From assembly GCF_003144095.1 (NCBI RefSeq), contig NZ_NSKH01000018.1:217716-281715 (forward strand): a DNA stretch of 64,000 nucleotides, in the 5' to 3' direction. Of this stretch, positions 1 through 64,000 are shown piece after piece; within the stretch, counting starts at the first letter, position 1; the number at the start of each line of letters is the position of its first letter. Source of the stretch: Streptomyces sp. ICBB 8177. GTDB taxonomy: Bacteria; Actinomycetota; Actinomycetes; Streptomycetales; Streptomycetaceae. Under the pieces are notes generated by a model. That model had not been told where the DNA came from and did no database searches. It saw nothing but the letters and a program-made list of their open reading frames with translations. The translations under genes and the position numbers were made by a program.

Positions 1-211
1 CGAGGTCCTCGGCCCCGCGTCGCTCCAGCACCTCGGTGTGGGTGATCCACGGGTACAGCAGCGGCCAGCCCGCGACGTCGGTGAGGGTGCGGTAGACCAG
101 GGCGGCGGGGGCCGCCACGGTGATGGCGGCCTCGGTGCGCCCGGCGCGTTCGGCCGTGCCGTCGGCGGCGTGGAGGGCGTCGGCGTGGACCGGGTGGACG
201 GTGGTGGTCAT
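1..211 (-). CDS. SRPBCC-family polyketide cyclase/aromatase, N-terminal part (truncated by window edge)
   Basis: Only the first 70 residues are inside the window. After an N-terminal tail, the segment with TEAAITVAAPAALVYRTLTD and a following GWPLLYPW resembles the start of SRPBCC/START-fold aromatase-cyclases of the TcmN type, which fold and aromatise poly-beta-ketone chains. The ATG lies behind GAGGAG and overlaps the stop of the upstream glycosyltransferase (ATGA), so the two are translationally coupled in one leftward operon. Function is inferred from the fold and neighbours; a non-catalytic SRPBCC protein is possible because most of the domain is outside the window. Confidence 0.72.
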   Translation of the reverse strand, partial: MTTTVHPVHADALHAADGTAERAGRTEAAITVAAPAALVYRTLTDVAGWPLLYPWITHTEVLERRGAEDL

Positions 212-1428
212 GCTGCTCCTCGCAGTGTGCGCGGGCGGACGTCGCCGGGGCGGGCTTCCTCGACCCTGCGCTCCAGGTAGCGGACGGCTTCGGAGACCGG
301 CGGCATGGCGTCGATCTCGGCGCGGATCTCCCGGGCGCGGTCGCGGTGTTCGCGCTCGCCGAGGACCCTCGTGACGGCGGCGGCCAGGGCTCCGGGCTCG
401 CGGCGCCGATCGGGGGCCAGGTTGATCCCGGCCCCCGCGGTCTCGATCAGGTGGCCCCACAGCCACTGGGTGTCGTCGTCGCCCTGCGGCACGACGACCT
501 GCGGCAGACCCTGGGCGAGCCCGGTGAGACCGCTTCCGGCGCCACCGTGGTGAACCAGGGCGTCGCCGCGGTCCAGCAGCGCGCGCAGCGGAACCCACCC
601 GGTGACCCGGATGTTGGACGGCAGGGTGCGCCCGTCGACCTCGGCGTCGTTGACGGCCAGCAGCACGGAGGCGTCGACCTGGGACAGCTCGTCGATCAAC
701 TGGGGCAGCCGGTCGTTGAAGTTGGTCGTGGTGATGCCGCCGGTGACGCACACCCGCGGCCGGTCGGACGGCCCCCACAGCCACTCGGGTGCGGTGCCCG
801 GGCCGTTGTACGGGATGTGGCGCATGGGGACGCGCGGCACCCGGGAGGGACGGCGCAGGGCGGGTGGGCAGGGGTCGAGCCAGACGTCGGTGCCCAACCG
901 CGGCTCCAGGCCGAAGCGTTCGAACATCCGCAGGTAGGCGGGCGGGACCTCGTCGCGGTCCAGGAAGTACGCGCCGATCGGCTGGCACCAGCCGTAGCCG
1001 ACGGCGGGCACGCCGACCGCGGCCGCCGCGACCAGGCCGCAGACCGCGCCGATGTCGTAGACCACCAACTCGGGCTGCCAGGCCCGGGCGAACTCCACCA
1101 GGTCGTCGGCGAGCGAGTCGCCCAGCCCGATCAGCTGCGCGCCCCAGTTGAGCCTGCGCTCCTCGGACCACGGCAGCGGCCCCATCGGCCAGTCCGCGGG
1201 CAGGCGGCGCGGGCGTGCGGCGGAGCCGGGCAGCCGGCCCTTGGCGAACGCGTCCCCGGCGTCGCGGGACCCGATCCGCACCGCGATCAGACCGGCCGAG
1301 GCGACCCGGTCGGCGGCCTGCGGCCGGGCCGCCACCCGTACCTCGTGCCCGGCGAGCTGCGTGGCCCAGGCCAGGGGCACGGCCCACGGGACGTGACTCG
1401 CCCCGTGGGCTACGAAGAGAACGCGCAT
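208..1428 (-). CDS. GT1-family glycosyltransferase of natural-product type
   Basis: A 406-residue GT-B fold enzyme expected to move a deoxysugar from an NDP-sugar to a polyketide aglycone. The N-terminus (MRVLFVAHGASHVPWAVPLA) is the acceptor-domain start typical of EryCIII/UrdGT2-like transferases. Near the C-terminus, HHGGAGS at about residues 293-299 and a D-D-T-Q segment at 318-321 form the usual nucleotide-sugar binding region. Its stop overlaps the start of the cyclase gene by 4 nt, and it follows a DHA2 exporter. No auxiliary P450-like activator is seen next to it. Sugar and aglycone cannot be predicted from the sequence. Confidence 0.93.
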   Translation of the reverse strand: MRVLFVAHGASHVPWAVPLAWATQLAGHEVRVAARPQAADRVASAGLIAVRIGSRDAGDAFAKGRLPGSAARPRRLPADWPMGPLPWSEERRLNWGAQLIGLGDSLADDLVEFARAWQPELVVYDIGAVCGLVAAAAVGVPAVGYGWCQPIGAYFLDRDEVPPAYLRMFERFGLEPRLGTDVWLDPCPPALRRPSRVPRVPMRHIPYNGPGTAPEWLWGPSDRPRVCVTGGITTTNFNDRLPQLIDELSQVDASVLLAVNDAEVDGRTLPSNIRVTGWVPLRALLDRGDALVHHGGAGSGLTGLAQGLPQVVVPQGDDDTQWLWGHLIETAGAGINLAPDRRREPGALAAAVTRVLGEREHRDRAREIRAEIDAMPPVSEAVRYLERRVEEARPGDVRPRTLRGAA

Positions 1429-1503
1429 TCAGTCCTCACCTGCTTCGAGTGGATGGGGGGTGCGGGGTGTGTGCCGGTGCGCCCGGGGCGCCAGGAGTGG
1501 CGC

Positions 1504-2910
1504 TCAGTCACGCGGGCGGCCCGGGAGGGCCAGTGCCGGCAGCAGGGTGACCGCGCTGATGCCGAAGGCCCACCAGAAGGCCGTGCCGAACGCGGAGGCC
1601 GCACCGTGCCGGGTCAGCGCCTCCTGCACCACGATCACCTGGGCCGCGGTGCCGAGCGAGCCGCCGACCCGGTTGACCACGTTGTTGATGCCGGCGGCCT
1701 GCGGCATCTGGTGCCGCTCGACGCTCTGGAAGACCGCGGTCACCATCGGGTTCATCGCCGCGCCCAGCCCCAGCCCGCGGACGAACAGCGCGGCGGTGAG
1801 CAGGAGTTCGGAGGGCGCGGCGCCGACCTGGGTGAACTCCAGCGTGCCGGCCATCGACAGCAGGATGCCGCAGGTCATGACCGCGCGCAGGCCGAACCGG
1901 GCGGTGAGCCGTCCGGCGAAGTACATGGCCACGGCGATGCCCAGGTCCTGCGGGATCAGCAACAGGCCCGCGTGCAGGGCGTCCTGGGCACGCGCTTGCT
2001 GGTAGTAGAGCGGCAGCAGGAACATCGAGCTGAACAGCGCCGCGCCCAGCAGGAACGAGCTGAGGATCGAGGTGCGGAACGCGCGGCCCGCCAGCAGCCG
2101 CAGGTCCAGCACCGGCGTGACGCCGGGCCGCAGCGCGTGCGCCACGTAACCGGCGAGCAGTACCAGGCCCGCCACGACCGGTCCGTAGACCACCGCGTCG
2201 CCGAAGCCGTGCCCGTCACCGGACTCGGAGAAGCCGTAGATGACCGCGGCGACGCCCGGACAGATCAGCAACAGGCTCAGGACGTCGAGCCGTCCCGCGC
2301 CGCGCGGTTCGTCGCGGGGCATGACGCGCGCGGCGGCGATCAGGGTGAGGGCGCCGAGGGGGACGTTGATGTAGAAGATCCAGTGCCAGTTGAGCAGGCC
2401 GATCAGCACGCCGCCGATGACCGGCCCGAGGGCAGGCGCGAAGGTCAGCGGGATGATCAGCAGGCTCATCACCCGGCCGATGCGCTTGGGGCCCGCGGTC
2501 TGCGCGAGGACCGACTGCCCGATGGGCTGGATGAGGCCGCCGCCGAGGCCCTGGAGCACCCGGAAGACGATGAGGGAGGGCGCGGACCAGGCCAGTCCGC
2601 ACAGCGCGGAGGCGAGGACGAAGCAGGCGACGGACCCCATCCAGGTGCGGCGGGCGCCGAACCGGTCGGTGGCGTAGCCGCTCAGCGGGGCGACCAGCGC
2701 GAAGGACAGCAGATAGCCGACGCTGATCCACTGCACGGTCGCGAGCGAGCTGTGGAAGTCGGAACGGATGGCGTCCACGCCGATGTTGACGACCGTTGAG
2801 TCGAGTACGGCGAGGATCGCCCCGAGTACCAGGACGATGCCGAGCTTGAGCAGGGCGGGTTCGAGACGGCCGGCCTGGGGCGCCGCCGTCGCACGCACAG
2901 TGGTGGACAT
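1504..2910 (-). CDS. DHA2-family MFS drug exporter (first of three)
   Basis: A 468-residue membrane protein with about 14 hydrophobic segments, the EmrB/QacA layout. Motif A is seen in the first cytosolic loop (PLSGYATDRFGARRTW) and a motif C-like glycine-rich segment in ALGPVIGGVLIG. It probably exports the cluster product by proton antiport. It is close kin to the exporter at 5152-6621 (shared AVLDSTVVN/AQLDTTIVG starts and LGAALFSSMFLLPLYY/LGAALYSSMMLFPLYF segments), so the pair looks like an ancient duplication inside the cluster. It sits between the zinc-less oxidoreductase and the glycosyltransferase on the same strand. Confidence 0.93.
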   Translation of the reverse strand: MSTTVRATAAPQAGRLEPALLKLGIVLVLGAILAVLDSTVVNIGVDAIRSDFHSSLATVQWISVGYLLSFALVAPLSGYATDRFGARRTWMGSVACFVLASALCGLAWSAPSLIVFRVLQGLGGGLIQPIGQSVLAQTAGPKRIGRVMSLLIIPLTFAPALGPVIGGVLIGLLNWHWIFYINVPLGALTLIAAARVMPRDEPRGAGRLDVLSLLLICPGVAAVIYGFSESGDGHGFGDAVVYGPVVAGLVLLAGYVAHALRPGVTPVLDLRLLAGRAFRTSILSSFLLGAALFSSMFLLPLYYQQARAQDALHAGLLLIPQDLGIAVAMYFAGRLTARFGLRAVMTCGILLSMAGTLEFTQVGAAPSELLLTAALFVRGLGLGAAMNPMVTAVFQSVERHQMPQAAGINNVVNRVGGSLGTAAQVIVVQEALTRHGAASAFGTAFWWAFGISAVTLLPALALPGRPRD

Positions 2911-3010
2911 GGTTGGCTTCCTGGACGTCAGGGTGGGTGGTGGCGGCCACCGCCGCGCGGCGGGGCGTGTCGGGCGGACTTCCGCCCTTCGCGGGGGAAC
3001 CGTTGTCCGG

Positions 3011-3985
3011 TCAGGGGATCAGCACGATGCGGCCGAGCTGGGCGCGGGCCTCCATGATGCGGTGCGCCTCGGCGGCCTCCTCCAGCGGCAGCCTGGCGTG
3101 CACCACGGGGCGCACCGAGCCGCCGAGCAGCAGGGAGCAGACCTGGGCGGCGATGCCGTCGTAGTTGTCGACCGTGCGGTCCATGACGCCCATCGAGAAG
3201 TGCGTGAGGTACTTGCCCGCCAGGTCCTCGAGGGAGACCTTCGGAAGGTCGAGGCCACCGCCCGCCGAGCCGTAGAAGACCAGCCGGCCGAACGGCTTGA
3301 GCAGCGCGAGGCTCTTGTGGGTGACGTCCGCGCCGACGCTGTCGAGCACGACGTCCACGCCGCCCCCGGTGGCCTCGCGGATCTCGTCCTCCCAGCCCTC
3401 CAGGCTGTAGTCGACGGCCACGTCGGCGCCCAGTTCGCGCGCGAAGGCGAGTTTGCGCTCGCCCTTGGCGGTGGCGACGACCTGCCGGGCGCCCAGCGCC
3501 CTGGCCATCTGCACGGCCAGGTGGCCGATGGCCCCGGCGGCGGCGTGCACCAGGACGGTCTCGCCCTCCTTGAGGAACGACGCCTGGATGACCTCGAGGC
3601 CGACCTGCGCCGGCGAGCTGAGCATGGTGGCCTCGGCGGCGTCCAGTTCGGCCGGTACCCGGACCAGGTCCTTGGCCCGGGCGAGCGAGTACTCGGCGAA
3701 GGCGTCCTGGAAGATGATGCTCGCCACCCGCTCGCCGACCTCGAAGCCGGTGACCCCGGGGCCGAGGGCGTCGATGAAACCGACCGCGTCACCGCCGGGG
3801 CAGCCGGGCAGCGGGCGGGCGTCCTCGTAGTAGAACTCCCCCGCGCGCTCCTGGATGCCGGCGAAATTGACGCCGATCGCCTCGGCGCGGACCCGGACCT
3901 GTCCCGGGCCGGGCTCCGGCTTGTCGATCTCGTCGACCTGGAACACCTCCGGGGTGCCGAACTGGTGGTAGCGGACGATGCGCAT
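3011..3985 (-). CDS. Zinc-independent quinone oxidoreductase-like MDR enzyme
   Basis: A 324-residue medium-chain dehydrogenase/reductase. The start is placed at MRIVRYHQFGTPEV, where a GAGGAAGG ribosome site lies just upstream; the reading frame stays open much further upstream but that part looks non-coding. The N-terminal GroES-like domain lacks the Cys/His ligands of zinc alcohol dehydrogenases. The Rossmann domain carries HAAAGAIGHLAVQMARALGA, an AxxGxxG NADPH-binding motif. These features point to the quinone oxidoreductase/enoyl reductase branch. In this cluster it may reduce a quinone or an enone tailoring intermediate; that is inference. Confidence 0.9.
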   Translation of the reverse strand: MRIVRYHQFGTPEVFQVDEIDKPEPGPGQVRVRAEAIGVNFAGIQERAGEFYYEDARPLPGCPGGDAVGFIDALGPGVTGFEVGERVASIIFQDAFAEYSLARAKDLVRVPAELDAAEATMLSSPAQVGLEVIQASFLKEGETVLVHAAAGAIGHLAVQMARALGARQVVATAKGERKLAFARELGADVAVDYSLEGWEDEIREATGGGVDVVLDSVGADVTHKSLALLKPFGRLVFYGSAGGGLDLPKVSLEDLAGKYLTHFSMGVMDRTVDNYDGIAAQVCSLLLGGSVRPVVHARLPLEEAAEAHRIMEARAQLGRIVLIP

Positions 3986-4191
3986 CGATGGGCCTTCCTC
4001 TAGCTGCCGGGGACCGCGCGGGCCGGTGGCGGGTCCGTCCACTGTGGTGGCGGGAGCTAGAGCGCACGCCGAGCCGGGATTGATCTCCCGGCCCGGCCGC
4101 GAAGGAGGTTTCCGCTGCCCAGGAACCCGTGTGGCAGTTCGGGCAGCACCTGATGGGCCGTCGAACGCCTGAGGGGGTAAGGGCTTACCGG
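3986..4191. other. Intergenic gap inside the leftward cluster operon
   Basis: About 200 bp between the mca homologue and the oxidoreductase, longer than the other gaps in the operon. An imperfect hairpin (GTAAG/CTTAC core at about 4176-4188) lies next to the mca stop and could be an attenuator or a weak terminator. No convincing open frame is present. Confidence 0.4.
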
Positions 4192-5085
4192 TCAGGCGGC
4201 GGGCGCGTCGGGAGTGATCCCGGCGAACAGGTCGTCCTCCGGGAGTTCGGTCTCCACCACGCTGCGAGCGAGGTGGTAGTCCTCGGTGGGCCAGGCGCTC
4301 TGCTCGATCTCCAGCGGGCAGGACCGCTCCGGGCCGTCCGGGTTGACCTGGGTCTCGTGGGCCAGCAGCGCGGCCAGCCGACGGGGGAACCACTCGGCGC
4401 ACTCGACCTGGGTGGTGATCTCCCACTTCTCCTCGACGTCCGCGAGTTCCTTGAGCACCTCACCGTGCGGCGACTCCAGCCCCGCCGCGGTCATCGCCTC
4501 GTAGATCGCGCGGAAGTACGCCTTGCTGAACGCCAGCGTGTAGTAGAGCTTCAGCGGGCGCCACGGCTCGCCGGCGTCCGGGTAGCGCTCCGGGTCGGCG
4601 GCCGCGGTGAAGGCCTCGACGGCCACCTGGTGGGTCCTGATGTGGTCGGGGTGCGGGTAGCCGCCGTTCTCGTCGTACGTCACCACCACGTGCGGACGGA
4701 AGCTCCTGATCGCCTCGACCAGCGGCCGGGCCGCCGTCTCCAGCGGCACCAGCGCGAAGCACCCCTCGGGCAGCGGCTCGCCGTTCTTGGGCAGCCCGGA
4801 GTCGGTGAACCCCATGAAGCTCTGCCGCACGCCGAGGATCTGGCGGGCGCGTTCCATCTCCAGCTTGCGCAGCCGGGGCAGGTCGGCCCACACCTCGGGC
4901 CGGTCCATGGCCGGGTTGAGCACGTCACCGCGTTCGCCGCCGGTCATGGTGCAGACCAGGACGTCGGCGCCCTCGTCGGCGTAACGGGTCAAGGTGGCGG
5001 CGCCCTTGCTCGACTCGTCGTCGGGGTGCGCGTGCACGGCCATCAGCCGCAGTCCGGCGCGGGGGCGGGCGGTGGACTTGGTCAT
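4192..5085 (-). CDS. mca: Mycothiol S-conjugate amidase (Mca-like, LmbE superfamily)
   Basis: A 297-residue zinc hydrolase. The family motif AHPDDE is at residues 19-24 with a later HPDHIRTH segment giving the third metal ligand, and MTGGERGDVLNPAM is typical of actinobacterial Mca. Mca cleaves mycothiol S-conjugates into a mercapturic acid and GlcN-inositol. Its place inside a biosynthetic operon, between two exporters, suggests it processes mycothiol adducts of a pathway intermediate or protects the producer; lincomycin LmbE is an established precedent for an Mca homologue in a pathway. Streptomyces normally also has a housekeeping copy elsewhere, so this one may be a dedicated paralogue. 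Confidence 0.9.
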   Translation of the reverse strand: MTKSTARPRAGLRLMAVHAHPDDESSKGAATLTRYADEGADVLVCTMTGGERGDVLNPAMDRPEVWADLPRLRKLEMERARQILGVRQSFMGFTDSGLPKNGEPLPEGCFALVPLETAARPLVEAIRSFRPHVVVTYDENGGYPHPDHIRTHQVAVEAFTAAADPERYPDAGEPWRPLKLYYTLAFSKAYFRAIYEAMTAAGLESPHGEVLKELADVEEKWEITTQVECAEWFPRRLAALLAHETQVNPDGPERSCPLEIEQSAWPTEDYHLARSVVETELPEDDLFAGITPDAPAA

Positions 5086-5151
5086 ACGGTCTTCCTCCTC
5101 GGGGGGGCGGGGTCGGGGTCAGGTCAGGTCGGGTGATGCCAGGGCACGGGA

Positions 5152-6621
5152 TCAGCGCGCCGCCGGGGAGCGACGCGGGTAGAGCGCGGCGGGGACCAGG
5201 GTCAGGGCGCTGAAGACGAGGGCCCACCAGAAGGTGTGGGCGTAGGCGGCGCGCGGGGCGGCGTGCGTCCCGGCGTGGTGCAGGGAGTTCTGGAGGATGA
5301 GCGCGAGCACGGCGGTGCCCACGGAGCCGCCGATCCGGTTGAGCACCGTACGGGCGCTGGTGGCCGCAGGCGCCTGGGAGCGGTCGACGGAGGTGTAGGT
5401 GGCCGCGACGTTCGGCGGGACGACGGCGCCGAGGCCGAGCCCGCGGACGAACAGCGCGACGGCCAGCAGCAGTTCGGGCGGCCGGGCGCTGGTGGCCATG
5501 GCGAAGGGCAGGGTGCCGCAGAGGGTCAGCGCGATGCCGGCCAGCACCACCTTGCGCGGTCCGTGGCGGTCGGTCCAGCCGCCCGCCTTGGGGGTGGCCA
5601 GCGCGCTGCCCAGGGCCTGCGGGGCGAGCAGCAGTCCGGCGTCCAGCGCGCTGACGTGGTCCAGGTCCATGAAGTACAGCGGGAACAGCATCATCGAGGA
5701 GTACAGCGCGGCGCCCAGCAGGAAGGTGTTGATCCCGGCGAGGGCGAACCCGCGCCCCGCGAACAGCCGCACGTCCAGCAGCGGGGGCCGCCGGGTGCGC
5801 AGCGCGTGGACGACATACGCGGTCAGCAGCGCCGCACCCGCCGCAGGGACCAGTATCCGCGGTCCGGCCGCACCGCCGGTGGCGGCCTCTCCGAGTCCGT
5901 AGACCACCGCGGCCAGGCCGGTGGGCAGCAGGGCCAGGCCCAGCAGGTCCGGCCGGGCACCGCTGTCCCGCTCCGCGCCGTCGGCCGGCACGACGCGGGC
6001 GGCCAGCAGCAGCGCGACCGCCCCGACGGGGACGTTGACCAGGAACAGCCAGCGCCAGTCGGCGCATTGCAGCAGTGCCCCGCCGATGACCGGCCCCAGG
6101 ACGGGGGCGACCGAGACCGGCACGGTGATGACCCCGATCAGCCTGCCGATCCTGCGGGGTCCCGCGTGCCGGGCCACCAGCGCTTGACCGACCGGCTGCA
6201 TCAGACCGCCGCCCACGCCCTGGAGCAGCCGGAACGCGATCAGCGAACCGCCGGACCACGCGACGGCACTGAGGGCGGAGGCGACGACGAACAGCGCGAC
6301 CGCCGAGAGCCACACCCGCTTGCCGCCGAACCTGCGGTGCAGCCAGCCGGACAGCGGGGCGGTGAAGGCGACGGTGAGCAGATAGCCGGTGCTGACCCAC
6401 TGCACCGTGGTGACCGGAACCCGCAGGTCCCGGGCCATCGGCCCCATGCCGACGCCGACGATCGTGGTGTCCAGCTGGGCCAGCACCGCGCCAAGGATCA
6501 GCACCGCGCCGATGCGCAGCAGAGCGGGGTCGAGCCGTGTCTCCTCGGTCGGGGCGGCGTCGGGCGCGACGAGGGGCTGCTGCACATGACCTCCCTGGGC
6601 GGACGGCGGCGGGGTTTCCAC
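5152..6621 (-). CDS. DHA2-family MFS drug exporter (second of three)
   Basis: A 489-residue exporter with the 14-segment DHA2 layout, motif A (PLSGWLHRRFGGKRVW) and a motif C-like stretch (VLGPVIGGALL). It is the first gene of the leftward operon, divergent from the TetR regulator at 6804, with a shared control region containing a 26-bp palindrome. This arrangement is the classic ligand-induced exporter/TetR pair. The start used here is the most upstream ATG; the next M at codon 26 on is possible, because the first 40 residues are hydrophilic and variable. Confidence 0.93.
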   Translation of the reverse strand: METPPPSAQGGHVQQPLVAPDAAPTEETRLDPALLRIGAVLILGAVLAQLDTTIVGVGMGPMARDLRVPVTTVQWVSTGYLLTVAFTAPLSGWLHRRFGGKRVWLSAVALFVVASALSAVAWSGGSLIAFRLLQGVGGGLMQPVGQALVARHAGPRRIGRLIGVITVPVSVAPVLGPVIGGALLQCADWRWLFLVNVPVGAVALLLAARVVPADGAERDSGARPDLLGLALLPTGLAAVVYGLGEAATGGAAGPRILVPAAGAALLTAYVVHALRTRRPPLLDVRLFAGRGFALAGINTFLLGAALYSSMMLFPLYFMDLDHVSALDAGLLLAPQALGSALATPKAGGWTDRHGPRKVVLAGIALTLCGTLPFAMATSARPPELLLAVALFVRGLGLGAVVPPNVAATYTSVDRSQAPAATSARTVLNRIGGSVGTAVLALILQNSLHHAGTHAAPRAAYAHTFWWALVFSALTLVPAALYPRRSPAAR

Positions 6622-6652
6622 CTGATAGAAAATTAGGCCGAGGATTAACTTA

Positions 6653-6678
6653 TGTCAAACCAAAATATTGGTCCGACA
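6653..6678. promoter_or_regulatory. Palindromic operator candidate for the TetR regulator
   Basis: An interrupted dyad centred between 6665 and 6666: TGTC-aa-ACCAAAATATTGGT-cc-GACA. Ten of thirteen symmetric pairs match, and the block is AT-rich in otherwise GC-rich DNA. It lies 32 bp upstream of the exporter start and about 125 bp upstream of the tetR start, in the divergent promoter region. Size and symmetry fit a TetR-dimer site. A direct repeat of GGTACGCG(T/C)GC(G)ACGACnAn type follows at about 6700-6738. Confidence 0.65.
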
Positions 6679-6803
6679 AAACCTACCGGGTGGCATCGTC
6701 GGTACGCGTGCGACGACAATCCGGTACGCGCACGACGAGAATGTGTGCGCGGCCAGGAAGGCGGCCACGGGGACGCCGACGCCGCAAGAGGAGCGAGGAG
6801 CCG

Positions 6804-7484
6804 ATGGAACGGGGAGCAGCGGCCGTCACCGGCAGGCCCGCCGGGCGGGCCGAGGTCGGACTGCGGGACCGCAAGAAGCAGGAGACCCGCGACCGGCTGG
6901 CGCACGTCGCGACGCTGATGTTCATCGAGCGCGGCTTCGAGGCCGTCACGATCGCGGAGATCGCCGAGGCCGCCGACGTGTCGAAGATGACCGTGACGAA
7001 CTACTTCCCGCTCAAGGAGGACCTGGTCTTCGACGCCTTCGAGGGCGTCGTGGACAGCCTCGCGCGGGTGGTCCGCGAAAGGCGCCCCGGCGAGCCCGTG
7101 CTGCACGCACTGCGCCACGCGTTCCTCACCTCCCTCGACGAGCCGCATCCGCTCAACGGCCGCTGCACCCCCGGGTTCGCCCGCCTCGTCCACGACAGCC
7201 CGCGGCTGCGGGCGCGGGAGCGCGAGATCGACGAGCAGCGCGAGGAAGCCCTCGCCGCCGCGCTCACCGAGGCCACCGGGTCGTCTCCCGACGATCCCGT
7301 GCCCGGCTTGAACGCGGCTCAACTCGCCGCCGTCCACCGCTTCCTGGTGCGCCGGGTGCGGAAGACGATCCGCGACGGGCTGCGTGAGGAGGAGGTCCGC
7401 GACCGCGCGGAACGCCTCGCCCGGACCGCCTTCGACGCGCTGGAGCCGGTGCTCGGCACGTACTGCCCGGGGCCGGCGGCCTGA
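6804..7484 (+). CDS. TetR-family transcriptional repressor
   Basis: A 226-residue regulator. The helix-turn-helix is plain at about residues 25-70 (TRDRLAHVATLMFIERGFEA, then TIAEIAEAADVSKMTVTNYF with the family's YFP-LKEDLV continuation). The C-terminal part is the variable ligand domain. The ATG at 6804 is preferred over the open upstream frame because GAGGAG lies seven bases before it and homology begins soon after. It diverges from the exporter operon and most likely represses it until a pathway product binds. The hemerythrin gene follows on the same strand after 130 bp. Confidence 0.93.
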   Translation: MERGAAAVTGRPAGRAEVGLRDRKKQETRDRLAHVATLMFIERGFEAVTIAEIAEAADVSKMTVTNYFPLKEDLVFDAFEGVVDSLARVVRERRPGEPVLHALRHAFLTSLDEPHPLNGRCTPGFARLVHDSPRLRAREREIDEQREEALAAALTEATGSSPDDPVPGLNAAQLAAVHRFLVRRVRKTIRDGLREEEVRDRAERLARTAFDALEPVLGTYCPGPAA

Positions 7485-7614
7485 ACGGGACGGCCCGCGC
7501 GGGGTCGAGCGGCAGTCCATCGGGGGCGCCAACACTACGGGCGGGACCGCGCGAGCCGGGCCGCGCGACGGCCGGCCGGGCGGTCCCGCTCCAGCGACCC
7601 GAAAGGAGAGCGCG

Positions 7615-8337
7615 TTGACCGCGCCGACCCTGCCAGGCACTCCGCCGGCCTCGACCACCCCCGCCGCGAACAACCTCACCGGCTTCACCATCACCCACGA
7701 CCTGATCCGCCGGGTCATCCCCGAACTGGGCCGCCGCCTGGCGGCCGGCGCCGCCACCGGGACGCTGGACGACGCGGCGGTGGCACGGCTGACGCGCTGG
7801 TGGGAGATGTTCACCGCGATCCTGGGAGGCCACCACACCAGCGAGGACAGCCACGTGTGGCCCGTCGTGCTGGCCACCGAACCGACGCTGGGCGAGGTCT
7901 CCGACGCGCTGGAGGCGCAGCACGCCACCCTCGACGAGCGGCTCGCGGAGATCGAACGCGGCCTGCGCGGCCTGCCCGCCACCGGCCTCGGCGACGCGTC
8001 GGACCCGTCGGGGCTGCTCGCCCGGATCGCCGCGTTCTCCCGGATGATGGACGACCATCTGCGACTGGAGGAGGAGACCATGGTGCCGGTCCTGCGCGAC
8101 CGGGTGCCGCCGCAGGAGTACGCGGGGATGCTGCGCGCGCTCGCCGAGGGCCACGACCCGGCCGACTTCGTACCCACCATGCCACTGCTGCTGGAGCGGG
8201 CGTCCGCGTCGGCCAGGGAGTTCATGCTGGGCGGGATGCCCGCGCCCCTGCGGGAGCGTTACGAACGCGAATGGGAGCCGGCGTACCGGGAGTTGGCCGC
8301 ATCGCTGCCCCCGGACGGCTCACCGGCAGCCGCCTGA
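7615..8337 (+). CDS. Hemerythrin-domain protein
   Basis: A 240-residue protein starting at TTG behind AAAGGAG. A four-helix hemerythrin-type domain is indicated by regularly spaced His and acidic residues: ITHDLIRR near the start, GGHHTSEDSHVWP, EAQHATLDERL and DDHLRLEEETMVP, matching the H...HxxxE...H...HxxxD/E di-iron pattern. Family members bind O2 or NO or sense redox state. It lies downstream of tetR and convergent with the FAD hydroxylase. A role in handling oxygen or reactive species made by the tailoring oxygenases is inference. Confidence 0.85.
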   Translation: MTAPTLPGTPPASTTPAANNLTGFTITHDLIRRVIPELGRRLAAGAATGTLDDAAVARLTRWWEMFTAILGGHHTSEDSHVWPVVLATEPTLGEVSDALEAQHATLDERLAEIERGLRGLPATGLGDASDPSGLLARIAAFSRMMDDHLRLEEETMVPVLRDRVPPQEYAGMLRALAEGHDPADFVPTMPLLLERASASAREFMLGGMPAPLRERYEREWEPAYRELAASLPPDGSPAAA

Positions 8338-8349
8338 CGTGTCGTCAGC

Positions 8350-8411
8350 GGTGCCCGCGCGGGCGGTAGGGGGATTCCCGGGAGGATTCCCGTACCGTCC
8401 GCGCGGGCGCC
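8350..8411. terminator. Bidirectional hairpin terminator between convergent genes
   Basis: Arms at 8350-8368 and 8393-8411 pair at 17 of 19 positions around a 24-nt loop. It sits between the convergent hemerythrin and FAD hydroxylase genes. Confidence 0.7.
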
Positions 8412-8486
8412 GGACCAGGAGCCCGCGAGCCGGGCGCCTGCGAGGAGTTCGCGGCGGGGCCTGCGGCACGGGGCCGTCCGCCACGC

Positions 8487-10091
8487 TCAGTCCGCCGCGT
8501 CCACCAGCGCCGGCCGCGCACCCCTGGCGTGCAGGCGGCGCAGGAGGTCCGGCAGTGTCCGGGCCCGCGCGGGTTCCCACGAGCGGGTCCGCCAGCCGAT
8601 GAAGCCGTCCGGCCTGACCAGCACCGCGCCGTCCCGGCCGACGCCGTGCGCCGGGGCCCAGCCGTCCGCCGGATCGGTCGCGTCCACGCCCAGCCGCACG
8701 ACGTCCAGTCCGCCGGCCACGCCCGTCCTGGTCGCGTCGGCGCCGGGGCCGAGGACCAGGGTGAAGCCGTGGCCGTACAGGTCGAGGCTGGAGCAGGGCA
8801 CGCCGTCGCGCTCCAGCGGTACGTGCGGGGCACGGGTGCCGGGCGCGCCACACGCCTGCGTCGCCGCGTCGTCGTCGGCCGCCACCGCGTCCGACGCGTA
8901 CCGGAAACCCTGGCCGAGCGCGAGCAGAGCGACCCGCTCGCCCACGTCGCCCGCGCCACCGGGGGCGTTGCGGGCCTGCTGCAGCCGGGTCGACAACGCG
9001 CAGGTGACCTCGGCGACCGGGCGGCGTTCGGCCTCGTAGGTGTCGAGCAGCGCGTCGTCCGCGCGGCCCGCCAGCACGGCGGCGAGCTTCCAGGCGAGGT
9101 TGTGCGCGTCCTGGACACCGGTGTTGGCCCCGAGCCCGCCGGACGGCGGCACGACGTGCGCCGCGTCCCCGGCGAGCAGCACCCGGCCGCGCCGGTAGCC
9201 GTCGGCGACCCAGGAGGCCAGCTCCCAGGTGTGCACCGTGTGGTCGCCGCCCGGCACCGCGGGCAGCAGCCGGACCGGCAGGCCGGGATCCCCGACCGCC
9301 TCGCGCACCGCCCTCACACTGCGCTCCGCGGTGAACGACGCCGCGCTCTCGCCGCGATCCGGCTCGTACGGGACCATCAGCACCCAGCGGTGATCGGCGT
9401 CCAGCCGGGCCAGCAGGGTTCCGGGCACCGGGCGGCCCAGGTAGGCCAGGCCGACGGGACGCTCACGCAGCGCCCCGTCGAGGTTCGCCTCGAAGGCGAT
9501 GTTGACGACGTGGGCGAGGCGTTCGCCGCGTGTGCCGATGCCCAGCGCCCGGCGCACCGGGGAGCGGTGCCCGTCGGCCGCGATCAGATACCCGGCCCGC
9601 ACGGTGCGGCGGGTGCCGTCACGGCGGTCGGTGAGGGTCGCGGTGACCCCGTCGGCGTCCTGCCGGACACCGCCCACCTCGGTGTCGAAGCGCACGTCGG
9701 CGCCGAGTTCCACCGCCCTGGCGCGCACCAGCGGCTCCACGACGCTCTGTTCGACCAGCGCGGGCGGACAGGGGCTGAACGGGGCCACCGACTCGCTCGG
9801 GGGGCGCTGCTCGCGGTAGTCCTCCGGGCTGCTCAGGGTGGCGGCCCGCACCACGTCCGTGGCGGTGAGGAAGACCGACGGAGGGGCCGCGCGCACCGGC
9901 TCCTCCAGGCCGTGCGCCCGGAAGACCTCCATCGTGCGCGGGCTGAGGACCCGGGCTCTGGCCAGCATCGAGGGCCCGGGGTGCCGTTCCGCCAGCAGGA
10001 CCCGGACCCCCTGAGTGCGCAGGAAGACCGCCGCCGACAGGCCGACGACGCCTCCCCCTACCACCAGGACCTCGACGTTCTCCTCGCTCAT
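8487..10091 (-). CDS. FAD-dependent aromatic polyketide hydroxylase (PgaE/RdmE type)
   Basis: A 534-residue class A flavoprotein monooxygenase. The dinucleotide motif GGGVVG is at residues 12-17, the DG motif (ADGHRSPVRR) near 173, and the GD motif (GDAAHVVPPSGG) near 308, followed by GANTGVQDAHNLAWKL. A thioredoxin-like C-terminal tail of about 130 residues is typical of hydroxylases acting on tetracyclines, angucyclines and anthracyclines. It should use NADPH and O2 to hydroxylate the polycyclic core. The start at MSEENVEV has GGGGAG upstream; the frame is open further but lacks coding character there. It diverges from the PadR-like regulator. Confidence 0.93.
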   Translation of the reverse strand: MSEENVEVLVVGGGVVGLSAAVFLRTQGVRVLLAERHPGPSMLARARVLSPRTMEVFRAHGLEEPVRAAPPSVFLTATDVVRAATLSSPEDYREQRPPSESVAPFSPCPPALVEQSVVEPLVRARAVELGADVRFDTEVGGVRQDADGVTATLTDRRDGTRRTVRAGYLIAADGHRSPVRRALGIGTRGERLAHVVNIAFEANLDGALRERPVGLAYLGRPVPGTLLARLDADHRWVLMVPYEPDRGESAASFTAERSVRAVREAVGDPGLPVRLLPAVPGGDHTVHTWELASWVADGYRRGRVLLAGDAAHVVPPSGGLGANTGVQDAHNLAWKLAAVLAGRADDALLDTYEAERRPVAEVTCALSTRLQQARNAPGGAGDVGERVALLALGQGFRYASDAVAADDDAATQACGAPGTRAPHVPLERDGVPCSSLDLYGHGFTLVLGPGADATRTGVAGGLDVVRLGVDATDPADGWAPAHGVGRDGAVLVRPDGFIGWRTRSWEPARARTLPDLLRRLHARGARPALVDAAD

Positions 10092-10142
10092 CGGCTCCCC
10101 GTTCTTCCGCGGGCTCGGCCGCGGGCTCTTCGCCGGATGGCT

Positions 10143-10156
10143 CCGCACCGGTGCGG
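10143..10156. promoter_or_regulatory. Perfect palindrome between the divergent hydroxylase and PadR-like genes
   Basis: CCGCACCGGTGCGG is a perfect 14-bp dyad 52 bp upstream of the hydroxylase start, with a second small dyad GCTCG-aacc-CGAGC at 10196-10209. Either could be the operator of the adjacent PadR-like regulator. GC-rich dyads arise by chance more often in this genome, so support is moderate. Confidence 0.4.
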
Positions 10157-10343
10157 CGGACCGGCAGCCAGCCTCAAGGTCAGGAATGGGACGTTGCTCG
10201 AACCCGAGCGGAGGCACGCCCTCCGCACGCGCCCGCTCCGGCGGCGCTCCACCGGCGCGCGGCACGCTCGTACTTACCGGGCCGGCGACGGCGCGACCCC
10301 GACGGCCCGGCCGGAACGCGGTCTTCGACGGACAGGTGGAGCG

Positions 10344-11162
10344 ATGGATGCGGTGACCGGGACGAGGGACGTCACGGCGACGACGACGCGAACGGACGCG
10401 GGCACGGGCGCGGTTGGGGACACCGGCTCGCACACCGCGGTGCCGGACGGTGGACCGCTGGTGCTGCTGACACTCGCGCTGCTGCTCGAACGCCCCATGG
10501 ATGCCGACGAGTTGGCCGCGACCGCCGCCGAGCGGGCCGCCGACAGCCCGATCGGCGCCCTCACGCCCACCAGCGCGCAGTTCGCCGTGGCGCTGACGCG
10601 CCTGCTGCACGCCGCCCTGACCGAGAGCCACCCTGAACGCGGCCGTGCGGCCCACGCGTTGACCGCGCGCGGCCGGGAAGCCTTCACCACCGCGGTGCGC
10701 GACCTGCTCGGCGCCGACGACACCGACCGGCCGCCGTTCCACACGGCCGTCGGCTACCTCGGCGCGCTGGCGCCCGAGGCGGCGCTGGCCGGACTGCGCG
10801 AGCGGGCGGCGGCGCTGCGGGCCCGGGCCGCGCGCATCGCGGCGGCCGAGCGGGGCTCGGAGGGCGTCCCCCGGCTGTATGTGATCGAGAACGAGTACGC
10901 GGGCTGGATGTGCCGCGCCGAACTGGAGTGGGCGCAGCGCACCGCCGCCGAGATCGAACGCGGCACGCTCGCCTGGCCCGCCGAAGCGGACTCCTCCGAA
11001 GCGGACTCCCCCGCCGCCGACGCACCCGACGCCCGGGCACCGCGGCCGGAGCGCCCGAACCCGCCGGTCCAGGAGGCGCGAGAGGCCACGGAAACCGCGG
11101 CGGCCGGCTCCTTCGCACCTCAAGCGGAGGTCGAAGCGGCTTCCCTAGCGTCGGCGTCATGA
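10344..11162 (+). CDS. PadR-like winged-helix regulator
   Basis: A 272-residue protein. After a low-complexity start, residues about 33-125 (GPLVLLTLALLLERPMDADE, LTPTSAQFAVALTRLLHAAL, HALTARGREAF) have the shape of a PadR winged helix. Residues about 125-215 are helical with YVIENEYAGWMCRAELEWAQ, as in the Vir-type C-terminal domain of PadR proteins. The tail is Ala/Pro/Glu-rich and probably disordered. Its stop overlaps the SDR start (ATGA), so the two are coupled. It likely controls the divergent hydroxylase and this pair. Family assignment rests on layout rather than a hallmark motif. Confidence 0.72.
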   Translation: MDAVTGTRDVTATTTRTDAGTGAVGDTGSHTAVPDGGPLVLLTLALLLERPMDADELAATAAERAADSPIGALTPTSAQFAVALTRLLHAALTESHPERGRAAHALTARGREAFTTAVRDLLGADDTDRPPFHTAVGYLGALAPEAALAGLRERAAALRARAARIAAAERGSEGVPRLYVIENEYAGWMCRAELEWAQRTAAEIERGTLAWPAEADSSEADSPAADAPDARAPRPERPNPPVQEAREATETAAAGSFAPQAEVEAASLASAS

Positions 11163-11941
11163 CTCAACTCCCACTCCAAGGCAGGACGGCCCTCGTCACC
11201 GGAGCCAGCCGGGGCATCGGCGCCGCCATCGCCACCGAACTCGCCCGGCGCGGCGCCGCCGTGGCCGTCAACTACCTCAACTCCGAGGACGACGCGCAGA
11301 AGGTGATCGCGGGCATCGAGGAACTCGGCGGCCGGGCCGTCGCCGCCCGCGCCGACATCTCCGACGGCGAGGAGACCCGCGCCATGGTCGCCGAGGTGGA
11401 GCGCACGCTCGGCCCCATCGACATCCTGGTGCTCAACAGCAGTGGCTTCCGTGAGGTGTTGCGCGGTCCCGCGCTGAACCTGCGGGTCGACGCACTGGTC
11501 GACAAGATGGCCACCCAGGCCCGTGCCACCCTCGGCCCGGCCTACGCGGTACTGCCCGGGATGGCCGAGCGGGAACGCGGGACCGTGATCCTCATCTCCG
11601 ACGGCTTCTCCAGGCAGGCGTCCGCGGGAGCCATCGGGCACGCCGTCGCCAAGGCGCCGATGGAGGCGGCGATGAAGCACCTGGCCATCGAGCTGGGCCC
11701 GAAGAACATCCGGATCAACACCGTCATCCCCGGCCCCACCCGCAGCGAGAACCTGATGAAGAAGTGGCACGCCAAGGACGAGTGGGGCCGCACCCTGGCC
11801 TCCGTGGTCGACGAGATCCCGCTGCGCCGGGTCGGCGAGCCGGAGGACGTCGCCCGCGCGGTCGCGCTGCTGGCCGGCGACGAACTCTCCTACGTGACCG
11901 GCGCGTTCCTGCCGGTCAGCGGAGGCCAGCTGATCCTCTGA
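11159..11941 (+). CDS. Short-chain dehydrogenase/reductase with His in place of the catalytic Tyr
   Basis: A 260-residue classical-length SDR. The cofactor motif TGASRGIG is at residues 14-21 and the end (GAFLPVSGGQ) is typical of FabG-like members. The catalytic YxxxK is changed: the Lys is at 165 (AVAKAP) but position 161 is His (codon CAC), and the usual NNAG is LNSSG. Ser is available at about 147. Such changes are unusual for an active ketoreductase and suggest altered chemistry, as in tailoring SDRs working with oxygenases, or a lost function. It is coupled to the PadR-like gene by ATGA. Confidence 0.9.
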   Translation: MTQLPLQGRTALVTGASRGIGAAIATELARRGAAVAVNYLNSEDDAQKVIAGIEELGGRAVAARADISDGEETRAMVAEVERTLGPIDILVLNSSGFREVLRGPALNLRVDALVDKMATQARATLGPAYAVLPGMAERERGTVILISDGFSRQASAGAIGHAVAKAPMEAAMKHLAIELGPKNIRINTVIPGPTRSENLMKKWHAKDEWGRTLASVVDEIPLRRVGEPEDVARAVALLAGDELSYVTGAFLPVSGGQLIL

Positions 11942-11973
11942 GCACCCTCTCGCGACGGCCCCCGCACGCGCCT

Positions 11974-12006
11974 GCCCGTCCGCCCGGTACCTCCGGGCGG
12001 ACGGGC
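11974..12006 (+). terminator. Strong hairpin terminator after the PadR-SDR pair
   Basis: A perfect 14-bp stem (11974-11987 with 11993-12006) and a 5-nt loop, 32 bp after the SDR stop and about 95 bp before the next exporter gene. No clear U-tract, as is common in high-GC actinobacteria. Confidence 0.7.
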
Positions 12007-12100
12007 GCGCCGCGTGCCCGTGGGGCCGGCACGTCACGCAACGGCACGCGAGAGCACCCGGGACGGCCATGACCAGGCCGCGACGAGAAGGAAGAACCGT

Positions 12101-13645
12101 ATGCAGACCGAAAGCCCCACCCCGGCCGCGACACCGGGCCGGACGATCGCCGTGGTGGCCTGCGCCGCCCAGTTCATGGTCGTCCTCGACGCCACCATCG
12201 TGAACGTGGCGCTGCCGTCACTCCGCACCGACCTGGGGCTGGGCCCGGCGGCGCAGCAGTGGGTGATCAACGCCTATCTGCTGACGTTCGCCGGGTTCCT
12301 GATGCTCGGCGGGCGCACCGCCGACCTGTTGGGCAGACGCCGGGTGCTCATCGCGGGGCTGGGGCTGTTCACCCTGGCCAGCCTGGCGGGCGGGCTGGCG
12401 CCGGACGGCGGGACGCTGATCGCGGCGCGCGCGGCGCAGGGACTCGGCGCCGCCTTCCTCGCCCCGGCTCCACTGGCTCTGATCAACGCCGGCTACCCCG
12501 ACCTGCGCACCCGCACCAAGGCGATGGCCGCGTGGAGCGCGACCGCGACCGCGGCGGGTTCGTGCGGGATCCTGCTCGGCGGCGTGCTCACCGACGAGCT
12601 CGGCTGGCGGTGGGTGCTGTTCGTCAACGTGCCGGTGGGCGCCGTGCTCGCCGTGGTGGCGCTGCGGCTGCCCGCCTTCCGCGGCACCGGCGGCCGTTCG
12701 CTGGACGCGCCCGGCGCCGTGCTGGTGACGGCCGCGCTCGCCGTGGCCTCGTACGGGCTGTCGGAGCTGGAGGGGCACTCCCTGCTGCGCCCGGCGACCG
12801 GGGGCGCCATCGCGGTGTCCGTGGTGCTGCTGGCCGCCTTCGTCGCCGTGGAGGCACGTGGCAGCCGCCCGCTGGTTCCGTTGCGGCTGCTGCGGGACCG
12901 TCCGCTGGTGCTGGGCAACGCCGCGGCCCTGGTCATCGGTGCCGTCACCACCTCGGTGATGTACTTCGTGACGCTCTACGTCCAGCGGGTGCTGGGGTAC
13001 TCGCCGTTGCGGGCCGGGCTGGCGATGCTGCCGCTGACGCTCGCCATCGCGCTCGCCTCGCTGCTGGTGCGGCGCGCGGTGCAGGCGGCCGGGCCGCGGG
13101 TGCCGCTGGTCGTGGGGTGGCTGCTGACGGCGGGCGGGCTGGCGTGGCAGTCCCGGTTCACCGCGCACGGCTCGTTCGCCGTGGACGTGCTCGGGCCCGG
13201 CGTGCTGCTGGGCCTCGGCCTGGGCACCGTGGTGCTGCCGATGACGCTGGCCGCGACCGCCGGGGCACCGGCGCAGGACGCGGGGCTGGCGTCGGCGCTG
13301 ATGAACACCGCACGCCAGATGGGCGGCGGGCTGGGCCTGGCCGCGCTGAACGCGGTCGCGGGCGCGGCCATCGGCTCGGCCGCCGCCTCCGCCACGGCGA
13401 CCGCCACGGTGCACGGCTACGCGGTGGCCCTGCTCGTCGGTGCGGCCCTGGCACTGGCCGCCGCCGGCCTCGCCCTGCTGATTCCGGCACCGGCCCCGGC
13501 GGCTCGGGCCGAGCCCGCGCCGAAGGAGGCGGCCACGCACGCCCCCGCGAGCGGCGCCGACGCGGCGGACGCGTCCCCCGGGAGCCCTGCCGCGGGTGGC
13601 GCTTCCGCCGACGACGCCTCCGCCGTGCGAACTCCCGCCCGGTAG
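12101..13645 (+). CDS. DHA2-family MFS drug exporter (third of three)
   Basis: A 514-residue DHA2 protein with motif A (LGGRTADLLGRRRVL) and GILLGGVLTD as the motif C region, plus an Ala/Pro-rich cytosolic tail of about 45 residues. It starts MQTESP behind GAGAAGGAAG. It is less similar to the two leftward exporters than they are to each other and belongs to the MVVLDATIVNVALP type common near secondary-metabolite genes. It may export a different congener or give self-resistance. Two strong hairpins follow it. Confidence 0.92.
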   Translation: MQTESPTPAATPGRTIAVVACAAQFMVVLDATIVNVALPSLRTDLGLGPAAQQWVINAYLLTFAGFLMLGGRTADLLGRRRVLIAGLGLFTLASLAGGLAPDGGTLIAARAAQGLGAAFLAPAPLALINAGYPDLRTRTKAMAAWSATATAAGSCGILLGGVLTDELGWRWVLFVNVPVGAVLAVVALRLPAFRGTGGRSLDAPGAVLVTAALAVASYGLSELEGHSLLRPATGGAIAVSVVLLAAFVAVEARGSRPLVPLRLLRDRPLVLGNAAALVIGAVTTSVMYFVTLYVQRVLGYSPLRAGLAMLPLTLAIALASLLVRRAVQAAGPRVPLVVGWLLTAGGLAWQSRFTAHGSFAVDVLGPGVLLGLGLGTVVLPMTLAATAGAPAQDAGLASALMNTARQMGGGLGLAALNAVAGAAIGSAAASATATATVHGYAVALLVGAALALAAAGLALLIPAPAPAARAEPAPKEAATHAPASGADAADASPGSPAAGGASADDASAVRTPAR

Positions 13646-13655
13646 ACCGCCGTAG

Positions 13656-13693
13656 CGCTGTGCACCGGGGAACCGGGACACCGGTGCACAGCG
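13656..13693 (+). terminator. Hairpin terminator after the third exporter
   Basis: A perfect 13-bp stem (13656-13668 with 13681-13693) and a 12-nt loop, starting 11 bp after the stop codon. Confidence 0.7.
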
Positions 13694-13728
13694 ACCGCGG
13701 GCCGGAGCCCCGGCGGACGAACACGCAC

Positions 13729-13778
13729 AACGCTCCGCCGCGGGCGACCCGTCAAGCGGTCGCCCGCGCCGGAGCGTT
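13729..13778. terminator. Long hairpin between convergent genes
   Basis: Arms of 21 bp (13729-13749 and 13758-13778) with one mismatch and an 8-nt loop. It lies between the rightward exporter and the leftward aldo/keto reductase and could stop transcription from both sides. Confidence 0.72.
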
Positions 13779-13831
13779 CGTTCCCGCGGCTGCCCGAGGG
13801 CGCCGCCGGCACGCTTACGCGGCAGGCCCGT

Positions 13832-14863
13832 TCACGCCGCGGCGGCCGCCGCACGGCGGGCCCGGAGCATCACGCTGAGGGTGAGCGCAGGGTCACGTAC
13901 CACGACGTCGCCGAGCACGTCGTCGATACGGGCGAGCAACTCGGGTTCCAAGGCGACGTCGAGCGCCGCGAGGTTGCGGCCGATCTGCTCGGGGCGGGAG
14001 GCGCCGATGACGGCGCAGGTGACGCGCGGGGCGTGCAGCACCCAGGCCAGCGCGAGCTGAGGCAGTGTCAGACCGGCGGCCGCGGCCAGCCTTTCGACCC
14101 CTCGGACCCGCTCCAGCACCTCGTCGCGCAGAAAGTCCCAGCGGCGCAGCGACACACCGCCGCCCTCGGCCGCCACCGCCCGCGAGCCCGCCGGCAGGGC
14201 CCCGCCCGGCGCGTACTTGCCGGTGAGCACACCGCCGGCCAGCGGGGACCACACCATCTGCCCGATGCCCAGCTCGGCGCAGGCCGGGAAGACCTCCGGC
14301 TCCGGCACCCGCCACAGCAGGTTGTACTGCGGCTGGTTGGAGACGAGCGGCACACCGAGCTCACCGGCGAGCCGGGCGGCCTCGGTGATCTCACCCGCGC
14401 TCCACTCCGAGACGCCCACGTAGCGCACCTTGCCCGCTTCGACCGCGTCGGCGAAACCACGCATGGTCTCTTCCAACGGCGTCGCGTCGTCGTGGAGATG
14501 GGCCTGGTACAGGTCCACGTGATCGGTGCCCAGGCGGCGCAGCGAGGCGTCCAGCCGCTCCCGGATGCGGTTCCGGGCCAGGCCACCGGGGCCGCCGGAC
14601 TGCCCGCCCGCGCCCCTGCCGACCTTGGTGCAGATCACCACCTGGTCGCGCGGCGTGCTGGCGAGGGCGGCGCCGAGCAGTTCCTCGGCGCGCCCGTCGG
14701 CATAGACGTCGGCGGTGTCGAAGGTGGTGATCCCCGCCTCCAGAGCGGCCCGCACGCAGGCGGTCGCGGCCTCGTCGTCGAGCTGGTTGCCCGCGGTGAG
14801 CGAGTTGCCGAACGCGATGCGGCTCACGGCGGGCCCGGCGGTGCCGAGCGGTCGACGGTCCAC
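13832..14863 (-). CDS. Aldo/keto reductase
   Basis: A 343-residue (beta/alpha)8 oxidoreductase of the AKR superfamily. The catalytic tetrad can be read as D49 and Y54 (FDTADVYADG), K80 (CTKVG) and H122 (YQAHLHDD), and the NADPH-binding end is GASRPEQIGRN. NDP-deoxysugar pathways often use AKRs of this type (EryBII/TylCII-like 2,3-enoyl or keto reductases), so with the glycosyltransferase it may help make the sugar; reduction of the aglycone is the alternative. It ends the leftward set ferredoxin, P450, AKR. Confidence 0.9.
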   Translation of the reverse strand: MDRRPLGTAGPAVSRIAFGNSLTAGNQLDDEAATACVRAALEAGITTFDTADVYADGRAEELLGAALASTPRDQVVICTKVGRGAGGQSGGPGGLARNRIRERLDASLRRLGTDHVDLYQAHLHDDATPLEETMRGFADAVEAGKVRYVGVSEWSAGEITEAARLAGELGVPLVSNQPQYNLLWRVPEPEVFPACAELGIGQMVWSPLAGGVLTGKYAPGGALPAGSRAVAAEGGGVSLRRWDFLRDEVLERVRGVERLAAAAGLTLPQLALAWVLHAPRVTCAVIGASRPEQIGRNLAALDVALEPELLARIDDVLGDVVVRDPALTLSVMLRARRAAAAAA

Positions 14864-14947
14864 GGTGCACTCCTTCTTGGTGACCCCGGCGGCGGATGTC
14901 TCCCACGTGCCCGGCCCGCCGGGACCTCCGGAGCCGCGGGGCGGAGA

Positions 14948-16153
14948 TCACCAGGCGACCGGCAGCTCCCGGACGCCGTAGACCGCCTTGTCGGTGCGGT
15001 AGGACAACTCCTCGTAAGGAACCGCCAGGCGCAGTTCGGGCAGTCGGCGCAGCAGCGTGCCGAGCGCGATCTGCATCTCCGCGCGGGCCAGCGGCTGCCC
15101 GATGCACTGGTGCACGCCGAAGCCGAAGGCCAGGTGGCGGCGGGCGTCCCGGCCGATGTCCAGCCGGGCCGGGTCCTCGAAGACGGTGCCGTCGCGGTTG
15201 GCGGCGGACAGCATGCACAGCACGCCCTCGCCCGCGCGGATCACGGTCCCGTCGATCTCCACGTCCTCCAGCGCGGCACGCGGCAGCCCGAAGTGAACGA
15301 CGCTCAGGTAACGCAGCAGTTCCTCGACGGCGCCCTTGATGCGGGACGGGTCCTCGCGCAGCCGGGCCGCCTGCTCGGGGTGGCGCAGCAGGGCGAGGGT
15401 GCCGAACGAGATCATGTTCGCGGTCGTCTCGTGGCCCGCGACCAGCAGCACCATGCCCATCGCCGCGCACTCGGCCTCGTTCAGCTCGCCGCGCGCCACC
15501 AGCCGGCTGAGCAGACTGTCGTCCGGCTTCCGGCGCTTGTCCTCGGCGAGCCGGGTCAGGTACGCGTTCAGCACACCCATCGACTCCTTGACCCGCTCGG
15601 GCGCGGTGCCCAGGTCCACCAGGAGCGTGGTGTGGCTCTCGAAGAACTCGTGGTCCTCGTACGGCACCCCGAGCAGCAGGCAGATCACCCGCGAGGGCAC
15701 CGGCAGCGCGAACTGCCGCACCAGATCGGCCGGTGAGCCGGAGGCGATCATCCGGTCCAGCGCCTCGTCGACGATGTGCTGGAGCTGCGGACGCTGCGCC
15801 TCGGCGCGCTTGACGATGAAGTCACCGGTGAGCATGCGGCGCAGCCGGGCGTGCTCGGGGTCGTCCAGCCTCAGGAAGCTCGGCGTGCTCTTGGTCAGCA
15901 ACTGCTTGCGGCCGGGCGACAGGAAGGGGAAGCCGGGCACCCGGGCGTCCGCGCTGAACCGCTTGTCGAGCAGCACCTCCCGCATGCGCGCGTGGCCGGT
16001 GACCAGCCACACCGCGGTCCCGTCCCACAACCGCACCCGCGACAGCGGCGCGTGTTCCCGCTCCGCCTCGTACGCGGGCGGCGGTGCGAACGGGCACGCG
16101 CCGCGGGGGGCGGGCAGCGTGAGCGCGGACTCTTCGACGTACGCGGTGTTCAT
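14948..16153 (-). CDS. Cytochrome P450 (CYP105/107-like bacterial class I)
   Basis: A 401-residue P450. The I-helix oxygen-activation motif AGHETT is at about 239-244, the K-helix EELLR at 277-281, and the heme loop FGFGVHQCIGQPLA has the Cys thiolate near residue 350. It needs a ferredoxin partner, which is encoded upstream at 16314-16535. The ATG at 16153 is chosen because GAGGGAG lies 11 bases before it; an in-frame GTG at 16165 would sit directly on that site. The likely task is hydroxylation or ring coupling of the cluster product. Confidence 0.92.
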   Translation of the reverse strand: MNTAYVEESALTLPAPRGACPFAPPPAYEAEREHAPLSRVRLWDGTAVWLVTGHARMREVLLDKRFSADARVPGFPFLSPGRKQLLTKSTPSFLRLDDPEHARLRRMLTGDFIVKRAEAQRPQLQHIVDEALDRMIASGSPADLVRQFALPVPSRVICLLLGVPYEDHEFFESHTTLLVDLGTAPERVKESMGVLNAYLTRLAEDKRRKPDDSLLSRLVARGELNEAECAAMGMVLLVAGHETTANMISFGTLALLRHPEQAARLREDPSRIKGAVEELLRYLSVVHFGLPRAALEDVEIDGTVIRAGEGVLCMLSAANRDGTVFEDPARLDIGRDARRHLAFGFGVHQCIGQPLARAEMQIALGTLLRRLPELRLAVPYEELSYRTDKAVYGVRELPVAW

Positions 16154-16313
16154 GCGGACGGACACTCCCTCTTTCTCGTGACTCCCTCGTGGGACCGATG
16201 CGCGTCGCGGGACGGCCGAATGCCGACGGCGTCGGTGCCGGCCTCGGCGGGGCCGTCCCCGGTGACCGTGGGGGCGCGGCGCGCGGCGGCGCCGTCCTGT
16301 GGCGGCGCGGGGG

Positions 16314-16535
16314 TCAGGCGTCCGCCGTGTCGGCGGCGCTCTCCTCGGTGACCGTGATGGCTCCGGCCGGACACAGATGTGCCGCCAGCCGCACGTCGGC
16401 GGCCGACGCGTCGGAGGGGCGCTCGTTCAGCAGGACGACCATGCCGTCGTCCTCGCTCTGGTCGAAGACGTCCGGCGCGTGCACCACGCACTGCCCGGCG
16501 CCGCAGCACCGCTCCCGATCAACGGACACCCGCAT
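16314..16535 (-). CDS. [3Fe-4S] ferredoxin, P450 partner
   Basis: A 73-residue ferredoxin (MRVSVDRERCCGAGQCVVHA). Cluster ligands are C10, C16 and C55 (HLCPAGAI); the position that would hold a fourth cysteine is A/G, giving the 3Fe-4S form usual for Streptomyces P450 donors. GAGGGGAG precedes the ATG. It is transcribed just ahead of the P450 gene, so it should deliver electrons to it from a ferredoxin reductase encoded elsewhere. Confidence 0.92.
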   Translation of the reverse strand: MRVSVDRERCCGAGQCVVHAPDVFDQSEDDGMVVLLNERPSDASAADVRLAAHLCPAGAITVTEESAADTADA

Positions 16536-16646
16536 GCGGACTCCCCTCACGCCTGCCTGTGACGACGCACCGTCGCCGTGGTCCACCGAGCGTTCCGGCC
16601 AGCGCTAGTGATCGCGTCGAGCGGGAGCGGAAGAGGGGGAGACGAA

Positions 16647-16675
16647 GGAGGGGCGGGCCGGGGGCCCGCCCCTCC
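16647..16675 (-). terminator. Perfect 13-bp hairpin, probable terminator of the dcd operon
   Basis: Arms 16647-16659 and 16663-16675 pair perfectly around a 3-nt loop. In the leftward direction the stem is followed by TTCGTCTCCCC. It separates dcd from the ferredoxin-P450 genes. Confidence 0.7.
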
Positions 16676-16858
16676 TGCAAGAAGCGAAGCTGGCGGTGAA
16701 GGGCGGGGCGTGAAGAAGGAGCCCTGAGGGGCAGGACTGTGAAGAAAAGGGAGGAAGGGGGACGAAGAAGAGGTGGGATGCCGAGGGTCGTACGCCGCTA
16801 CGCGGCCGAAGGTCCCCGCCCCCAGTCCGTGTCAGCCGTCATCGTCATCGGTCATCGG

Positions 16859-16917
16859 CCGTTGCCGTTGCCGTTGCCGTTGGCCGCCGCTGACCGTTGA
16901 CCATTGACCATTGACCG
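16859..16917. repeat. Two short tandem repeats
   Basis: CCGTTG is repeated four times (16859-16882), followed by three copies of TTGACC(A/G) (16897-16917). Neither is coding. They lie just after the dcd stop. Confidence 0.75.
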
Positions 16918-16941
16918 TCGTCGGCTGGCTGGCGCCGGCCT

Positions 16942-17517
16942 TCAGACCCGGGTCCGGTGGAAGTTCTGGAAGGAGCGCGACGGCGTCGGTCCGCGCTGCC
17001 CCTGGTAGCGCGACCCGTACTTGCCGCTGCCGTACGGGAATTCGGCCGCGGAGGTGAGCCGGAACAGGCACAGCTGCCCGATCTTCATCCCCGGCCAGAG
17101 CTTGATCGGCAGGGTGGCGACGTTGGACAGCTCAAGGGTCACATGCCCGGAGAACCCGGGGTCGATGAAGCCGGCCGTCGAGTGCGTGAGCAGCCCGAGC
17201 CGCCCGAGCGAGGACTTCCCCTCCAGGCGGGAGGCGACGTCGTCGGGCAGCGTGATCACTTCGTACGTCGACGCGAGCACGAATTCACCCGGGTGAAGGA
17301 TGAACGCGTCGTCCCCCTCGGGCTCGACCAGCCGCGTCAGGTCGGGCTGCTCGACCGCGGGGTCGATGTGCGGGTAGCGGTGGTTCTCGAACACCCGGAA
17401 GAACCGGTCGAGTCGTACGTCGATGCTCGACGGCTGGATCATCGACTCGTCGAACGGGTCGATGCGCACCCGCCCGGCGTCGATCTGGGCCCGGATGTCC
17501 TTGTCTGAGAGAAGCAC
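16942..17517 (-). CDS. dcd: dCTP deaminase
   Basis: A 191-residue enzyme, the normal Dcd length, converting dCTP to dUTP for dTTP synthesis. The GTG start gives [24 protein letters not shown] with the preceding EGK and the following [12 protein letters not shown] carry the catalytic Glu and nucleotide-binding residues. The C-terminal [15 protein letters not shown] is the conserved lid. A small Cys-rich gene lies 23 bp upstream on the same strand, so the two are probably cotranscribed. Confidence 0.96.
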
Positions 17518-17540
17518 GCCACGAGGATACGTGGCGTGGC

Positions 17541-17714
17541 CTACCCCCGGCCCTCCCGCACCGCCTCGACGGGCACGGCGTGACGCAGCCGCCCGCACTG
17601 CGGGCACCGGATGAGCCGCCCGGGCCCGATACGGTCGGCGCCGAGGTTCTGCAGGGGGAAGGTGCTGGTCCTGAACAGATGGCCTTCGGCACACCGCACG
17701 ACGGTACGTTGCAT
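17541..17714 (-). CDS. Small Cys-containing zinc-ribbon-like protein
   Basis: A 57-residue protein starting [14 protein letters not shown] with a GAGGGA site before the ATG. One half-site is C8-x3-H and the other CPQC, the spacing of a compact zinc ribbon. The conserved MQRTVVRC start is familiar from Streptomyces hypothetical proteins. No enzymatic motif. It is 23 bp upstream of dcd and probably in one transcript with it; function unknown. Confidence 0.75.
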
Positions 17715-17866
17715 CGCTGTCCCTCTTCCCATGAGACCCCGGCACGGACGAAGGCCACATTAGGGGATCAACCACCCCGCACCGCGCAAGCACCCCGTGA
17801 CGAATGCACCGGGGGCGGACGATGGGGTACAGTGAGCGACGCTGGGACAGCGAAAGCCTGTCTTAC

Positions 17867-17940
17867 GCGGGTGTAGTTTAATGGTAGAACATGAGCTTCC
17901 CAAGCTCAGAGCGCGGGTTCGATTCCCGTCACCCGCTCCA
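17867..17940 (+). tRNA. tRNA-Gly(CCC)
   Basis: A complete cloverleaf: acceptor arm GCGGGTG/CACCCGC, anticodon loop TTCCCAA with anticodon CCC at 17899-17901, T-arm GGGTTCGATTCCC-like, discriminator T and an encoded CCA (17938-17940). tRNA genes are frequent integration targets, but no matching partial copy of its 3' end was noticed in the window. Confidence 0.96.
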
Positions 17941-17946
17941 GAGTTG

Positions 17947-17971
17947 AGGCCCAGGTCGGAGACCTGGGCCT
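17947..17971 (+). terminator. tRNA-Gly terminator
   Basis: A perfect 11-bp stem (17947-17957 with 17961-17971) and a 3-nt loop, beginning 6 bp after the CCA end. Confidence 0.8.
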
Positions 17972-18264
17972 TGTGCGTTGTCTGGGCAGGGTGGCCATCC
18001 CGCAGCAGGCTGGCTGCCACCTTTCAGCCGCCGGTGGATCAGTGCACCTGGGGCCCGGCCGCCCCGCACGGCAGACGGGGTCGAACGTCGGGCGCCGAAG
18101 GGCCACGCAGGATGGATCACCGACGCACCGGAGGCCGGAGGCAGCATCCTGACTGCCTCCGGTGCGGGCATGCGAGCGCGGACCTCCTCATCGAAGACCG
18201 GCCCCGGACCGCACGTCTCCGGGCGGGTGCCCGCCGCCCCAGCCTCAACGGTGAAAAAGCGGCG
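17972..18264. other. Intergenic region after tRNA-Gly
   Basis: About 290 bp with no convincing gene; its main structure is the nested hairpin at 18124-18166. Confidence 0.5.
18124..18166 (-). terminator. Nested alternative hairpins downstream of a GNAT gene
   Basis: An outer perfect 12-bp stem (18124-18135 with 18155-18166) and an inner perfect 10-bp stem (18135-18144 with 18153-18162) share the same right arm because the left arm is duplicated. They cannot both form. It lies about 100 bp after the end of the leftward acetyltransferase gene and most simply is its terminator. Confidence 0.55.
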
Positions 18265-18828
18265 CTACCGCCGCTCCCACTGCTCCTTGGTGATCTCGTA
18301 CCGAACGCCCCCGTGCTCGGAGCCCTCGACGGCCTCCATGCCGGGGGGAGTCGGGATGTTCCCCGCGAACGTCATTGCGAGCTTCTCCATGACATTGCGC
18401 GAACCGCGGTTCACGGTCATCGTCTCTGCCCGCACCCTGCGCACCCCCAGCTCCGTGAACGCCTTGCCCAGCAGCGCCCTCGAGCCCTCAGTGGCATAGC
18501 CCTTGCCCCAGGCCGCCTGCCGCAGCCGGTAACCGAGTTCGACCTCGTCCAGCGGGCCCTCCGGCTCCGGGCGCAGGATGAACCAGCCGATGAACGCTCC
18601 GCCGTCCTTCTCCTCCGCGGCGAACAGCCCGAGGTCGCCGCCCCACTTCTCGTAGTTGGCGAGGATGTTCGGCAGGTAGCGGCCGCGAACGACCTCCGGA
18701 GCGGTGGGAGCGCCGCCGGTCAGGTAGCGCATCACCGCCGGGTCGCTGTCCAGCTCGATCAGCAGGTCCGCGTCACCGGCGGTGAAACGGCGCAGGGTCA
18801 GGCGCTCGGTCTCCAGGTAGGTGTCCAC
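18265..18828 (-). CDS. GNAT acetyltransferase (RimJ/RimL-like)
   Basis: A 187-residue GNAT. The start is set at the GTG giving VDTYLETERLTLRRFT, where homology to RimJ/RimL-like proteins begins; no strong ribosome site is visible, so the start is uncertain. Strand beta4 and the acetyl-CoA P-loop are read in VELGYRLRQAAWGKGYATEG (GKGYATEG as the R/QxxGxG/A equivalent), and MTVNRGSRNVMEKLAM is the usual helix after strand 5. Substrate unknown; small amines, ribosomal proteins or antibiotics are all used by relatives. Confidence 0.88.
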   Translation of the reverse strand: MDTYLETERLTLRRFTAGDADLLIELDSDPAVMRYLTGGAPTAPEVVRGRYLPNILANYEKWGGDLGLFAAEEKDGGAFIGWFILRPEPEGPLDEVELGYRLRQAAWGKGYATEGSRALLGKAFTELGVRRVRAETMTVNRGSRNVMEKLAMTFAGNIPTPPGMEAVEGSEHGGVRYEITKEQWERR

Positions 18829-19267
18829 CGGCCGATCATGTCCGAAGGGCGATGGTGAGCCCAACGGTTTTTCTGGGATCGCGCGGACACACGCCGCCGA
18901 CCCAGCCACGGCTGACGGTAGGGGGCGTGCCGACTGCGGCCGCTGGACCGCTGACGGACTCGCGCGGGCCAGACGGGCCTGGCCTGGTCAGGGAGTGCAA
19001 CGCCACTCAAGGGGCGTGCAACGCGGAATCCCAGGGCAGCGGCCGGTCGACGACCCCGTTCAAGTCCGCCGCGGATCAGCGTCTCGGAGCGCAGGCCGCC
19101 CCCGCTCCGATCCTCGCTCTCCGGCTCTTCGGCTCTTCGGCTCCTCGGCTCCTCGGCTCCTCGGCTCGTCGGCTCCTCGGCTCCTCGGCTCCTCGGCTCC
19201 TCGGCTCCTCGGCTCACAGCTTCCCAGCACCTTCGGCCCGGTCGAGACCGCCCCTCCTGGCCGCCCT
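18829..19267. other. Intergenic region holding an 8-bp minisatellite
   Basis: About 440 bp between two leftward GNAT genes. Apart from the tandem repeat there is no gene-like signal; open frames through the repeat translate as RSRGAEEP-type low-complexity peptides in every frame because the unit is 8 bp. Confidence 0.6.
19123..19218. repeat. 8-bp tandem repeat, 11 full copies
   Basis: The unit GGCTCCTC is repeated without gaps from 19123 to 19210, then fades (GGCTCACA). Copies 1 and 2 read GGCTCTTC and copy 6 GGCTCGTC; the rest are identical. It is 50 bp downstream of the GNAT stop at 19268. The homogeneity suggests recent slippage expansion. Confidence 0.93.
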
Positions 19268-19738
19268 TCAGCGCGGTGCGGTGCCCCGGTGCACGTCCCG
19301 CCGGTAGCTGTAGTGGATGAACCCCTCGTGGAGCGTGCCCACTTTGTCGTACAGCGCACGAGCCGGGGCGTCTTCCAGCGTGTTCCAGTAGAGGCCTGGA
19401 AAGCCTTGCGCCTTGGCGTCTCGCGCCACCCACTCGATCACCGCCGTCGCGACACCCCGTCGCCGGAACCCCGGGTCCACGAACAGGTCGGCCAGATAGC
19501 ACTTCCCGGAATACCAGATGCTGGCGTGGAAGAGGTAGTGCGCGATGCCGACCACCTCACCGTCCACCCGGGCGGCGATCCCGCGTAGCCGCTCGTCGGC
19601 GAGAAGGCGTCGCCGGGTCCGTTCGTAATCGTCTGCGCTGCGTTCGACCCCGAAGTACGTGTCTTTCCCTCGGGCCAGCGCTTCCCAGCCGAAGCGGTCG
19701 GACTCGGTCACCGGGCTGATCTCCAGCATGTCGCCCAT
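19268..19738 (-). CDS. GNAT acetyltransferase
   Basis: A 156-residue GNAT. The central CYLADLFVDPGFRRRGVATA contains the acetyl-CoA motif A (RRRGVAT), followed by LYWNTLEDAPARALYDKVG, the family's C-terminal motif B region. ATG at 19738 or 19729 could start translation; GGCAGG precedes the first and GGATGGG the second. It is unrelated in detail to the neighbour at 18265. Substrate unknown. Confidence 0.9.
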   Translation of the reverse strand: MGDMLEISPVTESDRFGWEALARGKDTYFGVERSADDYERTRRRLLADERLRGIAARVDGEVVGIAHYLFHASIWYSGKCYLADLFVDPGFRRRGVATAVIEWVARDAKAQGFPGLYWNTLEDAPARALYDKVGTLHEGFIHYSYRRDVHRGTAPR

Positions 19739-20214
19739 CCTGCCGCACGGTCGGATCGGCGAATGAGGGGACTTCAGGCGCCGGTTCACGCGGCCTTCTG
19801 CGGGCAAGGACCGGCGCGGCAGCTCGACTCGGCGCATCGACCCGCCATTTCGACTTGGCGCATCCGCTCGCTAGGGCTGTGACCAGGAAAGTTCACCGGG
19901 TTGGTGGTTCAGTGGTGTGGCGAGCGCGGCGGTCTGGGTGGTGCTTGAACGAAAGGGGATCTTGAGGGGTATGGCCCTGTTTCATGGGCGGTTGTCACTG
20001 ATCGTTAGCCAGGAGGGGACATACGGCAGGACGTGGAGCCCGAGGACCTGATCTAGGTTTGGACGCAAACGCGATGACCGGGTGGATCGATGGCAGAGAC
20101 GGCCGTCGGCAGAAGGGGGTGGACCGTGGTCTCCACCCCCCGCCCCCGCATCTCCACCCGGTGACCGGCCCGGAGGCCGATGGCAGGGTCGGCCAGCGCG
20201 GCGAGGGTGGGTGC
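19739..20214. other. Intergenic region with a possible insertion-sequence remnant
   Basis: About 475 bp without a gene. The stretch from about 19872 (CTAGGGCTGTGACCAGGAAA and onward) has the feel of the end of a Streptomyces IS, but no transposase frame or matching inverted end is seen. The part nearest the next gene holds the GGTGGA/TCCACC element. Confidence 0.35.
20115..20140. promoter_or_regulatory. Inverted element GGGGGTGGA-N8-TCCACCCCC
   Basis: Perfect 9-bp arms (20115-20123 and 20132-20140) separated by 8 bp, with a further TCCACCC at 20153-20159. It is about 75 bp upstream of the membrane-protein gene at 20215. The same GGTGGA-N8-TCCACC layout occurs upstream of the paralogous gene at 23183, which makes a shared regulator likely. 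Confidence 0.65.
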
Positions 20215-20802
20215 ATGACAGCGAACATCGTGATCATGCAGCTGGCGATCCTGGCCGTGGTACTCGAATCCGATCTCGGCCGCCGCAAGATCGGCTGGCT
20301 CCGGGTGGGACGGCCGCTCATCGGCGTCGCCCTCATCGTTCCGTTTTTCTTCACGTCGCTGCCCGCCGGCGGCAACGACCTGCTGCTGCAAGGCGTCAGC
20401 GCGCTGGCCGGGGCGGCACTCGGGCTGTTCTCGGTCTGCCCGCTGCTGGTGTCCGTCGACTACCACCCGGATTGGCGACGCCGTTGGCCGCGCACCTCGC
20501 CCACCCCAGGCAGCCCCGCCGCGGTCAGCCGTTCGGGAGCTGGTTACGCGGCGGTCTGGATCGCCGTGACCGCCGCCCGGCTCGGCTTCGCCTACGGCGC
20601 CCAGCACGTCTTTCCGGTGGGGCTCGGTGTGTTCCTGACCAACCACCACCTGAGCGCCACCGGTCTGACGAACGGCTTCATCTTCCTGTCCGTGAGCATG
20701 AGTCTGTTCCGCAGCCTGGGGCTGTGGGTGCGAGGCCGCGCGCGCCTGTCCCAGGCCGGCCCGGTCATGGGCGCTGCGCCTGCGACGGGAGGCGCACGGT
20801 GA
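20215..20802 (+). CDS. Small multi-pass membrane protein, first gene of a kinase/regulator cassette
   Basis: A 195-residue protein with four to five hydrophobic segments (start MTANIVIMQLAILAVVLESD, then VALIVPFFFTSLPAGGNDLL). It is a paralogue of the protein at 23183-23734: both have a hydrophobic N-terminus, an R-rich first loop and a conserved (T/P)xGNDL(V/L)L motif after the second segment. This resembles DUF1453/CcdC-like membrane proteins. Each copy stands next to a NarL-type two-component system, so a role as target or accessory sensor is inferred. The ATG is preceded by GAGGGTGGG. Confidence 0.75.
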   Translation: MTANIVIMQLAILAVVLESDLGRRKIGWLRVGRPLIGVALIVPFFFTSLPAGGNDLLLQGVSALAGAALGLFSVCPLLVSVDYHPDWRRRWPRTSPTPGSPAAVSRSGAGYAAVWIAVTAARLGFAYGAQHVFPVGLGVFLTNHHLSATGLTNGFIFLSVSMSLFRSLGLWVRGRARLSQAGPVMGAAPATGGAR

Positions 20803-20909
20803 TCCTCCTACCGCTGCTCACCCTGATCGTCTGCGCTGTCCGTGCGCTGCGGGCCGCTCTTCAGGCGCACCGTCCTGGGATAATCCGGACCGATGAGCAT
20901 CACCAGTAG
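20799..20909 (+). CDS. Possible small membrane peptide linking two cassette genes
   Basis: A 36-residue frame starting at a GTG that overlaps the previous stop (GTGA) and running 17 bp into the kinase gene. It begins with a hydrophobic stretch (MILLPLLTLIVCAVRALRAA) followed by a short charged tail. The coupling on both sides suggests a real small protein, but no ribosome site other than coupling is visible. It could also be plain intergenic DNA. Confidence 0.35.
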   Translation: MILLPLLTLIVCAVRALRAALQAHRPGIIRTDEHHQ

Positions 20910-22116
20910 ATTCAACCCGGCGGCGGACCATCCTGGGATCGGGTTGAGTGGCGTGATCCCCGACCCGCGGGCGCGTGCCGCGGCCATGCTGGTGGGGCTG
21001 GGCGTGTCGGTCTGGATCAACGTCGTCACGCTCCCCGCCGACCCGGGGGTCGTGGTGCCCGTCGCCCTGGCCGTCGCCGCGCTGGCCTGGCTCGTCCTGA
21101 TCGCCGGCACCCTGCTGACCGCCGGTACCCGGGGTGTGCACGTGGCTGCGGTCGCCGCGGTGATGTGCGCGGCCGGGGCGGTGCTCGCGGTCACCGACGC
21201 CAATGGGCTGATCTTCACCGGCGTGGCGGCGAGCCTGGCCGCCGTCGCGTTCGATCCGCTTGCCGCCCTCGTGCTGTCCACCGCCGGTCCCGTCGCCTAC
21301 TGCCTCGCGGCGATCCCTCATGGGCCGTTTCCGGGGCGCCTGCTGAGCACCGCTGCCGTGGCCCTCGCCGGACTGGTGGCCGGTGCGAGCCGACGCGAGA
21401 CCGACCAGCGTGCCCGGCACAGCACGCTGGTCGCCACGGAGCGCCGGCGTACCGAGCTCGCCCGGGCCGAGGCGGAACTCGCCGGTGAACGCAACCGTCT
21501 CGGCCGTGAGCTCCACGACGTGCTCGCCCACACCCTCGGCGCCCTGTCTATCCAGCTCACCGCTATCGACACCCTCGCCCGCACCGACGCACCGCGCGAG
21601 AAGCTCATCACACAGATCGAGCTCGGCCACGAGCTGGTCAGCACGGGCCTGGACGAGGCACGCCAAGCCGTCCGGGCGCTGCGCGGGGAGGCCGCGCCGC
21701 TGGCCACGCAGCTCGAACGGCTCTGCGAACTCCACCAGGCAGAACTCGAACTGGACGGTGGCCGGCAGGAGCTGGAGGCCGACACCACGCTCGCGCTCTA
21801 CCGGCTCGTCCAGGAAGCACTGACCAACGCCGCCAAACACGCCCCCGGCACGCAGGTGAACGTCCGAGTCGGCTTCGGTTTGCAGGACGTGACCGTACAG
21901 GTCGGCAACACCAGACCCGCCCCGGCCCCGGAGACACCCGCGGCACTGCGCGCGAGCGGCGGCGGGTTCGGGCTCCGGGGCATGAGGGAACGCGTCGAGC
22001 AGGCGGGCGGCGATCTCCAGGCCGGCCCCACATCCGACGGTGGATGGCAGGTCGCAGCACGCATCCCCTACCGACGGGGCACCCTGGGCAACGGCAGCGA
22101 CGGGAGCGACCGATGA
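20893..22116 (+). CDS. NarL-type sensor histidine kinase
   Basis: A 407-residue kinase. About five membrane segments fill residues 30-165 with very short loops, so the input is probably membrane-borne. A coiled region leads to the HisKA_3 motif ERNRLGRELHDVLAHTLGAL with the phospho-acceptor H208. The HATPase_c domain has the N-box VQEALTNAAKHA and the GGGFGLRGMRERV G-box. The cognate regulator overlaps its stop by ATGA. It is paralogous to the kinase at 24066. Confidence 0.94.
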   Translation: MSITSRFNPAADHPGIGLSGVIPDPRARAAAMLVGLGVSVWINVVTLPADPGVVVPVALAVAALAWLVLIAGTLLTAGTRGVHVAAVAAVMCAAGAVLAVTDANGLIFTGVAASLAAVAFDPLAALVLSTAGPVAYCLAAIPHGPFPGRLLSTAAVALAGLVAGASRRETDQRARHSTLVATERRRTELARAEAELAGERNRLGRELHDVLAHTLGALSIQLTAIDTLARTDAPREKLITQIELGHELVSTGLDEARQAVRALRGEAAPLATQLERLCELHQAELELDGGRQELEADTTLALYRLVQEALTNAAKHAPGTQVNVRVGFGLQDVTVQVGNTRPAPAPETPAALRASGGGFGLRGMRERVEQAGGDLQAGPTSDGGWQVAARIPYRRGTLGNGSDGSDR

Positions 22117-22802
22117 GCCCCACACCGATCTCGGTGATCATCGCGGATGACCATCGGGTCGTCCGCGAGGGCTTGGCCACCATCCTCGGCGCCGTCGACG
22201 GGGTGCACGTCGCCGGATTGGCCGCGGACGGCGCGCAGGCCGTCGATCTCGCCGCCCGGCACGAGGCCGACGTTGTCCTGATGGACCTTCACATGCCCGG
22301 CACCGACGGCGTCGAGGCCACACGCCGACTGAAAACCGAGCGTCCGGCCACGGCCGTGGTGGTCCTCACCACCTATACCGACGACGACTCCATCCTCGCC
22401 GCACTCGAAGCCGGCGCCACCGGCTACCTGACAAAGAACGCCTCCGCCGCGGACATCCACCGCGCCATCGAGGCCGCCGCCAGCGGCCATACCATGCTCG
22501 ACCCGCTCGCCGCCGCCCGCCTGATCCACGCAAGCCGCCGCACCGACCCGGAACACACCGCGAAGAACGCAGCCCTCCCCGACGGCCTCACCGAACGCGA
22601 GGCCCAGGTACTCGGCCTGATCGCACAGGGCCTGTCCAACGCGGAAATCGCCGCCAGGCTGTACCTGAGCCGCTCCACGGTGAAGACCCACATCCATCAG
22701 ATCTTCGCCAAGACCGGCAGCCGCGACCGGCCACAGGCCATCGTGTACGCACACCGGCACGGGATCCGCGCCGAGGAGGATCCAACCCAGCTGAACGGGT
22801 GA
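22113..22802 (+). CDS. NarL/FixJ-type response regulator
   Basis: A 229-residue regulator. Receiver: acidic pair ADDHR near residue 11, phospho-acceptor D58 (VLMDLHMPG), Thr of VVLTTY and Lys of LTKNAS. The C-terminal LuxR-type helix-turn-helix reads LTEREAQVLGLIAQGLSNAE then SRSTVKTHIHQIFAKTG. It starts inside the kinase stop (ATGA) so the pair is made in step. A natural target is the GGTGGA-N8-TCCACC element upstream of the adjacent membrane-protein genes; that is inference. Confidence 0.95.
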   Translation: MSPTPISVIIADDHRVVREGLATILGAVDGVHVAGLAADGAQAVDLAARHEADVVLMDLHMPGTDGVEATRRLKTERPATAVVVLTTYTDDDSILAALEAGATGYLTKNASAADIHRAIEAAASGHTMLDPLAAARLIHASRRTDPEHTAKNAALPDGLTEREAQVLGLIAQGLSNAEIAARLYLSRSTVKTHIHQIFAKTGSRDRPQAIVYAHRHGIRAEEDPTQLNG

Positions 22803-23182
22803 CGGGCCGGGCCCTTCAGAGCTTCAAGACCAACCCATGGCCCCCTGCGGCAGCTTCGCCCGTCCGGGAGGCATTTCGCCGGGTTCTTCGGGCCGCGGCG
22901 GCGAGGGTGCGCCCGCCCCAGCGGACATCCTTCTCGCTGCGGATGCGGGCACGTTCGCGACGCTGAGCGTCGGGCCGTTCTCCTACCGGTCAGGAGCGCA
23001 CCGGCTCATCCCCGGCGCGGGGCGAAGCCCTGGCGCAGTCCCACCCTGGATGAACCCACCCCAGGGTGGAGGGGACTCTCCCAGGTGGAGAAGTCCTCCC
23101 GCTCAGGGTGGAGACGGAGTTCCACCCTGGCTCCACCCGTGGGTTGAAGTGCTGAGGCCGCTGCGAGCGGATGCTCTTACAC
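22803..23182. other. Intergenic control region between the two cassettes
   Basis: About 380 bp without a gene. It carries six copies in both orientations of a CCAGGGTGGA/TCCACCCTGG-type box between 23041 and 23138. Confidence 0.65.
23041..23138. promoter_or_regulatory. Array of CAGGGTGGA/TCCACCCTG boxes
   Basis: Boxes are at 23041-23049, 23061-23070, 23081-23088, 23104-23112, 23121-23130 and 23132-23138. The pair 23104-23112/23121-23129 is a perfect inverted repeat with an 8-bp spacer, the same geometry as 20115-20140. The pair 23041-23049/23061-23069 points the other way. It lies 45-140 bp upstream of the membrane-protein start. Confidence 0.65.
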
Positions 23183-23734
23183 ATGACGACCACCGACTGG
23201 ATCATCGACATCGCGCTCCTCCTCATCGTCTTCCGGCAGATGCGCGAGGAGCGGCTCACCGCCCGCACGATCCTGCTGCCCCTCGGCATCATCGGCTGGG
23301 CTGCCACCACCTACCTGCACCACATACCGACCGCGGGCAACGACCTCGTGCTGGCCGTCGTGTTCGCCGGCGTCGGCGTCGCCTTCGGGCTCTTCGGCGG
23401 GCTGCTCACCCACGTGCGGTACGCCGGCGGCCACGTGCGGATCAAGGCCTCCCTCAGCGCCGCCGCCCTGTGGGTGATCAGCATGGGGTTCCGGCTGGGC
23501 TTCGCCGTGTGGTCCTCGCACCCGTCCGGCGGTGCCCACGTCGCCCACTTCTCCGCCACGCACGACATCACCACCGCGCAGGCGTGGGTGGTGGCCCTGA
23601 TACTCATGGCCTTCGGCGAGGTCGTCGTCCGCCTCGGCACGATCGTCGTACGCGGCCAGCTGCTCCTCGCCCGGGCCAACCGCAAGCAGTCTGCCTCCCC
23701 CGTCCCTGCGCCCCGCCCCGGCGCCTACGTCTGA
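23183..23734 (+). CDS. Small multi-pass membrane protein, first gene of the second cassette
   Basis: A 183-residue protein with about four to five membrane segments: DWIIDIALLLIVF, ILLPLGIIGWAATTYL, LVLAVVFAGVGVAFGLFGGL and a last one near 150. The motif PTAGNDLVLA matches PAGGNDLLLQ of the paralogue at 20215. Start at ATG 23183 fits the paralogue's MT- start; an in-frame ATG at 23171 is possible. The C-terminal tail is Pro/Ala-rich. Its promoter carries the same inverted element as the paralogue. Function unknown. Confidence 0.75.
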   Translation: MTTTDWIIDIALLLIVFRQMREERLTARTILLPLGIIGWAATTYLHHIPTAGNDLVLAVVFAGVGVAFGLFGGLLTHVRYAGGHVRIKASLSAAALWVISMGFRLGFAVWSSHPSGGAHVAHFSATHDITTAQAWVVALILMAFGEVVVRLGTIVVRGQLLLARANRKQSASPVPAPRPGAYV

Positions 23735-24065
23735 CGAACGGCACGCCCGGCGCGGCGCGGCGCAAGGACGGTCCCCCACGGACCGGACACGCCCACAGCA
23801 GGTCCGGTCCCCGCGTGGGCGCCGGGCCTCGTGCCGTTCGGCCGGCGGGCGGCGGGCCCGCGGCCAGCGGCCAGCGGCCAGACCTGACCGCCGCCGACGG
23901 AGCCACCCGGGCGCCGACGACAGCGGGGGAACGACAGCGGCAGCCATCAACGGCGAGCGCCGACCGAAGACGCGCGCCTCCCGCCCGCCTCGCACCCGAC
24001 GAGAATGGCGACACCGGCACGGCACCGGGACCTCCACCGGCGCCGAAGGCGAAACGGAGCACGAC
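23735..24065. other. Intergenic region between membrane protein and second kinase
   Basis: About 330 bp. A short GCCAGCG tandem (about 23862-23880) and a lone TCCACC at about 24031 are the only structure seen. No convincing gene. Confidence 0.45.
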
Positions 24066-25349
24066 ATGGTGAGCACATGGCTGGGGACCGGCCCGGCGCG
24101 GCGGCGTACGTTCGACCGCCGTGACCTGGTCGGGGCGACGGCCATGGTGATCTGCGTGGCGGTGTCGGTGGTCGCCGCCCACGGGGTCGCCGTCAAGGTG
24201 GTCGTCGGTGTCCTGGGGGCCTCCGCCGAACTCGGCCTGCTGCTGAACCGCCGCTTCCTGCCGCCCCGCGTGGCCGTCCTCGGCGTGGCGCTGACCATCG
24301 GCGCCGGCTACGCCATCACCCTTCTGGCGCCGAACGGCCTGGGCGAGGTCCCGGTGCTGGCCGGCGCCGCCGTCCTGCCGATGGCCGTTCCCCCCGGCCC
24401 GGTGCGCAACGCGTGCGTGGCCGTGGCCGCGGTCGCCTTCGGGGTCACGATCGCGGTGATCTCCCGCAGCCCGGCCGGACTGCTGGCGGGCGTCGGTGCC
24501 TGGTTCATCTCCGACCGCTCGATAGAGCACGCCGCCCTGCAGGCCGAACGCGACCGCGCCGTCGCGCTGCTGGCCGAGGTCGAGGCGTCCCGGCAGGCGT
24601 TGCAGGAGGCGGCGGCCGTCGAGGAACGCGGCCGGATCGCCCGGGAGATGCACGACGTGCTGGCGCACAGCCTCGCCGGGCTGTCGGTGCAGTTGCAGGC
24701 GGTGCGGGTGATCGCCGCCCGGGAGAGCGCCCCGCCGGCGCTGACCGAACCGCTCGACCGGGCCGCCGAGTTGGCCCGCGACGGTGTGCAGGAGGCGCGG
24801 GCCGCGGTGGGCGCGCTGCGGGCCGCGCCGCGACGGGGGGTGGACGATCTCGGGAGCCTGGTCGGCGGCTTCCCCGGTGAGGCACGGCTGCGGGTCACGG
24901 GCCGGGCGGGACGGCTCTCGCCCGAGGCGGGCCACGCGATGTACCGGGCGGTGCAGGAGGCCATGACGAACGCGGCCCGCTACGCGACCGGCAGTCCCAT
25001 CGAGGTCGACGTGGCGTGGGAGGGCCGCACGGCGCGGGTCACCGTCCGGGACCACGGGCTGCCCGCAGGCCGGGGCCCCTCGGGCGTGCAGGGCAGCGGT
25101 ACCGGGTTGCGCAGCATGGCCGAGCGGCTCGAGGCGGCCGGGGGCTCGCTGGACGCGGGACCCGCGCCCACGGGCCCGGGCTGGCGGATCGTGGTGGAGT
25201 TGCCGGTGGCGGAGGCGCCGGAGGCCCACGGCACCGCGGGTGGGGCCGCCGCGGGCCGCCCGACGGCGCCTTCCGGCGAAAGCACGACCGCGCCTTCCGG
25301 CGGAAGCACGACCGCGCGGGAGAACGGCGGCGGGGAGGCGAGGGCGTGA
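24066..25349 (+). CDS. NarL-type sensor histidine kinase (paralogue)
   Basis: A 427-residue kinase. Four to five membrane segments lie within residues 20-150, followed by a coiled region and the HisKA_3 motif RGRIAREMHDVLAHSLAGLS with H196. HATPase_c shows VQEAMTNAARYA (N-box) and GSGTGLRSMAERLEAAGGSL (G2 box). The tail is Ser/Thr/Pro-rich with a repeated APSG(E/G)STT unit and is probably disordered. The start ATG overlaps ACATGGTG after CGGAGCACGAC. The regulator follows after 49 bp. Confidence 0.94.
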   Translation: MVSTWLGTGPARRRTFDRRDLVGATAMVICVAVSVVAAHGVAVKVVVGVLGASAELGLLLNRRFLPPRVAVLGVALTIGAGYAITLLAPNGLGEVPVLAGAAVLPMAVPPGPVRNACVAVAAVAFGVTIAVISRSPAGLLAGVGAWFISDRSIEHAALQAERDRAVALLAEVEASRQALQEAAAVEERGRIAREMHDVLAHSLAGLSVQLQAVRVIAARESAPPALTEPLDRAAELARDGVQEARAAVGALRAAPRRGVDDLGSLVGGFPGEARLRVTGRAGRLSPEAGHAMYRAVQEAMTNAARYATGSPIEVDVAWEGRTARVTVRDHGLPAGRGPSGVQGSGTGLRSMAERLEAAGGSLDAGPAPTGPGWRIVVELPVAEAPEAHGTAGGAAAGRPTAPSGESTTAPSGGSTTARENGGGEARA

Positions 25350-25398
25350 GAGGATCGGCGCGCCGAGGGGCGCCCAGGATCTGCGGAAGGGCGGACGT

Positions 25399-26091
25399 GT
25401 GACGATTCGGGTGCTGGTCGCCGACGACCAGGCGGTGGTACGGGACGGCGTCGTGCTGCTGCTGTCCTCCGCCGACGACATCGAGGTGGTCGGCCAGGCC
25501 GGAGACGGTCACGAGGCCGTGCGGCTCGCCGTCGAGCAGCGGCCCGACGTCGCGCTGGTCGACCTGCGCATGCCCGGGCTCGACGGCGCGCAGGTGACGG
25601 CGGAGGTGCTCGGCGCGGACCTCGGGGTGCGGGTGCTGATCCTGACGACGTACGCCGACGACGACGCGGTGATACCGGCGCTGCGGGCGGGCGCGGTGGG
25701 CTACCTGACCAAGGACGTCACCGGTGAGGCGCTGCTGGCCGCGGTACGCGACGTGGCCGCCGACCGCACGGTCCTGGACCCGGCGGTCCAGCGTCGCCTG
25801 GTCCAACTGGTCGTCAGCGAACCGGAACCGCGCCCCGCCGCCCATGCCACCGCCGCTTCCACCCCCGCGCCGCCGCCCGAGGCGGAGGGTCTGACGCGGC
25901 GGGAGATCGACGTCGTACGGCTCGTGGCGGGCGGCCTCAACAACCGCCAGGTCGCACGGGAGTTGGTACTCAGCCAGGCCACCGTGAAGACGCACCTCAA
26001 CCACATCCTGGCCAAGCTGGCCCTGGAGGACCGGGGCGCGCTGATCGCCTGGGCGTGGCGCTATGGCCTGGTCGCGCCCACGGACCACTAG
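25399..26091 (+). CDS. NarL/FixJ-type response regulator (paralogue)
   Basis: A 230-residue regulator from a GTG start with GGAAGGG upstream. Receiver: ADDQ at 8-11, D55 (LVDLRMPG), LTTYADDD and LTKDV. A Pro/Ala-rich linker of about 35 residues leads to the LuxR-type HTH (LTRREIDVVRLVAGGLNNRQ, SQATVKTHLNHILAKL). Partner of the kinase just upstream. It is close to the regulator at 22113 in layout, supporting duplication of the whole cassette. Confidence 0.95.
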   Translation: MTIRVLVADDQAVVRDGVVLLLSSADDIEVVGQAGDGHEAVRLAVEQRPDVALVDLRMPGLDGAQVTAEVLGADLGVRVLILTTYADDDAVIPALRAGAVGYLTKDVTGEALLAAVRDVAADRTVLDPAVQRRLVQLVVSEPEPRPAAHATAASTPAPPPEAEGLTRREIDVVRLVAGGLNNRQVARELVLSQATVKTHLNHILAKLALEDRGALIAWAWRYGLVAPTDH

Positions 26092-26166
26092 CCGCCGAGG
26101 CGAAGTCCCGGGCCGGTCGGCCCGGCCTCACCCCCGACACGCGGGCCCCGGCTCCAGGGCCCGCGG

Positions 26167-26478
26167 TCAGCCCTCCGCGCGGCCCAGGCCGGAGCCCAGG
26201 AGGACCAGGAGGTCGTCGACGGTGCCCTGGTCGGCGGGGTGGCGCAGGGGCGCGCCGAGGATGACGCGGTAGTGGTTGGCGCGGCCCTGTCTGGTGTGCG
26301 TCAGGTAGCCACCGCTCTCCAGGTCGACGATGATTTTCTGCACCGCACGCTCGGTGAGCAGGCAGCCCGCGGCGATGTCGCGGATGCGCGCGCCGGGGTT
26401 GCGGGCGATGTGGGCCAGCACCCGCGCGTGGTTCGTCAGGAACGTCCAGGTGCCTCGCGCGTCTCGCCTGTCTTCCAT
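26167..26478 (-). CDS. Winged-helix transcriptional regulator (MarR_2/ArsR-like)
   Basis: A 103-residue single-domain winged helix: FLTNHARVLAHIARNPGARI, then IRDIAAGCLLTERAVQKIIV as the HTH and GGYLTHTRQGRANHYRV as the wing. No metal-binding Cys pair. The start at MEDRRD is preferred; the open frame extends 11 codons upstream. It diverges from the STAS-type gene, with an AT-rich region between them. Confidence 0.85.
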   Translation of the reverse strand: MEDRRDARGTWTFLTNHARVLAHIARNPGARIRDIAAGCLLTERAVQKIIVDLESGGYLTHTRQGRANHYRVILGAPLRHPADQGTVDDLLVLLGSGLGRAEG

Positions 26479-26499
26479 GACATCAGATGGTACGAGACT

Positions 26500-26533
26500 C
26501 ACGAAGCACAATACACGAACTGTGTTTCATGAA
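26500..26533. promoter_or_regulatory. Operator/promoter candidate in an AT-rich divergent region
   Basis: CACGAA is repeated at 26500-26505 and 26514-26519, followed by the palindrome TTCATGAA at 26526-26533. A TTGACA hexamer follows at about 26538 on the plus strand. The sharp AT-richness between divergent regulator and STAS genes suggests promoters and the winged-helix protein's site. Confidence 0.4.
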
Positions 26534-26652
26534 TTTGTTGACAGGTTGATTCCCTATGCCCATCATGAAACTGCCCCCGAGCGGGGGGCGACCGCCTTGC
26601 CCAGGCCCGGCGCCGCTCCGAAAGCGGCGGAAACCCGACTGGAGAGCACCCC

Positions 26653-27450
26653 GTGGAACGCCTCACCAAGGATGGCCTCGACGAGCTGACCGCCGTCCTG
26701 ACGGCGCGGATCGGCGATCCACGGGTCGTGCCGTCCACCACGGACGGTTACTCGTTGCGGCACACCGTCGCCCACGCCATCCACGGCATCGAGGCGTACC
26801 TCGACCTGTCCGCCGAGGAGCCGGCGCATCCGCGGCTGGCGCATTCCCGGGCGCAGGCGGAGGAGCTGTGGAGGGTCCTGGAACGCGCCACCGACCTGCT
26901 GGCCGGCGAGCCCACGACGCCCGAGCCTCCCGCGGCCTCCGTCGCCCCCCGGCCGGCCATCCCGCCACCCATCGGGCCAACGCCTTCAGAAGGAGTGATC
27001 GGCGCCCGCCGCGCCGTACCGGCCCCTGCCGAGGCGCCCGACGACCGCCCCGACGAGCGAGAGAACCGACCGATGACGCAGATCAGCCCCTCCCACATCG
27101 ACCCGTCCTCGCGCGCCACCCTCACCACCGCTCGCATCGGTTCCGTCCTCGTGCTGCGCCTGGCCGGCGAGCTCGACCTCGCGAGCGGCACGATCCTCGA
27201 CGAGGCCTCGGCCACCGACGCGTCCATGATCGTCTTCGACCTGTCCCGCCTCGACTTCTGCGACTCCACGGGCCTGAACATCCTGCTGAGGCTGCGCCTC
27301 GACGCCGAGCGCCGGGGCATCCCCGTGCACGTGGCGGCGGCCCCCCGCCAAGTGGCCCGCCTGCTGGAGATCACCGGAGCCGCACAGATCTTCCCCATGC
27401 ACGACAGCGTGGAGACGGCGATGAGCACCTTGAGCGGCGAACAGGGCTGA
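26653..27450 (+). CDS. STAS-domain anti-sigma-factor antagonist with an extra N-terminal domain
   Basis: A 265-residue frame from GTG 26653 (GGAGAG upstream). Residues 1-90 (ERLTKDGLDELTAVLTARIG...) are helical and unrecognised; 90-140 is Pro/Ala-rich linker; 150-265 is a STAS domain with VLVLRLAGELDLASG and the phospho-acceptor region FDLSRLDFCDSTGLNILLRL. STAS antagonists bind anti-sigma kinases and are switched by Ser phosphorylation in DSTG. Alternatively the STAS protein starts at ATG 27073 as an ordinary 125-residue antagonist, and the upstream part is a separate gene without a visible stop. Confidence 0.75.
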   Translation: MERLTKDGLDELTAVLTARIGDPRVVPSTTDGYSLRHTVAHAIHGIEAYLDLSAEEPAHPRLAHSRAQAEELWRVLERATDLLAGEPTTPEPPAASVAPRPAIPPPIGPTPSEGVIGARRAVPAPAEAPDDRPDERENRPMTQISPSHIDPSSRATLTTARIGSVLVLRLAGELDLASGTILDEASATDASMIVFDLSRLDFCDSTGLNILLRLRLDAERRGIPVHVAAAPRQVARLLEITGAAQIFPMHDSVETAMSTLSGEQG

Positions 27451-27480
27451 GAGCCGCCCCCCTCTCGCGAGCGCGTCCCG

Positions 27481-29667
27481 CTACGCCCCGGTCTCCCGCA
27501 CGCTGCCCAGCCACAGCACGTCGCGCGCCCTGGTCATCGCGACGAACAGCTGGCTGCGCTCGAGCTCCCGGCGTTCGCGCGCCGCGTCGGACGGCTGGTC
27601 CCCGGCATCCGGGACGGCCGTGTCGTACCGGGGCAGGTAAACGCGCTTGAACTCCAGCCCCTTCGCCCGCCGGTAGCTGCCCAGCTTCACGTCCGGCGTG
27701 GGATGGCCGTCGTACCGCTCCAGCGGGCACACTCCCACCCCGGCCCGCGTCAGCAGTCGCTGGTAGTGGCCTATCGCCCGCAGCGAAGGGCACAGCACCG
27801 CGGAGGACGCCCGCTGTTCCTCGTCGAGTGCGAGCAGTGCCTCGACCAGGGCTTGGTCGTGCTCCCGCGGTGTCCTTCGGTCGACGTGCTCGACCACACC
27901 GTCGTGGTGGGTGAGATCGACCTCGCGCTTGCCGGACAGCCGCAAGCCGTCGATCTCCTCGAAGGAGTCCGAGGCGACGACGTCGAGCGCCGCGTCCAGG
28001 ATCGGCTTCCGATTGCGGTAGTTGGTGCGCAGCACCTGTCCCCGGTCACCACGGATGTCGATACCGGCGTCGGAGAGGCGGAAGCCGCCCGGGTAGACGG
28101 CCTGCTGGCCGTCGCCGATCAGCAGCAGGCCGTTGGGGGCCTCGCCGACGAGAGCGTGCAGCAGTTTGACGCCGACCAGGGTGAGGTCCTGGACCTCGTC
28201 GACCACGACGGCGGCGTACGGCCGGTCGCCGGTTCGGCGGACTTCCGCCAGCGCGAGGGAGAGCAGGTCGTCGAAGTCGTGCACGCCGCGTTCCTCGCGG
28301 ATCGCCTCGTACGTCTCGTAGAGCGTCCAGACGGCTTCGCGGTGGACGCGGCGCAGGTTGGTGCGGCGGCGCCTGCGCGGGACGACGGCGTACTGCGCGA
28401 ACGAGGTGAGGCCGCGGCCCTTGATGACGTGGGCGATCTCCTCCCGCCAGTAGTGGGAGTCCGGGCCGAGTTCCGGCAGCACGGTGTCGCGGCCGGCCCG
28501 CTTCCAGGCCAGGCTGAACGCGGTCTCCGCCTTGTCCTTGTGGAGGTTGACCCGCACGCCCTGCCTGCGCAGGTAGTCGGCGGCCCAGGCGTGCACACTG
28601 TGGAACTCGACCCGGCTCGCCACCCGCGGTGCCATCGACGCCAGGAACGTCGCCTGGACCCGAGGGAGGTTGCTGGCGAACGTGGCGTACAGGACGCGCC
28701 CCGCCGTCCGTTCCGCCAGGTACGCCGCCCGGTGCAGGCCGACGACCGTCTTGCCGGTCCCGGCCGGACCGCTGATCCGCGCGGGCCCGGCCCAGTCGCG
28801 GCGCACGAGGGAGAGCTGGTCGGGGTGGAGAAAGGTCATCCACTGCTCGATGGGTGCGCGCATGGCGTCGTCGAGCGCGGCGTCGCGCATGGCATCGAGG
28901 TCGAACAGGCCGAGGTTCTCCACCGGTCGCGCAGCCGGGGAGACGGCGGCGGGGACTTCGCGGGAGGCGGTGGGTCCGTTCGCCCTGCCAAGTGCCCGCT
29001 TCCGCGTCCCGCTCTCCGTGCCCGTGTCCGTGTCCGTGTCCGTCGGCTCCGGTGCCACGGACGTCCCCTCGTACTCAGGGAAGACCCGTGCGAGATGGGC
29101 GGTCATGGCGCGTATCGAGGCGTCCGTGATCCGGGCGCGGCCGCGGAGCAGACGCGGGCCGACCTCGCGTTCGCCGAGAAGGTGGACGCGGCCCAGCGGG
29201 ATGTCGAGCGTTTTGCCCGCGAAGACCATCAAGGGCTGGACGGCGACCGGTGACATGCCCAGATCCGCGAGGGCGTCCTCAGCGGCGCGTGTCACCGCGA
29301 GGAGTTTGCGGACGTGCTCCTCGCGGGACTCCCCGGAGGACCGCAGGACTCCGTCGACGACTTCCGGGTCGGCGCGCCAGTTCTTGACGTCGATGACGAA
29401 GACGCCGGCCGGGCCGACGAGCAGCATGTCGACGTTGGCGGCGCGCGTGCCGGGCCAGCGGCGGTCCACCAGCAGACGCCAGCCGCGTTCGGTCAGCACC
29501 AAGAGCTGGGCGGCGATCCGGCGCTCACCCTGGTCGGCCCGCTCCCACCGCTCGGCCTCCCGGGTGGCGGCCCGCCACTGCTCCCGAAGTAATCGCTCCT
29601 GCCGACGGGCTTCCTGCGCCCGCCGAGCCGCCGACCCTCCCGCCACCACGACGTCCACCCCCTTCAC
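27481..29667 (-). CDS. NERD-domain UvrD-like superfamily 1 helicase
   Basis: A 728-residue protein. A coiled N-terminus (about 12-45) precedes a NERD nuclease-like domain (about 45-165) with D80 and the D93-V-K95 signature. After an acidic linker (DTDTDTGTESG, near 210-220) comes the helicase: Walker A GPAGTGKT at 300-307, Walker B VVVDEVQD, motif III GDGQQAVY, motif IV RTNYRNRK and motif VI FVAMTRARD. NERD-helicases are linked to DNA repair and appear among candidate phage-defence genes. The GTG start has no clear ribosome site; an internal GTG near codon 8 with AAGGGGG upstream is an option. Confidence 0.9.
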   Translation of the reverse strand: MKGVDVVVAGGSAARRAQEARRQERLLREQWRAATREAERWERADQGERRIAAQLLVLTERGWRLLVDRRWPGTRAANVDMLLVGPAGVFVIDVKNWRADPEVVDGVLRSSGESREEHVRKLLAVTRAAEDALADLGMSPVAVQPLMVFAGKTLDIPLGRVHLLGEREVGPRLLRGRARITDASIRAMTAHLARVFPEYEGTSVAPEPTDTDTDTGTESGTRKRALGRANGPTASREVPAAVSPAARPVENLGLFDLDAMRDAALDDAMRAPIEQWMTFLHPDQLSLVRRDWAGPARISGPAGTGKTVVGLHRAAYLAERTAGRVLYATFASNLPRVQATFLASMAPRVASRVEFHSVHAWAADYLRRQGVRVNLHKDKAETAFSLAWKRAGRDTVLPELGPDSHYWREEIAHVIKGRGLTSFAQYAVVPRRRRRTNLRRVHREAVWTLYETYEAIREERGVHDFDDLLSLALAEVRRTGDRPYAAVVVDEVQDLTLVGVKLLHALVGEAPNGLLLIGDGQQAVYPGGFRLSDAGIDIRGDRGQVLRTNYRNRKPILDAALDVVASDSFEEIDGLRLSGKREVDLTHHDGVVEHVDRRTPREHDQALVEALLALDEEQRASSAVLCPSLRAIGHYQRLLTRAGVGVCPLERYDGHPTPDVKLGSYRRAKGLEFKRVYLPRYDTAVPDAGDQPSDAARERRELERSQLFVAMTRARDVLWLGSVRETGA

Positions 29668-29993
29668 GCCAGATGCCGATCATAGGCCGACACGCGGTCG
29701 GCGAGCCGGGTGTCACGGGGAAGGCGCGGCGGCTCAACGCCCAAGAAAGGGAGGGCACTTGCCTGAGCGGACGGGCCACGAGGCCGACAGGACGCAGGGC
29801 CCACGGGACGCGTACGTCCTACGTCCCGGCCGGCGCCCGCGGGCCGAGGTCGCTCTGCCCCCACCCCCCGGGCCCGGGTATCGCGGATCACACCACCCCC
29901 GTGGAATGACGCGGCCCCCGGCCCGGTTGGGGAGTGTCAGCGCGGCGCGCGTGGTGTGCGTCGTGGACCGGATCGTTCTCGCGAGGAGTACCC
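29668..29993. other. Divergent intergenic region, helicase / OYE reductase
   Basis: About 325 bp serving both divergent genes. No strong palindrome or small gene was recognised. Confidence 0.5.
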
Positions 29994-31118
29994 GTGACCC
30001 TCACCGCCTCCGCCGGCCGTGCCGCAGACGTACTGTCCCGGCCGGTCTCGATCAACGGCCTCCAGGTCGGCAACCGCGTCGTGATGGCCCCGATGACGCG
30101 GCAGTTCTCCCCGGGCGGCGTTCCCGGCGAGGACGTGGTCTCGTACTACGCGCGCCGGGCCGCGGCCGGTGTCGGCCTGATCGTCACCGAGGGCACCTAC
30201 GTGGACCACGCCTCGGCGGGCGACAGCGACCGCGTGCCGCGCTTCCACGGCGAGGAGCAGCTCGCGGGCTGGGCGAAGGTCGCCGAGGCGGTACGGGCCG
30301 CGGGCGGCGCGATCATGCCGCAGCTGTGGCACATCGGGATGGTCCGCGCGCCGGGCCGCCCGCCGTTCGCGGACGCCGCCCCGGTCGGGCCGTCGGGCCT
30401 GCGCGTGGACGGCACCGAGGGCGAGGGGCGGGCGATGACACGCCAGGACCTCGACGACGTGATCGCCGCGTTCGCCCGGGCTGCCGCCGACGCGGAGCGC
30501 ATCGGCTTCCACGGAGTCGAACTGCACGGCGCGCACGGCTACCTGATCGACCAGTTCCTGTGGTCGCGCACCAACCGCCGCACCGACGCGTACGGCGGCG
30601 ACCCGGTCGCCCGCACCCGCTTCGCGGCCGAGGTGGTGGCGGCCGTGCGGGAGGCGGTGTCGCCCTCGTTCCCGGTGGTCTTCCGCTACTCGCAGTGGAA
30701 GATGAACGCCTACGACACGCGCCTCGCGGACACCCCGGAGCAGCTGGAGGCCATCCTCGCCCCGCTGTCCGAGGCCGGGGTGGACGCCTTCCACGCCTCG
30801 ACCCGCCGCTACTGGGACCCGGCCTTCGACGGCTCGGACCTCAACCTGGCGGGCTGGACGAAGAAGCTCACCGGCAAGCCGGTCATCACCGTGGGATCGG
30901 TCGGCCTGGACGGGGAGTTCATCCGCACCTTCCAGGGCGAGGGCTCTTCCGTCCGCGCCCTGGACGACCTCCTCGACCGGTTGGAGCGCGACGAGTTCGA
31001 CCTGGTCGCGGTGGGCCGCGCGCTCCTCCAGGACCCCGAGTGGGCCGCGAAGGTCCTGGCGGGCCGCTTCGAGGACCTGGCGCCGTACGACGTGGCGTCG
31101 CTGAAGACGCTGAGCTGA
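29994..31118 (+). CDS. Old-yellow-enzyme-family NADH:flavin oxidoreductase
   Basis: A 374-residue FMN-dependent (beta/alpha)8 enoate reductase. VVMAPMTRQFSPGG is the family N-terminus with FMN contacts; GFHGVELHGAHGYLIDQFLW carries the substrate-binding His/His pair region; TVGSVGLDGEF and AVGRALLQDPEWAAK bind FMN phosphate. The GTG start follows GAGGAG. Members reduce activated C=C bonds, nitro groups or quinones using NAD(P)H. It stands alone in its transcript with a hairpin after the stop. Physiological substrate unknown. Confidence 0.92.
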   Translation: MTLTASAGRAADVLSRPVSINGLQVGNRVVMAPMTRQFSPGGVPGEDVVSYYARRAAAGVGLIVTEGTYVDHASAGDSDRVPRFHGEEQLAGWAKVAEAVRAAGGAIMPQLWHIGMVRAPGRPPFADAAPVGPSGLRVDGTEGEGRAMTRQDLDDVIAAFARAAADAERIGFHGVELHGAHGYLIDQFLWSRTNRRTDAYGGDPVARTRFAAEVVAAVREAVSPSFPVVFRYSQWKMNAYDTRLADTPEQLEAILAPLSEAGVDAFHASTRRYWDPAFDGSDLNLAGWTKKLTGKPVITVGSVGLDGEFIRTFQGEGSSVRALDDLLDRLERDEFDLVAVGRALLQDPEWAAKVLAGRFEDLAPYDVASLKTLS

Positions 31119-31138
31119 GGCCTCGTCGCGCCGAAGTC

Positions 31139-31179
31139 GGCCCCCGTGTGACCGCTCATCCCACTTGTCACCGGGGGCC
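31139..31179 (+). terminator. Hairpin after the OYE gene
   Basis: Arms 31139-31145 and 31173-31179 pair perfectly (GGCCCCC/GGGGGCC), with partial pairing inside the loop. Confidence 0.5.
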
Positions 31180-31246
31180 ATTGGCATCTGCCGCGTCCCG
31201 GTAGCATCGCGAACCGAATCCGTCGGAGGGGGAAGGGGCGGAAGGC

Positions 31247-31685
31247 ATGCCATCGACGAGGCGCGGACTCAGTTACTGGGCGTACGGGGACTACGAGACC
31301 CCAGTGGAATCCGGCGTCCCCAGGCCCGGACGGTCGGCAACCGGAAGTGAGGGCCTGCTCTTCGTACCCGCGCACCCGCAGCGGTCAGCCGACGGGAGCG
31401 TTGCCACCGGCCACGTGGTCTTCGAGCTGCTCGATGGCCCCGACGGACCGGTCCCTGTGGTTGGGAGGTGCCGCCGTGGCGACCGGTGCCGCCGTGGCCG
31501 GGGGCGTGATGCTGGTGACCGTGGGCGTCGACAAGGCGTTCCACGAGCACTGGAGCGAGGACATCCATGACCACGGCGTCCCGGGCGGGATCGCCCACGG
31601 CACGGCCGACGTCGCCTCGGGATCGTGCAAGACCGTGTGGGGCGCCATGAAGGGACTGGGCAGTGGCATCGCGAGTGTCTTCTGA
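31247..31685 (+). pseudogene. Probable frameshifted small membrane-protein gene
   Basis: Two partial frames look coding. From ATG 31247, MPSTRRGLSYWAYGDYETP... has good codon bias until about 31445, then degenerates into Arg-rich sequence. From about 31434 the +1 frame (start-like ATG, MAPTDRSLWLGGAAVATGAA...) has strong GC3 bias, one membrane segment and runs to the stop at 31685. Read together with one shift near 31440-31465 they form a protein of about 145 residues. Either a frameshift or sequencing error has broken one gene, or an 83-residue protein starts at 31434. Function unknown. Confidence 0.55.
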
Positions 31686-32205
31686 ACGGCTCGCCCGGAA
31701 CCGCGTGCTCGGCGTGGAACCACAGCGAGTGCGGGGTCTCGGGACGACCTGGGTCGAGCGGGGCACGGCCTACTGGGTCCGCCGGGGCTGGCTTCTCCTC
31801 GTCCGCCTGATCATGGTGCTGGGCATCGCCCTCCTGGCCGGTGCGGGGTGGCGGTGGCTGGTCGGGGCCTCGTGGGCGGCCGGGTGGCGGGGTGCGCTGG
31901 ACGTCGCGACCGGTCTGATCGTCGTCGTGGGGATGCTGGCCGCCGCCCGGGACGTCCTCACCGCCTACAGGCTGCGGCTGACGCCGCAGGAGTGGCGGGC
32001 GCGCAACGCCGAGCGCCGGGCCAGGCACCCGTTCCTGACCGCCCCGGCCGTGGTCAACACGCTCGTCCTGGTGTGCCTCCCGGTCTCCGGGCCGCTTCTC
32101 CTCGGCTACCTGGCTGTCTATCTGATCGGCGTCTCGTGCGGGCGTGAACTGCCTGCGGAACGCGGGGCGCGGGCGGATCTCGAACGGCAGGCCGGGATGT
32201 CCTGA
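31663..32205 (+). CDS. Hypothetical membrane protein
   Basis: A 180-residue protein from GTG 31663 with GAAGGGA upstream, overlapping the end of the preceding frame by 23 bp. Three to four membrane segments are seen: LLVRLIMVLGIALLAGAG, LDVATGLIVVVGMLAAA and, after an R-rich loop (LRLTPQEWRARNAERRARHP), VVNTLVLVCLPVSGPLLLGYLAVYLI. The tail is charged. No family recognised. Overlap with the preceding gene suggests an operon. Confidence 0.7.
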   Translation: MASRVSSERLARNRVLGVEPQRVRGLGTTWVERGTAYWVRRGWLLLVRLIMVLGIALLAGAGWRWLVGASWAAGWRGALDVATGLIVVVGMLAAARDVLTAYRLRLTPQEWRARNAERRARHPFLTAPAVVNTLVLVCLPVSGPLLLGYLAVYLIGVSCGRELPAERGARADLERQAGMS

Positions 32206-32331
32206 GCGTCGCGGACCACGCGCGGCCGACGCCGGGGGGCGCTTCCGGCAGGCGCGTTCCGACCGTTCCGGTCGGGTGAACGTTCGGGTGGCTTCGAGTG
32301 GGGCGGCGATGGGGGCGTTTACGGTGGTTCG

Positions 32332-32979
32332 GTGCTGTTCGTTCCCTGGTGGGCCCTCGTCTCGTCCGGGATCGCGCCCGTGGCGCTGGTCGCGGGGTGG
32401 TGGGTCGCCGAGGCGCTCCAGGGGCCCGCGTACGACCCCGTGACGCAGACGATCAGCGTGCTGGCGGCGGTGGGGGCTCCCGGGTACTGGGTGATGACCT
32501 CGACCCTCGTCACCCTCGGCGTCTGCCACCTGCTGACGGCGCGCGGGCTGCGTCCGGCCGCGCTCGCCGGGCGGCTGACGCTCGCGGGGGGCGGGTTGGC
32601 GGCGATCGCGCTCACGCTGGTGCCCGCGCCGGTCAGCGGGGGCTCGCTGCGGCACGGTGCCGTCGTCGTGATCGGGTTCTCGCTGCTCGCCGTGTGGCCG
32701 GTGCTGGCGGCGGGCCGCGGCGCGGGCGTGCCGTGGGGGCTCAGGCCCGTACCGGCGGTGCTGGTGAGCGCGCTGATGTGCGCGGGGGCGGGGTGGTTCG
32801 TGCTGACGCTGATGGACCACGGCCCGACGGGCGTGGCGGAACGCGTGCTGACGGAGGCGCAGACGCTCTGGCCGCTGATCGTCGTCGTGTCGTGCTCCCG
32901 CGGCGGCCCCGCGCACGCGCACGCCACGTCGCGTTCCCCGAAGCAGCCTCAGGGCGACTCCGGGGAACGCGAGGGGTGA
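32332..32979 (+). CDS. DUF998-type membrane protein
   Basis: A 215-residue protein from a GTG start with six hydrophobic segments. AEALQGPAYDPVTQTISVLA with the conserved P-x(2)-TISxLA pattern at the end of the first loop is typical of DUF998 proteins. The C-terminal 35 residues are hydrophilic. Role unknown in the family. It converges with the aquaglyceroporin gene, only 39 bp away. Confidence 0.78.
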   Translation: MLFVPWWALVSSGIAPVALVAGWWVAEALQGPAYDPVTQTISVLAAVGAPGYWVMTSTLVTLGVCHLLTARGLRPAALAGRLTLAGGGLAAIALTLVPAPVSGGSLRHGAVVVIGFSLLAVWPVLAAGRGAGVPWGLRPVPAVLVSALMCAGAGWFVLTLMDHGPTGVAERVLTEAQTLWPLIVVVSCSRGGPAHAHATSRSPKQPQGDSGEREG

Positions 32980-33018
32980 CCTGCCGTCGCGGACGGGTGC
33001 CGCTCAGGCCGCCGCGAC

Positions 33019-33933
33019 TCAGGCCTCCAGGTCCTCCTCGTCCGCGCCCGCGCGACCCGGCTCCGGAGTGACCGTGCGCGCGTTGAGCACGTGGCCGACG
33101 AACAGGTCGTACACCACCGCGCCGACCAGGCCGCCGACCAGCGGGCCGACGATCGGGATCCAGAAGTAGTGGTCGAACCACTGGTAGTGGCCGGGCAACG
33201 CGATGCTTCCCCAGCCCATGATGTACGTCCACAGCCTCGGCCCGAAGTCACGCGCCGGGTTGATCGCGTACCCGGCGTTGGTGCCGATGCTCAGGCCGAT
33301 CGCCACGACGACCATGCCGATGAGGAACGGGCCGAGGTTCCCGGCCGGTGCCGTGTTGCGGGTGTCGATCAGCGCGCAGATCAGCATCAGCAGGACAGCG
33401 GTGCCGATGATCTGGTCGAGGAACGGACCCCACCACGAGTGCCCGAAGTACTGCGCCGGGAACGTGGCGAAGATGGAGTACGTACTGAGTGACTTGTCTC
33501 TGGGCAGCCCCGCCTTCTGGTTGAACGCGTTGATCGCCCAGCTGTACGCGGAGAACACCACCGCCGCGCCCAGGAACGCCCCGACCAGCTGTGCGAGCCA
33601 GTAGGGGCCGACCTTCCGCCAGGGGAACCCGCGCCGGGCGGCGAACGCCAGGGTCACCGCCGGATTGAGGTGCGCACCGCTGACGCCACCGGCCACGTAG
33701 ACACCGAACACCACCGCGAAGCCCCAACCGAAGGCGATGATCAGCCAGTTGGCCGGTCCGAACGCGGTCACCTGCCGCCCGGAGCCGGGAAGGCCGACCA
33801 CCGCCACGGCCACGGAGCCGGTACCCAGGACGATCAGGGTGAAGGTCCCCAGGAGTTCCGCGAGCAGCTCGCCGCCGAGGCCCTCCCGATAACCACGACG
33901 CCGTGGAGTGCTCACTTCCGCCGCTTGTGCCAT
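33019..33933 (-). CDS. Aquaglyceroporin (MIP family)
   Basis: A 304-residue MIP channel with six membrane segments and two NPA half-helices: GAHLNPAVTLAFA and GYAINPARDFGPR. The D after the second NPAR is the residue that marks glycerol facilitators rather than strict water channels. LGTFTLIVLGTGSVA is the N-terminal signature. It should pass glycerol and similar small solutes. Translation can start at ATG 33933 or the GTG three bases upstream; GGAGGA is very close to both. No glycerol kinase gene is next to it. Confidence 0.93.
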   Translation of the reverse strand: MAQAAEVSTPRRRGYREGLGGELLAELLGTFTLIVLGTGSVAVAVVGLPGSGRQVTAFGPANWLIIAFGWGFAVVFGVYVAGGVSGAHLNPAVTLAFAARRGFPWRKVGPYWLAQLVGAFLGAAVVFSAYSWAINAFNQKAGLPRDKSLSTYSIFATFPAQYFGHSWWGPFLDQIIGTAVLLMLICALIDTRNTAPAGNLGPFLIGMVVVAIGLSIGTNAGYAINPARDFGPRLWTYIMGWGSIALPGHYQWFDHYFWIPIVGPLVGGLVGAVVYDLFVGHVLNARTVTPEPGRAGADEEDLEA

Positions 33934-34309
33934 CACTCCTCCAGACCTCGACAGTCCAGATCAACCCTTTATCTAGGGTTTACCACGGTTCCTGGTGTCC
34001 CGCGATGGGAGCAATGCGGGGTGCGGCCTGGTCGGCACTGTGCAAGAGCGCTGGTCAGCGCCGTGGTGAGGGGAACCGGTCAGCGCGTGGGGAGGGAGGA
34101 GCCGGTCCGCGTGGGGAGGGAGGAGCCGGTCAGCGCCGTGATGGGGAAAGCCGGTCGGCACCGCGGCAGGGAGGCGGTCCGCGCCGCGGCAGGAGGGCGG
34201 CGCGCCGCGTGCCGCACGGACAGCCCCGCCCAGGCGGCCCTACGGGCGGCCCGCCACCTTGCCGGCCGTCCACGCGACGTCGTGCGGTCGCCCCGCCGCG
34301 TGGCCCCTC
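33934..34309. other. Intergenic region with a degenerate 24-bp repeat
   Basis: About 375 bp between the aquaglyceroporin start and the Mrr-like gene end. Near 33971-33980 is an AT-rich segment (TTTATCTAGGGTTT), a plausible promoter for the channel gene. The rest is the repeat at 34046-34160. Confidence 0.5.
34046..34160. repeat. Degenerate tandem repeat, period about 24 bp
   Basis: Two exact 23-bp copies at 34085-34107 and 34109-34131 (GCGTGGGGAGGG... ending CCGGTC) are flanked by at least three decayed copies that keep the (A/G)CCGGTC(A/G)GCG(C)CGTG(G/A) core. Not evidently coding. Confidence 0.7.
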
Positions 34310-34936
34310 TCACGCCCAGGGGGCGGGCCCGGTGCCGGAGGCCCAGGCGGCGAGGGCGGCCTCGTCGAAGGGCCGGATGCCGACGCGGAGCGCGAAGTCC
34401 CTCGCCGGGCCGGTGAAGCGGCTGGTGGTGACGATGGCCGCGAGGTGGGCGCCGTGCGCGTCGCGGTATGTGCCGTTGACCTTCTGGACGTCGCCGCTGC
34501 CGACACTGCTCGCGGGCCCGTAGCGCTTGCACTGGACGACGATCCGCCGGCCGTCCGGCGTGGTCGCGATCACGTCGGCCCCGAGGTCCCCGGCTCCGCC
34601 GACCACGCGCACGTCGCGGCATCCGTCGCGGGTGCACAGGTAGGCGATGGCCTCTTCGAACTGCCGCGGTGACATGGCGTGGTAGGCGGCGATCTCCCGG
34701 GCCCGCACGTCCCGCAGGGCGGCGGCCCGGCGTTGCTCGCGCTGGCGGCGGCGCAGGAAGAGCGTGGTCCCGGCGCCGCCGCCCGCGAGCAGCAGCACGA
34801 GGACCACGGGATGCGCCGCGAGCCACGACATGACGAGCAGGACGCCGCCGAGGGCGACGAGCACGCCCAAGGCGATCGGCGACTCACCCCGACGCCGGCG
34901 ACGCCCAACCCACTTCCTGCGCACGGCAGTTGTCAC
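34310..34936 (-). CDS. Membrane-anchored Mrr-like restriction-endonuclease-fold protein
   Basis: A 208-residue protein. Two membrane segments (SPIALGVLVALGGVLLVMSW and HPVVLVLLLAGGGAGTTLFL) are followed by an R-rich coiled stretch and a cytosolic Mrr_cat domain: MSPRQFEEAIAYL, then G-D-L-G-A-D-V-I with the catalytic Asp, and VVQCKRY as the QxK motif. Such proteins are common in Streptomyces and are proposed to degrade DNA or to act in stress; a role in restricting foreign DNA is possible but not shown here. Confidence 0.88.
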   Translation of the reverse strand: MTTAVRRKWVGRRRRRGESPIALGVLVALGGVLLVMSWLAAHPVVLVLLLAGGGAGTTLFLRRRQREQRRAAALRDVRAREIAAYHAMSPRQFEEAIAYLCTRDGCRDVRVVGGAGDLGADVIATTPDGRRIVVQCKRYGPASSVGSGDVQKVNGTYRDAHGAHLAAIVTTSRFTGPARDFALRVGIRPFDEAALAAWASGTGPAPWA

Positions 34937-35090
34937 GACGTACCCCCCGGTGATCGCCTGTGCGTGGGAGCGTAGCCCGCCCGGACCGCTCGGCGTGGGC
35001 GGTTACGGGAACGCGACGCGGGCGAACGAAGCGGCTCCCCCGGCGCCCCCGCTCCTGCGTTACGCGGGGCTCGCCCCTACTGCCCGCTGC

Positions 35091-35549
35091 TCAGCGGCGC
35101 TTGAAGACCCTCACCGGGTGCCCCGGTTTCCACAGGTGGATGACGAGGAGTTGGTTCTCCTCGTCGACCGTGGTCAGAACCGCTTCCGTCAGCGTCAGGC
35201 GGAAGGCGTGGAAGTCGCCGGGGGGTTCCTTGCCTGTGGCCGTCGCGCGCTTCTCGGCGGGGTCGAGGACCTCAACCGCCACACCCGCCACCTTGGCGTC
35301 GCCGTCGGACGACGGATGCGCGTGGATCGCGCAGCGGCCGTCCCGGCGCAGGTCGCGCGCCTTCATCGCGTTCAGCATCGAGCCGAACGTCAACCCGCCC
35401 CCGGTGAAGTCGACTTCGCTGCCACTGACCCGGGGCGAGCCGTCCTCGCGGATCGTCGCGAGCACATGCGTCTCATGGGCCTCGAACCTCGCCCTGACCT
35501 CGGCGGCCAGGTCGGGCGCCTCCTGCTCGAACGTCTTCCACGTCGCCAT
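35091..35549 (-). CDS. Pyridoxamine-5'-phosphate oxidase-family flavin-binding protein
   Basis: A 152-residue split-barrel protein: LAAEVRARFEAHETHVLATI, DGSPRVSGSEVDF and GGLTFGSMLNAMKARDLRRD follow the PNPOx-like fold that binds FMN or F420. The start at MATWKTFEQ is chosen over a longer open frame of poor composition. In actinobacteria many of these are F420-dependent reductases or heme/biliverdin proteins, so substrate is open. It is 49 bp downstream of the SnoaL-like gene on the same strand. Confidence 0.87.
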   Translation of the reverse strand: MATWKTFEQEAPDLAAEVRARFEAHETHVLATIREDGSPRVSGSEVDFTGGGLTFGSMLNAMKARDLRRDGRCAIHAHPSSDGDAKVAGVAVEVLDPAEKRATATGKEPPGDFHAFRLTLTEAVLTTVDEENQLLVIHLWKPGHPVRVFKRR

Positions 35550-35598
35550 CCGCCCAGCATCGCACCCGGGTCGGACACGCGCGTCCGCGTTTCGCGCC

Positions 35599-36051
35599 TC
35601 AGCGGTCCAGCAGGGCGCGCTCCCAGTGCTGGGTGTCGGCGTACTCGCGCATCGCCGTGATGCGGCCGTCACGCACCACGAAGACACCGGTGTTCTTCTC
35701 GTTGTACGCCCTGCCGGTCTTCCCCGTCGCCCACGAGTCCCACTCGACGAGCACCTGCTCGCCCTCGCCGAAGACGTTGGTGACCCGCAGGCCGATCTCC
35801 CGGGTCTCGTCGAGATGGGCGAACGCCGTGGCGAGGAAGCCGTCGATCACCTGGTCGCGGCCCTCCCACAAACCGGAGACGGGCAGGTCACCGCCGTACC
35901 AGCACGTCCCGTCCTCGGCCCAGGAGTTGACGACCGCCTCCTGGTCGCCGTCCCGCAGCGCGGCGAAGTAGCGCAGGACCACCTGCTTCGGGTCGTCGCC
36001 GGTGGTGCCGTGGTCCGCTTCCGCCGCTGCCGATGCCGCCTTCGTGGTCAT
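35599..36051 (-). CDS. SnoaL-like/NTF2-fold protein
   Basis: A 150-residue NTF2-fold protein: VVLRYFAALRDGDQEAVVNSWAEDG is the cone-fold first helices, and VLVEWDSWATGKTGRAY with GVFVVRDGRITAMREYAD the sheet. Such domains bind small ligands and include cyclases, isomerases and non-catalytic proteins. GGAGCGG precedes the ATG. Pairing with the PNPOx gene suggests a short operon. Function unknown. Confidence 0.85.
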   Translation of the reverse strand: MTTKAASAAAEADHGTTGDDPKQVVLRYFAALRDGDQEAVVNSWAEDGTCWYGGDLPVSGLWEGRDQVIDGFLATAFAHLDETREIGLRVTNVFGEGEQVLVEWDSWATGKTGRAYNEKNTGVFVVRDGRITAMREYADTQHWERALLDR

Positions 36052-36220
36052 GTCCGCTCCCGCTGCCGTCGTTCCCGGGAGGTCCGCCCTCCCTGACGTC
36101 CTCCAGTCAACTCGCCTCCCTCGCACCGGCCAACGCCCATCCGCGAACCGCTGCCATCATCCGGAGTGATCGACGCACGGGTCTTGTCTCTTCACGCGAC
36201 CGGCGGGACCATCCGCTGCC

Positions 36221-37687
36221 ATGCCCCTGCCACTGCGCACATCGCGTCCGCGAACGCGCCTGCCACGCGCCCGCGCCGCCCTCCTCCTCGCCACCGCCTT
36301 CCTCGCCACGACCGCGGCGCCGCTCCCGACCGCCTCCGCCGCGCAGGCCTCCGCCGCGCAGGCCTCCGTCTCGCCCCCTCGCCTCACCGACGCCCTCGGG
36401 CGCGTTCTCCAGCTGCGCGGGCTCAACCTCGGCAAGGACGACACCGTCACCGCCGCCCGCCTCGCGCAGGTCGCCCGCTCCGGGTTCGACCTCGTACGGC
36501 TGGACGTCCAGTGGTCGAAGGTGGAGTCCGCGCCGGGGCGGTTCGACACCGGCTACCTGCGCTACCTCGACCGCGTCCTCGGCTGGGCCGACCGCGACGG
36601 GCTGCGCGTCCTCGTCGACTGGCACCAGGACGTCTTCGGGCCCGCGTTCGGCTTCGACGGCGCCCCCGCGTGGGCGACCAGGACCGACGGGCTGCCGTTC
36701 GCCCCGGACCCGTCGGGCGACTGGTTCGACGACTACTTCCAGCCCGCCGTGCAGGCCGCCTTCCGCCACCTCTACGACGACGCCGACCTGCGCGCCGCCC
36801 AGGCCGCCGCGTACACGAGGGTCGCAAGGACCCTGCGCGGGCACCGCTCGCTCCTGGGGTACGACCTGTTCAACGAGCCGTTCGGCCCGGTCCCCGACCC
36901 CGACGACCTGCCGGCCGCCTCCGCCGCGCTGGAACGCGGGCGGCTCGCGGCGATGTACCGGCGGCTGATCGGCGCGGTGCGCGCCGCCGACCCGGACGCC
37001 TGGCTGTTCGTCGAGCCCACCGTCCTCGTCGGCCAGGGCGTGCCCACCCAGCTGCCCGGCTTCCGCGATCCACGCTCCGGCGCGCCCAGGATCGGCTACG
37101 CGCCGCACTCCTACGACACCTCCGTCGAGGACGGCGCCGACTGGAACCCGCAGGACGGCTTCATCACCGCCTACGAGAACGCCGTCCGCGCCTACCCGGT
37201 CGCCCACCGCATGCCGGTGCTGGTCGGCGAGTGGGGTCCGCCGCAGGCCGTCACGCCGGGCAACGCCGAGCTGGTGCGGCGTCAGGTGGCCTCCATGGCG
37301 GGCTTCGCCACCGGATGGGCGATGTGGTACGACTGCGCGGCGCCGGACGGCGGCGGCTACTGCGCCTACACGCCGGACGGCGCGCCCGCGCCGGGCAGGG
37401 CCCCGGCCTTCGCGCCGTACGCGCGGGCGGTCGCGGGGACGCCGGACACCGAGTCGTACGACCCGGGCAGCGGCACGTACACCCTGACCCTGACGGCGAA
37501 CGCTGTCAGCCGCCGCGCCCCGACCGTCCTCAGCACCCCCGCGACCGCCTGGCCCACGGCCCCGCGCATCACGGTGAGCGGTGCGCCGCGCGCCGAAGTG
37601 CGGTCCGGCGGCGGCCAGTCGCTGATCACGCTGCGCGGGGTGCGGGACGGGACCCGGGTGACGGTGACGGTCCGCCCGCGCGGGTGA
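36221..37687 (+). CDS. Secreted GH5 endoglycoceramidase-like glycoside hydrolase
   Basis: A 488-residue secreted enzyme. An N-terminal Arg-rich then hydrophobic region (residues 1-41, ending TASA) is a Sec-type signal peptide. The GH5 barrel follows: acid/base E219 in DLFNEPFGP and nucleophile E337 in LVGEWGPP. RGLNLGKDD near the start and a C-terminal beta domain (about 400-488) match endoglycosylceramidase-type GH5, which release glycans from glycolipids. Substrate remains inference; cellulase activity is less likely. It stands alone, 78 bp before a permease gene. Confidence 0.88.
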   Translation: MPLPLRTSRPRTRLPRARAALLLATAFLATTAAPLPTASAAQASAAQASVSPPRLTDALGRVLQLRGLNLGKDDTVTAARLAQVARSGFDLVRLDVQWSKVESAPGRFDTGYLRYLDRVLGWADRDGLRVLVDWHQDVFGPAFGFDGAPAWATRTDGLPFAPDPSGDWFDDYFQPAVQAAFRHLYDDADLRAAQAAAYTRVARTLRGHRSLLGYDLFNEPFGPVPDPDDLPAASAALERGRLAAMYRRLIGAVRAADPDAWLFVEPTVLVGQGVPTQLPGFRDPRSGAPRIGYAPHSYDTSVEDGADWNPQDGFITAYENAVRAYPVAHRMPVLVGEWGPPQAVTPGNAELVRRQVASMAGFATGWAMWYDCAAPDGGGYCAYTPDGAPAPGRAPAFAPYARAVAGTPDTESYDPGSGTYTLTLTANAVSRRAPTVLSTPATAWPTAPRITVSGAPRAEVRSGGGQSLITLRGVRDGTRVTVTVRPRG

Positions 37688-37765
37688 GCCCGCGGGCAGG
37701 GTGGACGCCCGCCGCTTACGCTGGGCCCAGGGGGCCGCTGGAGCGACGACGGGAGCGGGACAGGG

Positions 37766-39715
37766 ATGGCCACCTCCCCCGGGGCCGGGGCCGGGCGCCT
37801 TCGGGCGTGGCTGCTGGAAGGGCTGGCCGACATGGCCAGGAACCAGCAGGGCCCGCACGCCGTGCCGCAGCCCGCCCACAAGGGCCAGCGGTGGTGGCGC
37901 GTGATGTGCCTGACCGGTGTGGACTACTTCTCCACCCTGGGCTACCAGCCGGGCATCGCCGCGCTCGCGGCCGGGCTGCTGTCTCCGGTGGCGACGATCG
38001 TGCTGGTCGTCGTGACGCTGGCGGGCGCGCTGCCGGTCTACCGCCGGGTGGCCGTGGAGAGCCCGCACGGCGAGGGCTCGATCGCGATGCTGGAGCGGCT
38101 GCTGTCGTTCTGGCAGGGGAAGCTGTTCGTGCTGGCGCTGCTGGGGTTCGCCGCGACCGACTTCCTGATCACCATCACCCTGTCGGCCGCCGACGCCGCG
38201 ACCCACCTGGTGGAGAACCCGCACTTCACCAACGCCCTGCACGGCGAGCAGATGCTCATCACCCTCGTGCTGATCGCGCTGCTCGGCGCGGTCTTCCTCA
38301 AGGGCTTCCTGGAGGCCATCGGCGTCGCCGTCGTCCTGGTCGGCGTCTACCTCGCGCTCAACGTCGTCGTGGTCGGGGACGGCCTGTGGCACGTCATCAC
38401 CGCGGCCCACCTGGTCACCGACTGGACGCACGGCCTGACCGCCGCGCACGGCAACGTCGCCGCGATGATCGGCGTCTCCCTGGTGATCTTCCCGAAGCTG
38501 GCGCTGGGCATGTCCGGCTTCGAGACCGGCGTGGCGGTGATGCCGCACGTCAAGGGCGATCCCAGCGACACCGAGGAACGCCCGACCGGCCGCATCCGCG
38601 ACACCCGCAAGCTGCTGACCACGGCCGCGGCGATCATGAGCGCCTTCCTGATCGTCACCAGCTTCATCACCACCGTGCTGATCCCGCAGTCCGAGTTCAA
38701 GCCGGGCGGCCCCGCCAACGGCCGCGCGCTGGCCTACCTCGCGCACCAGAACCTCGGCTCGCCCTTCGGCACGGTCTACGACTTCTCCACCATCGCCATC
38801 CTGTGGTTCGCCGGCGCCTCGGCGATGGCCGGGCTGCTCAACCTGATGCCGCGCTACCTGCCGCGTTACGGCATGGCACCGCAGTGGGCGCGGGCGGTGC
38901 GGCCGATGGTGCTGGTCTTCACGCTCGTCGCGTTCCTGGTCACCTGGCTGTTCGACGCCAGCGTGGACAAGCAGGGCGGCGCGTACGCCACCGGTGTGCT
39001 GGTGCTGATGAGCTCGGCGGCGATCGCGGTCACCATCGCCGCCCGCAAGGCGGGGCAGCGGCGGTGGACGGCCGGTTTCGCGGTGATCGCGCTGGTCTTC
39101 CTCTACACCACGGTCGTCAACGTCGCCGAGCGCCCGGACGGTGTGAAGATCGGTGCCTGCTTCATCGCCGGGATCATCCTGGTCTCGCTGCTGTCCCGGC
39201 TGGCCCGCGCCTTCGAACTGCGGGTCACGGGCGTCGACATGGACGACATGGCGCAGCGCTTCGTGCGGGACGCGGCCAGCCGCGACATCCGCTTCATCGC
39301 CAACGAGCCGGGCGCGCGGGACGCCGCCGAGTACCGCGACAAGCTGCGCCAGATCCGGGACGACAACGACCTGCCCGGAGCCGACGACCTGATCTTCGTC
39401 GAGGTGACCGTCACCGACCCCTCGGAGTTCGAGGCGGCGCTCGTGGTGCGCGGGCAGGTGCTGCACGGGCGCTACCGGGTGCTGTCGCTGGAGAGCGCGT
39501 CGATCGCCAACTCGCTGGCCGCGCTGCTGCTGCACGTACGGGACGAGACCGGCCGGGTGCCGCACATCTACTTCGAGTGGACCGAGGGCGGCCCGTTCCG
39601 CAACTTCCTGCGCTTCTTCCTCTTCGGATACGGCGAGGTCGCGCCGGTGACCCGGGAGGTGCTGCGCGAGGCGGAACCGGACCGCGCCAGGCGGCCACGC
39701 GTCCATGTCGGATGA
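37766..39715 (+). CDS. APC-superfamily permease with cytosolic C-terminal domain
   Basis: A 649-residue transporter. After about 45 cytosolic residues, [20 protein letters not shown] begins about 12 membrane segments ending near residue 500. The last 150 residues are soluble, with [25 protein letters not shown] and an end [21 protein letters not shown] conserved among Streptomyces copies. It belongs to the amino-acid/polyamine-organocation group; the substrate is unknown. A second, distant APC protein lies at 40448. Confidence 0.85.
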
Positions 39716-39844
39716 CGTCGGGTGACCCCGGTGAACGGGCGGTCCGCACGAGGGGTGAGGGGCGCGTCAAGACGATGGCCGTACGCGTCAGGAGCGCGTC
39801 AACGCGGCCGTCCGCGCCGGGCCGCCGGGCCTAGCGTCAGCGGT

Positions 39845-40396
39845 ATGCGATGCGCGTGCGGCCTCCCCCGGCACGCTGCCCGGACCGTCGTCGTCCACGA
39901 CGGGCAGTGGGCCGGCGCGCTGCGCACCGCACTGGCCGTGGCGGTGGGCGAGCTCGCGGCGGCGCTCGCGCTGGACGCCGCCGCGGGCACCCTCACCCCG
40001 GCACGCGCCGCGCTGTGGACGGCGCTCGCGGTCGCGCTGTTCGCGGTGGTCTGCCCCGCCCGCACCAGTTGCGCGCACGGCGTGCTCACGGTGCGCGGGC
40101 CGGGACGCGGGCGGCGGGTGCGGCTGGACCGGCTGGTGCGGGTCAGGATCGACGGCGTGGTCGAGCGGACGCTGACGCTGGTCGACGCGGACGGCCGCTC
40201 GGCACGCCTCGACCCCGCGGTGCTCGTCGCCAACCCGCTGCTGTGGCACGAAATCGACCACGGCGCCCGCCTGGCGCGCGCCGCGGGCCTGCTCACCGAC
40301 GGCGACCCGCGCACCCGTGAGGCGCTGCGGTGGCTCGGCGGCGAGATCGACGACCGGATCGCGCGGGAACTGCTGGAGGCGGGCGGCCTGCGCTGA
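39845..40396 (+). CDS. Hypothetical membrane protein with PH-like cytosolic part
   Basis: A 183-residue protein starting MRCACGLPRHAARTVVVHDG. Two hydrophobic segments (about 25-45 and 57-75, ALWTALAVALFAVVCPARTS) lead to a soluble half with alternating strands (GVLTVRGPGRGRRVRLDRLV, VERTLTLVDADGRSARLDPA) that resembles a bacterial PH-like domain. No ribosome site is clear, so the start is uncertain. Family not recognised. Confidence 0.7.
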   Translation: MRCACGLPRHAARTVVVHDGQWAGALRTALAVAVGELAAALALDAAAGTLTPARAALWTALAVALFAVVCPARTSCAHGVLTVRGPGRGRRVRLDRLVRVRIDGVVERTLTLVDADGRSARLDPAVLVANPLLWHEIDHGARLARAAGLLTDGDPRTREALRWLGGEIDDRIARELLEAGGLR

Positions 40397-40447
40397 GCCG
40401 CCGCGCCCGGCCCCGCGGCGAACGCGGCGCGGGCGGGCGGCCCGGAC

Positions 40448-42898
40448 TCAGTCCACCGCGCCCGCGGTCTCCTCGGAACCGGCGGGCAGCAGCGCGTACG
40501 TGGGGTTGGCCATCGACAGGTAGCCGTCCGTCGCTCCGACCATGCCGTCGGCGCGCAGTTCGGTGCCCGCCTCGATGCCCGGGACCGAGCGGCGCCCGTA
40601 GAAGACCAGGACCACGCCGCCGGTCTCGTCGTACAGCTCGCACTCCAGCCGGGGCGAGCCGGACACCGGCGTCACCTGCACCGACCGCACCCGGCCGCGT
40701 ACGACGGCCCGGTGCCGCCAGGCCAGTTCCCCGATCGCGGTCGTCCCGTCCGCACGGCCGGCCGGCGGCACGGCGGGCGGTTCGGCGTGGGTCAGCAGGG
40801 CGGACGCGGCACGGCGCACGGCGGGGTGCCGGTTGCCCTCGGCGGGCGCCGTGTTCTCCCCCGTGCGCTCCGGGCCGCGCCGTACGCCCGCGACCTCCTC
40901 GGCCTCCTCGATGGCGGTGGCCACGTCGAACGGCACGATGGTGGCCGCCACGTGCGGCAGTCCGCTCACGGCCTGGGCGATCGAGTCGCCGAAGCGGCTG
41001 TGCAGCAGGCGGCCGACGACCGGGCCGTAGGTGCGGCGCGGGATCAGCAGCGTCACCTCGGTGTCGCCCTCGGCGACCGTGCGGGCGGCGAGTTCGGCGG
41101 CGGCCCGGCGGATGCGGCGGTCCGGGCACTCGATGATCTCCAGGGAGACGTCGGCGGCCCGGCTGGCCTCCCACTCGGCGCGCAGCCGCTCCGCGTTGTG
41201 GTCGTCGACCATGAAGTACACCGCGCGCAGTTCGGTCGGGCGCAGGGCGTGGGCGTAGCGCAGGGCCTTGATGACGGCCAGGTCGAGCCGGTCGACAAGC
41301 ACGTAGACGACGCTGCGGGTCCAGGTGGGCACCGAGGAGGCGGCGGGCGCGGCGCGCAGCACCTCGCTCTCGGCCCGGTAGCGGCTGTTGGTGCGGATCA
41401 GCGCGGCGACGCCGATGGGGAAGATGACGACGACCAGCCAGGCGCCCTCGGTGAACTTGGTGATGGCGAAGATCAGCACGACCGCGCCCGACGCGATCGC
41501 CGCGGCGCCGTTGATGACCAGCCGCGCGGTGCGGTGCCTCTCGCGGCGGTTCCAGTGATAGCGGAACAGGCCGGAGGCGGCCATCACGAAGCCGGTGAAG
41601 ACGCCGATCGCGTAGAGCGAGACGAGCTTGGTGAGGTTGCCGCCGGTCGCGATGAGCAGCGCCAGCGACACCACGGTCAGCACGATGATGCCGTTGGAGA
41701 ACGCCAGCCGGTGGCCGCGGATGGTCAGCTGCCGGGGCAGGAAGGAGTCCTCGGCGACGAAACTGGCCAGGAACGGGAAGCCGTTGAACGAGGTGTTGCC
41801 GCCGGTGTAGAGGATGAGCGCGGTCGCGATCTGCACGAACGCGAACATCACGTTGCCGAACCCGCTCTGGCCGAAGACCAGGTGGGCCTCCTGGGCGAGC
41901 ACGGTCGGGCTGCCCGAGGAGTACGGCATGGCGTGGGTCTGCCAGGCCAGCGTGGAGACGCCCAGCACCAGCACGCCGAGGATGCAGCTCATCACGACCA
42001 GCGTGCGGCGGGCGTTGGGACCCTGCGGGCTCTTGAACGCGCTGACGCCGTTGGAGATCGCCTCCAGGCCGGTCAGCGAGGAGCCGCCGTTGGCGAAGGC
42101 CCGCATCATGATGAAGACCGAGGCGCCCATCAGCAGGCCGCCGCCGGGGTGGCCCAGTCCGATGGTGCCGGGCGCGTGCAACTGGGCGTCGGTGAGCCGG
42201 GGCAGGTCTCCGAGCGCCAGCCGGACCAGGCCGACCACCACGGTCAGCCCGGTGGCCAGCACGAACAGGTAGGTCGGCACCGAGAACGCCCGGCCCGCCT
42301 CGCGGATGCCACGCAGGTTGCCGTAGCACAGCAGGCACACCACGCCGACGGTGATCCACAGCTTGTCGTGGTCGATGTCGACGTGCAGCAGCAGCTGGAG
42401 CATCGAGGCGACCGCGTCGGTGCCGGCCGCGGTCTGCACGGCGACCGTGACGATGTAGTCGATGAGCAGTGCGACCGCGGCGATCTGGGCTATTCGGGGC
42501 CCGAAGTTCTCCCGCGCCACGATGTAGGAGCCGCCGGCCTTGGTGTACGTCATCACGACGTCCCGGTAGGCCAGCGTCAGCAGGAGCAGCAGCGCCAGGA
42601 TGACGCCGGTGACCGGCATGACCAGGGCGAACCCGGCGACGCCGACGTACGGCAGCAGCTGGGTGAGCATCTGCTCGGTGCCGTACGCGCTGGAGCTGAT
42701 GCAGTCGGGGGCCAGCACGCCGAGGGCGATGGGCTTGGACAGCTTCTCGTTGTGCAGCTCCGAGGTGACCAGCGGCGGACCGAGGAAGGTCTTCTTCAGC
42801 CGGTAGCCGAGGCTCTCGGGGAGATCGACGGCAGGGGACAGCGCCTCGGGGCGCTGGGCGGCGGTGTCGGCCGACTGGGTCGGCGTCGCGGTTGCCAT
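40448..42898 (-). CDS. KimA-like APC permease fused to a C-terminal OB-fold domain
   Basis: An 816-residue protein. Residues 50-510 hold about 12 membrane segments with PDCISSSAYGTEQMLTQLLP and MMRAFANGGSSLTGLEAISN, motifs of the KimA/YdaO branch (potassium transporters in Bacillus). Residues 530-690 are a cytosolic alpha/beta part (VVYVLVDRLDLAVIKALRYA). A further ~75-residue segment near the end (VVRGRVRSVQVTPVSGSPRL, YDETGGVVLVFYGRRSVPGI) reads as an OB-fold of nucleic-acid-binding type. MATATPTQ is chosen as start. A potassium role and the OB-fold's job as a nucleotide sensor are inference. Confidence 0.85.
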   Translation of the reverse strand: MATATPTQSADTAAQRPEALSPAVDLPESLGYRLKKTFLGPPLVTSELHNEKLSKPIALGVLAPDCISSSAYGTEQMLTQLLPYVGVAGFALVMPVTGVILALLLLLTLAYRDVVMTYTKAGGSYIVARENFGPRIAQIAAVALLIDYIVTVAVQTAAGTDAVASMLQLLLHVDIDHDKLWITVGVVCLLCYGNLRGIREAGRAFSVPTYLFVLATGLTVVVGLVRLALGDLPRLTDAQLHAPGTIGLGHPGGGLLMGASVFIMMRAFANGGSSLTGLEAISNGVSAFKSPQGPNARRTLVVMSCILGVLVLGVSTLAWQTHAMPYSSGSPTVLAQEAHLVFGQSGFGNVMFAFVQIATALILYTGGNTSFNGFPFLASFVAEDSFLPRQLTIRGHRLAFSNGIIVLTVVSLALLIATGGNLTKLVSLYAIGVFTGFVMAASGLFRYHWNRRERHRTARLVINGAAAIASGAVVLIFAITKFTEGAWLVVVIFPIGVAALIRTNSRYRAESEVLRAAPAASSVPTWTRSVVYVLVDRLDLAVIKALRYAHALRPTELRAVYFMVDDHNAERLRAEWEASRAADVSLEIIECPDRRIRRAAAELAARTVAEGDTEVTLLIPRRTYGPVVGRLLHSRFGDSIAQAVSGLPHVAATIVPFDVATAIEEAEEVAGVRRGPERTGENTAPAEGNRHPAVRRAASALLTHAEPPAVPPAGRADGTTAIGELAWRHRAVVRGRVRSVQVTPVSGSPRLECELYDETGGVVLVFYGRRSVPGIEAGTELRADGMVGATDGYLSMANPTYALLPAGSEETAGAVD

Positions 42899-42968
42899 GA
42901 GGGTTCCGTTTCGGCTGAGCAAGGTCCGTTGGAGGTTTCTTAACGCAGCCCGAACCCCCGAATCGGAC

Positions 42969-42982
42969 GTTTCACGTGAAAC
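42969..42982. promoter_or_regulatory. parS: parS site (ParB-binding centromere-like sequence)
   Basis: A perfect 14-bp palindrome GTTTCACGTGAAAC, identical to the parS consensus of Streptomyces and close to that of other bacteria. ParB loads at such sites and organises the origin region during sporulation septation. It lies 70 bp upstream of the permease start and away from coding sequence. Most Streptomyces parS sites cluster around oriC, with a few further out. Confidence 0.9.
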
Positions 42983-43249
42983 CGCAGCCGGTCTTAACGC
43001 CCTCTTGTCGCCGGAAAGCGGTCCGAACAGGAAAAAGAGACGGCCGCCACACACCGGGCGTGTGGCGGCCGTCGACACGGAGGGGGTGCGGGGCCGGTCG
43101 GACCGGCGGGCGCCGGCTGCAAAGACGATCAGCGACTGGAAGGGCACCTCACCGGCTGGCTCACCAGCGGTTCACCAAGGGTGACGTTCCCCGGCAGAAG
43201 TTGACGGACCGGACCCCGCACTCAACATGCTGGAGCAGCGGAGTAGTAA

Positions 43250-43266
43250 TTGCAAGTAGTGCGCAA
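43250..43266. promoter_or_regulatory. Nur-type nickel-responsive operator upstream of sodF
   Basis: TTGCAA-N5-GCGCAA fits the Streptomyces Nur motif tTGCaa-N5-ttGCAA at 10 of 12 fixed positions, including both TGC/GCA cores. It lies 72-88 bp before the sodF ATG. In S. coelicolor, nickel-loaded Nur represses sodF and so favours the nickel enzyme SodN. Binding here is inferred from sequence and position. Confidence 0.75.
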
Positions 43267-43337
43267 TAGTGTGGCGGGGGCGTACGAACGCCACCGCATC
43301 GATCGCACGCTGAACGTTGAAAGGGGCTGTGTCCCGC

Positions 43338-43958
43338 ATGGGCACGTACTCGCTTCCCGACCTGCCGTACGACTACGCCGCGCTGGAGCCGGCGATCACC
43401 GGGCAGATCCTGGAGCTGCACCACGCCAAGCACCACGCCGCCTACGTCAAGGGCGCCAACGACACGCTGGAGCAGATCGCCGAGGTCCGCGACAAGGACC
43501 GGATCACCCCCACCGGGCTGGTCGGCCTGGAGAAGACCTACGCCTTCAACCTCTCCGGCCACGTGCTGCACTCGATCTTCTGGCAGAACCTCTCCCCCGA
43601 CGGCGGCGACCGCCCCGACGGCCCGCTGGCCGACGCCATCGACGAACACCTCGGCGGCTTCGAGGCGTTCAGGAAGCAGCTCACCGTGGCCACCTCCTCC
43701 GTGCAGGGCTCCGGCTGGGGCGTGCTCGCCTGGGAACCGCTGGGCAAGCGGCTGATCGTCGAGCAGGTCTACGACCACCACGGCAACGTCGGCCAGAACA
43801 CCACCCCGCTGCTGGTCTTCGACGCCTGGGAGCACGCGTACTACCTCCAGTACAAGAACGTGCGCCCCGACTACGTGACCAAGCTGTGGGACCTCGTCAA
43901 CTGGACGGACGTCTCCGACCGCTTCGCCAAGGCCACCGCGGCCTCCGCCGCCGCCTGA
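43338..43958 (+). CDS. sodF: Iron (Fe/Mn-type) superoxide dismutase
   Basis: A 206-residue SodA/SodB-family enzyme that dismutes superoxide in the cytosol. Metal ligands by alignment to the family are H28 ([13 protein letters not shown]), H78 ([10 protein letters not shown]), D162 and H166 ([11 protein letters not shown]). The [18 protein letters not shown] start is standard for Streptomyces SodF. ATG 43338 has AAAGGGG 11 bases upstream; an in-frame GTG at 43329 would be too near it. The Nur-type box upstream predicts repression when nickel is ample. Confidence 0.96.
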
Positions 43959-43974
43959 TTCCGGGCACCCTGGC

Positions 43975-44018
43975 ACGGCCCGGCCGCAGCCGCCCCACCG
44001 GGGCCACGGCCGGGCCGT
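43975..44018 (+). terminator. sodF terminator
   Basis: A perfect 12-bp stem (43975-43986 with 44007-44018) beginning 17 bp after the sodF stop. Confidence 0.75.
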
Positions 44019-44080
44019 CGTCGTGCGGCAACCGTCAGGCCAGTAGAGTCACGGACCGGCGACCCCAGGGAGGCATTGAG

Positions 44081-44839
44081 TTGACGGTCCACTTCATCGG
44101 CGCGGGACCGGGCGCCGCCGACCTGATCACCGTGCGCGGGCAGCGGCTGCTGGGCAGCTGCCGGGTCTGCCTGTACGCGGGCAGCCTGGTCCCGCGTGAA
44201 CTGCTCGACGCCTGCCCGCCGGACGCCCGCCTGGTCGACACCGCGCGGATGACGCTGGAGGAGATCACCGAAGAACTGGTCGCCGCGCACCGCGCGGGGC
44301 ACGACGTGGCGCGGCTGCACTCCGGCGACCCCTCGGTCTACAGCGCGGTCGCCGAGCAGATGCGGCGGCTGGACGCGGCGGGCGTGCCGTACGAGGTCGT
44401 GCCCGGCGTGCCCGCGTTCGCCGCCGCCGCGGCCACCCTGAAGCGTGAGCTGACCGTGCCCACGGTCGGCCAGACCGTCATCCTGACCCGGGTCGCCGAG
44501 CGGGCCACCGCCATGCCGGACGGCGAGGACCTGGCCACGCTGGGCCGCAGCCGCGCGCTGCTCGTCGTCCACCTCGCGGCCCGCCACGCCGACCGTGTAG
44601 TCGCCGAACTGCTGCCGCACTACGGGCCCGACTGCCCGGCGGCGGTCGTGGCGTTCGCCAGCAGGCCGGACGAGGTCGTGCTGCGCGGGCCGCTGGAGGG
44701 CATCGCGCGGCAGCTGAAGGACGCGGGCATCACACGGACCGCGGTCATCATGGTCGGGGCGACGCTGGGCGCCGAGCAGTTCGGCGACAGCTATCTGTAC
44801 TCGGCGGGACGCGACCGCTGCCAGGTGCCGGAGGCGTAG
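44081..44839 (+). CDS. cobM: Precorrin-4 C11-methyltransferase
   Basis: A 252-residue tetrapyrrole methylase using SAM. HFIGAGPGAADLITVRG is the P-loop-like N-terminus, LHSGDPSVYSAVAEQM the conserved GDP region, and EVVPGVPAFAAAAATLKREL the CobM/CbiF signature. It methylates C11 in corrin-ring synthesis. The TTG start is supported by AGGGAGG seven bases upstream. It converges with cbiD; other corrin genes lie to the right. Confidence 0.95.
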   Translation: MTVHFIGAGPGAADLITVRGQRLLGSCRVCLYAGSLVPRELLDACPPDARLVDTARMTLEEITEELVAAHRAGHDVARLHSGDPSVYSAVAEQMRRLDAAGVPYEVVPGVPAFAAAAATLKRELTVPTVGQTVILTRVAERATAMPDGEDLATLGRSRALLVVHLAARHADRVVAELLPHYGPDCPAAVVAFASRPDEVVLRGPLEGIARQLKDAGITRTAVIMVGATLGAEQFGDSYLYSAGRDRCQVPEA

Positions 44840-44920
44840 CGGCGGGGCGGCGGCGCCGGAGCCGGAGGCCTGATGGCGGGGCGGGGGTGCCGGGGCGGCT
44901 CGCAGGGATCGGTGACGGCG

Positions 44921-46069
44921 TCAGCGGTTCGCCAGCGGGTCCGCGCGGCCGACGACCGTTCCCGCGCGGTCGACGCAGATGACGTCCACCGCGACCGGTG
45001 CCTCGCGCAGGACGTCCAGCGCGGCGGTCCTGGCCGCCCGGGCCACCAGGTCGCCCAGCGGCACGCCCCGCGCGGCGCACGACTGGAGCGCCTCCAGCGC
45101 CGTGTTGGCGCCGGCGACGGCGGCCGCCAGCGCCTCGTCCGCACCGCCGAGGCGGGCCAGGTCCGCCAGGAACGCCTTGTCCACCTGCGAACGCGAGGAG
45201 TGGAGGTCGAGATGGCCCGCGGCCAGCTTGGACAGCTTGGCGAAGCCGCCGCAGACGGTCAGCCGGGGCACCGGGTGCCTGCGCAGGTACTTCAGCACCG
45301 CGCCGGCGAAGTCGCCCATGTCCAGCAGCGCGTCCTGCGGCAGCCCGTGCACCTCGACCGCGACGCGTTCCGAGGTGGACCCGGTGCAGCCCGCGACATG
45401 GGTGCGCCCGGCCGCGCGCGCCACGTCCACCCCGCGCCGGATCGAGTCGATCCACGCCGAGCACGAGTACGGCACGACGACGCCGGTGGTGCCCAGGATG
45501 GACAGGCCGCCCAGGATGCCCAGGCGCGGGTTCCAGGTGGAGCGCGCGATCTGTTCGCCGCCGTCCACCGCGACCTCGACCACCACGTCACCGGTGCCGC
45601 CGTGCGCCGCGGCGACCTCGGCGACGTGCTCGCGCATCAGCCGCCGGGGCACCGGGTTGATCGCGGGCTCGCCGACGTCCAGCGGCAGGCCCGGCTTGGT
45701 GACCGTGCCCACGCCGGGACCGGCGCGGAAGACGACCCCGCGGCCGGGCGCGCCGTGGGTGACGGTCACCCGGACCAGCGCGCCGTGGGTGACGTCCGGG
45801 TCGTCGCCCGCGTCCTTGACCACGCCCGCCGTCGCCCGTCCGTCGGCAAGTCGCTCGACGGCGAGCGCGAACGCGGGACGCTGACCGCGCGGCAGCGTGA
45901 TCGTCACCGGATCGGGGAAGCCGCCGGTCAGCAGCGCGGTGTACGCGGCGGTGGTGGCCGCGGTCGCGCAGGCGCCGGTCGTCCAGCCGGGGCGCAGGCC
46001 GGTGTGCTTCAGCTGCGCGACCCGGCCGCCCGACGCCTGAGCGGTCGACTTCTCGTACGCCTCAGCCAT
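44921..46069 (-). CDS. cbiD: Cobalt-precorrin-5B C1-methyltransferase
   Basis: A 382-residue CbiD. LRPGWTTGACATAATTAAYT is the family's N-terminal hallmark, and GGLSILGTTGVVVPYSCSAW and VCGGFAKLSKLAAGHLDLHS are the other conserved blocks. It methylates C1 with ring contraction. CbiD is the anaerobic-route enzyme, in place of CobF, although this locus also has the oxygen-using cobG. Its ATG lies only 11 bp from the divergent cobK ATG, so its promoter must overlap cobK. Confidence 0.95.
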   Translation of the reverse strand: MAEAYEKSTAQASGGRVAQLKHTGLRPGWTTGACATAATTAAYTALLTGGFPDPVTITLPRGQRPAFALAVERLADGRATAGVVKDAGDDPDVTHGALVRVTVTHGAPGRGVVFRAGPGVGTVTKPGLPLDVGEPAINPVPRRLMREHVAEVAAAHGGTGDVVVEVAVDGGEQIARSTWNPRLGILGGLSILGTTGVVVPYSCSAWIDSIRRGVDVARAAGRTHVAGCTGSTSERVAVEVHGLPQDALLDMGDFAGAVLKYLRRHPVPRLTVCGGFAKLSKLAAGHLDLHSSRSQVDKAFLADLARLGGADEALAAAVAGANTALEALQSCAARGVPLGDLVARAARTAALDVLREAPVAVDVICVDRAGTVVGRADPLANR

Positions 46070-46080
46070 GGGAGGGCCCG

Positions 46081-46848
46081 ATGACCGTACGGCACCTGCT
46101 GATCCTCGGCGGCACCACCGAGGCCCGCCGCCTCGCCGCCGCGCTGCACGGCGACCCCGCGCTGCGCGTCACCAGCTCGCTCGCCGGACGCGTCGCGCGG
46201 CCCTCACTGCCGCCGGGCGAGGTGCGGGTGGGCGGCTTCGGCGGGGTGGACGGGCTGGCGCGGTGGCTGCGTGAACACGAGGCGGACGCGGTCATCGACG
46301 CCACCCATCCCTTCGCCCGGCGGATCAGTTTCAACGCGGCGCGGGCCGCCGCCGCCACCCATGTTCCCCTGCTCGCCCTGCGCCGTCCCGGCTGGGTGGC
46401 CGCGCAGGGCGACCGCTGGCACGACGCCGCCTCGCTGGAGGAGGCGGCGGCGCTGCTGCCCCGGCTGGGCCGCCGGGTCTTCCTCACCACCGGCCGCCTG
46501 GGCCTGGCCGCCTTCGCCGGGCCCGAGCTGCGCGGCCTGTCGTTCCTCGTACGCTCAGTCGACGCGCCGCAGCCGCCGCACCCGGAGCGGATGACCGTCG
46601 TGCTGGACCGGGGCCCGTTCACCCTGGAGGGGGAATGGGCGCTGCTGCGCGAGCACCGGATCGACGTGCTGGTCACCAAGGACAGCGGGGGCGACGCCAC
46701 GGCCGCCAAACTGACGGCCGCCCGCGAGGCCGGCGTCCCCGTGGTCGTGGTGCGCCGCCCGCCGGTGCCGGAGGGCGTCGCGGTCGCCACCGACGTGCCG
46801 GGGGCGCTCGCCTGGCTGGCGGAGCGCCGGGCCGGCCGCCTCACGTAG
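46081..46848 (+). CDS. cobK: (Cobalt-)precorrin-6A reductase
   Basis: A 255-residue NADPH-dependent reductase. HLLILGGTTEARRLAAALHG is the standard CobK/CbiJ start, followed by VIDATHPFARRISFNAARA and VTKDSGGDATAAKLTAAREA. GGGAGGG stands four bases before the ATG. It reduces precorrin-6A to 6B, the step before the methylations by CobL. The gene diverges from cbiD and converges with cobIJ after 14 bp. Confidence 0.95.
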   Translation: MTVRHLLILGGTTEARRLAAALHGDPALRVTSSLAGRVARPSLPPGEVRVGGFGGVDGLARWLREHEADAVIDATHPFARRISFNAARAAAATHVPLLALRRPGWVAAQGDRWHDAASLEEAAALLPRLGRRVFLTTGRLGLAAFAGPELRGLSFLVRSVDAPQPPHPERMTVVLDRGPFTLEGEWALLREHRIDVLVTKDSGGDATAAKLTAAREAGVPVVVVRRPPVPEGVAVATDVPGALAWLAERRAGRLT

Positions 46849-46862
46849 CCGCGCGGCGCGGA

Positions 46863-48536
46863 TCAGTCCGGATAGCGGCGCGAGGTCCACGCCACCGTCG
46901 TGCCGTCGCCGCGTTCCGCCACGTGGGTCTGCGACGAGCCGATCAGCAGCACGCAGCGCATGTCCACCGTCGCCGGGTCCAGCGCGGCCAGCGTGGTGAT
47001 CCGCACCGCCTGCTCCGGGCCGCCGACGTCGCGCGCGACGACGACCGGGGTGCCCGGCGAACGCCGCTCAAGCAGCACCTTCAGCGCGGTCTCCAGCTGC
47101 GTCCTGCGGCTGTTGGACGCCGGGTTGTAGAGGGCGAGCACCAGGTCGGCCTCGGACGTGGCCCGCAGCCGCGCCTCGATGATCCGCCACGGCTTGAGGC
47201 GGTCGGAGAGCGAGACCACGGCGAAGTCGTGGCCCAGCGGCGCGCCCGCGAGCGCGGCGGCGGACTGGGCGGCGGTGATGCCGGGCACGACGCGGACCGC
47301 GACGTCCTTGTACGGCTCGGCGCAGGCGGCCTCCAGTACGGCGGTCGCCATCGCGAACACGCCCGGGTCGCCGGAGGAGACCACCGCGACCCGCCGACCG
47401 CGCCGGGCCAACTCCAGCGCGAACTCGGCCCGTTCGGCCTCGACGCGGTTGTCTGAGGCGTGCCTGCGCTGGCCCGGCCGGACCGGGACGCGGTCCATGT
47501 ACGTGGTGTAGCCGACGAGTTCGTCGGCGGCGGCCAGCGCGGAACGCGCCTGCGGCGTCAGCCACAGGGGTCCGGCGGGCCCGAGCCCGACGACGACGAC
47601 CTCACCGGGGGTGGCGTCCCGCGCCGGGGCCGCGTCCTGTGCCCCCTCGACGTCCGCCGGGGCCGCGTCCTGAACCGCCCCAAAATCCGCCGCCACGCCC
47701 GGTGTTGCCGCCGCGACGCCCACCGACGCGTTGCCCGGGGCACGGCTCGGCAGGACGGCGACCGCGAAGTACGGCACCGTCGACGGGTCCACGTCCGCCA
47801 GCCGCCCGACGCGTTCGCCGCTCATCGTGGCCCGCTCGACGTACAGCGCCTCGTCCAGCCGCCCCGCCGTCTCCAGCGCCGAGCGCACCGCCGGGAAGGT
47901 GCGGCCCAGCTTCATCACGGCCGCCGAGTCCGCGCAGGCCAGCCGCGCGGCGAGTTCGTCCTCCGGCAGGGTGCCGGGCAGCACGGTGAGCGTCTCCTCG
48001 CCCTCCACCAGCGGCCTGCCCAGGCGGGCGGAGGCGGCCTGCACGGAGGTCACGCCGGGGACCACCTCGGCCTCGTACCGTCCGGCCAGCCGCTTGTGCA
48101 TGTGCATGTAGCTGCCGTAGAAGAGCGGATCGCCCTCGGCGAGCACCGCGACGCTGCGCCCGGCCTCCAGGTGCGCGGCGAGCCGGGCCGCCGCCTGCTC
48201 GTAGAACTCCTCCATCGCGCCCGCGTAGCCGCCCGGGTGGTCGGTGGTCTCGGTGGTGACCGGGTAGACCAGCGGCTCCTCGACGTGGTCGGCGCGCAGG
48301 TGGCGTTCTGCGATGGAACGCGCGATGGAACGGCCGTGCCGGGCGCTGTGGTACGCGACGACGTCGGCGGCGGCGATGACCTCGACCGCGCGCACGGTCA
48401 TCAACGACGGGTCGCCGGGGCCGAGTCCGACGCCGTAGAGCTTGCCGGGCGTGGAAACGGCCGGTGCGGGGGAGGCGGTCGCCGGTTCGGGGGAGGCGTT
48501 CGTCGGCTCAGGGGAGGCGTTCATCGGGGTGCTCAC
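46863..48536 (-). CDS. cobIJ: Fused precorrin-2 C20- and precorrin-3B C17-methyltransferase
   Basis: A 557-residue two-domain SAM enzyme. Residues about 25-255 are CobI ([38 protein letters not shown]). An Ala/Pro/Asp-rich linker (about 265-310) with a repeated AQDAAP unit leads to CobJ ([48 protein letters not shown]). The fusion covers two methylations on either side of the CobG step. GTG 48536 overlaps the cobH stop; ATG 48524 is an alternative start, GGAGG lying between the two options. Confidence 0.93.
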
Positions 48537-49159
48537 TCCTCCTCGCTGGCGATCGCGTTGATCGCGGCGGCGGCGATCGCACTGCCGCCGCGCCGCCCGC
48601 GTACCACGAGGTGCTCCAGCCCCGACGGGTGCGCGGCCAGCGCGTCCTTGGACTCGGCCGCGCCGACGAAGCCCACCGGCACGCCGATGACCGCGGCCGG
48701 GCGGGGCGCGCCCGCCTCGACCATCTCCAGCAGCCGGAACAGCGAGGTCGGCGCGTTGCCCACGGCGACCACCGCGCCGTCGAGCCGGTCGCGCCACAGC
48801 TCCATCGCGGCGGCCGACCGCGTGGTGCCGAGTTCGGCGGCGAGCGCGGGCACGGAGGGGTCGGACAGCGTGCACACCACGTCGTTGTCCGCGGGCAGCC
48901 GCTTGCGGGTGACGCCGGAGGCGACCATCTGGACGTCGCACAGGATGGGCGCCCCGGCGCGCAGCGCGGCGCGCGCGTCGCGGACGACCGCGGGGCTGAA
49001 CGCGAGGTCGGCGACGAGGTCGGTCATCCCGCACGCGTGGATCATGCGCACGGCCACCTGGGCCACGTCCGCGGGCAGGCCGTCGAGGTCCGCCTCGGCC
49101 CGTATGGTGGCGAACGACTGGCGGTAGATCGCCGGTCCGTCCTTCTCGTACTCGATCAC
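48533..49159 (-). CDS. cobH: Precorrin-8X methylmutase
   Basis: A 208-residue CobH/CbiC that shifts a methyl group from C11 to C12 to give hydrogenobyrinic acid. Hallmarks are [17 protein letters not shown] with the catalytic His near residue 41, [17 protein letters not shown], and [18 protein letters not shown] followed by [14 protein letters not shown]. It starts in the cobG stop (ATGA) and ends inside the cobIJ start (GTGA), so three genes are tightly coupled. Confidence 0.96.
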
Positions 49160-50376
49160 GTCAGTCCCGTCTGTGTGGTTGCGCGAGCCGCCGCGACGAC
49201 GGCGGACGTGCGGTCACCCGTGAGCCCCGTGATCGTACGGGGCGCTCCTGCGGTGCCGTGCACGGTGACCCGGTAGCCGTCCGGTGCCGCGGTCACCTCG
49301 ACCCGGCGGCCGCCGGGGTGCCCGCAGCGGCGTTCGCAGCCCGACCAGTGCACCGGCAGCGGTTGCGGCCCGGTCGTGGCGGCGAGCGCGGCGCGGGCGT
49401 CGTCGCGCACGTCGGCAAGGGACTTGGCGCAACCGGGCCGTCCCGCGCAGGCGGTGGCGCCGTGCCAGGGGGAGTCGTCGCAGGTGACGAATCCGGCGGC
49501 GGCGAGTTCGCCGAGGACGCGGTCGTCGGCGACCCCGGGCAGCACCGCGCCGCGCCAGGGCGTGAGGCGGATCTCACCGGCCGCGCTCCTCGCGAGCGCC
49601 CGCCACTGCGCCGTGGTGGCCCGCCCCAGCGGGAAGCCGACGCTGAGCGCGCCGCCGGTGAGCCCGAAGGCGCGGGGCGTGCCGTGCGGCAGGGGCGGGC
49701 CCGTCGGCCGGCCGCCGAGGAGCGTCCCGTCGGGGTCGAGATCGCGCACCCGCCACGCGCGGACGCCCTCACCGGCGGCATCGGCCAGATCGAGGAAGGC
49801 GTGGGCGGCGCGCAGGGCGCGGCCGGCCGCGTCGGCGACAGGCACGGCGCCTACGGGGGTGTCGGCGACGTAGAGGGTGACGTCGTGCCGCGAGACGACG
49901 AGCGTGACGTCGGCGCGCAGGGCGGCGACGTCCCCGCTCCCGTCGTCGATCGCGAACAGGAACCGCCCCGACAGCCGCGCGGCGCGCTCGTCGGCGCAGA
50001 GAGCGGCGTCGAGCGCGCGGGTGAGGGCGCGCACGGTGTCCGGGCCGAGCGGCGAGGCGACGATGTTGCGCACGCGTTCGTGCGCGGCCGACGGCAACAG
50101 CCCGGCGCGGCCCAGCCGTTCGGCGAGCACGGCCCCGGCGTCGTGTGGCAGGCCGCGCAACTGGACGTTGCCGCGCGAGGTCAGGTCGAGGTGCCCGTCG
50201 CCCAACTCGTCCGCGATGGCGGCCAGTTGGTCGGCCTGTCCGACGGAGAGCAGCCCGCCGGGCACCCGTACCCGGGCCAGCGCGCCGTCGTCGGCGGAGT
50301 GCAGGCGCAGCGCCCCCGGGCAGGCGTCGTCCCGTTGCCGCCCCCGGCCGGAGGGCACGCCGCAGGCGCTGGTCAC
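49156..50376 (-). CDS. cobG: Precorrin-3B synthase (oxygen-dependent)
   Basis: A 406-residue sulfite/nitrite-reductase-like protein. [20 protein letters not shown] and [15 protein letters not shown] are the ferredoxin-like half; [20 protein letters not shown] and [12 protein letters not shown] supply cysteines for the 4Fe-4S/siroheme-type centre. CobG uses O2 to hydroxylate precorrin-3A at C20, which marks the aerobic corrin route. The GTG has GGGAG upstream. First gene of the cobG-cobH-cobIJ operon. Confidence 0.93.
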
Positions 50377-50507
50377 GGTGGCTCCCGGTGGCGTGAGGGG
50401 ACGAATCGGGTGGGGGCGCGGTCCCAGCCTGGACGACGGCCGTGTCCCGGCGCAACCCTACGACGCCGTGACCTGGAGCTTCTGTGGTTGCCACCACATC
50501 GGTGCCC

Positions 50508-51287
50508 TCAGACGGCCTCGGCCGCGATCCCGGTGTAGGCCGCGCGCAGGGCGTCGAGCACCGGGTGGCCGGCGTCCAGTTCCACGTCGTCGACGCGGTT
50601 GAGGGCGCGGACGCCGACGGCGGCGTTGGTGGCGAAGGCGGCACGCATGCCCCGCAGGTCCTCCGGCGTGACGCGGGCGATGAGATGCGGGTGCGCGCGC
50701 TGGAGCAGCAACATGGTCACACCCGGCAGTACGCGGGCGTCCGGCCAGATCACGTCGTGGCCGTCGAAGAAGCCGATGTTCCAGGTGCCGCCCTCGCTGA
50801 CGGCGCCGCTCGCGTCCACGAAGAGCGCGTCGTCGTACCCCTCGAGCCGCGCGGCCCTGCGGTGCCGTAGCACACCGAACAGCCCGACGCCCTTGACCTC
50901 CGGCAGGTCCCGCTCGTACGCGACGGTCCTGGCGGACATGGGCGGCGAGGGCAGCGCGGCGGCGGCACGGCGGGTGATCAGGATGCGCGGTTCGTTCGCG
51001 CGATCGGGCGCGCCGAGATCCGTGGCGGGGTCGAAGACGGTGACCCGAACCGTGGCGGCCCCCCGCTCGGGCATCGCCCGCCGCACCAACTCCCGTACGC
51101 TCGAGGCGTCCACGCCCGCCCCGAACAGCGCGAGCGAGTCCCGCCGCAGCCGCTCCAGATGCAGCCCGAGCCCCCGCACGCGCCCGTCCTCCACCCGCAG
51201 GGTCGTGAAGCACCCGTAGGTGGTGAGCGCGAGGGCCTGAAGCTCATCGAGTGAGACAGGACGCCCGTCGAGTTCGGCGTCGGACAT
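50508..51287 (-). CDS. Class IV aminotransferase / aminodeoxychorismate-lyase-like enzyme
   Basis: A 259-residue PLP fold-IV enzyme. The Schiff-base Lys is K132 (DLPEVKGVGLFG); YDDALFVDASGAVSEGGTWN matches the family E-x-S/T-xxN region, and LPGVTMLLL is the phosphate-binding loop. The length and early LTTYGCFTTLRVEDGR point to PabC-like lyases or a D-amino-acid/branched-chain type; the sequence alone does not decide. It lies upstream of cobG, same strand, 131 bp away, with a small palindrome (TGTGGTTGCCACCACA, 50483-50498) between them. Confidence 0.85.
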   Translation of the reverse strand: MSDAELDGRPVSLDELQALALTTYGCFTTLRVEDGRVRGLGLHLERLRRDSLALFGAGVDASSVRELVRRAMPERGAATVRVTVFDPATDLGAPDRANEPRILITRRAAAALPSPPMSARTVAYERDLPEVKGVGLFGVLRHRRAARLEGYDDALFVDASGAVSEGGTWNIGFFDGHDVIWPDARVLPGVTMLLLQRAHPHLIARVTPEDLRGMRAAFATNAAVGVRALNRVDDVELDAGHPVLDALRAAYTGIAAEAV

Positions 51288-51453
51288 GCGATCAGCATGC
51301 CAGGCGCACCCGCCGCTCGGCGGTCATACCGGATCGACCAGCATGACGGTGTGAGGTGCCACCCCGGAACACGGCTGCGCGACGCCGGCCGCGCCACAGC
51401 CCCAGGCCCGGTACCTCCCGGGTGGGGCACGTCCCTGGGGCTACTGACGGCCC

Positions 51454-52623
51454 TCACAGCGACCAGTGGGCACCCGGCTCGTCGAGCCACGCCTGCAAAC
51501 CGCCCGCGGTGACGGTGAGGCCGAACCGGTCGACGTCCGGGGAGCCCTGGGCCTGCCACCACGCGTAGGCGGTCTCAACCTCGTCCCAGAGACGGCGCCC
51601 ACCAGCCTGGTACGCCTTCGTGACCGACTGGCCGGGCTCGTACAGCGCGGCTGCCCACGACCTGTCCGTGAGGCTGTACAGCCACACGTTCCGGGCGCCG
51701 TCACGGACGGCCGTCATCAGCTCGCAACCCGGCACACGCAACCCCGCGGTGAACTCGAACGACGTGAACGGCTCGAACGCGTCCGCGGGCAACCGAGTCT
51801 CCAAGGCGTCAGCGCCTCCGGGCCAGCCGTCCGGCAGATACTCCTCATGCCCTGGCCGCGTCGCCCGCCGCCCGCGGTCCTTCATGAACTCGACCAGCCG
51901 CAAGAACCGGCCCGACGCCGCCCGACCGTCGCCGTCCACGCGGAGCTCGACCACGACGTCCCGGTGGGTGAAGTGCGTGCCCCACGGGGCCACGATCACG
52001 CCGCCGGGCCGTACCTGCCGCACCCAGGCACGTGGGAAGTCGCGGACTCCGAACGTGGCCATCAGCCGGTCGAAGGGCGCGGCTCCCGGCCGGCCCACGC
52101 ACCCGTCGCCTTCCCTCACACCGACGCGAAACCCGTTGCGGTCGAGGGCACCCCTGGCGGTCTCGGCGACCTGCGGGTCGATCTCGACGGTGACCACGTT
52201 GGCCGCGCCCGCCCGGTGAGCGAGCAGGGCGGCGTTCCAGCCGGTGCCGGTGCCTATCTCCAACACGCGCATGCCGTCAGCGAGGTCGAGGTCATCGAGC
52301 ATGCGGAACACCACGGATGGTGCGGAGCACGATGACGTCGGCACGGTGCCCGGCTGGCCGTCGGGGCGGCCGCCGTCCCACTGGGTGGTGATCGGTTCGT
52401 CGCTGTCGGCGTACTCGTACCAGGCATCTGGATCGGTCGCCTTGTCGACGCGGGTGCTGGATCCGTCGGCCATCCGGTGCGGCCACATCACGGTGGGCAG
52501 GAAGGCGGCACGGTCCACGGTCTCGAACGCTGCTTCCCAGCCGGGGGTCAGGGCGCCCTTGTCGCGGAGCAAGCGGCCCAACTCCGTCCGGGTGGCCCGC
52601 TCCTTGCGTGGCCTGATGGTCAC
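51454..52623 (-). CDS. PIMT-like SAM methyltransferase, probable RiPP-modifying enzyme
   Basis: A 389-residue methyltransferase of the protein-L-isoaspartate O-methyltransferase fold. PTSSCSAPSVVFRMLDDL is the PIMT catalytic-loop region, and VLEIGTGTGWNAALLAHRAG is SAM motif I, with VTVEIDPQVAETA as motif II. A C-terminal extension of about 160 residues is absent from housekeeping PIMT. The GTG start overlaps the stop of a 43-residue peptide gene (GTGA), which makes that peptide the likely substrate. PIMT homologues in lanthipeptide, lasso, graspetide and imiditide pathways methylate Asp to form aspartimide. Confidence 0.88.
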   Translation of the reverse strand: MTIRPRKERATRTELGRLLRDKGALTPGWEAAFETVDRAAFLPTVMWPHRMADGSSTRVDKATDPDAWYEYADSDEPITTQWDGGRPDGQPGTVPTSSCSAPSVVFRMLDDLDLADGMRVLEIGTGTGWNAALLAHRAGAANVVTVEIDPQVAETARGALDRNGFRVGVREGDGCVGRPGAAPFDRLMATFGVRDFPRAWVRQVRPGGVIVAPWGTHFTHRDVVVELRVDGDGRAASGRFLRLVEFMKDRGRRATRPGHEEYLPDGWPGGADALETRLPADAFEPFTSFEFTAGLRVPGCELMTAVRDGARNVWLYSLTDRSWAAALYEPGQSVTKAYQAGGRRLWDEVETAYAWWQAQGSPDVDRFGLTVTAGGLQAWLDEPGAHWSL

Positions 52624-52751
52624 TTGCGGTGTTTCCCGTCGCCGTCGGGGGTCGGCCCGTCGGGAGAGGGCGGCGTCGGCGGCAGCGGCCACGGCTGGCC
52701 GGGCAGCTTGTCGTCGTCGCCTCCGTACACGACCGGTTCGTTCCTCATCAT
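52620..52751 (-). CDS. 43-residue Asp/Gly/Pro-rich peptide, candidate imiditide-like RiPP precursor
   Basis: Starts MMRNEPVVYGGDDDKL behind an excellent AAGGAGAG site five bases from the first ATG. It has a DDD run at 12-14, a Pro-rich middle (20-30, single Trp at 21) and three Asp-Gly pairs at 31-32, 36-37 and 38-39, ending KHRK. No Cys or Ser/Thr cluster, so lanthionine chemistry is excluded. Asp-Gly is the preferred aspartimide site for PIMT-type enzymes, and the next gene is one, joined by a GTGA overlap. No protease or exporter gene is adjacent. Confidence 0.75.
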   Translation of the reverse strand: MMRNEPVVYGGDDDKLPGQPWPLPPTPPSPDGPTPDGDGKHRK

Positions 52752-53056
52752 GATCTCTCCTTCGGTTGGTTGCGGCGCGGGGCCGACCCCGTGACCGGGC
52801 AGGCCGGTGACCGGCGCCCGAGCCGGCAGCGGCCTTGAGGGCCTTTGGTTGGCCGGTGCCCTTGCCACCCGCTTCGGCGGATTGGGCACCGGCCGCTTTC
52901 GTCGCTCGACGTCATCGCCGAGCACCCGCAGCGGCGCCGGTCCGCACGTCCGGGACGGGCAGCCGGCGCCGTGCCCACGGCAGACTCCGCCCTCCTCAGC
53001 ACCCGACCAGCGAAAACAGCCAGCTCTGATGTGCCGCCACTGAGTGCCTCAGGTAC
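52752..53056. other. Leader/intergenic region upstream of the peptide operon
   Basis: About 300 bp. The main structure is a perfect 11-bp inverted repeat at 52851-52861 and 52884-52894, about 100-145 nt upstream of the peptide ATG, either a leader hairpin of the peptide operon or the terminator of the secreted-protein gene. Confidence 0.5.
52851..52894 (-). terminator. Perfect 11-bp hairpin upstream of the peptide-methyltransferase genes
   Basis: Arms 52851-52861 and 52884-52894 around a 22-nt loop. On the leftward transcript it follows the secreted-protein gene by about 160 nt and precedes the peptide ATG by about 100 nt, so it may end the former or fold in the leader of the latter. Confidence 0.45.
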
Positions 53057-53338
53057 TCAGAGGGCCACGAGAAGTTTCAGCACCGGGTCTTCTGCACCTC
53101 CGCAGCTCTGGTGGGGATCGCTGATCGGGAGCTGAGCGGTGTTGTTCAGGAGTCCTGAAGCGTGCACGGTTTCGGCGACAGCCTTGTTTGTGTGGTCGAC
53201 GGTGACACACGTGTTGTCGAATGCCGGGCTGCCGATGGTCCCGATACCGCCGGCGCTGGCTGGTGCCGCGGACAGCATCCCCGTCCCGGCAACCACACTA
53301 ACCAAGCCTGCGAACCGCACAATGTTATAGATGCGCAT
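53057..53338 (-). CDS. Small secreted protein
   Basis: A 93-residue protein starting MRIYNIVRFAGLVSVVAGTG with a Sec signal ending near ASA-G (residue 30). The mature part has two Cys (NTCVTVDH and HQSCGGAE) that could form a disulfide, and a GSPAFDNTC start familiar from small exported Streptomyces proteins of unknown role. An upstream TTG in frame is less likely. It is oriented with the peptide-methyltransferase pair and lies upstream of it. Confidence 0.75.
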   Translation of the reverse strand: MRIYNIVRFAGLVSVVAGTGMLSAAPASAGGIGTIGSPAFDNTCVTVDHTNKAVAETVHASGLLNNTAQLPISDPHQSCGGAEDPVLKLLVAL

Positions 53339-53592
53339 GTGTAACAAACGAGGCAACCGGCACTTCAGTCACCGAAGCCCCCGGCCTGCCATCCTCCTCC
53401 CTGACAAGATGAAACCGGGCTTGCTTCAAAGGCATGGGGGACCTGGATGAGCAGAGCAGGGGCGGGACCAGCCGGTCGCCTGCACCGCCTCGCCCCGTCC
53501 GTCCAGCAGCGCGGCACCCGCGAGGCAAGCTGCGTGTGCCGGTCCGGTGTCAGCGGGTGAGTGTCAAGTGATGTGGGGCAGAGCCGAGGTTC

Positions 53593-54189
53593 GTGTCGTC
53601 TGCGCCGGGCGGTGCGGTGCGGCTTCAGCGACGGCGGTGCCCCTGGCCGGTCCGGGTGATCGTGGACTCGCAGTCCGTCAAAGGCGCGGAGACCGTGTCG
53701 AAGGCAACGCGCGGCTACGACGCGAACAAACACATAAATGGGAGGAAGCGGCACCTCCTGGTGGACCAGGACGGCCTGCTCGTCGACCTGCTCGTCACGC
53801 CGGCCGACATCCAGGACCGCGACGCCGCCCGCATCCTGCTGACCCGCCTCCACGCCGAACACCCCGAGATCGTCCTGGTCTGGGCCGACAACGGCTACGG
53901 CGGAGACGAGTTCGCCACCTGGGCCCAGACCGCCCTAGGCATCACCATCAAGGTCGTCTCCCGGCCCAAGGACGCCAAGGGCTTCGTCTTGTTGCCCAAG
54001 CGCTGGGTGGTTGAACGGTCGAATTCGTGGACGATGCGAGCCCGCCGCAACGCCAGGGACTACGAACGCCTCATGTCCCACGCCGAAGCCCACATCCAGT
54101 GGGCCTTCATCACCCTCATGACCCGCCGCCTCACCCGACGAAACCGCCGGACCGACGCGATCCCAACTCCCTTTGCCGCAGCCGCCTGA
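53593..54189 (+). pseudogene. IS5-family transposase, 5'-truncated
   Basis: The frame gives a typical DDE catalytic half: VIVDSQSVKGAETVSKATRG with the first Asp, VWADNGYGGDEFATWAQ with the second, and WVVERSNSWTMRARR with the Glu. About 90-110 N-terminal residues of a full IS5-type transposase are missing; the sequence before about 53655 does not fit the family. Terminal inverted repeats were not identified. It is a remnant that marks past insertion into this accessory region. Confidence 0.88.
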
Positions 54190-54326
54190 CGACCCCTCCG
54201 CTGCCGTTCGCCTCGGCGTCCATCGACGCTCATCCGAACGGCAAACCCGATCACCACTCAGATTCAGGGCACCGTGACCTGCGGAAAGAGGATGTGACAC
54301 AGGCACTTACGGCCACACTGCGGCGC

Positions 54327-54737
54327 TCATGCCGTGGTGGGAGCGTGGTTGCGGCGGGCGCGCTCGGTCCACGGCACCTCAGCGCGGACCCGCTCGCCGA
54401 GCGTCGTCTCGACCCAGGCGCCCAGCAGCAGGACGCGGCGGGTCAGCAGGCCGCAGGCGTGGCCGTCGCGGGAGAGGCGGTCCCAGTCGTGGACGAGGAC
54501 GACGCGTTGGACCGCGCCCCCGGCGGCGTGGACGGTGCGCAGCATCGCGTCGAACGCCGGGCGCCGGTCGTCGCTGAGGGCGTCGTCGCCGACATCGAGC
54601 CAACGCCCGCCCCCATCCCAGCCCTTCACCCCCATGTACGCGGTGCAGGCATCCATGCGGGCCCGCAGCATGCCCGTCGCGATCGTCGCGTGACGGTCGT
54701 AGACGAACGCCAGTGTGGGCTGCTGGACATTCAGCAT
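54327..54737 (-). CDS. Serine-recombinase-like N-terminal-domain protein lacking the catalytic Ser
   Basis: A 136-residue protein that follows the resolvase-fold layout: FVYDRHATIATGMLRARMDA, CTAYMGVKGWDGGGRWLDVG, then RRPAFDAMLRTV and VVLVHDWDRLSRDGHACG. The active-site Ser of the usual R-V-S motif is replaced (R-H-A), and there is no DNA-binding C-terminus. It is therefore unlikely to recombine DNA and may be a domesticated regulator or a decaying fragment. Its ATG overlaps the end of the preceding small gene by 7 bp. Confidence 0.68.
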   Translation of the reverse strand: MLNVQQPTLAFVYDRHATIATGMLRARMDACTAYMGVKGWDGGGRWLDVGDDALSDDRRPAFDAMLRTVHAAGGAVQRVVLVHDWDRLSRDGHACGLLTRRVLLLGAWVETTLGERVRAEVPWTERARRNHAPTTA

Positions 54738-54961
54738 GTGGCGCCCCCCAGAAGGCTTCCACGCGGTGCAGCGGCCAGTCGCATGGCTACGCCCGCGCGG
54801 GCGCGTCCCGACTCCACCAGGGCGAGGTCGGGCGAGGCGCTGTCAGCCTTCAGCGAGGGCGGCACGATCCCCGCATCATCGAGAGCCGCCCTCAATGTCT
54901 CTACCGCGACGTAGGGGTCGATGGCCGGTACCCGGGAGCTGTCTGTGTTCCTGGTGCCCAT
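54731..54961 (-). CDS. Small hypothetical protein coupled to the recombinase-like gene
   Basis: A 76-residue protein starting MGTRNTDSSRVPAIDPYVAV. Helical from about 15 to 35 (AVETLRAALDDAGIV) with an Ala/Arg-rich second half. No recognised family. It overlaps the recombinase-like start by 7 bp, suggesting one transcript. The reading frame is open further upstream but loses coding composition there. Confidence 0.55.
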   Translation of the reverse strand: MGTRNTDSSRVPAIDPYVAVETLRAALDDAGIVPPSLKADSASPDLALVESGRARAGVAMRLAAAPRGSLLGGATC

Positions 54962-54979
54962 GACCTGGACGCTAGGGGC

Positions 54980-55010
54980 GAGGAACTGTAGGCCGCCACG
55001 ACAGTTCCTC
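54980..55010. promoter_or_regulatory. Perfect inverted repeat in the divergent region
   Basis: GAGGAACTGT-N11-ACAGTTCCTC, arms 54980-54989 and 55001-55010. It lies 19 bp upstream of the leftward small gene and about 125 bp before the rightward DUF6879 gene. CGAAGTTGC is then repeated at 55010-55018 and 55031-55039, 21 bp apart, two helical turns. Operator of one of the local XRE regulators is the simplest reading. Confidence 0.55.
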
Positions 55011-55133
55011 GAAGTTGCTTGAGTACTGCGCGAAGTTGCGGGATGTTCCTCAAGGAGGTCTGCGAAGCTCTCTCCACGGAGCCTCGGCCCGGCGGAGACT
55101 TGGCAGATCAGTCCCCTATGGAAGGAACTGGTC

Positions 55134-55889
55134 ATGCCACGACGACTGCGCTTCAACGGTACTGGCAGCGGCGATACCGGATGCCCCGCGGTACACGAAG
55201 ACCTCGACACGCATGAAGTGATCGTGCATGGTCCGCCGCTCACCGACCCCGACGACCTCGCGCGGCTTCAGCACCTGGGCCCTGGTGAGGTACCGATCGT
55301 GGTGCCGCGGGAACTTCTCGTTGACTGGGGGCCGAAGGACCTGACGCGCAAAGCAAAGGTCGTTGACCTGGACACGTTCAACAGCCTCTTCGAGACGTTC
55401 AATCATTCGGCATGGCGACTGGAAACGCGGCGCCGCTACGCCTCCGATGAGGCCACGGACACCTACGCCCAGTTCGTCGAATCGGGTGTCGTTGCGTGGG
55501 ACACGGGCTCCTGGTACTGCCGCACGATCCGCACCCAGGTCGCGGCCGGCAAGTCCGTCGGCCGCGTGCGCATCGTCGACAACCCCCCGACAGTCGGTCA
55601 GCTTTACCTCATGGCCAACGCACAGCGCAACGCCGAACTCGGCGAGGACGTACGGAACCTGTGGCGCGAGGACGCGGAGCAGCTACCGCTCGGGGCCGAA
55701 GACTTCTGGATCTTTGACTCCCGTCTCGTCGCGCTGCTGAACTTCGACGACACCGACAGCCTGATCGACGTCGAACTCATCACGGAGCCGGCCGAAGTCG
55801 TCCGGTACTCCGTCCTGCGCGACGCCGCACTGCATCACGCCATCCCGCACACGCGCTTCGCGGCCCTGCTGCCCGTGAAGAAGGAGTAA
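55134..55889 (+). CDS. DUF6879-family protein with an N-terminal extension
   Basis: A 251-residue protein behind GGAAGGAACT. Residues 1-70 (RRLRFNGTGSGDTGCPAVHE, LLVDWGPKDL) resemble a small conserved Streptomyces protein usually seen next to XRE/DUF397 genes. Residues 78-251 are DUF6879: DLDTFNSLFETFNHSAWRLE, PPTVGQLYLMANAQRNAELG and EDFWIFDSRLVALLNF. Here the two are joined in one frame, either a natural fusion or two genes with a lost stop. It precedes the XRE gene by 15 bp. Function unknown; these partners are thought to modulate the XRE regulator. Confidence 0.85.
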   Translation: MPRRLRFNGTGSGDTGCPAVHEDLDTHEVIVHGPPLTDPDDLARLQHLGPGEVPIVVPRELLVDWGPKDLTRKAKVVDLDTFNSLFETFNHSAWRLETRRRYASDEATDTYAQFVESGVVAWDTGSWYCRTIRTQVAAGKSVGRVRIVDNPPTVGQLYLMANAQRNAELGEDVRNLWREDAEQLPLGAEDFWIFDSRLVALLNFDDTDSLIDVELITEPAEVVRYSVLRDAALHHAIPHTRFAALLPVKKE

Positions 55890-55904
55890 GCAGGTGAAGT
55901 ACCG

Positions 55905-56765
55905 GTGAGCACGGACTACCGGAAGGCACGCCAAGACCTCGGCGCTCGACTCCGAGAGCTGCGGCTGTGGGCACCTGGTGGACGGCTCACCGGTACGCAG
56001 CTCGCCCACCAGTGCGGCTGGCACAAGTCCAAGGTCAGCAAGTTGGAGAACGGCCTGCAGACGGCGACGCCCGAAGACCTGAAGCTATGGGCGGAAGCCA
56101 CCGGGCAGCCAGAGGCGTATGACGAACTACTCACCAGATTGCGGGGGTTCGAGTCTCATGTGCGATCGTGGCGGCGCCAACTCGCAGCCGGCCACGAGCC
56201 GGTACAGCGGACCATTGCTGCCGAGTACGCCCGTTCTGCTGTGATCCACGGATTCGAGAGCGCCACGATCCCCGGCATCCTGCAGAACCCGGACTACGCC
56301 AGGTCGATCTTCCGGCGTTATGCCGAACTTCAACGCTCCAAGCAGGACACCGAAGAGGCCGTGCGCGCCCGCATGCAGCGACAGGACATGCTCTACACGT
56401 CGCACAAGCGGTTCCGCATCATTGTCGGTTACGCCGCCCTGCGCGCGCTCATCTGCACACCCGCTGTGCTGGCCGCCCAGCTGAACCGACTTGACGGGTT
56501 CATCGGGGCGGACACTGTGCAGTTGGGCATTATTCCGCCGGACGCCTCACTCAAACTACCCCCGACCGGTGGGTTTTGGATTCATGACGAGCGCCTGGTC
56601 ACCGTCGAGACGTGGCACGCCGAGCTGTGGATCGATGACGCGGACAGCATCGCTACTTACCTGCGCGTCTGGAAGACCCTGCAAGAGTCCGCTGTCTACG
56701 GGAACGATGCTCACAACGTGATCAACGCGGCGCGGCGCGCGCTGAACCTGCCGGAGAGGTCCTGA
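55905..56765 (+). CDS. XRE-family regulator with DUF5753 domain
   Basis: A 286-residue regulator. The Cro/C1-type HTH is at about 12-65 (LGARLRELRLWAPGGRLTGT, QLAHQCGWHKSKVSKLENGL). The remaining 200 residues are DUF5753, with IPGILQNPDYARSIFRRYAE and ARMQRQDMLY as markers. The GTG start follows the DUF6879 stop by 15 bp. XRE-DUF5753 proteins occur in dozens of copies per Streptomyces genome, usually with a DUF397 or DUF6879 partner, and influence development and antibiotic production. Confidence 0.93.
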   Translation: MSTDYRKARQDLGARLRELRLWAPGGRLTGTQLAHQCGWHKSKVSKLENGLQTATPEDLKLWAEATGQPEAYDELLTRLRGFESHVRSWRRQLAAGHEPVQRTIAAEYARSAVIHGFESATIPGILQNPDYARSIFRRYAELQRSKQDTEEAVRARMQRQDMLYTSHKRFRIIVGYAALRALICTPAVLAAQLNRLDGFIGADTVQLGIIPPDASLKLPPTGGFWIHDERLVTVETWHAELWIDDADSIATYLRVWKTLQESAVYGNDAHNVINAARRALNLPERS

Positions 56766-57038
56766 CGCGGCGCACCGGAACGCCAGGAGGCCCAAGCGGC
56801 ACGCCCCGCTGGGCAGAGGCTTTCGCGAGCACGAGCGGGCGAGCCGGGCGGCCCAGCGGGGGACGGCGAGCCGCGTGAAGACCTCGCGGGCGTCGGCACA
56901 GTTCCCCGGTCTCGCGTGGGATCACCGTGCGCGGCGGTCGAGCGGGCGAACGGGTGCAGGCCCGCCCGTGCGGCGCGGGAACTTTGAAACGGCCCCGCCC
57001 GGCGTGCCGGACGGGGCCGCAGTACGGCTCAGCAGACG

Positions 57039-57251
57039 CTAGGCGGCACCTATCTCCCCGCGCTTCACCGCGTCCGTGAACGACGCCCACGCGGCCGGAG
57101 AGAAGGCCAGGGCGGGACCGTGCGGATCCTTGCTGTCACGGACCGGCACGACACCGGACAGGCCCGTCCCCATCTCGACGCAGTTACCGCCATTCGGGCC
57201 GCTGTAACTGCTCTTGCGCCACGTCACGGGCAAATCACTTGCTCTGCTCAT
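57039..57251 (-). CDS. DUF397-domain protein
   Basis: A 70-residue protein: LPVTWRKSSYSGPNGGNCVE is the DUF397 signature, followed by VPVRDSKDPHGPALAFSPAA and WASFTDAVKRGE. Partners of XRE-DUF5753 regulators such as this one (BldB and AbaA-OrfA are known relatives) are thought to act as their antagonists. The ATG lies 17 bp inside the 3' end of the XRE gene, so the two are coupled. Confidence 0.95.
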   Translation of the reverse strand: MSRASDLPVTWRKSSYSGPNGGNCVEMGTGLSGVVPVRDSKDPHGPALAFSPAAWASFTDAVKRGEIGAA

Positions 57252-58065
57252 GGCTGAGTCCTTCCAGGTGCTCGCGGATCAGGTCGGCAGACGCCTCAGG
57301 CGATTTGGCGACGGCCCTCAACAGATCATAGGTTCGAGCGCCTTCGACGACTTCCTGAGCGTCCAGCGCCGCCCGGCCCTGGGAGAAGCCGTCCACCCAC
57401 AGGACGTCCGCCCCCTCCGCGAAGCTCATCATGCTGAACGGCCCGTTCAGTCCCGGATGGGCGGCGCACTTCCTCTCGATCAACTGAATGACCGTGCGGG
57501 GGTGCTGCCCCGCCTCCAGAAGCTTCTCTAGTTGCGCCCGCATGACGGCCGGGCCCCCGATGTGGCGTTCCAGGACGTATTCATCGATCACGAACCACGT
57601 GCGCGGCCGGTCCTCACGCGTGAGGATGTCCTGCCTGGTCATCCGGGCCGCGACGAGGTCGTCAAGGTTGTCCGGTCGTACGACGCTGAGCACCGCTCGC
57701 GCGTACCCCTCGGTCTGGAGAAGGCCCGGAATGACCTGCCCCTCAAAGGACCGGATGGACGTGGCTGCCCGCTCAAGCTCCACGTACGGCAGGAACCAGC
57801 CAGGGTAGGCGTAACGGATCACCAGTGGGAGCAGCCTCCCGAAGTGGCCGTCCGTGTCGAACGCGAGGTCCAGGTCCCTGGCCAGGTCGGCCGACGGGAC
57901 GCGTTCCCCGGACTCGATGTAGCTGATCATCGCCTGCGTGGTGTGCGCCGCCTTGGCCGTCTTCGACTGCGACCAGCCCGCCTTGTTGCGGACGCGCTGT
58001 AACTCGGTGCCGAAGAACGCCAGCAGCGATGGCGCCGCTTCCGTAGCTTTGGCCTCAACTGTCAT
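57235..58065 (-). CDS. XRE-family regulator with DUF5753 domain (second)
   Basis: A 276-residue regulator. HTH at about 17-70 (LQRVRNKAGWSQSKTAKAAH, TTQAMISYIESGERVPSADL), then DUF5753 with IPGLLQTEGYARAVLSVVRP and ARMTRQDILTRED. The 3' end overlaps the DUF397 gene by 17 bp. It diverges from a chain of small rightward genes, with a symmetric element (58082-58102) just upstream of its ATG. Confidence 0.94.
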   Translation of the reverse strand: MTVEAKATEAAPSLLAFFGTELQRVRNKAGWSQSKTAKAAHTTQAMISYIESGERVPSADLARDLDLAFDTDGHFGRLLPLVIRYAYPGWFLPYVELERAATSIRSFEGQVIPGLLQTEGYARAVLSVVRPDNLDDLVAARMTRQDILTREDRPRTWFVIDEYVLERHIGGPAVMRAQLEKLLEAGQHPRTVIQLIERKCAAHPGLNGPFSMMSFAEGADVLWVDGFSQGRAALDAQEVVEGARTYDLLRAVAKSPEASADLIREHLEGLSHEQSK

Positions 58066-58081
58066 GTGTGCGACCTCCGTT

Positions 58082-58102
58082 CATAACTTCCCGGCAGTTA
58101 TG
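58082..58102. promoter_or_regulatory. Inverted repeat CATAACT-N7-AGTTATG, XRE operator candidate
   Basis: Perfect 7-bp arms with a 7-bp spacer, 17-37 bp upstream of the XRE start in the divergent control region. Its AT-rich arms stand out in this GC-rich DNA. Position over the likely promoter suggests autoregulation. Confidence 0.6.
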
Positions 58103-58183
58103 GATCAGGCTCTGTTCAGCGTAGGCACACACCCGTCACCGTTGAAGGGAAGTCGTTAATCCTCATCGGATCGAGGTACGTAC

Positions 58184-58354
58184 GTGAGCACGCTTTCCGG
58201 AACCATCGCGCCGTCACCCCGCCGGCCGTTCCGCATAGACGGTCGTCTCGCGGGCGTTCGGGAGGCAGCACGGCTCGAGCGGGATTGGCCGGTGGCGCCG
58301 GTCCGCCTTGATCGGACTCAGGCTGGGCAGGTCGCAAAGGAAGTAGAACGGTGA
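58184..58354 (+). CDS. Small hypothetical protein, start of a tiny-gene chain
   Basis: A 56-residue Arg-rich protein (VSTLSGTIAPSPRRPFRIDG start, GRLAGVREAARLERDWPVAP middle) from a GTG with GAGG eight bases upstream. Its stop overlaps the next GTG (GTGA). No family recognised. Coupling and position just after the divergent promoter support expression. Confidence 0.5.
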   Translation: MSTLSGTIAPSPRRPFRIDGRLAGVREAARLERDWPVAPVRLDRTQAGQVAKEVER

Positions 58355-58650
58355 ACGACTGGATGCCCGCTGTCGGGCAACCGGTGAAGGACACGGCTCA
58401 TGACCGCGTGGGCGAGTTCCAGGCCTTCGAGCAAGGTCGGGTCTTCCTACGCCCCATCGGTGGCGGCCGCGAATGGACCACGAGTCCGGACGGTATCGAG
58501 CCGATGAGCAGAAGCGAGATCCTCAACGCCCGCGTCGCCGTCGCGAACAGGCGGAGCCGAAAGGAGTCGCCCACCGTGAAGCTTCTGGAGATCGGTGACC
58601 GTATGGGACAGCAGGCGGGGAGTGGGAAGGGCGGTGGCATCGATGGCTGA
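58351..58650 (+). CDS. Small hypothetical protein with VGEF...FLRPIGGGREW motif
   Basis: A 99-residue protein from GTG 58351 with AAGGAAG upstream. The first 50 residues (DTAHDRVGEFQAFEQGRVFL, RPIGGGREWTTSPDGIEP) form a compact beta unit familiar from small proteins next to XRE/DUF397 genes in Streptomyces. The second half is basic. It is joined to its neighbours by GTGA and by an 8-bp overlap at the 3' end. Confidence 0.72.
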   Translation: MNDWMPAVGQPVKDTAHDRVGEFQAFEQGRVFLRPIGGGREWTTSPDGIEPMSRSEILNARVAVANRRSRKESPTVKLLEIGDRMGQQAGSGKGGGIDG

Positions 58651-58741
58651 TTGGGGCGACCGGTTGTTCGGGACCACGTTTCTGGCGGTCGCGTTCGGCA
58701 CGTCCGGCCTTCTGGCCGGGTGGTTCCTCCACCGGCTCTAG
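58643..58741 (+). CDS. 32-residue single-pass membrane microprotein
   Basis: ATG 58643 opens MADWGDRLFGTTFLAVAFGT and then a continuing hydrophobic stretch, ending in HRL before TAG. One membrane helix fills almost the whole peptide. GGGAAGGGCGG precedes it and its start overlaps the end of the previous gene by 8 bp. It is too short for routine gene finders. Function unknown. Confidence 0.5.
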   Translation: MADWGDRLFGTTFLAVAFGTSGLLAGWFLHRL

Positions 58742-58892
58742 AAGACTCCCGCCCCTCACCGGATGGGCTTCCCGGACTCCCCTGACGGGTTGGACCCGGT
58801 GAGGGGCGGGGCATCGGAATCCGCCTCAGGAACCACACCGGTTCCGCGACAGGGCGAGCACTCAGAAGACGGATCTCCAGGAAGGGAAAGCC

Positions 58893-58982
58893 ATGAAGCC
58901 GTGGGTTCTGGGAGAGTGTGACCACGACTGGGTGGGGTGGAGCGGGAAGGTCCGCTGTCGCAAGTGCGGGGCGACCCAGTAG
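58893..58982 (+). CDS. 29-residue zinc-knuckle-like microprotein
   Basis: ATG 58893 stands behind GGAAGGGAAAG and opens MKPWVLGECDHDWVGWSGKV, then a CRKC pair before the end. C9, H11 and the CxxC at 23-26 could bind one zinc ion. The strong ribosome site and zinc-type residue pattern argue it is expressed. It ends 69 bp before the APH-like gene. Confidence 0.5.
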   Translation: MKPWVLGECDHDWVGWSGKVRCRKCGATQ

Positions 58983-59051
58983 TCAGCAGGTGGGAGCGGT
59001 GGGAGGGGCTGGAGCGGTCCGGCTCCTCCCACCGGCGAAGGGGAGGGTGGA

Positions 59052-59906
59052 GTGGTCACGCGAGTCACCTGGGACGAGTTGCCGCCAGGACTGCGCGAAT
59101 GCGTCGAACGGCGCACGGGGAAGGTGACGCGGGCTGAGGTGGTCGGCACGGGGCTGAATTGTTCGGTCGCGCTGACTCTGGTCACCAAACGAAACGGGAC
59201 CCTCTTCCTCAAGGGTGTGCACGAATCCGACGCGACGGGCCTTGAGGGTCTGAACAACGAGGAGATCGTCAACCAGACGGTGGCCGGCATCGGCCCGATG
59301 ATTCGCCACACATTCGACGTCGACGGCTGGCACTGCCTGGCATTCGTCTACATTCGGGGGAACCACGCGGACCTCGGACCTGGTTCCCCGGACCTGGATT
59401 CCGTGCGCTCGACCATCAACCGGATGCGGTCTCTGAGCGGAGACAGTTTGTGGCTGGCCCGCTCGGGGGCCCGGATTCCCCAGCTCTCCGAAAGGCTGGC
59501 CGCATACCTGTCGGCTGAAGAGGCGGCACACTTACGGGGAAACACCCTTCTGCACACCGACACGAACCCGCACAACATCATTGTCTCCAGGCCGGGCGGA
59601 GAGGTGTACGTCATCGACTGGGCCATGCCCGCGCTCGGCCCCGCCTGGGTGGACGCGGCTTGTACGGCGGTGCGGTTGATGGAATGCGGCCATGAACCCG
59701 CGAGTGCGGTCGAATGGTTGGCGCCGTTGCCCCATTGGAGGCGGGCGAACCCGAAGGCGGTGGAAGCGTTCGTGAACGCGACCTGCCGCCAGTGGTCGGC
59801 CACCGTAGGGGAAAAGGACGCGGAACCGAGCAACAACCGCTTCCGCGCGCTGCTGGGATTTCCTCATGAGCCCCCGAATGCCTTGGGGCCCAGGGGCCGC
59901 GCTTGA
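59052..59906 (+). CDS. Aminoglycoside-phosphotransferase-fold kinase with a TTA codon
   Basis: A 284-residue protein kinase-like small-molecule kinase. LFLKGVHE has the ATP-anchoring Lys; LLHTDTNPHNIIV (H168-N175) is Brenner's motif with catalytic D170; VIDWAMP holds the metal-binding Asp in place of DFG. Substrate unknown; relatives phosphorylate antibiotics, choline or sugars. GGGAGGGTGGA precedes the GTG. Codon 161 is TTA (59532-59534), the bldA-dependent leucine codon, so full translation is probably delayed to development or antibiotic production. Confidence 0.88.
   Translation: MVTRVTWDELPPGLRECVERRTGKVTRAEVVGTGLNCSVALTLVTKRNGTLFLKGVHESDATGLEGLNNEEIVNQTVAGIGPMIRHTFDVDGWHCLAFVYIRGNHADLGPGSPDLDSVRSTINRMRSLSGDSLWLARSGARIPQLSERLAAYLSAEEAAHLRGNTLLHTDTNPHNIIVSRPGGEVYVIDWAMPALGPAWVDAACTAVRLMECGHEPASAVEWLAPLPHWRRANPKAVEAFVNATCRQWSATVGEKDAEPSNNRFRALLGFPHEPPNALGPRGRA
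59532..59534 (+). promoter_or_regulatory. TTA codon in the APH-like gene (bldA control point)
   Basis: Codon 161 of the kinase gene reads TTA in frame (CAC TTA CGG). In Streptomyces this codon needs the late-appearing tRNA-Leu(UAA) encoded by bldA. Confidence 0.85.
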
Positions 59907-60142
59907 TATACACGCGGAGGCGATGTGTCGTGAGTCGCCCGCATGCAGAAGGCCGGTGAGCAGCCGGCTCCTCGGGCCCACCGGCGGCCCCGCCGCATGC
60001 CTGCCGGTGACGACGCACAGCACGGAGACGACGGCCGCGGCGGACACCAGGACCCAGCGGACCCGGCAGGTCCCCCCACCACGACAGGCCCACCTCGCGG
60101 CGCGAACCCTGCGCGGCGGTCGGCGCCGCGCGCCGGGGGTGG

Positions 60143-60541
60143 TCACATCACCGCGTCGGTCCGGAGCGGGCCCGCGGTGACGCGGAGGGTCCGTACGCGG
60201 ACCGGGTCCTCCCGGTCGAGAGTGAAGATGTGCGTGAACGGTGCGACCACCACCCGGTCCGGCTCGCTCTTCCTCGCCATGGTCGCCTCGCCGCGCAGCA
60301 ACCGGACGCCGTGGTCGGCGGTCCAGTACTCCAGGACCTCATGGGTGATGTCCAGCGGCGCGTCGATCTTCACGAAGAACGCCTTGATGGCCTCGGCACC
60401 GTGTACGTGCGCGGTGCCGAAGTACATATCGGTGTCCTCGGTCAGGGGCGCGAACCCCTCGCCGAAGTCCAGGGTGTCGATGGCGTCCATGAACCTCAGG
60501 ACCCAGTCGGGTACGGCTCTCGAATGTGCGGTGCCTGTCAT
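60143..60541 (-). CDS. SnoaL-like/NTF2-fold protein
   Basis: A 132-residue protein: VLRFMDAIDTLDFGEGFAPL, HVHGAEAIKAFFVKIDAPLD and TADHGVRLLRGEATM follow the NTF2 fold. AGGAGG precedes the ATG. It is 14 bp downstream of the alpha/beta-hydrolase gene, so they form one operon, probably for turnover of one small molecule under control of the HxlR regulator upstream. Distinct from the NTF2 protein at 35599. Confidence 0.85.
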   Translation of the reverse strand: MTGTAHSRAVPDWVLRFMDAIDTLDFGEGFAPLTEDTDMYFGTAHVHGAEAIKAFFVKIDAPLDITHEVLEYWTADHGVRLLRGEATMARKSEPDRVVVAPFTHIFTLDREDPVRVRTLRVTAGPLRTDAVM

Positions 60542-60555
60542 GGGGGGCCTCCTGG

Positions 60556-61404
60556 TCAGGCCGCGGCGGGCAGGGCGGCGAGGAAGGCGTCGATCTCGGC
60601 GTTGACGGCCTGGGGGTTCTCCCGCGCGGCGAGGTGCGCCGTGTGCCGCAGTACGCGGAAGGTGCTGCCCTCGATGGCGTCGGCCATCTTCCGCACCACG
60701 TGCACGGGGAACTGGCTGTCCTCCTCGCCCGCGATGATCAGGACGGGCACGTTCCGGATGGTGCCCAGGCGGCGGTGCTCGTCCTTGCGGCCGATCAGGA
60801 TGCCGCGCAGCGCCCAGGCGACCGACTTCGGATCGTCCCGCAGCACGAAGTCGATGAACTCGGTGAACTCGGCGTTGCCGGCCTCGGCCGTGGGACCGGC
60901 GAACGCGGCGCGAGCGGCCTTTGCGGCCAGCGGCGGCATCTTCGCGTGCAACGAGAGATAGGCGGACAGCGCGGTGGCCCAGACGCTCTCGAACGTCGTG
61001 GGCAGCGAGGCGGTGCAGTTGATGCCGATCGCCGCGGTGGTGCGTTCCGGGTGGTAGGCGGGGAAGACCCCGGCGAGCATGCCGCCCCAGCTGTTGCCCA
61101 CCAGGACGCACCTGTCGATGCCGAGCGCGTCGAGGATCTCCACGAGCACGTCGGCGCAGTCCTTGAGGTCGATGAGCTTGCGCAGAGCGTCGGACTTGCC
61201 GTGCCCGGGGCTGTCGACGAGGACGACGCGGTGGGTGGGGGCGAAGTGCTCGTACTGGTACCGCCACATGGTGCCGTCCATCATCAGGCTGGGCCAGCAC
61301 ACCATGGCCGGGCCCTCGGGACGGCCGCCGACGCGTACGTTGACGAGGCCGAGCGAGGTGGGGATCAGTGCTTCGGTGAGCTCTTCGAGCCAGTTCGCGT
61401 TCAT
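60556..61404 (-). CDS. Alpha/beta-hydrolase
   Basis: A 282-residue hydrolase. Nucleophile S105 lies in the elbow VLVGNSWGGMLAG, the oxyanion part in VCWPSLMMDGTMW, the acid probably in IAGEEDSQFP, and the His in LRHTAHLA. VVLVDSPGHGKSDAL is standard for the family. The start at MNANWLEE has GAAGGGA seven bases upstream; the ATG two codons earlier is too near it. Likely esterase, lactonase or C-C hydrolase; substrate unknown. Confidence 0.9.
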   Translation of the reverse strand: MNANWLEELTEALIPTSLGLVNVRVGGRPEGPAMVCWPSLMMDGTMWRYQYEHFAPTHRVVLVDSPGHGKSDALRKLIDLKDCADVLVEILDALGIDRCVLVGNSWGGMLAGVFPAYHPERTTAAIGINCTASLPTTFESVWATALSAYLSLHAKMPPLAAKAARAAFAGPTAEAGNAEFTEFIDFVLRDDPKSVAWALRGILIGRKDEHRRLGTIRNVPVLIIAGEEDSQFPVHVVRKMADAIEGSTFRVLRHTAHLAARENPQAVNAEIDAFLAALPAAA

Positions 61405-61475
61405 GGTCATTCCCTTCGGGAGGGAGCATGCCTTGCGGTCACTGGTACCGTAACACTACTAGTTTCAATTCACTA
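61405..61475. promoter_or_regulatory. Short gap with repeated CACTACTA boxes between HxlR and hydrolase
   Basis: The HxlR and hydrolase genes run in the same direction here. The gap has CACTACTAGTTTC and CACTACTACT about 20 bp apart and AT-rich sequence, a promoter/operator candidate for the hydrolase-SnoaL pair. Confidence 0.4.
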
Positions 61476-61946
61476 CTACTCACCTGATTCAGCATCACCC
61501 TCGCCGGTCGGCACCGGCCGCAGTGCCGAGGCGTCGATGGGGCGGTGGCAGTTGCTGCACGCGAGGTAGGGGTCGGTCGGCGCACCGCAGGCGGTGTGCA
61601 TCAACTGGTGACGGGCGGTGCCGCCGCCCGCCGCATGCGTCTCGGCCCACCGCGTGATGGTCACGATCGCGGGGACGACGAGTTCGCGGGCGCTGCCGGT
61701 GAGCCGGTACTCGTACCACGGCTTGTCCGGCCGATAGGCGTGCTTCGTGAGCAGGCCCAGCTCGGTCAGGCTGTTCAGGCGCGCGGTGAGGATGTTCGCC
61801 GAGATGCCCAGGGCCCGCTTGAGCTCGCCGAACCGCCCTACGCCGAAGAACACCTCCCGCAGGATCTGGTAGTTCCAGCGCTCGGAGATCGCGGCCAGGA
61901 ACTCCTGCCCGTTCTGAAAGGTGACGTGACTCCCGCGATCGGACAC
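61476..61946 (-). CDS. HxlR-family transcriptional regulator
   Basis: A 156-residue winged-helix regulator: LAAISERWNYQILREVFFGV, RFGELKRALGISANILTARL and LTKHAYRPDKPWYEYRLTGS are the HxlR/MarR-type HTH and wing. The C-terminal CGAPTDPYLACSNCH has Cys at three spaced positions plus His, suggesting a zinc site. GTG start with GGAGAAG upstream. It should sense a reactive or aromatic compound and regulate the hydrolase-SnoaL genes downstream. Confidence 0.9.
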   Translation of the reverse strand: MSDRGSHVTFQNGQEFLAAISERWNYQILREVFFGVGRFGELKRALGISANILTARLNSLTELGLLTKHAYRPDKPWYEYRLTGSARELVVPAIVTITRWAETHAAGGGTARHQLMHTACGAPTDPYLACSNCHRPIDASALRPVPTGEGDAESGE

Positions 61947-62139
61947 GGCTTCTCCGTTTCCCGTGAGGTGGGGGCGTGGACGGTGTGGTTCCGGAATGCA
62001 AGTAGTTGCCTGGTGCCACTGTAGGCCGGGTCCGCGGCGGGAGCCCGGTGAGTCGCCTCACGACGAGAGCGGCCCCGCGAGGAGGCCCGCCTCCGGTGCC
62101 CCGCCGTGCCCGCGCCGCCCCGTCGTTAAGATGCTCGTG

Positions 62140-62240
62140 CCCAGGACGGCTCTGGGGGAGGAAACCGGTGCGAGTCCGGTGCGGTCCCGCCACTGTCACC
62201 CCGTTCGACCGGGGGAGCCAGGAACTCCCGCCGTCCCTCT
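62140..62240 (+). ncRNA. Cobalamin riboswitch
   Basis: The leader of cobN. Closing stem GGACGGC/GCCGTCC (62144-62150 with 62230-62236), the GAGGAAACCGGTGCGAGTCCGG segment at about 62157-62180 and the B12-box-type GCGGTCCCGCCACTGTCACC that follows are the conserved aptamer parts, then GGGGGAGCCAGGAACTCCC. Adenosylcobalamin binding would lower cobN expression. The cobN GTG lies 43 nt after the closing stem, so control of translation initiation is likely. Confidence 0.93.
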
Positions 62241-62278
62241 CCCACCCGGGGCGCGGACCCCGAGGAAGGCACGCCGCC

Positions 62279-64000
62279 GTGATCCTGCTGCTGTCCACCT
62301 CCGACACCGACCTGCTGAGCGCGCGCGCCGCCGAGGGGCCGGTTTCCTACCGGTGGGCCAACCCGGCGCGGCTGGACCTGGACGCGCTACCGGGACTGCT
62401 GGAGGGCACCGACCTCGTCGTCGTGCGTCTGCTGGGCGGGGTGCGGGCCTGGCAGGAGGGGCTCGACCTGCTGCTGGCCGGGCCGCGCCCGGTCGTCGTG
62501 CTCACCGGCGAACAGGCCCCCGACGCCCAGCTGATGGCGGCGTCCACGGTGCCGGTGGGCATCGCCGCCGAGGCGCACGCCTACCTCGCACACGGCGGCC
62601 CGGGCAACCTCGGGCAGCTCGCCCGCTTCCTGTCCGACACCGTGCTGCTGACCGGCCACGGCTTCGAACCGCCGAGCCCCGCGCCGAGTTGGGGCGCGCT
62701 GGAGCGCGAAGCGCGCGGCGCCGAAGGCCCCGAGGTCGCCGTCCTGTACTACCGCGCCCATCACATGAGCGGCAACACCGGCTTCGTGGACGCCCTGTGC
62801 CGCGCGATCGAGGACGCGGGCGGGCGGCCCAAGCCCCTGTACGTCGCCTCGCTGCGCGCGCCCGAGCCGGAGTTGCTGGCCGCGCTCGGCACCGCCGACG
62901 CGATCGTGACCACCGTGCTTGCGGCCGGCGGCACACGGCCCGCCGACGCCTCGGCCGGCGGCGACGAGGAAGCGTGGGACGCGGGCGCGCTGGCCTCCCT
63001 CGACGTGCCCGTGCTCCAGGCGCTGTGCCTGACCGGGCCGCGTACCGCGTGGGAGGAGAACGACGAGGGGCTCTCCCCGCTGGACGCGGCGACCCAGGTC
63101 GCGGTGCCGGAGTTCGACGGACGGCTGATCACCGTGCCGTTCTCCTTCAAGGAGATCGACGCCGACGGCCTGCCCTCCTACGTCGCCGACCCCGAACGCG
63201 CCGCCCGCGTCGCCGGGATCGCGGTGCGCCACGCCCGCCTGCGCCACATCCCGGTGGCCGCCAGGCGCCTCGCCCTCGTGCTGTCCGCGTACCCCACGAA
63301 GCACTCGCGCATCGGCAACGCGGTCGGTCTGGACACCCCTGCCAGCGCGGTGGCGCTGCTGCGCAGGCTGCGGGCGGACGGCTGGGACTTCGGCGGCGAC
63401 GACATCCCCGGGCTCGTCTCGGGCGACGGCGACGAGCTGATCCGCGAGCTGATCGAGGCCGGCGGCCACGACCAGGAGTGGCTGACCGAGGAGCAGCTCG
63501 CCCGCAACCCGGTGCGCGTCCCGGCCGCCGACTACCGCCGCTGGTTCGCCCAACTGCCCCGGGAGTTGCGGGAGTCGGTGGAGGAACACTGGGGGCCCGC
63601 GCCCGGCGAGATGTTCGTGGACCGCAGCCGCAACCCCGAGGGCGACATCGTGCTGGCCGCGCTGCGGTACGGCAACCTGCTCGTGCTCATCCAGCCCCCG
63701 CGCGGTTTCGGCGAGAATCCCATCGCCATCTACCACGACCCCGACCTGCCGCCGTCCCACCACTACCTGGCCGCCTACCGCTGGATCGCCGCGCGGCGCG
63801 AGGAGGGCGGCTTCGGCGCCGACGCGATGGTGCACCTGGGCAAGCACGGCAACCTGGAGTGGCTGCCGGGCAAGAACGCGGGCCTGTCCGCCGCCTGCGG
63901 TCCCGACGCGGCCCTCGGCGACCTGCCGCTGGTCTACCCGTTCCTGGTCAACGATCCCGGCGAGGGCACGCAGGCCAAGCGCCGCGCGCACGCCACGCTC
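62279..64000 (+). CDS. cobN: Cobaltochelatase large subunit, N-terminal part (runs off window)
   Basis: The frame is open to the window end (574 codons seen of about 1,200-1,300 usual). GTG start behind GAGGAAGGC. VLYYRAHHMSGNTGFVDALC, VLSAYPTKHSRIGNAVGLDT and MVHLGKHGNLEWLPGKNAGL are CobN/BchH-family blocks; HGKHGNLEWLPG is the best known. CobN with CobS and CobT inserts cobalt into the ring in the aerobic route. It is controlled by the riboswitch just upstream. Confidence 0.96.
   Translation, partial: MILLLSTSDTDLLSARAAEGPVSYRWANPARLDLDALPGLLEGTDLVVVRLLGGVRAWQEGLDLLLAGPRPVVVLTGEQAPDAQLMAASTVPVGIAAEAHAYLAHGGPGNLGQLARFLSDTVLLTGHGFEPPSPAPSWGALEREARGAEGPEVAVLYYRAHHMSGNTGFVDALCRAIEDAGGRPKPLYVASLRAPEPELLAALGTADAIVTTVLAAGGTRPADASAGGDEEAWDAGALASLDVPVLQALCLTGPRTAWEENDEGLSPLDAATQVAVPEFDGRLITVPFSFKEIDADGLPSYVADPERAARVAGIAVRHARLRHIPVAARRLALVLSAYPTKHSRIGNAVGLDTPASAVALLRRLRADGWDFGGDDIPGLVSGDGDELIRELIEAGGHDQEWLTEEQLARNPVRVPAADYRRWFAQLPRELRESVEEHWGPAPGEMFVDRSRNPEGDIVLAALRYGNLLVLIQPPRGFGENPIAIYHDPDLPPSHHYLAAYRWIAARREEGGFGADAMVHLGKHGNLEWLPGKNAGLSAACGPDAALGDLPLVYPFLVNDPGEGTQAKRRAHATL

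What the first reader, a model, noticed from the sequence alone, without database searches (positions are those of the whole stretch)
51454..52751. Two-gene imiditide-like RiPP candidate: Asp-Gly-rich peptide fused by GTGA coupling to a PIMT-like methyltransferase
The 43-residue peptide has a strong ribosome site, a DDD run and three Asp-Gly pairs near the C-terminus. Its stop overlaps the GTG of a PIMT-fold methyltransferase carrying an extra C-terminal domain. PIMT homologues in RiPP pathways methylate Asp so that Asp-Gly closes to aspartimide; imiditides are the class that needs only a precursor and such an enzyme. No ATP-grasp, lanthipeptide or lasso enzyme is nearby, so methyl transfer would be the class-defining step. 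Several Asp-Gly pairs would allow more than one aspartimide per peptide.
Basis: partly seen in the sequence, partly recalled or inferred. Interest (0 to 1): 0.82.

Follow-up and report, generated by a model that had tools for sequence, protein, structure and literature searches.

The report
Two-gene aspartimide peptide locus (imiditide)
A Streptomyces-family bacterium carries a short peptide gene overlapping the gene of an enzyme that very probably bends one aspartate of that peptide into a ring; this is a new example of a peptide class described in 2023, and related pairs often sit beside the same regulatory genes, which may hint at what these peptides do.

Summary
A 42-43-residue Gly/Pro/Asp-rich peptide (52620-52751, minus strand) with a good ribosome site overlaps, by GTGA, a 389-residue PIMT-type methyltransferase with a C-terminal extension and the WxxxGxP motif. 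Of 87 fetched enzyme places at least 45% identical, 85 have a candidate precursor beside them. One point is corrected: only D31 (P-D31-G) is near-universal (84 of 85 distinct precursors); D36 is Asp in 6 and D38 in 55, so one aspartimide is likelier than several. Of 36 strong enzyme matches in 20 genomes, 0 have the graspetide ATP-grasp enzyme within 5 kb, against 26 of 85 weaker ones. Unasked for: XRE-DUF5753 (WhiJ-type) regulators lie within 5 kb of 52 of 85 enzyme places (about 2.7 expected), with DUF6879 at 26 and DUF397 at 29; the window has all three. A transposase-bearing segment of about 1.5 kb lies about 85 bp upstream of the peptide. The chemistry is untested here.

The parts
52620..52751 (-). 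Precursor peptide gene (43 codons from the first ATG; 42 from the second ATG at 52748, the start conserved in S. parmotrematis)
52656..52661 (-). Codons of Asp31-Gly32 in the P-D-G motif: near-universal Asp and proposed methylation/aspartimide site
   Evidence: column of D31 is D in 84 of 85 distinct precursors
52755..52763 (-). Ribosome-binding site GAAGGAGAG upstream of the peptide (CGAAGGAGA in S. parmotrematis)
51454..52623 (-). PIMT/PAMT-type O-methyltransferase, 389 aa, GTG start overlapping the peptide stop; PCMT domain residues 97-225, C-terminal extension, WQAQGSP (WxxxGxP)
55134..55889 (+). DUF6879 protein (open frame; domain at residues 80-243, so the true start is probably internal), divergent from the peptide
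   Evidence: PF21806; linkage
55905..56765 (+). XRE-DUF5753 regulator downstream of DUF6879
   Evidence: PF19054, PF13560; linkage
57235..58065 (-). Second XRE-DUF5753 regulator
   Evidence: NF058600 below cut-off
57039..57251 (-). DUF397 small protein (domain of the BldB paralogs); contains KSSYSG
   Evidence: PF04149; sequence; motif of BldB paralogs
52836..54305 (.). Segment absent from S. parmotrematis, carrying a DDE transposase frame (53593-54189 +), starting about 85 bp upstream of the peptide start; not part of the ancestral locus

Best explanation
This is an imiditide (type I pamtide) biosynthetic pair. The ribosome makes a linear 42-43-residue precursor; the overlapping gene makes a SAM-dependent PAMT that binds it, probably through charge contacts with the acidic N-terminal half and the basic KHRK tail, and methylates the side chain of one residue, Asp31. 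The methyl ester closes on the amide of Gly32 to give an aspartimide (-18 Da), which can hydrolyse to isoaspartate/aspartate. Shown here: gene structure, homology, conserved Asp31, no primary RiPP enzyme among the scanned neighbours, linkage of the family to XRE-DUF5753 regulators. Inferred from characterised relatives (SpaM/SpaA, NmaM/NmaA): methyl transfer, ring closure, charge-based recognition. Inferred from gene order: that an adjacent XRE-DUF5753/DUF397 regulator controls the pair. The biological role of the product is unknown for the whole class.
For: Enzyme: PF01135 at residues 97-225 and TIGR04188 (ATP-grasp peptide maturase system methyltransferase) over residues 19-375, 294 bits, below its curated cut-off of 380; the best PDB sequence matches are protein-L-isoaspartate O-methyltransferases incl. 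1dl5, matched within residues 91-233 only. WxxxGxP, the motif PMC13001092 gives for RiPP-associated PIMTs, is present as WQAQGSP, and in 78 of 86 enzymes of the tree set, the window's included. Peptide: 43 aa, 14% Gly, 26% Pro, 14% Asp; the 85 precursor rows beside enzymes of at least 45% identity average 44.6 aa, 21.9% Gly, 21.6% Pro, 10.5% Asp; published type I: about 45 aa, 17.3%, 16.8%, 10.2%. Pairing: 85 of 87 places; candidates were picked by length, ribosome site and residue content (Gly+Pro high, Ala+Arg+Val low), not by Asp. D31: D in 84 of 85 distinct precursors; PDG in 80 of 85 rows. ATP-grasp TIGR04187 within 5 kb: 0 of 36 strong enzyme matches (the window's included), 26 of 85 weaker ones.
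Against: No mass or activity data for this pair. The peptide matches no family in NCBIfam or Pfam. The precursor sequences SpaA and NmaA were not available to me, so I could not align D31 with the residue proved to be modified. The structure prediction failed (mean pLDDT 34.7 on a three-row alignment), so the fold, the C-terminal domain above all, rests on sequence profiles. The insertion close upstream may have altered or silenced expression in this strain. The own genome holds a related precursor beside a truncated enzyme, so such loci do decay.
Confidence: 0.9

Rival explanations
1. The enzyme modifies two or three Asp-Gly sites (D31, D36, D38), giving a multiply aspartimidylated peptide.
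For: All three Asp-Gly pairs are present here; D38 is Asp in 55 of 85 distinct precursors, and 50 of 85 rows have three or more DG pairs.
Against: D36 is Asp in 6 of 85; none of 14 GVPNPPK-tail precursors has an Asp after P-D-G-G. The review says RiPP PIMTs act on one specific Asp (PMC13001092).
Confidence: 0.08
2. It is a decayed graspetide locus whose ATP-grasp enzyme was lost.
For: The best curated profile is the graspetide-associated methyltransferase TIGR04188, and a decayed graspetide-like remnant exists elsewhere in this genome (C20).
Against: Score below that family's cut-off, and the precursor matches no NCBIfam model; 0 of 36 strong enzyme matches have TIGR04187 within 5 kb, while 85 of 87 close enzyme places keep a precursor.
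Confidence: 0.03
3. The small frame is a regulatory leader or chance frame, and the methyltransferase acts on some other protein.
For: The peptide matches no curated family; 2 of 87 enzyme places have no candidate peptide.
Against: 85 of 87 places have a candidate peptide, nearly all with the same residue pattern, conserved at protein level while N-terminal halves vary; coding-type codon bias and mostly synonymous change.
Confidence: 0.03

Closest known systems
Imiditides / type I pamtides: SpaA-SpaM (Streptomyces sparsogenes), NmaA-NmaM (Nonomuraea maritima)
   Same: Two genes only; roughly 45-aa Gly/Pro/Asp-rich precursor with acidic N-terminal and basic C-terminal part; PAMT with C-terminal extension and WxxxGxP; a conserved Asp near Pro/Gly (PMC10787088, PMC13001092).
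   Different: Sequence identity to SpaA/NmaA not measured (sequences not available). The proposed Asp here is followed by Gly, the modified Asp of NmaA by His. Product not observed.
Group 13 graspetides (graspimiditides: fuscimiditide, amycolimiditide, SsfA)
   Same: Homologous PAMT (TIGR04188).
   Different: They need an ATP-grasp enzyme and a cyclised substrate; none was found here or near the 36 strong enzyme matches.
Type II pamtides / cysimiditides (FcaA-FcaM)
   Same: Two-gene PAMT pair.
   Different: Their precursors have four cysteines; this peptide has none.
WhiJ-BldB-AbaA/IosA developmental modules of Streptomyces (WhiJ9-BldB9-iosA)
   Same: XRE regulator and DUF397 protein (the domain of BldB paralogs) next to a variable small cargo gene (PMC10294661).
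   Different: Here the possible cargo is a peptide plus PAMT, and DUF6879 is a further frequent member; no regulation has been shown. That the window's XRE-DUF5753 proteins are WhiJ paralogs was not tested against WhiJ itself; the label is mine.

Membership tests
Imiditide / type I pamtide | Precursor gene directly beside a PAMT gene in a two-gene arrangement | tested here: met
   GTGA overlap; same pairing at 85 of 87 related places
Imiditide / type I pamtide | Precursor about 45 aa, rich in Gly, Pro, Asp, without the four-cysteine zinc motif | tested here: met
   43 aa, 14% Gly, 25.6% Pro, 14% Asp, no Cys; published figures
Imiditide / type I pamtide | PIMT-type enzyme with a C-terminal extension of over 100 aa | tested here: met
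   PCMT domain match ends at residue 225 of 389; TIGR04188 profile covers to residue 375. By sequence only; no usable structure model
Imiditide / type I pamtide | WxxxGxP motif near the C-terminus | tested here: met
   WQAQGSP; motif
[quoted passage not shown]
   D31 in P-D-G, D in 84 of 85 distinct precursors
Imiditide / type I pamtide | No primary modification enzyme of another RiPP class nearby | tested here: met
   Nearest near-full TIGR04187 match on the same contig about 362 kb away; Pfam scans of 23 other window frames between 36 and 64 kb show no RiPP enzyme; not every frame was scanned, and lanthipeptide or lasso families were not searched one by one
Imiditide / type I pamtide | Methylation then aspartimide/isoAsp formation on the linear peptide | not testable with these tools
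   needs mass spectrometry
Group 13 graspetide | ATP-grasp macrocyclase in the cluster | tested here: not met
WhiJ/BldB-type locus | XRE regulator and DUF397 genes next to the cargo | tested here: met
   window 55905-58065, though 3.3-4.6 kb from the enzyme here
WhiJ/BldB-type locus | XRE protein is a WhiJ paralog by sequence | not tested
   no WhiJ sequence was compared
WhiJ/BldB-type locus | The regulator binds and controls the cargo promoter | not testable with these tools
   needs binding and expression tests

The most novel reading that the evidence does not exclude
Two-gene imiditides are a recurrent output of WhiJ/BldB-type regulatory modules: an XRE-DUF5753 protein, with DUF397 or DUF6879 partners, switches on the peptide-PAMT pair, and the aspartimide peptide acts in development or antibiotic control, perhaps inside the cell as a short-lived reactive signal read by the DUF5753 or DUF6879 protein. 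Besides the enzyme and these regulators no neighbour family recurs in more than 13 of 83 regions, so no common exporter or protease showed up; that fits an internal role but does not show it.
Probability: 0.2. Interest if true: 0.75.

Novelty: new member of a known kind. Interest (0 to 1): 0.4.

Why it matters
The role of aspartimide peptides is an open question: the 2026 review calls connecting them to biological function the bigger challenge (PMC13001092). The pair itself adds one more member. The linkage to XRE-DUF5753 regulators, seen at 52 of 85 related places and at scattered positions of the enzyme tree, gives a concrete place to look for function: Streptomyces development and antibiotic control, where regulators of this kind have known phenotypes. 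The alignment of 85 precursors also names the single Asp to mutate first.

Tried and rejected
Structure prediction of the enzyme on an alignment of three rows (window, L012, L013) gave mean pLDDT 34.7 and was not used; no fold search was made. A k-mer look for a shared promoter motif upstream of the precursors gave ribosome-site words and a few others that I did not follow. Direct and inverted repeats in 52752-55200 gave no convincing regulator site. A loose pattern of mine for SAM motif I matched 48 of 86 enzymes; I take the pattern to be too strict and drew nothing from it. DUF6879 was suspected to be AbaA; PMC10294661 says AbaA has an HATPase_c domain, so this was dropped. An attempt to ask whether enzyme-linked XRE proteins form their own subfamily was inconclusive: of 86 XRE matches in 25 genomes 31 lie within 5 kb of a listed enzyme, 6 of the best 10 (the query itself included), but most of those genomes were chosen because they hold such a link.

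Results against the regulator link: 33 of 85 enzyme places have none of XRE-DUF5753, DUF6879 or DUF397 within 5 kb, among them both other pairs in this genome (L008); 2 of 20 control regions held an XRE-DUF5753 match and 1 of 20 a DUF6879 match. In the window the nearest XRE is 3.3 kb from the enzyme, partly because of the insertion.

Limits of the census: the 80 regions from other genomes were taken mostly best first from the listing, with some skipped, and are only part of it, so they lean to close relatives; only four candidates per genome were scored. Of 96 enzyme places, nine under 45% identity were dropped before the 87 were counted (seven of the nine had no candidate peptide; the other two are pieces of one L051 enzyme). 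The 85 distinct precursors include that L051 peptide; the 85 rows do not; two rows share one peptide. The 85 places are the 87 without L012 and L013. L074's pick is probably a wrong frame and L116's second pick is doubtful. In the tree L012 and L013 carry the label 'none' only because their context was not computed; L012 does have DUF6879, XRE and DUF397. The control regions are at round-number positions that I chose in ten of the same genomes. The expected figures assume uniform placement of genes and independent loci; the profiles were built from the clusters, while the 2.85 per Mb rate is from Pfam PF19054. Some of the 121 enzyme matches are pieces of one gene.

Full report
WHAT IS THERE. 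On the minus strand, 52751-52620 encodes MMRNEPVVYGGDDDKLPGQPWPLPPTPPSPDGPTPDGDGKHRK, preceded by GAAGGAGAGATC. Its TGA overlaps the GTG of a 389-residue enzyme ending at 51454. In Streptantibioticus parmotrematis (L012) the enzyme is 92% identical and the first of the two ATGs reads ACG, so the second ATG (window 52748) is the likelier start. Between the two species the peptide has 4 synonymous and 2 non-synonymous codon changes (dN 0.022, dS 0.138), the enzyme dN 0.042, dS 0.117. Codon-position GC of peptide and enzyme genes is nearly the same.

THE ENZYME. Pfam PCMT matches residues 97-225; NCBIfam TIGR04188, the methyltransferase of ATP-grasp peptide systems, matches residues 19-375 with 294 bits against a curated cut-off of 380. 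The best PDB sequence matches are protein-L-isoaspartate O-methyltransferases, over residues within 91-233 only, so the C-terminal part rests on the TIGR04188 profile. It carries WQAQGSP, an exact WxxxGxP, the motif given for RiPP-associated PIMTs in PMC13001092; 78 of 86 enzymes of the tree set carry it exactly.

THE PEPTIDE IN OTHER GENOMES. Of 394 sampled genomes of the family, 130 have a match to the enzyme at E up to 1e-70 (four candidates scored per genome). I fetched 80 regions from these and added the window and L008-L013: 96 enzyme places in 87 regions, of which 87 are at least 45% identical to the window's enzyme. Beside 85 of these 87 a candidate precursor was found by length, ribosome site and residue content, without using Asp. 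In 85 distinct precursors the column of D31 holds Asp in 84, that of G32 Gly in 80, that of W21 Trp in 64, that of D38 Asp in 55, that of D36 Asp in 6. Two tail types stand out: GDGxHRK-like (62 of 86 rows of the tree set) and GVPNPPK (14), the latter one supported group of the enzyme tree (100/99) and without any Asp after P-D-G-G. The near-universal residue is therefore D31. This argues for one aspartimide, not three.

HOW IT MOST LIKELY WORKS. By comparison with SpaA-SpaM and NmaA-NmaM (PMC10787088, parts 1-4 of 5 read; PMC13001092, parts 1 and 3 of 5 read), the enzyme methylates the conserved Asp of the linear peptide, the ester closes to an aspartimide and may hydrolyse to isoAsp/Asp. In those cases the charged ends matter, and replacing the last five residues of SpaA abolished modification; here the median net charge of 85 precursor rows is -2 in the N-terminal half and +2 in the last eight residues, His counted there. 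These chemical steps are inferred; none was tested here.

NOT A GRASPETIDE. In 20 genomes, 0 of 36 strong matches to the enzyme (E up to 2.2e-82, the window's own included) have the ATP-grasp enzyme TIGR04187 within 5 kb, against 26 of 85 weaker matches. In this genome the nearest near-full TIGR04187 match (342 bits, cut-off 350) is on the same contig at 632,678, about 362 kb from the enzyme. Past the enzyme's 3' end lie an aminotransferase class IV gene and cobalamin-pathway-type genes (NIR_SIR_ferr, TP_methylase, CbiD).

A LINK TO XRE-DUF5753 REGULATORS. Clustering of neighbouring frames showed that after the enzyme itself the most frequent neighbours are XRE-DUF5753 (39 of 83 regions), DUF6879 (25) and DUF397 (22), against 0, 1 and 0 of 20 control regions. 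With profiles built from those clusters, within 5 kb of 85 enzyme places there is XRE-DUF5753 at 52 (upstream at 47), DUF6879 at 26 (all upstream), DUF397 at 29, and a 100-aa family without a name at 18; in 20 control regions of 14 kb from ten of the same genomes the numbers are 2, 1, 0 and 0. Genome-wide, PF19054 occurs 487 times in 20 genomes of 170.7 Mb, 2.85 per Mb, which gives about 2.7 of 85 by chance (my arithmetic, 11 kb per place). For DUF6879, 10 of 36 strong enzyme matches have one within 5 kb against 0.27 expected, and 16 of all 121 against 0.99. The order DUF6879 and XRE-DUF5753 upstream on the same strand as precursor and PAMT occurs at 23 of 85 places; an upstream divergent XRE-DUF5753 with DUF397 at 16 of 85, 11 of them among the 14 with the GVPNPPK tail. 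On the enzyme tree the combined label 'GDGxHRK tail with DUF6879+XRE' (23 rows) needs 14 changes, at least 11 forced by well supported branches; shuffled labels need 20.5 on average, so it is partly clustered but not one clade; changes may be losses as well as gains. In the window, DUF6879 and XRE-DUF5753 run away from the peptide at 55134-56765, and XRE-DUF5753/DUF397 lie at 57039-58065; the DUF397 protein contains KSSYSG, one of the motifs that PMC10294661 gives for the BldB paralogs. 33 of 85 places show none of the three families. That these XRE proteins are WhiJ paralogs was not tested by sequence.

WHAT IS IN PRINT. The class: PMC10787088 (2023) and the JACS 2023 imiditide paper it cites (not read). 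Searches for 'imiditide' and 'pamtide' found 5 and 2 papers. 'Regulator', 'XRE' and 'DUF' do not occur in the main texts of PMC10787088 and PMC13001092. PMC13097080 (2026; passages) notes that group 11 and 13 graspetides may co-occur with DUF397 and DUF5753 genes, and suggests mining such pairs; so the regulator link is reported for the PIMT-bearing graspetides, and what I add is its extent for two-gene imiditides, and DUF6879, a name found in 0 papers of the library. A search for papers holding at least four of 'isoaspartyl', 'methyltransferase', 'WhiJ', 'XRE', 'DUF397' found two: PMC13097080 and PMC4239341, the latter seen only in the listing. WhiJ9 is required for activation of its neighbour iosA, and loss of BldB raises iosA about 750-fold at 14 h (PMC10294661; abstract, introduction and passages); XRE-DUF397 pairs of S. 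coelicolor affect antibiotic production and differentiation (PMC10364602, abstract).

AN INSERTION. Compared with S. parmotrematis, window 52836-54305 is extra: the two flanks match at about 90% and meet in L012 with a two-base overlap. It holds a DDE transposase frame, and part of it has an 85% identical copy elsewhere in the genome. It begins about 85 bp upstream of the peptide, so expression of this copy is uncertain.

VERDICT. A new member of a known kind, securely filed by architecture and homology, with the chemistry to be shown. The regulator link is the part worth following.

Noticed in passing
window 52836-54305: About 1.47 kb segment with a DDE_Tnp_1 transposase frame, absent from S. 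parmotrematis, inserted about 85 bp upstream of the peptide start; part of it has an 85% identical copy at G000:C12.
   Followed up: partly
L008:5386-6492 and L008:9513-9887 (G000:C18): Two more precursor-PAMT pairs in the same genome, about 4.1 kb start to start; the second has an intact precursor but its enzyme frame stops resembling its relatives after about 115-125 residues, i.e. a truncated enzyme.
   Followed up: partly
L011 (G000:C20:191500-199500): PAMT-like match split over two frames beside a short TIGR04187 remnant with a stop: looks like a decayed graspetide locus.
   Followed up: no
within 5 kb of PAMT at 18 of 85 places, e.g. L117:3054-3356: A 100-aa protein family often next to DUF6879 and XRE-DUF5753; the one member scanned has no Pfam or NCBIfam match over cut-off.
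   Followed up: partly
L051:8562-9646: A second, remoter PAMT (39-43% identical) with a different precursor-like peptide (MGDHSKPPAPQPDPPQPDPKQKQDGALSGIGDPGPGRRKKDKP) in the same region as a GKHKK-tail pair.
   Followed up: no
L090, L096, L101, L116, L119: Precursor subtype lacking the LPGQPW part and reading GGHGG(N/S)PAPI(Q/T)P, a Pro run, then PSPD.
   Followed up: no
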